From NCBI GenBank assembly GCA_021815905.1, contig JAKAZP010000127.1, forward strand, positions 1 through 7,331: DNA of 7,331 bases, in the 5' to 3' direction. Below, one piece after another: positions 1-7,331 of this stretch. The notes under the pieces are model-generated. The model searched no databases. It saw only the letters and a list, made by a program, of their open reading frames with translations, and had not been told where the DNA came from. The stretch's first letter is position 1. The number at the start of each line of letters is the position of its first letter. Source of the stretch: Pseudomonadota bacterium (GTDB taxonomy: Bacteria; Pseudomonadota; Gammaproteobacteria; Steroidobacterales; Steroidobacteraceae). The position numbers and the translations under genes are program-made.

Positions 1-360
1 CGCCCAGATCACCCCGCCCCGAGGACCTTCCGGCAGGCTCATGGGATTGACGGGCAGCTCCCCGTCCCACCACACGCCGCCGCGCACATAAAAGAGAGTC
101 CGGCCCTCGCCGCTCCAGGCGAGACCCGAAATGTTGTTGCCGTCATCACCCCGATAGCGCGTAAGCCGCCGGGCCGAGTACCCGCCGCCCCGCCCGCGCC
201 GGGCAAGCCACACGTTGCGCGCCCCGCGCTCGTTGTAGATCCAGGCGACGGCGCCATTGCGCGGCGAGGCGACAAGATCGTACGGGAAAGGGGCGCTCGC
301 GATCTCGCCCATGCCGAGAAGCCGGGCGTTCTTCCGCGATGCAGCGGGCTTGTTCTTCAT
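1..360 (-). CDS. S9 family peptidase (prolyl-oligopeptidase/DPP-IV-like), N-terminal part, cut by window edge
   Basis: The frame is open from the ATG at 360 to base 1, giving 120 residues of the N-terminus; the catalytic hydrolase domain lies outside the window. The readable part looks like the start of the beta-propeller domain of S9 serine peptidases. It has a PYDLVASP segment near residue 26, a VAWIYNERGARNVWLA segment at about 38-53, an RLTRYRGDDG segment followed by ISGLAWS, then LFYVRGG and a final NPMSLPEGPRGGVIWA. This order (GRVAW..RN.W.A / LT.y..DDG / L.Ws.dG / yvRGG / NP.s.p.G...iWa) is familiar from S9 peptidases of Gram-negative bacteria. The start is supported by AGGAGC four bases upstream. 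No hydrophobic signal peptide is visible, although many relatives are exported, so the protein may be cytoplasmic. It diverges from the AraC-type regulator gene. The family is recognised by pattern only; substrate and active site cannot be judged. Confidence 0.72.
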   Translation of the reverse strand, partial: MKNKPAASRKNARLLGMGEIASAPFPYDLVASPRNGAVAWIYNERGARNVWLARRGRGGGYSARRLTRYRGDDGNNISGLAWSGEGRTLFYVRGGVWWDGELPVNPMSLPEGPRGGVIWA

Positions 361-364
361 TTGG

Positions 365-370
365 GCTCCT
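365..370 (-). promoter_or_regulatory. Ribosome binding site of the S9 peptidase gene
   Basis: On the minus strand AGGAGC sits four bases before the ATG at 360. It is a good Shine-Dalgarno match and fixes the start of the leftward peptidase gene, which would otherwise be uncertain because the protein lacks a signal peptide. Confidence 0.6.
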
Positions 371-382
371 GTGGCGTTCCCT

Positions 383-427
383 ACCCGGGTGGGATAGCAT
401 CGGGTAATCGCAGTAGCTGTGATCACA
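383..427. promoter_or_regulatory. Two palindromes in the divergent S9 peptidase / AraC regulator gap (possible operators)
   Basis: The short gap between the divergent genes holds two perfect palindromes: ACCCGGGT at 383-390 and TGTGATCACA at 418-427, with centres 36 bases apart. The second has the TGT-N4-ACA shape seen in operators of FadR-subfamily GntR repressors, and a GntR/FCD protein is encoded about 1 kb downstream. It overlaps the most upstream possible start codon of the AraC gene (GTG at 419). If it is an operator, the real AraC start is probably further downstream. Palindromes this short also arise by chance, so function is inferred from position only. No convincing -35/-10 pair was found. 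Confidence 0.3.
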
Positions 428-1402
428 ATAGACCGGGAGGGCGCGGCCTCCAATGGACGATTCGGAGCCGCGACCTGGACTTTTCGCATGCGACAGATCC
501 GTTCCAACATGCGCGCAACCGGGACCGGAACCGCACCGGCTCGGGGTGATCCGGCCGTGACGCGCGCAACGACACCCTCGGTGCCGGCCGTGCGGGTCGT
601 CCGGCTGACCGCGCATGGAGCGCGTCCCGCGGATGCGCACGAGAGCGCGGGCGCCGGACCGGCGGTGGCCCTGCTGTCGCGCGGGTCCGGCTCGCTCGAT
701 CCGGGTCCGCCGCTGTGCGCGCTGTCCTCGCCATCGCTCGTTCTGCTGCCCTCCGCGGCGCGCTGCCCGATGCGCCTCGACGCAGGCGCCCGCGCCGCGA
801 TGGTGTTGCTCGAGAGCTCGTTCGCGCACCTCATGACCGCGCGCGAGCCGGCCTTCGCGAGCCTTTTCAGCGAGGCGCGCGCCCTGCCCCTCGAGCGCTC
901 GGGCGCCGAGCTCCGTAACATCGAATCGACCGTCACCGCGCTCGGCCGGGAGCTCGGGCTCGCGGCCGCGGCTCGCCTCACGGCGATCGAAGCGCATCTG
1001 CAGCTGCTCCTGACCGCGGCGGTGCGCGTGCTCGAGCGCGCCACTTCGCCCCGGCTCGCCGGCGCATCGGCCACGGAGCGCTCGAATCAACTCGTCAGCG
1101 AGTTCCTGCGCCTGGCGCTGGCGCACAGCCGGCAGCGGTGGCGACTGCCGGATTATGCCCGAGCGCTCAACGTCTCGACGGCGTACCTGCGCGCGACCTG
1201 CGTTCGAGTCACCGGCTCCCCGCCCGTGCAGCTCATTCACGAATGCCTGCTGCGCGAGGCCAAGCACCGCCTGATCGTCACCGCTTTGCCGGTCAGCGCG
1301 ATCGCGCTCGAGCTCGGATTCGAGGATGCCGCGTACTTCTCGCGGCTGTTTCACGCCAAGAGCGGTTTCTCCCCGAGGCAATATCGGCTGTCGTTTCGAT
1401 GA
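419..1402 (+). CDS. AraC family transcriptional regulator (PobR-like architecture)
   Basis: The longest reading gives 327 residues from GTG 419. The last 100 residues form a clear AraC/XylS DNA-binding domain. The first helix-turn-helix is at about 243-265 (LPDYARALNVSTAYLRATC) and the second at about 291-314, containing AIALELGFEDAAYFSRLFHAKSG. The domain closes with the family signature GFSPRQYR. The preceding part (about 55-210) looks like the divergent cupin-type sensor domain plus helical linker of PobR-like activators (VALLSRGSGSL near 83-93, helical from about 160). The ligand cannot be inferred. The start is uncertain: GTG 419 has no ribosome site and overlaps a palindrome, while ATG 488, ATG 509 and GTG 557 are in frame. 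Residues before about 50 look like untranslated or low-constraint sequence, so a start near 509-557 is plausible. The GntR gene follows in the same direction after a short gap, so the two may be co-transcribed. Confidence 0.85.
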   Translation: MITIDREGAASNGRFGAATWTFRMRQIRSNMRATGTGTAPARGDPAVTRATTPSVPAVRVVRLTAHGARPADAHESAGAGPAVALLSRGSGSLDPGPPLCALSSPSLVLLPSAARCPMRLDAGARAAMVLLESSFAHLMTAREPAFASLFSEARALPLERSGAELRNIESTVTALGRELGLAAAARLTAIEAHLQLLLTAAVRVLERATSPRLAGASATERSNQLVSEFLRLALAHSRQRWRLPDYARALNVSTAYLRATCVRVTGSPPVQLIHECLLREAKHRLIVTALPVSAIALELGFEDAAYFSRLFHAKSGFSPRQYRLSFR

Positions 1403-1453
1403 CAGCCGAACCCGGCCGACATGTTACGATCAACAAATGACGAGCAGCTTCCC

Positions 1454-2185
1454 ATGGACCTGAAAGCCCATACCAGCTCATTGCAGCCGATCGTGCGCGA
1501 TACGCTGCAGGAACGGGTGTACCTGCGCATCCGCCAGGCGCTCATCCACTCCGAGTTCAAGCCGGGGCAAGTGTTGACGATCCGCGAGCTCGCCCGCCGG
1601 CTCGGCACCAGCATCATGCCGGTGCGCGAGGCGCTGCAGAAGCTGACGGTGGAACGGGTGCTGGAGCTTCTGCCGACGCGCTCCGTCCGGGTGCCGGTCC
1701 TGTCGGCGGAGGAATTCGCCGACATCTGCGAAGCGCGCATGCTGCTCGAGGGACACATGGCGCGCCTTGCCGCCGAGCGCGCCGACCCCGCCGACCTCGA
1801 ACGCATCGAGCAGGCGAGCCGCGCGTTCCCGACCGCCCGCGGGGGATCGCCCACGGTCATCCAGCAGAGAAATCGCGAGTTTCACTTCGCCATCTATCAG
1901 GCCGCGCGTCAGTCGACGCTGATGGAGCTGATCGAGCCGCTGTGGGTGCGCTGCGGGCCGTGCACCGTGGCGCTGTTCGTCGACCTGGGCGCGGAGAAGG
2001 TCAAGCGCGGCGCGGCCGATCAGCACCGGGAAATCCTCGAGGCGATCCGCGCCCGCCGCCCGGCGGAGGCCGAGAAGGCCGTCGTGGCCGACATCCGCGC
2101 GACCAGCGAGCGCTATCAGAAGTATCGGCGCGAGCACGCGGATTTCTTCGAGCAGACGCAGCGCGGGCGCGCGGTCGAGCGGTGA
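1454..2185 (+). CDS. GntR family transcriptional regulator, FadR subfamily (FCD domain)
   Basis: With the ATG at 1454 the protein has 243 residues. A winged helix-turn-helix spans about 13-80: LQERVYLRIRQALI, then KPGQVLTIRELARRLG and the recognition-helix signature MPVREALQKL at 55-64. An all-helical FCD ligand-binding domain spans about 85-223, with the usual EARMLLEGHMARLAAERA, NREFHFAIYQAAR and DQHREILEAIRARRPAEAEKAV blocks. FCD proteins commonly bind a metal through conserved histidines together with a small carboxylate effector. H144 and H191 are present, but the third expected His (A-x-x-x-H-I/L) is Asp213. Members usually repress catabolic genes and respond to organic acids; the effector here is unknown. 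An in-frame ATG at 1421 would add 11 residues without family resemblance; neither start has a good ribosome site. The gene lies directly downstream of the AraC gene. Confidence 0.88.
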   Translation: MDLKAHTSSLQPIVRDTLQERVYLRIRQALIHSEFKPGQVLTIRELARRLGTSIMPVREALQKLTVERVLELLPTRSVRVPVLSAEEFADICEARMLLEGHMARLAAERADPADLERIEQASRAFPTARGGSPTVIQQRNREFHFAIYQAARQSTLMELIEPLWVRCGPCTVALFVDLGAEKVKRGAADQHREILEAIRARRPAEAEKAVVADIRATSERYQKYRREHADFFEQTQRGRAVER

Positions 2186-2231
2186 GCGCGCGGTGCGGCG
2201 GCGAGGGGCGCGGCAGCAAGGCGCGCTCGAG

Positions 2232-2252
2232 CCGCCGGCCTCAGGCTGGCGG
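2232..2252. terminator. GC-rich hairpin between convergent GntR and cytochrome c genes
   Basis: Bases 2232-2240 pair with 2244-2252 in a nine-base stem (eight Watson-Crick pairs and one G-T) around a three-base TCA loop. It lies about 46 bases after the GntR stop and about 54 bases after the stop of the leftward cytochrome gene. That is the expected place for a shared, bidirectional transcription terminator. There is no T-tract on either side, so an intrinsic terminator is not proven. The rest of the 2186-2306 gap shows nothing else recognisable. Confidence 0.35.
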
Positions 2253-2306
2253 GGGGACCCGTCCGCCGGCCGCTCGCTCGCGAATCGAAGCGGCGGCGTC
2301 CCGGAG

Positions 2307-2627
2307 TTACTTCCCGCCCACGCTCGACCAGTAGGCGGCGATGTCGGCGATCTGCGCTTCGCTCAAGCCGAGTGACTTCAGATCCTTCGGGTGCGGCTTC
2401 TTGCCCGCCACGACTTCGTGAATGAGCGAGTCGATGTCGGCGGCGCTCTTGCCCTGCCACATCGTCATCATTCCGCCGTGGCAGGCGACGCAATTCTGTT
2501 CGACCAACGCCTTGCCGGCGGCGGCATCGGCGGCCGAGGCGATGGCGGAGGCCGAGGCGATGGAAGCGGCGGAGGCGGCTCCGAGCAGGAAGACCGCGGC
2601 GAACGAGGCGATCGATGACTTCCGCAT
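2307..2627 (-). CDS. Small exported class I (monoheme) cytochrome c
   Basis: The product has 106 residues. An N-terminal signal peptide (MRKSS, hydrophobic stretch at 7-18, Ala/Ser-rich run to about 37) sends it to the periplasm. One heme-attachment motif, CVACH, is at 46-50. The C-terminal helix (LSEAQIADIAAYWSSV, 88-103) is typical of small cytochrome c folds of the c5/cbb3-associated kind. In relatives the second heme ligand is a Met shortly before this helix. Here that stretch reads AGKKPHPKDL, placing His79 there, while Met53, Met54 and Met56 follow the heme site unusually closely. The heme may therefore be bis-His or use a shifted Met. The start is fixed by AAGGAG seven bases upstream. 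It probably shuttles electrons in the periplasm, and the nearby MtrA/MtrB genes make them plausible partners (inference). It is not in their operon, because the prenyltransferase gene lies between on the other strand. Confidence 0.9.
   Translation of the reverse strand: MRKSSIASFAAVFLLGAASAASIASASAIASAADAAAGKALVEQNCVACHGGMMTMWQGKSAADIDSLIHEVVAGKKPHPKDLKSLGLSEAQIADIAAYWSSVGGK
2532..2563. repeat. Short direct repeat inside the cytochrome c signal-peptide region
   Basis: A 14-base sequence, GGCCGAGGCGATGG, occurs at 2532-2545 and again at 2550-2563, an 18-base period. On the coding (minus) strand it encodes the repetitive Ala/Ser/Ile run at the end of the signal peptide of the small cytochrome c. 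It looks like local slippage in a low-constraint region and not a regulatory or mobile element. Confidence 0.55.
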
Positions 2628-2634
2628 GATCAGG

Positions 2635-2640
2635 CTCCTT
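2635..2640 (-). promoter_or_regulatory. Ribosome binding site of the small cytochrome c gene
   Basis: On the minus strand AAGGAG sits seven bases before the ATG at 2627. It is a strong Shine-Dalgarno match and confirms the start of the cytochrome c gene with its full signal peptide. Confidence 0.7.
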
Positions 2641-2661
2641 GGTCTTTGGAGGGCAGTGTCG

Positions 2662-2682
2662 CATCGCGGCGCTCGCGCGATG
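2662..2682. promoter_or_regulatory. Inverted repeat in the divergent cytochrome c / prenyltransferase gap
   Basis: CATCGCG at 2662-2668 and its exact reverse complement CGCGATG at 2676-2682 flank a seven-base spacer. The repeat lies in the 135-base gap (2628-2762) between the leftward cytochrome c gene and the rightward prenyltransferase gene, about 20 bases upstream of the cytochrome ribosome site. It could be an operator or a hairpin in the cytochrome leader. No convincing sigma-70 promoter was found in the gap for either gene. Confidence 0.25.
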
Positions 2683-2762
2683 AATACGCAAAACTGCCTA
2701 TTCCGCTCGCCGGGACTTGCGTCTTAATGGGCGCCGCCGTTCAATGGAATGGAGAGCCACGC

Positions 2763-3746
2763 ATGACATCCGAAGAGCCGCTGGGTCCCGCCGAGCCGAG
2801 CCTCGCCACACTCGCCGGTGACTCGCTCTGCGCCCGGGCGCGCCGGCTGCTGCTCGCCACGCGGCCCGCGTTTGCGCCGGCGTCGGTGGCACCGGTGCTG
2901 ATCGGCACCGCCTGGGGCTACCGCACGGCCGGCCACATCGACTGGGCGGTCGCCCTGCTCGCGCTCTTCGCCACCCTCCTCGTTCACCTGGGCGCCAACG
3001 TGCTCAACGACGTGGCCGATGACCTCGGGGGCACCGACCGCATCAACGCGGAGCGCATCTTCCCCTACACGGGCGGCTCGCGGTTCATTCAGAACGGCAT
3101 CCTGAGCGGCCACGAGATGGCCGTGTGGAGTGTGACGCTGCTCGGGGCGGCGGTCCTGCTCGGAATCGCGCTGATCGAGCTGCGGGGAGCGGGGATTCTC
3201 GTGTTCGGCCTCATCGGCGTGGCGCTCGGGGTGTCTTACTCCCTGCCCCGCATCCAGCTGGCCGCCCGGGGCATCGGGGAAGCCGCGATTGCCGTCGCCT
3301 TCGGAGTGCTGCCCGTCACGGGCGCCGCATGGCTGCAGAGCGGCCGCGTCGATGAGGCCAGCATCCTGATCTCGGTACCGGTGAGCTTGTGGGTCGCGGC
3401 CATTCTGCTCATGAACGAGGTGCCGGACCGCATGGCCGACGCCCGCGGGGGCAAGGCGACGCTGGTCGTGCGCCTCGGGACCGACGCCACGCGCCGGGTC
3501 TACCTCGGGTTGCAGCTCTCGGCCTGCGCCGCGTTCCTCCTTGCGGGAGCGGTGCGGCTCATCCCGTGGTGGATCGCCATCGCCTCCCTCCTTCTCGTTC
3601 CCGGCGCGCTGAGCGCCGGCCGCGGCATCCGCGAGCCGCTCGATCGCGCCCGCCTCACCGGCAGCATCAGGACCACCCTCGGACTGCACACCGCCGGCTC
3701 GGTGCTGCTGCTCGCGGCGGTGCTGGTCGCGGCGTTGTCGCGCTGA
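2763..3746 (+). CDS. UbiA-superfamily prenyltransferase (MenA-like, quinone biosynthesis)
   Basis: The 327-residue protein is very hydrophobic, with about eight to nine predicted membrane segments between residue 40 and the C-terminus. UbiA-family enzymes transfer a polyprenyl chain from its diphosphate onto an aromatic ring in the inner membrane. Both Mg-diphosphate-binding Asp motifs are present. The first is NDVADD at 82-87, in the context GANVLNDVADDLGGTD; the second is NEVPDRMAD at 218-226, followed by GGKATLVVRLG. The GGSRFIQNGILS stretch at 104-115 resembles the GGS...G.LS segment of MenA (1,4-dihydroxy-2-naphthoate prenyltransferase) more than UbiA proper, so a role in menaquinone or a related quinone is favoured; substrate specificity remains inferred. 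The ATG at 2763 is chosen because GGAGAG lies six bases upstream; the frame is open further, to ATG 2646, without family resemblance. The gene ends 20 bases from the stop of the convergent mtrB-like gene. Confidence 0.88.
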   Translation: MTSEEPLGPAEPSLATLAGDSLCARARRLLLATRPAFAPASVAPVLIGTAWGYRTAGHIDWAVALLALFATLLVHLGANVLNDVADDLGGTDRINAERIFPYTGGSRFIQNGILSGHEMAVWSVTLLGAAVLLGIALIELRGAGILVFGLIGVALGVSYSLPRIQLAARGIGEAAIAVAFGVLPVTGAAWLQSGRVDEASILISVPVSLWVAAILLMNEVPDRMADARGGKATLVVRLGTDATRRVYLGLQLSACAAFLLAGAVRLIPWWIAIASLLLVPGALSAGRGIREPLDRARLTGSIRTTLGLHTAGSVLLLAAVLVAALSR

Positions 3747-3766
3747 TTGACCGTCCCTCCAGCGCT

Positions 3767-5878
3767 TCATTTCCCCATCCGATAGAGGAACGATACGCCG
3801 ACGAGATCGACGGCGTAGCGATAGGGCGCAGCCCCGAGGGCGAGCAGCGTCGGAATGGTATCCGGTGACACGTTCTGCAGCGCCCAGTCGCTCGTGCCGT
3901 AGCGCGAGCGCTCGCAGCGCAGCGTGAGAGTGAGCGCCGGCGACCAGGCGTAGGTCGTCACGAGCTTGATCGTGTCGAGTCCGGTGCGGTCCTCCGGGAA
4001 CGGCTCCGCGGCGTAGCCCGGCAGCAGCAGCATGTCGGAGCGCGAGTCGGCGCGCTGGTAGTCGAGCTTGAGGCGCCAGCGGGCGGCGAGCGCGAGCTGA
4101 CCCCCGCCGCCCGCGGTCCAGAAGTACTGCCCCATCCGCTCCCGCCACACCGCAGCCCCGGCGGTCTCCAGGCCGGCGAGCAGTGATTCGAGGTGCTGAT
4201 AGCTGCCGTCGACGTAAAGGCTCCAGGGCTTCGGCGGCGCCCAGGTGAGGGTCGTCGACAGCTCGCGCTCGCGCGATTCCCGCAGGCCGAGCTGCGTGAG
4301 CCGGTAGGCATCCGTCGCGCCGGTGCCTTCGATCGAGGCGCTGAGCGCCGCGGTCATCAGCCAGGTGGCCCGGACGCTCAGGAACTCCCGGTCGCGCGGC
4401 GCATAGTCGAATGCGCGCAGGAGCGGGTTCTCATCGAGCGGCAGCGCGGTAGTCTGGAATGCGGACGCATCGCGCGTGTCGCTCCCGCCCTTCACCGTGA
4501 GACTCAAGGCCGCAAGCGGCGTGAGCGTGCCATAGCCCCACACGGAACGATTCAGGAGCGAGGTCAGCACCTGTCCCGGGGAGTAGTGCGTGTCGGTGTA
4601 ATCGCCCCCCACGCCCGCTCGCGCCCAGCGAAAGAGCCGATAGTCGGCGCTGCCGTCGAGCCGCGTCCGGTCATCACCGTAGCGCGGCGTGACATACGTG
4701 CCGCCGGGAAGGGTGTCGGTGACGACGTAGGAGATGGCAAGCGGGGTCGTGTGATCGTCGCGACCGTCGTAAGTCGCGCGCCCGCGCAGGCTCAATCGGC
4801 CCGCGGGGGTGAGCGCCAGCGCGAGCGCGTAGTGACTCAGGTCGACATCGCCGCCGAGGGAGCCCGGGAGCAGCACCGGATCGCCCGCCAGCGTGCTGCC
4901 GGGAACGAACGAGCCTTGCTGCGAGAGCTGACCGTCCGAGGCGAGGTAACTCAGAGCGCCCGACCAGAATGGCAGCCGCACCTCCCCCGAGACCGCCACC
5001 TGTTGCAGGGCGTTGTCGGGCGGCAGGGCGAGCCGGCCCGCGATCGACTGCGGCACGACGGACAGGTAGGGATTCTGAAAGTAGAGCTGATCGAGGTCAT
5101 CGTGAAACCACGAGCCGGTATAGGCGAGGCGCAGGCTCGCCTCGCGTCCGGCCCAGAGCGCTCCGGCCTCGAGGGTGTCGGTATGGCGATCGACCGGTTC
5201 GGGTAGCTGCACCGCCTGAAGCAGGAAGCTCGCTCCGGTGAGGTCCGTGCCGGCCTCCTCCGTGTGGCTGAACTTGCCGAACATCGTCCAGACGCTGCTG
5301 GCGAAGTATTTTCCGCTCAGCGCGAGGGTGCGCCGGTCGGACTCGATCCGCACGCCCTCGAGGCTCGCGGAGAGCGCGGTCATCCCGGCCGTCGTGCCGG
5401 CGCTCACCCAGTTCGGCGGCAGCACCAGTGTTCCGGTGCCGACGCTGCGGAAAGGCGTCACCGTGTCGTCGTACTGCCTGAACGGCTGACCTTGATAGGA
5501 AATGCGCAGCTCGTACCGGCCTTCCTTGCCTTCGGTCACGCGCGCTCTGCGGGAGGGCAGTCCCGCCCGCTCGAGATTGAAGCTGCCGTAGTCACCGTTC
5601 CGGGTGCGCCATGCGCCGTGCGCGCCGGCCTCGAGATAGGCTCCGTTGCGATCGATCCCGGTGTAGCGCCCGGAACTCGCGTTGGCGCCCTGCGCGGTGG
5701 CGATGCCGCCCTCCACGGTGGCGTTCGCGCCCTGGTAGAAGGGGCAGAGCTTGCAGGTCCAGGCGCTGGTGTCAGGTCGCGGCGGATCGGCGTGCGCGGG
5801 CGATGCGGCCAGCGCGGCGGCGAGCGCGGTCGCCACCGCGAGCGCGACGGCGGTATCTCTTGAATGGGCGTGCCTCAT
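3767..5878 (-). CDS. mtrB: MtrB/PioB-type outer-membrane beta-barrel of a porin-cytochrome conduit
   Basis: The 703-residue product is close to the length of Shewanella MtrB (about 700). Residues 1-30 form a signal peptide ending in SPAHA. The mature N-terminus carries the CXXC signature of this family, C42-K-L-C45, followed by PFYQG. The remainder is alternating-residue beta-strand sequence rich in aromatic and polar residues with charged loops, as expected for a large barrel (about 26 strands in the family). MtrB-type barrels sheath the decaheme MtrA so that electrons cross the outer membrane to a surface cytochrome. The preceding decaheme gene and the MtrC-type gene before it on the same strand make the assignment firm. 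The ATG at 5878 lies eight bases after the mtrA stop with only a weak TAGG ribosome site, suggesting coupled translation. The C-terminus (FLYRMGK) lacks the usual terminal aromatic residue of outer-membrane barrels. The reading frame continues upstream for 55 codons inside mtrA, but that extension precedes the signal peptide and is not used. Confidence 0.93.
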   Translation of the reverse strand: MRHAHSRDTAVALAVATALAAALAASPAHADPPRPDTSAWTCKLCPFYQGANATVEGGIATAQGANASSGRYTGIDRNGAYLEAGAHGAWRTRNGDYGSFNLERAGLPSRRARVTEGKEGRYELRISYQGQPFRQYDDTVTPFRSVGTGTLVLPPNWVSAGTTAGMTALSASLEGVRIESDRRTLALSGKYFASSVWTMFGKFSHTEEAGTDLTGASFLLQAVQLPEPVDRHTDTLEAGALWAGREASLRLAYTGSWFHDDLDQLYFQNPYLSVVPQSIAGRLALPPDNALQQVAVSGEVRLPFWSGALSYLASDGQLSQQGSFVPGSTLAGDPVLLPGSLGGDVDLSHYALALALTPAGRLSLRGRATYDGRDDHTTPLAISYVVTDTLPGGTYVTPRYGDDRTRLDGSADYRLFRWARAGVGGDYTDTHYSPGQVLTSLLNRSVWGYGTLTPLAALSLTVKGGSDTRDASAFQTTALPLDENPLLRAFDYAPRDREFLSVRATWLMTAALSASIEGTGATDAYRLTQLGLRESRERELSTTLTWAPPKPWSLYVDGSYQHLESLLAGLETAGAAVWRERMGQYFWTAGGGGQLALAARWRLKLDYQRADSRSDMLLLPGYAAEPFPEDRTGLDTIKLVTTYAWSPALTLTLRCERSRYGTSDWALQNVSPDTIPTLLALGAAPYRYAVDLVGVSFLYRMGK

Positions 5879-5889
5879 GCCATGGCCTA
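5875..5889 (-). promoter_or_regulatory. mtrA-mtrB junction with a two-codon mini-ORF overlapping the mtrB start
   Basis: Reading leftwards, the mtrA stop TAG (5889-5887) is followed by GCC, then ATG GCA TGA. The TGA overlaps the mtrB ATG as ATGA (5878-5875). The eight-base spacer GCCATGGC is itself a palindrome. The only ribosome-site-like sequence for mtrB is TAGG, containing the mtrA stop. A ribosome ending mtrA could therefore restart directly at mtrB, either alone or after the Met-Ala mini-ORF. The arrangement is seen directly; the coupling is inferred. Confidence 0.4.
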
Positions 5890-7035
5890 CCGCATCAGCG
5901 CCCGACCCGATGGGCTGTTGGAACCGTGCACCCGGGAGTGACAGTTGACGCAGCCTCCCTCGAGCAGGAAGGGATTCGGCATGCCCGCGGGCAGTCCCTG
6001 CGGTCCGTAGGGCACCGCGGGGTGCCCGGCGGCATCGTGGCATTCCTGACAGAGAATCGGTGGCCGCTCCTTGAGCAGCGCGGGCTGCACCGAGCCGTGG
6101 GGGGTGTGGCAGTTGGCGCAGCTCTCGGTGACCGGCTGATGCTCCCAGAGAAAGGGCCCGCGGAACTGCGCGTGGCAGCTCGTGCAGGTCTCATCGATCG
6201 TGCTCTTCACGAGCATGGCGCGCGCGGTGGAGCCGTGCGGATCGTGGCAGGACGAGCAGGTCATCGTGCCCTCGGGTACCGGATGGTGATAGGGCGCGAG
6301 GAACGCGGCGCTCACCGCCTGGTGGCACTTCGCGCACACCTGCGCCTCGGTCGATTGGGTGCGCACCGGATCCGCGGCGCTGTGGATCCGGTGGCAATCG
6401 ACGCAGCTCACCTCATTGGCCGCGTGCGCGCTCGCGGCCCAGGCGTGCCCGACGCTGGATCGGTGACAGCCGAGGCACATCGCGTTCTGCTTCGCGACCG
6501 GGGTCGGGGACTTCCGACCGAAGACGACGATGCCCATCGGCTTCATGCCGAATGACTTGACGTGCGCGCCCCCGGGCCCGTGACAGGCCTCGCACTGCAG
6601 GCCCCCGGGCCCGAAGGGTCCGTGGGGATCCCCGGGACGGGCGTGCGCCGTGCGAAAGATCGCCATCAGCTTCCTGTCCGCGCCGTGGCACGCGAGGCAG
6701 GTGTCGGCCCCCTGGGCGCTGTAGCCGAGCGCGGCCGGGCTGTCCGAAGCGGCGCCGGGCACGGCGGGACCTCGGGCGGCCGGCGCGGCACTGCTGGGCG
6801 CAGGAACCGTCGCAGCAGCCGGTGCCGTCGCAGCAGCCGGTGGCGTCGCAGCAGCCGGTGCCGTCGCAGCAGCCGGTTCCGTCGCGCTGACCGTGCCCGG
6901 GCCCGCGGGACTGCTCGCCGCCGCCGCGATCGAAGCGGACAGTGCCCCGGTGAGCAGACAGAGCAGCGCGATCGCAGTGAGCCCTCCCGCGGCTGACCGC
7001 GGAGCGGGCGGTACCCCCCGCGTTGACCTCTTCAT
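5887..7035 (-). CDS. mtrA: Decaheme c-type cytochrome, MtrA/PioA/DmsE family, with Pro/Ala/Thr-repeat N-terminal tail
   Basis: The 382-residue protein has exactly ten CXXCH heme motifs, with first Cys at 113, 148, 187, 211, 234, 260, 284, 306, 329 and 362. The arrangement, including CEACHGPGGAHVK near 148-160 and several CXXCH.PHG repeats, is that of the MtrA/DmsE family. Residues 1-40 are a signal peptide (RSTRG, hydrophobic 18-33, Ala run to 40). Between the signal and the first heme lie about 70 residues rich in Ala, Pro and Thr, including four hexapeptide repeats of the PAAAT type at about 54-77. MtrA of Shewanella (about 333 residues) lacks such a tail; PioA of phototrophic Fe(II) oxidisers has an N-terminal extension. 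MtrA threads inside the MtrB barrel and wires the periplasm to the cell surface. The gene starts 16 bases after the mtrC-like stop, with AAGGA overlapping that junction, and ends eight bases before mtrB. The Cys in the signal (ALLC) is not a valid lipobox. Confidence 0.95.
   Translation of the reverse strand: MKRSTRGVPPAPRSAAGGLTAIALLCLLTGALSASIAAAASSPAGPGTVSATEPAAATAPAAATPPAAATAPAAATVPAPSSAAPAARGPAVPGAASDSPAALGYSAQGADTCLACHGADRKLMAIFRTAHARPGDPHGPFGPGGLQCEACHGPGGAHVKSFGMKPMGIVVFGRKSPTPVAKQNAMCLGCHRSSVGHAWAASAHAANEVSCVDCHRIHSAADPVRTQSTEAQVCAKCHQAVSAAFLAPYHHPVPEGTMTCSSCHDPHGSTARAMLVKSTIDETCTSCHAQFRGPFLWEHQPVTESCANCHTPHGSVQPALLKERPPILCQECHDAAGHPAVPYGPQGLPAGMPNPFLLEGGCVNCHSRVHGSNSPSGRALMR
6808..6885. 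repeat. Four 18-base tandem repeats encoding the Pro/Ala/Thr tail of MtrA
   Basis: Units begin at 6808, 6826, 6844 and 6862, followed by a six-base partial copy to 6885. All share CGTCGCAGCAGCCGGT and differ only in the last two bases. On the coding (minus) strand each unit gives a hexapeptide of the PAAAT-X type, with X being Ala, Pro or Val. Near-identity at the DNA level suggests recent expansion by slippage, so copy number may vary between strains. Confidence 0.9.
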
Positions 7036-7042
7036 CGGACGC

Positions 7043-7047
7043 CGGTC
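7043..7047 (-). promoter_or_regulatory. Ribosome binding site of the mtrA gene
   Basis: On the minus strand GAGAAGGACC follows directly on the mtrC-like stop codon (7054-7052). The AAGGA core lies about seven to ten bases before the ATG at 7035, a slightly long but acceptable spacing. It supports the chosen start and a single mtrC-mtrA-mtrB transcript. Confidence 0.5.
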
Positions 7048-7051
7048 CTTC

Positions 7052-7331
7052 TCAGTCCGGGAAATCGGCGAGGTCGTGCACCACCTTCACGTCCGCGACC
7101 GCCCCGGGTCCGTGGCAGATGGCGCAGGTCTCGACGCTCGCGGACACGAGGCTGCCGGAAACGGTCTTGGCCGCGGTGAAATTGGCGCCGTTCTGCAGCA
7201 TGTGCTCCCTGGCGGTCGGGTCGGTGTGACAGCTCGAGCAGACCGCGGCGTTGGGCGTGATCGCCACATCGTCGGCGAGCGTCGTGCGGTCGTTCGACAC
7301 GATGGTGCTCGCCTGCACGGTGGCGTCGTTC
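7052..7331 (-). CDS. mtrC: OmcA/MtrC-family outer-surface multiheme cytochrome, C-terminal end, cut by window edge
   Basis: The frame is open from the right edge to the TGA at 7054-7052, giving the last 92 residues. Two heme motifs are present, CSSCH and CAICH, about 40 residues apart. The closing pattern is typical of the end of OmcA/MtrC decaheme cytochromes, where these are the last two hemes: AVCSSCH.D..AREHM..NGA.F, then VETCAICHGPGAVADVKVVH. In that family the protein sits on the cell surface, docks on the MtrA-MtrB complex and passes electrons to minerals, flavins or other acceptors. It is the upstream gene of the operon and lies 16 bases before mtrA. The number of hemes in the missing part, the lipoprotein signal and the mtrC/omcA distinction cannot be judged here. 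The symbol is assigned from the gene order C-A-B. Confidence 0.82.
   Translation of the reverse strand, partial: NDATVQASTIVSNDRTTLADDVAITPNAAVCSSCHTDPTAREHMLQNGANFTAAKTVSGSLVSASVETCAICHGPGAVADVKVVHDLADFPD

Follow-up and report, generated by a model that had tools for sequence, protein, structure and literature searches.

An MtrCAB-type conduit adjoining a MenA-like prenyltransferase gene in a gammaproteobacterial contig

Three adjacent genes that resemble mtrC, mtrA and mtrB had led an earlier note to propose an extracellular electron transfer (EET) operon, in a host lineage perhaps not known for this trait. This locus raises two questions: whether these genes encode a genuine MtrCAB-type conduit, and which electron carrier would feed it. 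We addressed them in the window, i.e. the whole stretch of 7,331 nucleotides analysed here, and in the loci of its relatives.

The conduit genes and their flanks

Our analysis confirmed that the window encodes an MtrCAB-type conduit, with an OmcA/MtrC-type end, a complete MtrA and a complete MtrB (Table 1). Such a conduit is of a known kind. The three adjacent minus-strand genes are transcribed in the order C-A-B, with spacers of 16 bases between mtrC and mtrA (7036-7051) and 8 bases between mtrA and mtrB (5879-5886). MtrA scored 289 bits against TIGR03508 (cut-off 192) and matched PDB 6r2q_A with an E-value of 2e-79. MtrB reached 301 bits against TIGR03509 (cut-off 240; model positions 3-662 of 662), 350 bits against PF11854 (cut-off 23) and an E-value of 2.1e-54 with 6r2q_B. 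We take 6r2q to be the S. baltica MtrCAB; its chain A is named 'Cystathionine beta-synthase' in the match list, a plain label error. In a profile search, the mtrC end aligned to positions 601-672 of the 672-position TIGR03507 model (58.4 bits), the full-length cut-off of 209 bits being out of reach for a 92-residue fragment. It also scored 50.2 bits against PF22113 (cut-off 30) and was 60% identical to the C-terminal end of a decaheme MtrC in a relative (L001).

Table 1. Features of the window, with coordinates in base pairs.
Feature	Position	Strand	Description
Putative S9 peptidase	1..318	-	no Pfam match
AraC-type regulator	419..1402	+	PF12833 70 bits
GntR/FCD regulator	1421..2185	+	PF07729 84 bits, PF00392 57 bits
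Monoheme cytochrome c	2307..2627	-	106 aa, one CXXCH; PF13442 31.3 bits (cut-off 27)
MenA-like prenyltransferase (GGSR subfamily)	2763..3746	+	TIGR00751 108.1 bits (cut-off 102.2), PF01040 95.6 bits
mtrB	3767..5878	-	703-aa MtrB/PioB barrel, sole CXXC at 42-45
mtrA	5887..7035	-	382-aa cytochrome with a signal peptide, a linker rich in Ala and Pro, and exactly ten CXXCH
3' end of mtrC/omcA-type gene	7052..7330	-	92 residues, two CXXCH, open at the window edge

These results agree with most of what had been noticed from the letters alone. The ten CXXCH of MtrA and the CXXC at 42-45 of MtrB were reproduced by our counts and profiles, and the spacers and gene order by our coordinates. The assignment of the mtrC-like gene to the OmcA/MtrC family also held, as its fragment matches both family models and full decaheme homologues occur in all eight other members of the clade described below. 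Two findings had been named beforehand as arguing against an EET operon, an upstream gene outside OmcA/MtrC and an MtrB-like protein outside the MtrB/PioB profile. Neither was made, the MtrB-like protein being matched by that profile along its entire length, and the operon reading stands.

The window resembles the Shewanella MtrCAB (6r2q) in its C-A-B order, its decaheme MtrA, its OmcA/MtrC-type exit cytochrome and its MtrB barrel with one N-terminal CXXC. It differs by the absence of an omcA/mtrDEF/cymA block in the window, by the MenA-like and monoheme cytochrome c genes that adjoin the conduit, and by its host family. The MtoAB/PioAB uptake systems have MtrA-MtrB homologues in common with the window; unlike in these systems, the end of an OmcA/MtrC-type gene lies directly upstream of mtrA and no MtoC/MtoD-type partner is found within the window.

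The monoheme cytochrome c, a candidate periplasmic carrier, is encoded divergently from the MenA-like gene. It was missing from the gene list of the earlier note. In 8/8 clade members, a small cytochrome c gene occupies the corresponding position or lies between mtrB and menA. The outer flank behaved differently: by tblastn, the GntR, AraC and S9-like genes gave no match at E ≤ 1e-5 in the relatives' loci searched, and for want of counterparts there they were ruled out as parts of the system. Of the neighbours first described, the AraC and GntR genes were borne out, while the 'UbiA-type' gene passes the menA model and its description was refined. This gene had been counted as part of a neighbourhood unlike the classic Shewanella cluster; in contrast to the outer flank, it stays next to the conduit across the relatives compared.

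Relatives of the locus and their conserved gene cluster

The nearest MtrB (P0001) is 93% identical to that of the window and the nearest prenyltransferase (P0123) 99%. Steroidobacteraceae is the family named for the source-labelled protein matches, for example P0015 (68%, MtrB) and P0147 (67%, prenyltransferase), and the family of the nearest genomes is probably Steroidobacteraceae-like. The genome contig search found a single locus, L001 (MAG BP9.bin95; 67% in MtrB). In its family, PF11854 was matched at E ≤ 0.001 in 55/217 genomes, 53 of which pass the cut-off; for association tests, the 46 MtrB genomes with at least 80 bits were kept and nine weak ones dropped. Loci of up to 20 kb around mtrB were compared by tblastn. 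A FastTree phylogeny was computed from concatenated MtrA and MtrB of the window and the 38 loci having both; one locus without MtrA and one without MtrB were left outside. In it, the window and G001 are sister taxa (0.90) within a clade of nine (support 1.0), whose other members are G034, G018, G028, G032, G045, G022 and G035. This tree is without Shewanella, Sideroxydans or Geobacter, and leaves the window unplaced among the groups of a published mtrCAB survey (PMC8805035).

The idea of a lineage not known for the trait is borne out in part. The main text of that survey does not name Steroidobacteraceae, and no link by name between this family and mtrCAB was found among the literature listings examined. 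On the other side, many genomes of the family have mtrCAB-type loci, and the available part of another paper (PMC12285243, Table 1) tabulates Steroidobacteraceae MAGs with EET genes (0.90 of MAGs), the mtr genes being unnamed there. As EET genes of Steroidobacteraceae are thus already in print, the novelty of the lineage is modest.

The eight relatives in the clade display one gene order: HemN-like, mtrC, mtrA, mtrB, small cytochrome c, MenA-like and a heptaheme fusion, followed by hypD in 7/8. In G035 the contig stops before that point, and the HemN-like gene is truncated by a contig end. The mtrC homologues carry ten CXXCH in 8/8 members; that of L001 scored 469.7 bits against TIGR03507 and matched OmcA (4lmh) at 8.5e-44. 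A [NiFe] hydrogenase adjoins the cluster in four of the eight (G001, G034, G018 and G028). A hydrogenase also occurs in G035, on a contig starting with a HemN-like fragment (G035:C131), which suggests that it adjoins the conduit cluster there as well. In G032, G045 and G022, NiFe genes are located on other contigs and are not adjacent.

In the window, the small cytochrome and MenA-like genes are arranged as in G034, G028, G018 and G035, and GntR (then AraC) lies left of the small cytochrome, where these four have the fusion. No MenK-like gene (the HemN-like gene of the relatives, see below), fusion or hydrogenase lies within the window. For one relative, the records of MtrB (P0002, 79%), the MenA-like protein (P0125, 86%) and the fusion (P0272) each point to a single JGI contig 6,872 bases long. 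The three probably share one contig; therefore the fusion is likely to be close by in a nearer relative. By inference, MenK-like, FdnI-fusion and hydrogenase genes would also occur elsewhere in the genome from which the window comes.

The fusion of the relatives joins a heptaheme cytochrome c part to an FdnI-type b module, an architecture like that of the quinol dehydrogenase CbcL, with a heme-c half that is poorly modelled. CbcL of Geobacter sulfurreducens, described in the accessible text of PMC12307469 as a bc-type low-potential menaquinol oxidase, likewise combines multiheme c and b-type membrane parts, the likeness being one of description. It works with the periplasmic PpcA and with conduits other than MtrCAB (same part of PMC12307469).

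Candidate quinone genes beside the conduit

The MenA-like gene, convergent with mtrB, has 327 codons, and the ATG at 2763 is likely its start within a longer ORF (2646-3746). Its product fell below the cut-off of the longer menA models PRK06080.x. A generic UbiA assignment was ruled out, as the protein passes a menA model and UbiA proper is a separate protein, above cut-off in 28/30 genomes tested. Among solved structures, human-type UBIAD1 (8djk) is closest in sequence, at 46 bits. The window protein was aligned with 37 family homologues from 33 genomes. Motifs of the type NVxNDVxDD...PYTGGSRFIQNG...NEVPD, with small variations, occur in 26 genomes, including the entire clade; menB-linked copies in G148, G150 and G152 display NDVFDFERGADNADRLGPQR...NNLRD instead. 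These canonical MenA motifs are absent from the window protein, which has GGSR and NEVPD with an insertion there. The window prenyltransferase is MenA-like and of a distinct subfamily, and its predicted substrate is a naphthoate-type ring. The gene lies beside mtrB in 8/8 other clade members. Near MenA-like genes outside mtr clusters, no ring-making genes were recognisable among 20 proteins scanned. A gene for a V/A-type ATP synthase subunit is close to the MenA-like gene in L106 and L044.

The menaquinone route was searched with menD and MqnA/D in 217 genomes and with menB in 30; single gene absences are weak, as genome completeness is not given. menD was above cut-off in 4/217 (G061, G062, G150 and G152) and in none of the 26 genomes with the GGSR-type subfamily; weak matches of its model to other enzymes of that fold were found in 211 of 217. 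menB passed in 4/30 (G061, G062, G148 and G152; partial in G150), and in none of the 22 subfamily genomes tested, where the best score was 217 bits for a cut-off of 343 (G022). MqnA/D were found in 0/217 family genomes, with 4/14 controls positive. UbiE was above cut-off in all 30 genomes tested. With MenA-like and UbiE proteins present and menD, menB and MqnA/D below their cut-offs, the subfamily genomes could apparently finish menaquinone if given DHNA, with no known way of making DHNA seen. Because DHNA-pathway genes are missing, menaquinone is only a putative product. A comparable case is the quinone-auxotrophic EET of Lactiplantibacillus plantarum, where, in the available text of PMC10746273, DHNA-prenylating genes are kept and the rest of the menaquinone pathway is missing, as here. 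According to the same text, however, this organism is Gram-positive, with flavin-based EET, no heme conduit and a tested use of DHNA, whereas here the comparison is of genes.

The HemN-like radical-SAM gene upstream of mtrC in the relatives adds a second candidate quinone enzyme. It scored 425-436 bits against NF006385 (cut-off 355). Its usual naming as HemN was rejected, with 113-120 bits against TIGR00538 in three scanned proteins and 113 bits in L001 for a cut-off of 325; it also lies far below the HemW cut-off. Six motifs separate menaquinone methyltransferases from HemW in the part of PMC10320005 at hand. Among 13 proteins scanned by script, the FeS motif and GxxFxxxYxGGGT were present in 13/13, YFxxxRxE in 12/13 and exact QxTxYPL in 0/13. 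By eye, L001 and L053 have QxSxYPL, RxSxGxQxF, and NxFxxxxY with Thr for Asn. Compared with the MenK/MqnK class C radical-SAM methyltransferases (Wilkens 2021 as cited in PMC10320005, same part), four of the six motifs are thus exact in two sequences and the other two each carry one conservative change, which makes this activity a candidate one. The same source reports a C. jejuni protein of the MenK clade as a heme chaperone; therefore the MenK-like assignment is only a lead. The MenK-like gene passes in 25/217 family genomes, with hydrogenase in 24 of them, menA in 23 and MtrB in 20; among the 192 others, menA was found in 12.

Is the quinone set tied to the conduit or to the hydrogenase? 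In the family, menA is associated with hydrogenase in 32/35 genomes, more tightly than with MtrB (28/35). Moreover, menA at ≥ 66 bits is absent from 18/46 MtrB genomes, some of which have an MtoAB-like pair without MtrC. Across a class-wide sample of 274 genomes, MenA-like genes (E ≤ 1e-40) were found in 20 and MtrB in 19, with both in 7 (p 1e-4, or 4e-4 with both in 6 when two family members are left out); like the family-wide associations, these values are uncorrected for ancestry. The strict GGSR pattern was present in 6/19 MenA-like genes of this sample. The co-occurrence may be wider than the family. In this wider sample, just 2/7 genomes having both carry them on one contig, namely G001 and, with about 90 kb in between, G298, so adjacency is a local arrangement.

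Direction of electron flow and the source of electrons

On balance, we favour an outward MtrCAB chain to minerals or humics that would be wired to a naphthoquinone branch of its own (MenA-like, UbiE, MenK-like and fusion), and we hold this reading to be probable. The adjacent MenA-like enzyme would prenylate a naphthoate-type ring, and UbiE and the MenK-like methyltransferase would finish a low-potential carrier of the menaquinone type; the precursor of this dedicated pool is perhaps scavenged. H2 (through the hydrogenase, where present) or another donor would reduce this quinone, and the heptaheme-c/FdnI-b quinol dehydrogenase would oxidise the quinol on the periplasmic side. A small cytochrome c, or MtrA directly, would take the electrons and pass them through MtrB to MtrC and outside; here MtrA would be the decaheme wire on the periplasmic side, running inside the MtrB barrel, and MtrC the decaheme exit at the cell surface. 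The coupling of quinone and conduit is suggested by gene neighbourhoods. A fuller version makes mtrCAB part of a self-contained respiratory island, in which an orphan non-canonical MenA and a MenK-type enzyme would make a special low-potential naphthoquinone-type carrier, its ring coming from a neighbour's precursor or an undescribed route, and the FdnI-heptaheme fusion would couple H2 oxidation to EET. We regard this version as tentative.

Alternatively, an ordinary outward MtrCAB might draw on the general respiratory quinone, the MenA-like, MenK-like and fusion genes belonging to a module for H2 oxidation that received mtrCAB by insertion. This is rather unlikely in our judgement. It fits the tighter association of menA with hydrogenase, the hydrogenase and CymA/NapC-type gene beside mtrCAB in G061 and G062 (CymA/NapC tested in L048 only), and G046 (L107), which has hydrogenase, MenK-like, small cytochrome, MenA-like, fusion and hypD genes with no mtrCAB between them; given this arrangement, H2 oxidation may be the main role of the quinone genes. 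However, the MenA-like gene adjoins mtrB, and not hydrogenase, also in many loci that have no adjacent hydrogenase (L042, L045, L051, L059, L049, L044, L046 and L068). A strict coupling of quinone and conduit is argued against by G046, by other family members whose mtrCAB and MenA-like genes have no hydrogenase beside them, and by the 18/46 MtrB genomes without menA.

The direction, which had been left open, is most likely outward: the mtrC gene, the hydrogenase adjacent in relatives and the presence, within the family, of other MtrAB loci that lack MtrC and form a group of their own all favour it. An inward conduit for Fe(II) or mineral oxidation, like MtoAB/PioAB, seems quite improbable, even though the MtrB/PioB family spans both directions and MtrA-MtrB homologues perform uptake in Rhodopseudomonas palustris (available part of PMC8805035). 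The gene set also encodes a decaheme MtrC, a low-potential-type quinone module and a hydrogenase adjoin the conduit in relatives, and the eight loci with MtrAB but no MtrC (L061-L067 and L074) are better candidates for uptake. Finally, service to a soluble or surface terminal reductase of the DMSO or iodate type, instead of minerals, is extremely unlikely: TIGR03508 is named after DmsE and DmsEF-type modules exist (PMC11302344, in the part available), but no molybdenum-reductase gene was seen among the annotated neighbourhood ORFs and an MtrC-type exit cytochrome is present.

The favoured outward chain with its own quinone branch would place a new element, the quinone coupling, beside a known conduit; among the literature listings examined, none tied a MenA-like or MenK-like gene to mtrCAB. 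If the coupling is true, 'HemN' genes beside mtr clusters, such as the one upstream of an mtr cluster that was read as heme synthesis (PMC8805035), may be quinone enzymes. A mobile conduit could then bring along its own electron-carrier enzymes, and uncultured gammaproteobacteria may respire minerals only with a supplied quinone precursor, or else use an unknown quinone route.

Multiheme genes and conduit proteins

Two relatives carry a four-CXXCH gene adjoining both the hydrogenase and mtrCAB genes (see table). The NapC/NirT/CymA-family protein of L048 is perhaps a stand-in for the fusion (heptaheme cytochrome c joined to an FdnI-like module) as quinol dehydrogenase. Large open reading frames with nine or ten CXXCH motifs were also observed 5' of mtrC, with at least one extra frame per locus (L035, L037, L041, L047, L049, L051, L059 and L060), as if mtrC had been duplicated. 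In the near relative L001, the MtrC N-terminus displays a lipobox-like LAAC, after which comes a Gly-x-y segment resembling collagen. In MtrA of the window, the signal peptide and the first heme motif are separated by a repeat rich in Ala and Pro, about 60 residues long.

Features of the window and related loci
Feature	Locus	Position	Strand	Remark
Four-CXXCH gene	L048	4340-4948	-	NapC/NirT/CymA family, 201 bits
Four-CXXCH gene	L070	4597-5301	-
MtrC	L001	6222-8891
MtrA	window	5887-7035
Cluster without mtrCAB	L107 (G046:C153)	5312-8900
V/A-type ATP synthase subunit genes	L106	1748-3493
V/A-type ATP synthase subunit genes	L044	7140-11090
Formyl-transferase/enoyl-CoA-hydratase gene	L001	17994-19847

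Loci departing from the mtrCAB arrangement

A separate MtrAB group was found in the same family (L061-L067 and L074). Its MtrB open frames are longer, its MtrA contains 10 CXXCH motifs, and no MtrC match was detected in these loci. The group resembles MtoAB/PioAB, uptake systems devoid of MtrC.

In L107, genes for the hydrogenase, the MenK-like protein, the small cytochrome, the MenA-like protein and the fusion are clustered with hypD, but the interval that separates the MenK-like gene from the small cytochrome gene lacks mtrCAB. This locus represents either an empty site or a loss.

Neighbours of hypD and menA-like genes

L001 has a gene encoding a formyl-transferase and enoyl-CoA-hydratase protein, which is conserved next to hypD across several relatives; its product is a candidate for hydrogenase maturation, similar to HypX. 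In two genomes, V/A-type ATP synthase subunit genes lie within a few kb of the MenA-like gene. Finally, menA-like copies of the ordinary type share contigs with menD and menB in G061 (L101) and G062 (L102). Therefore, one family holds two different quinone arrangements.
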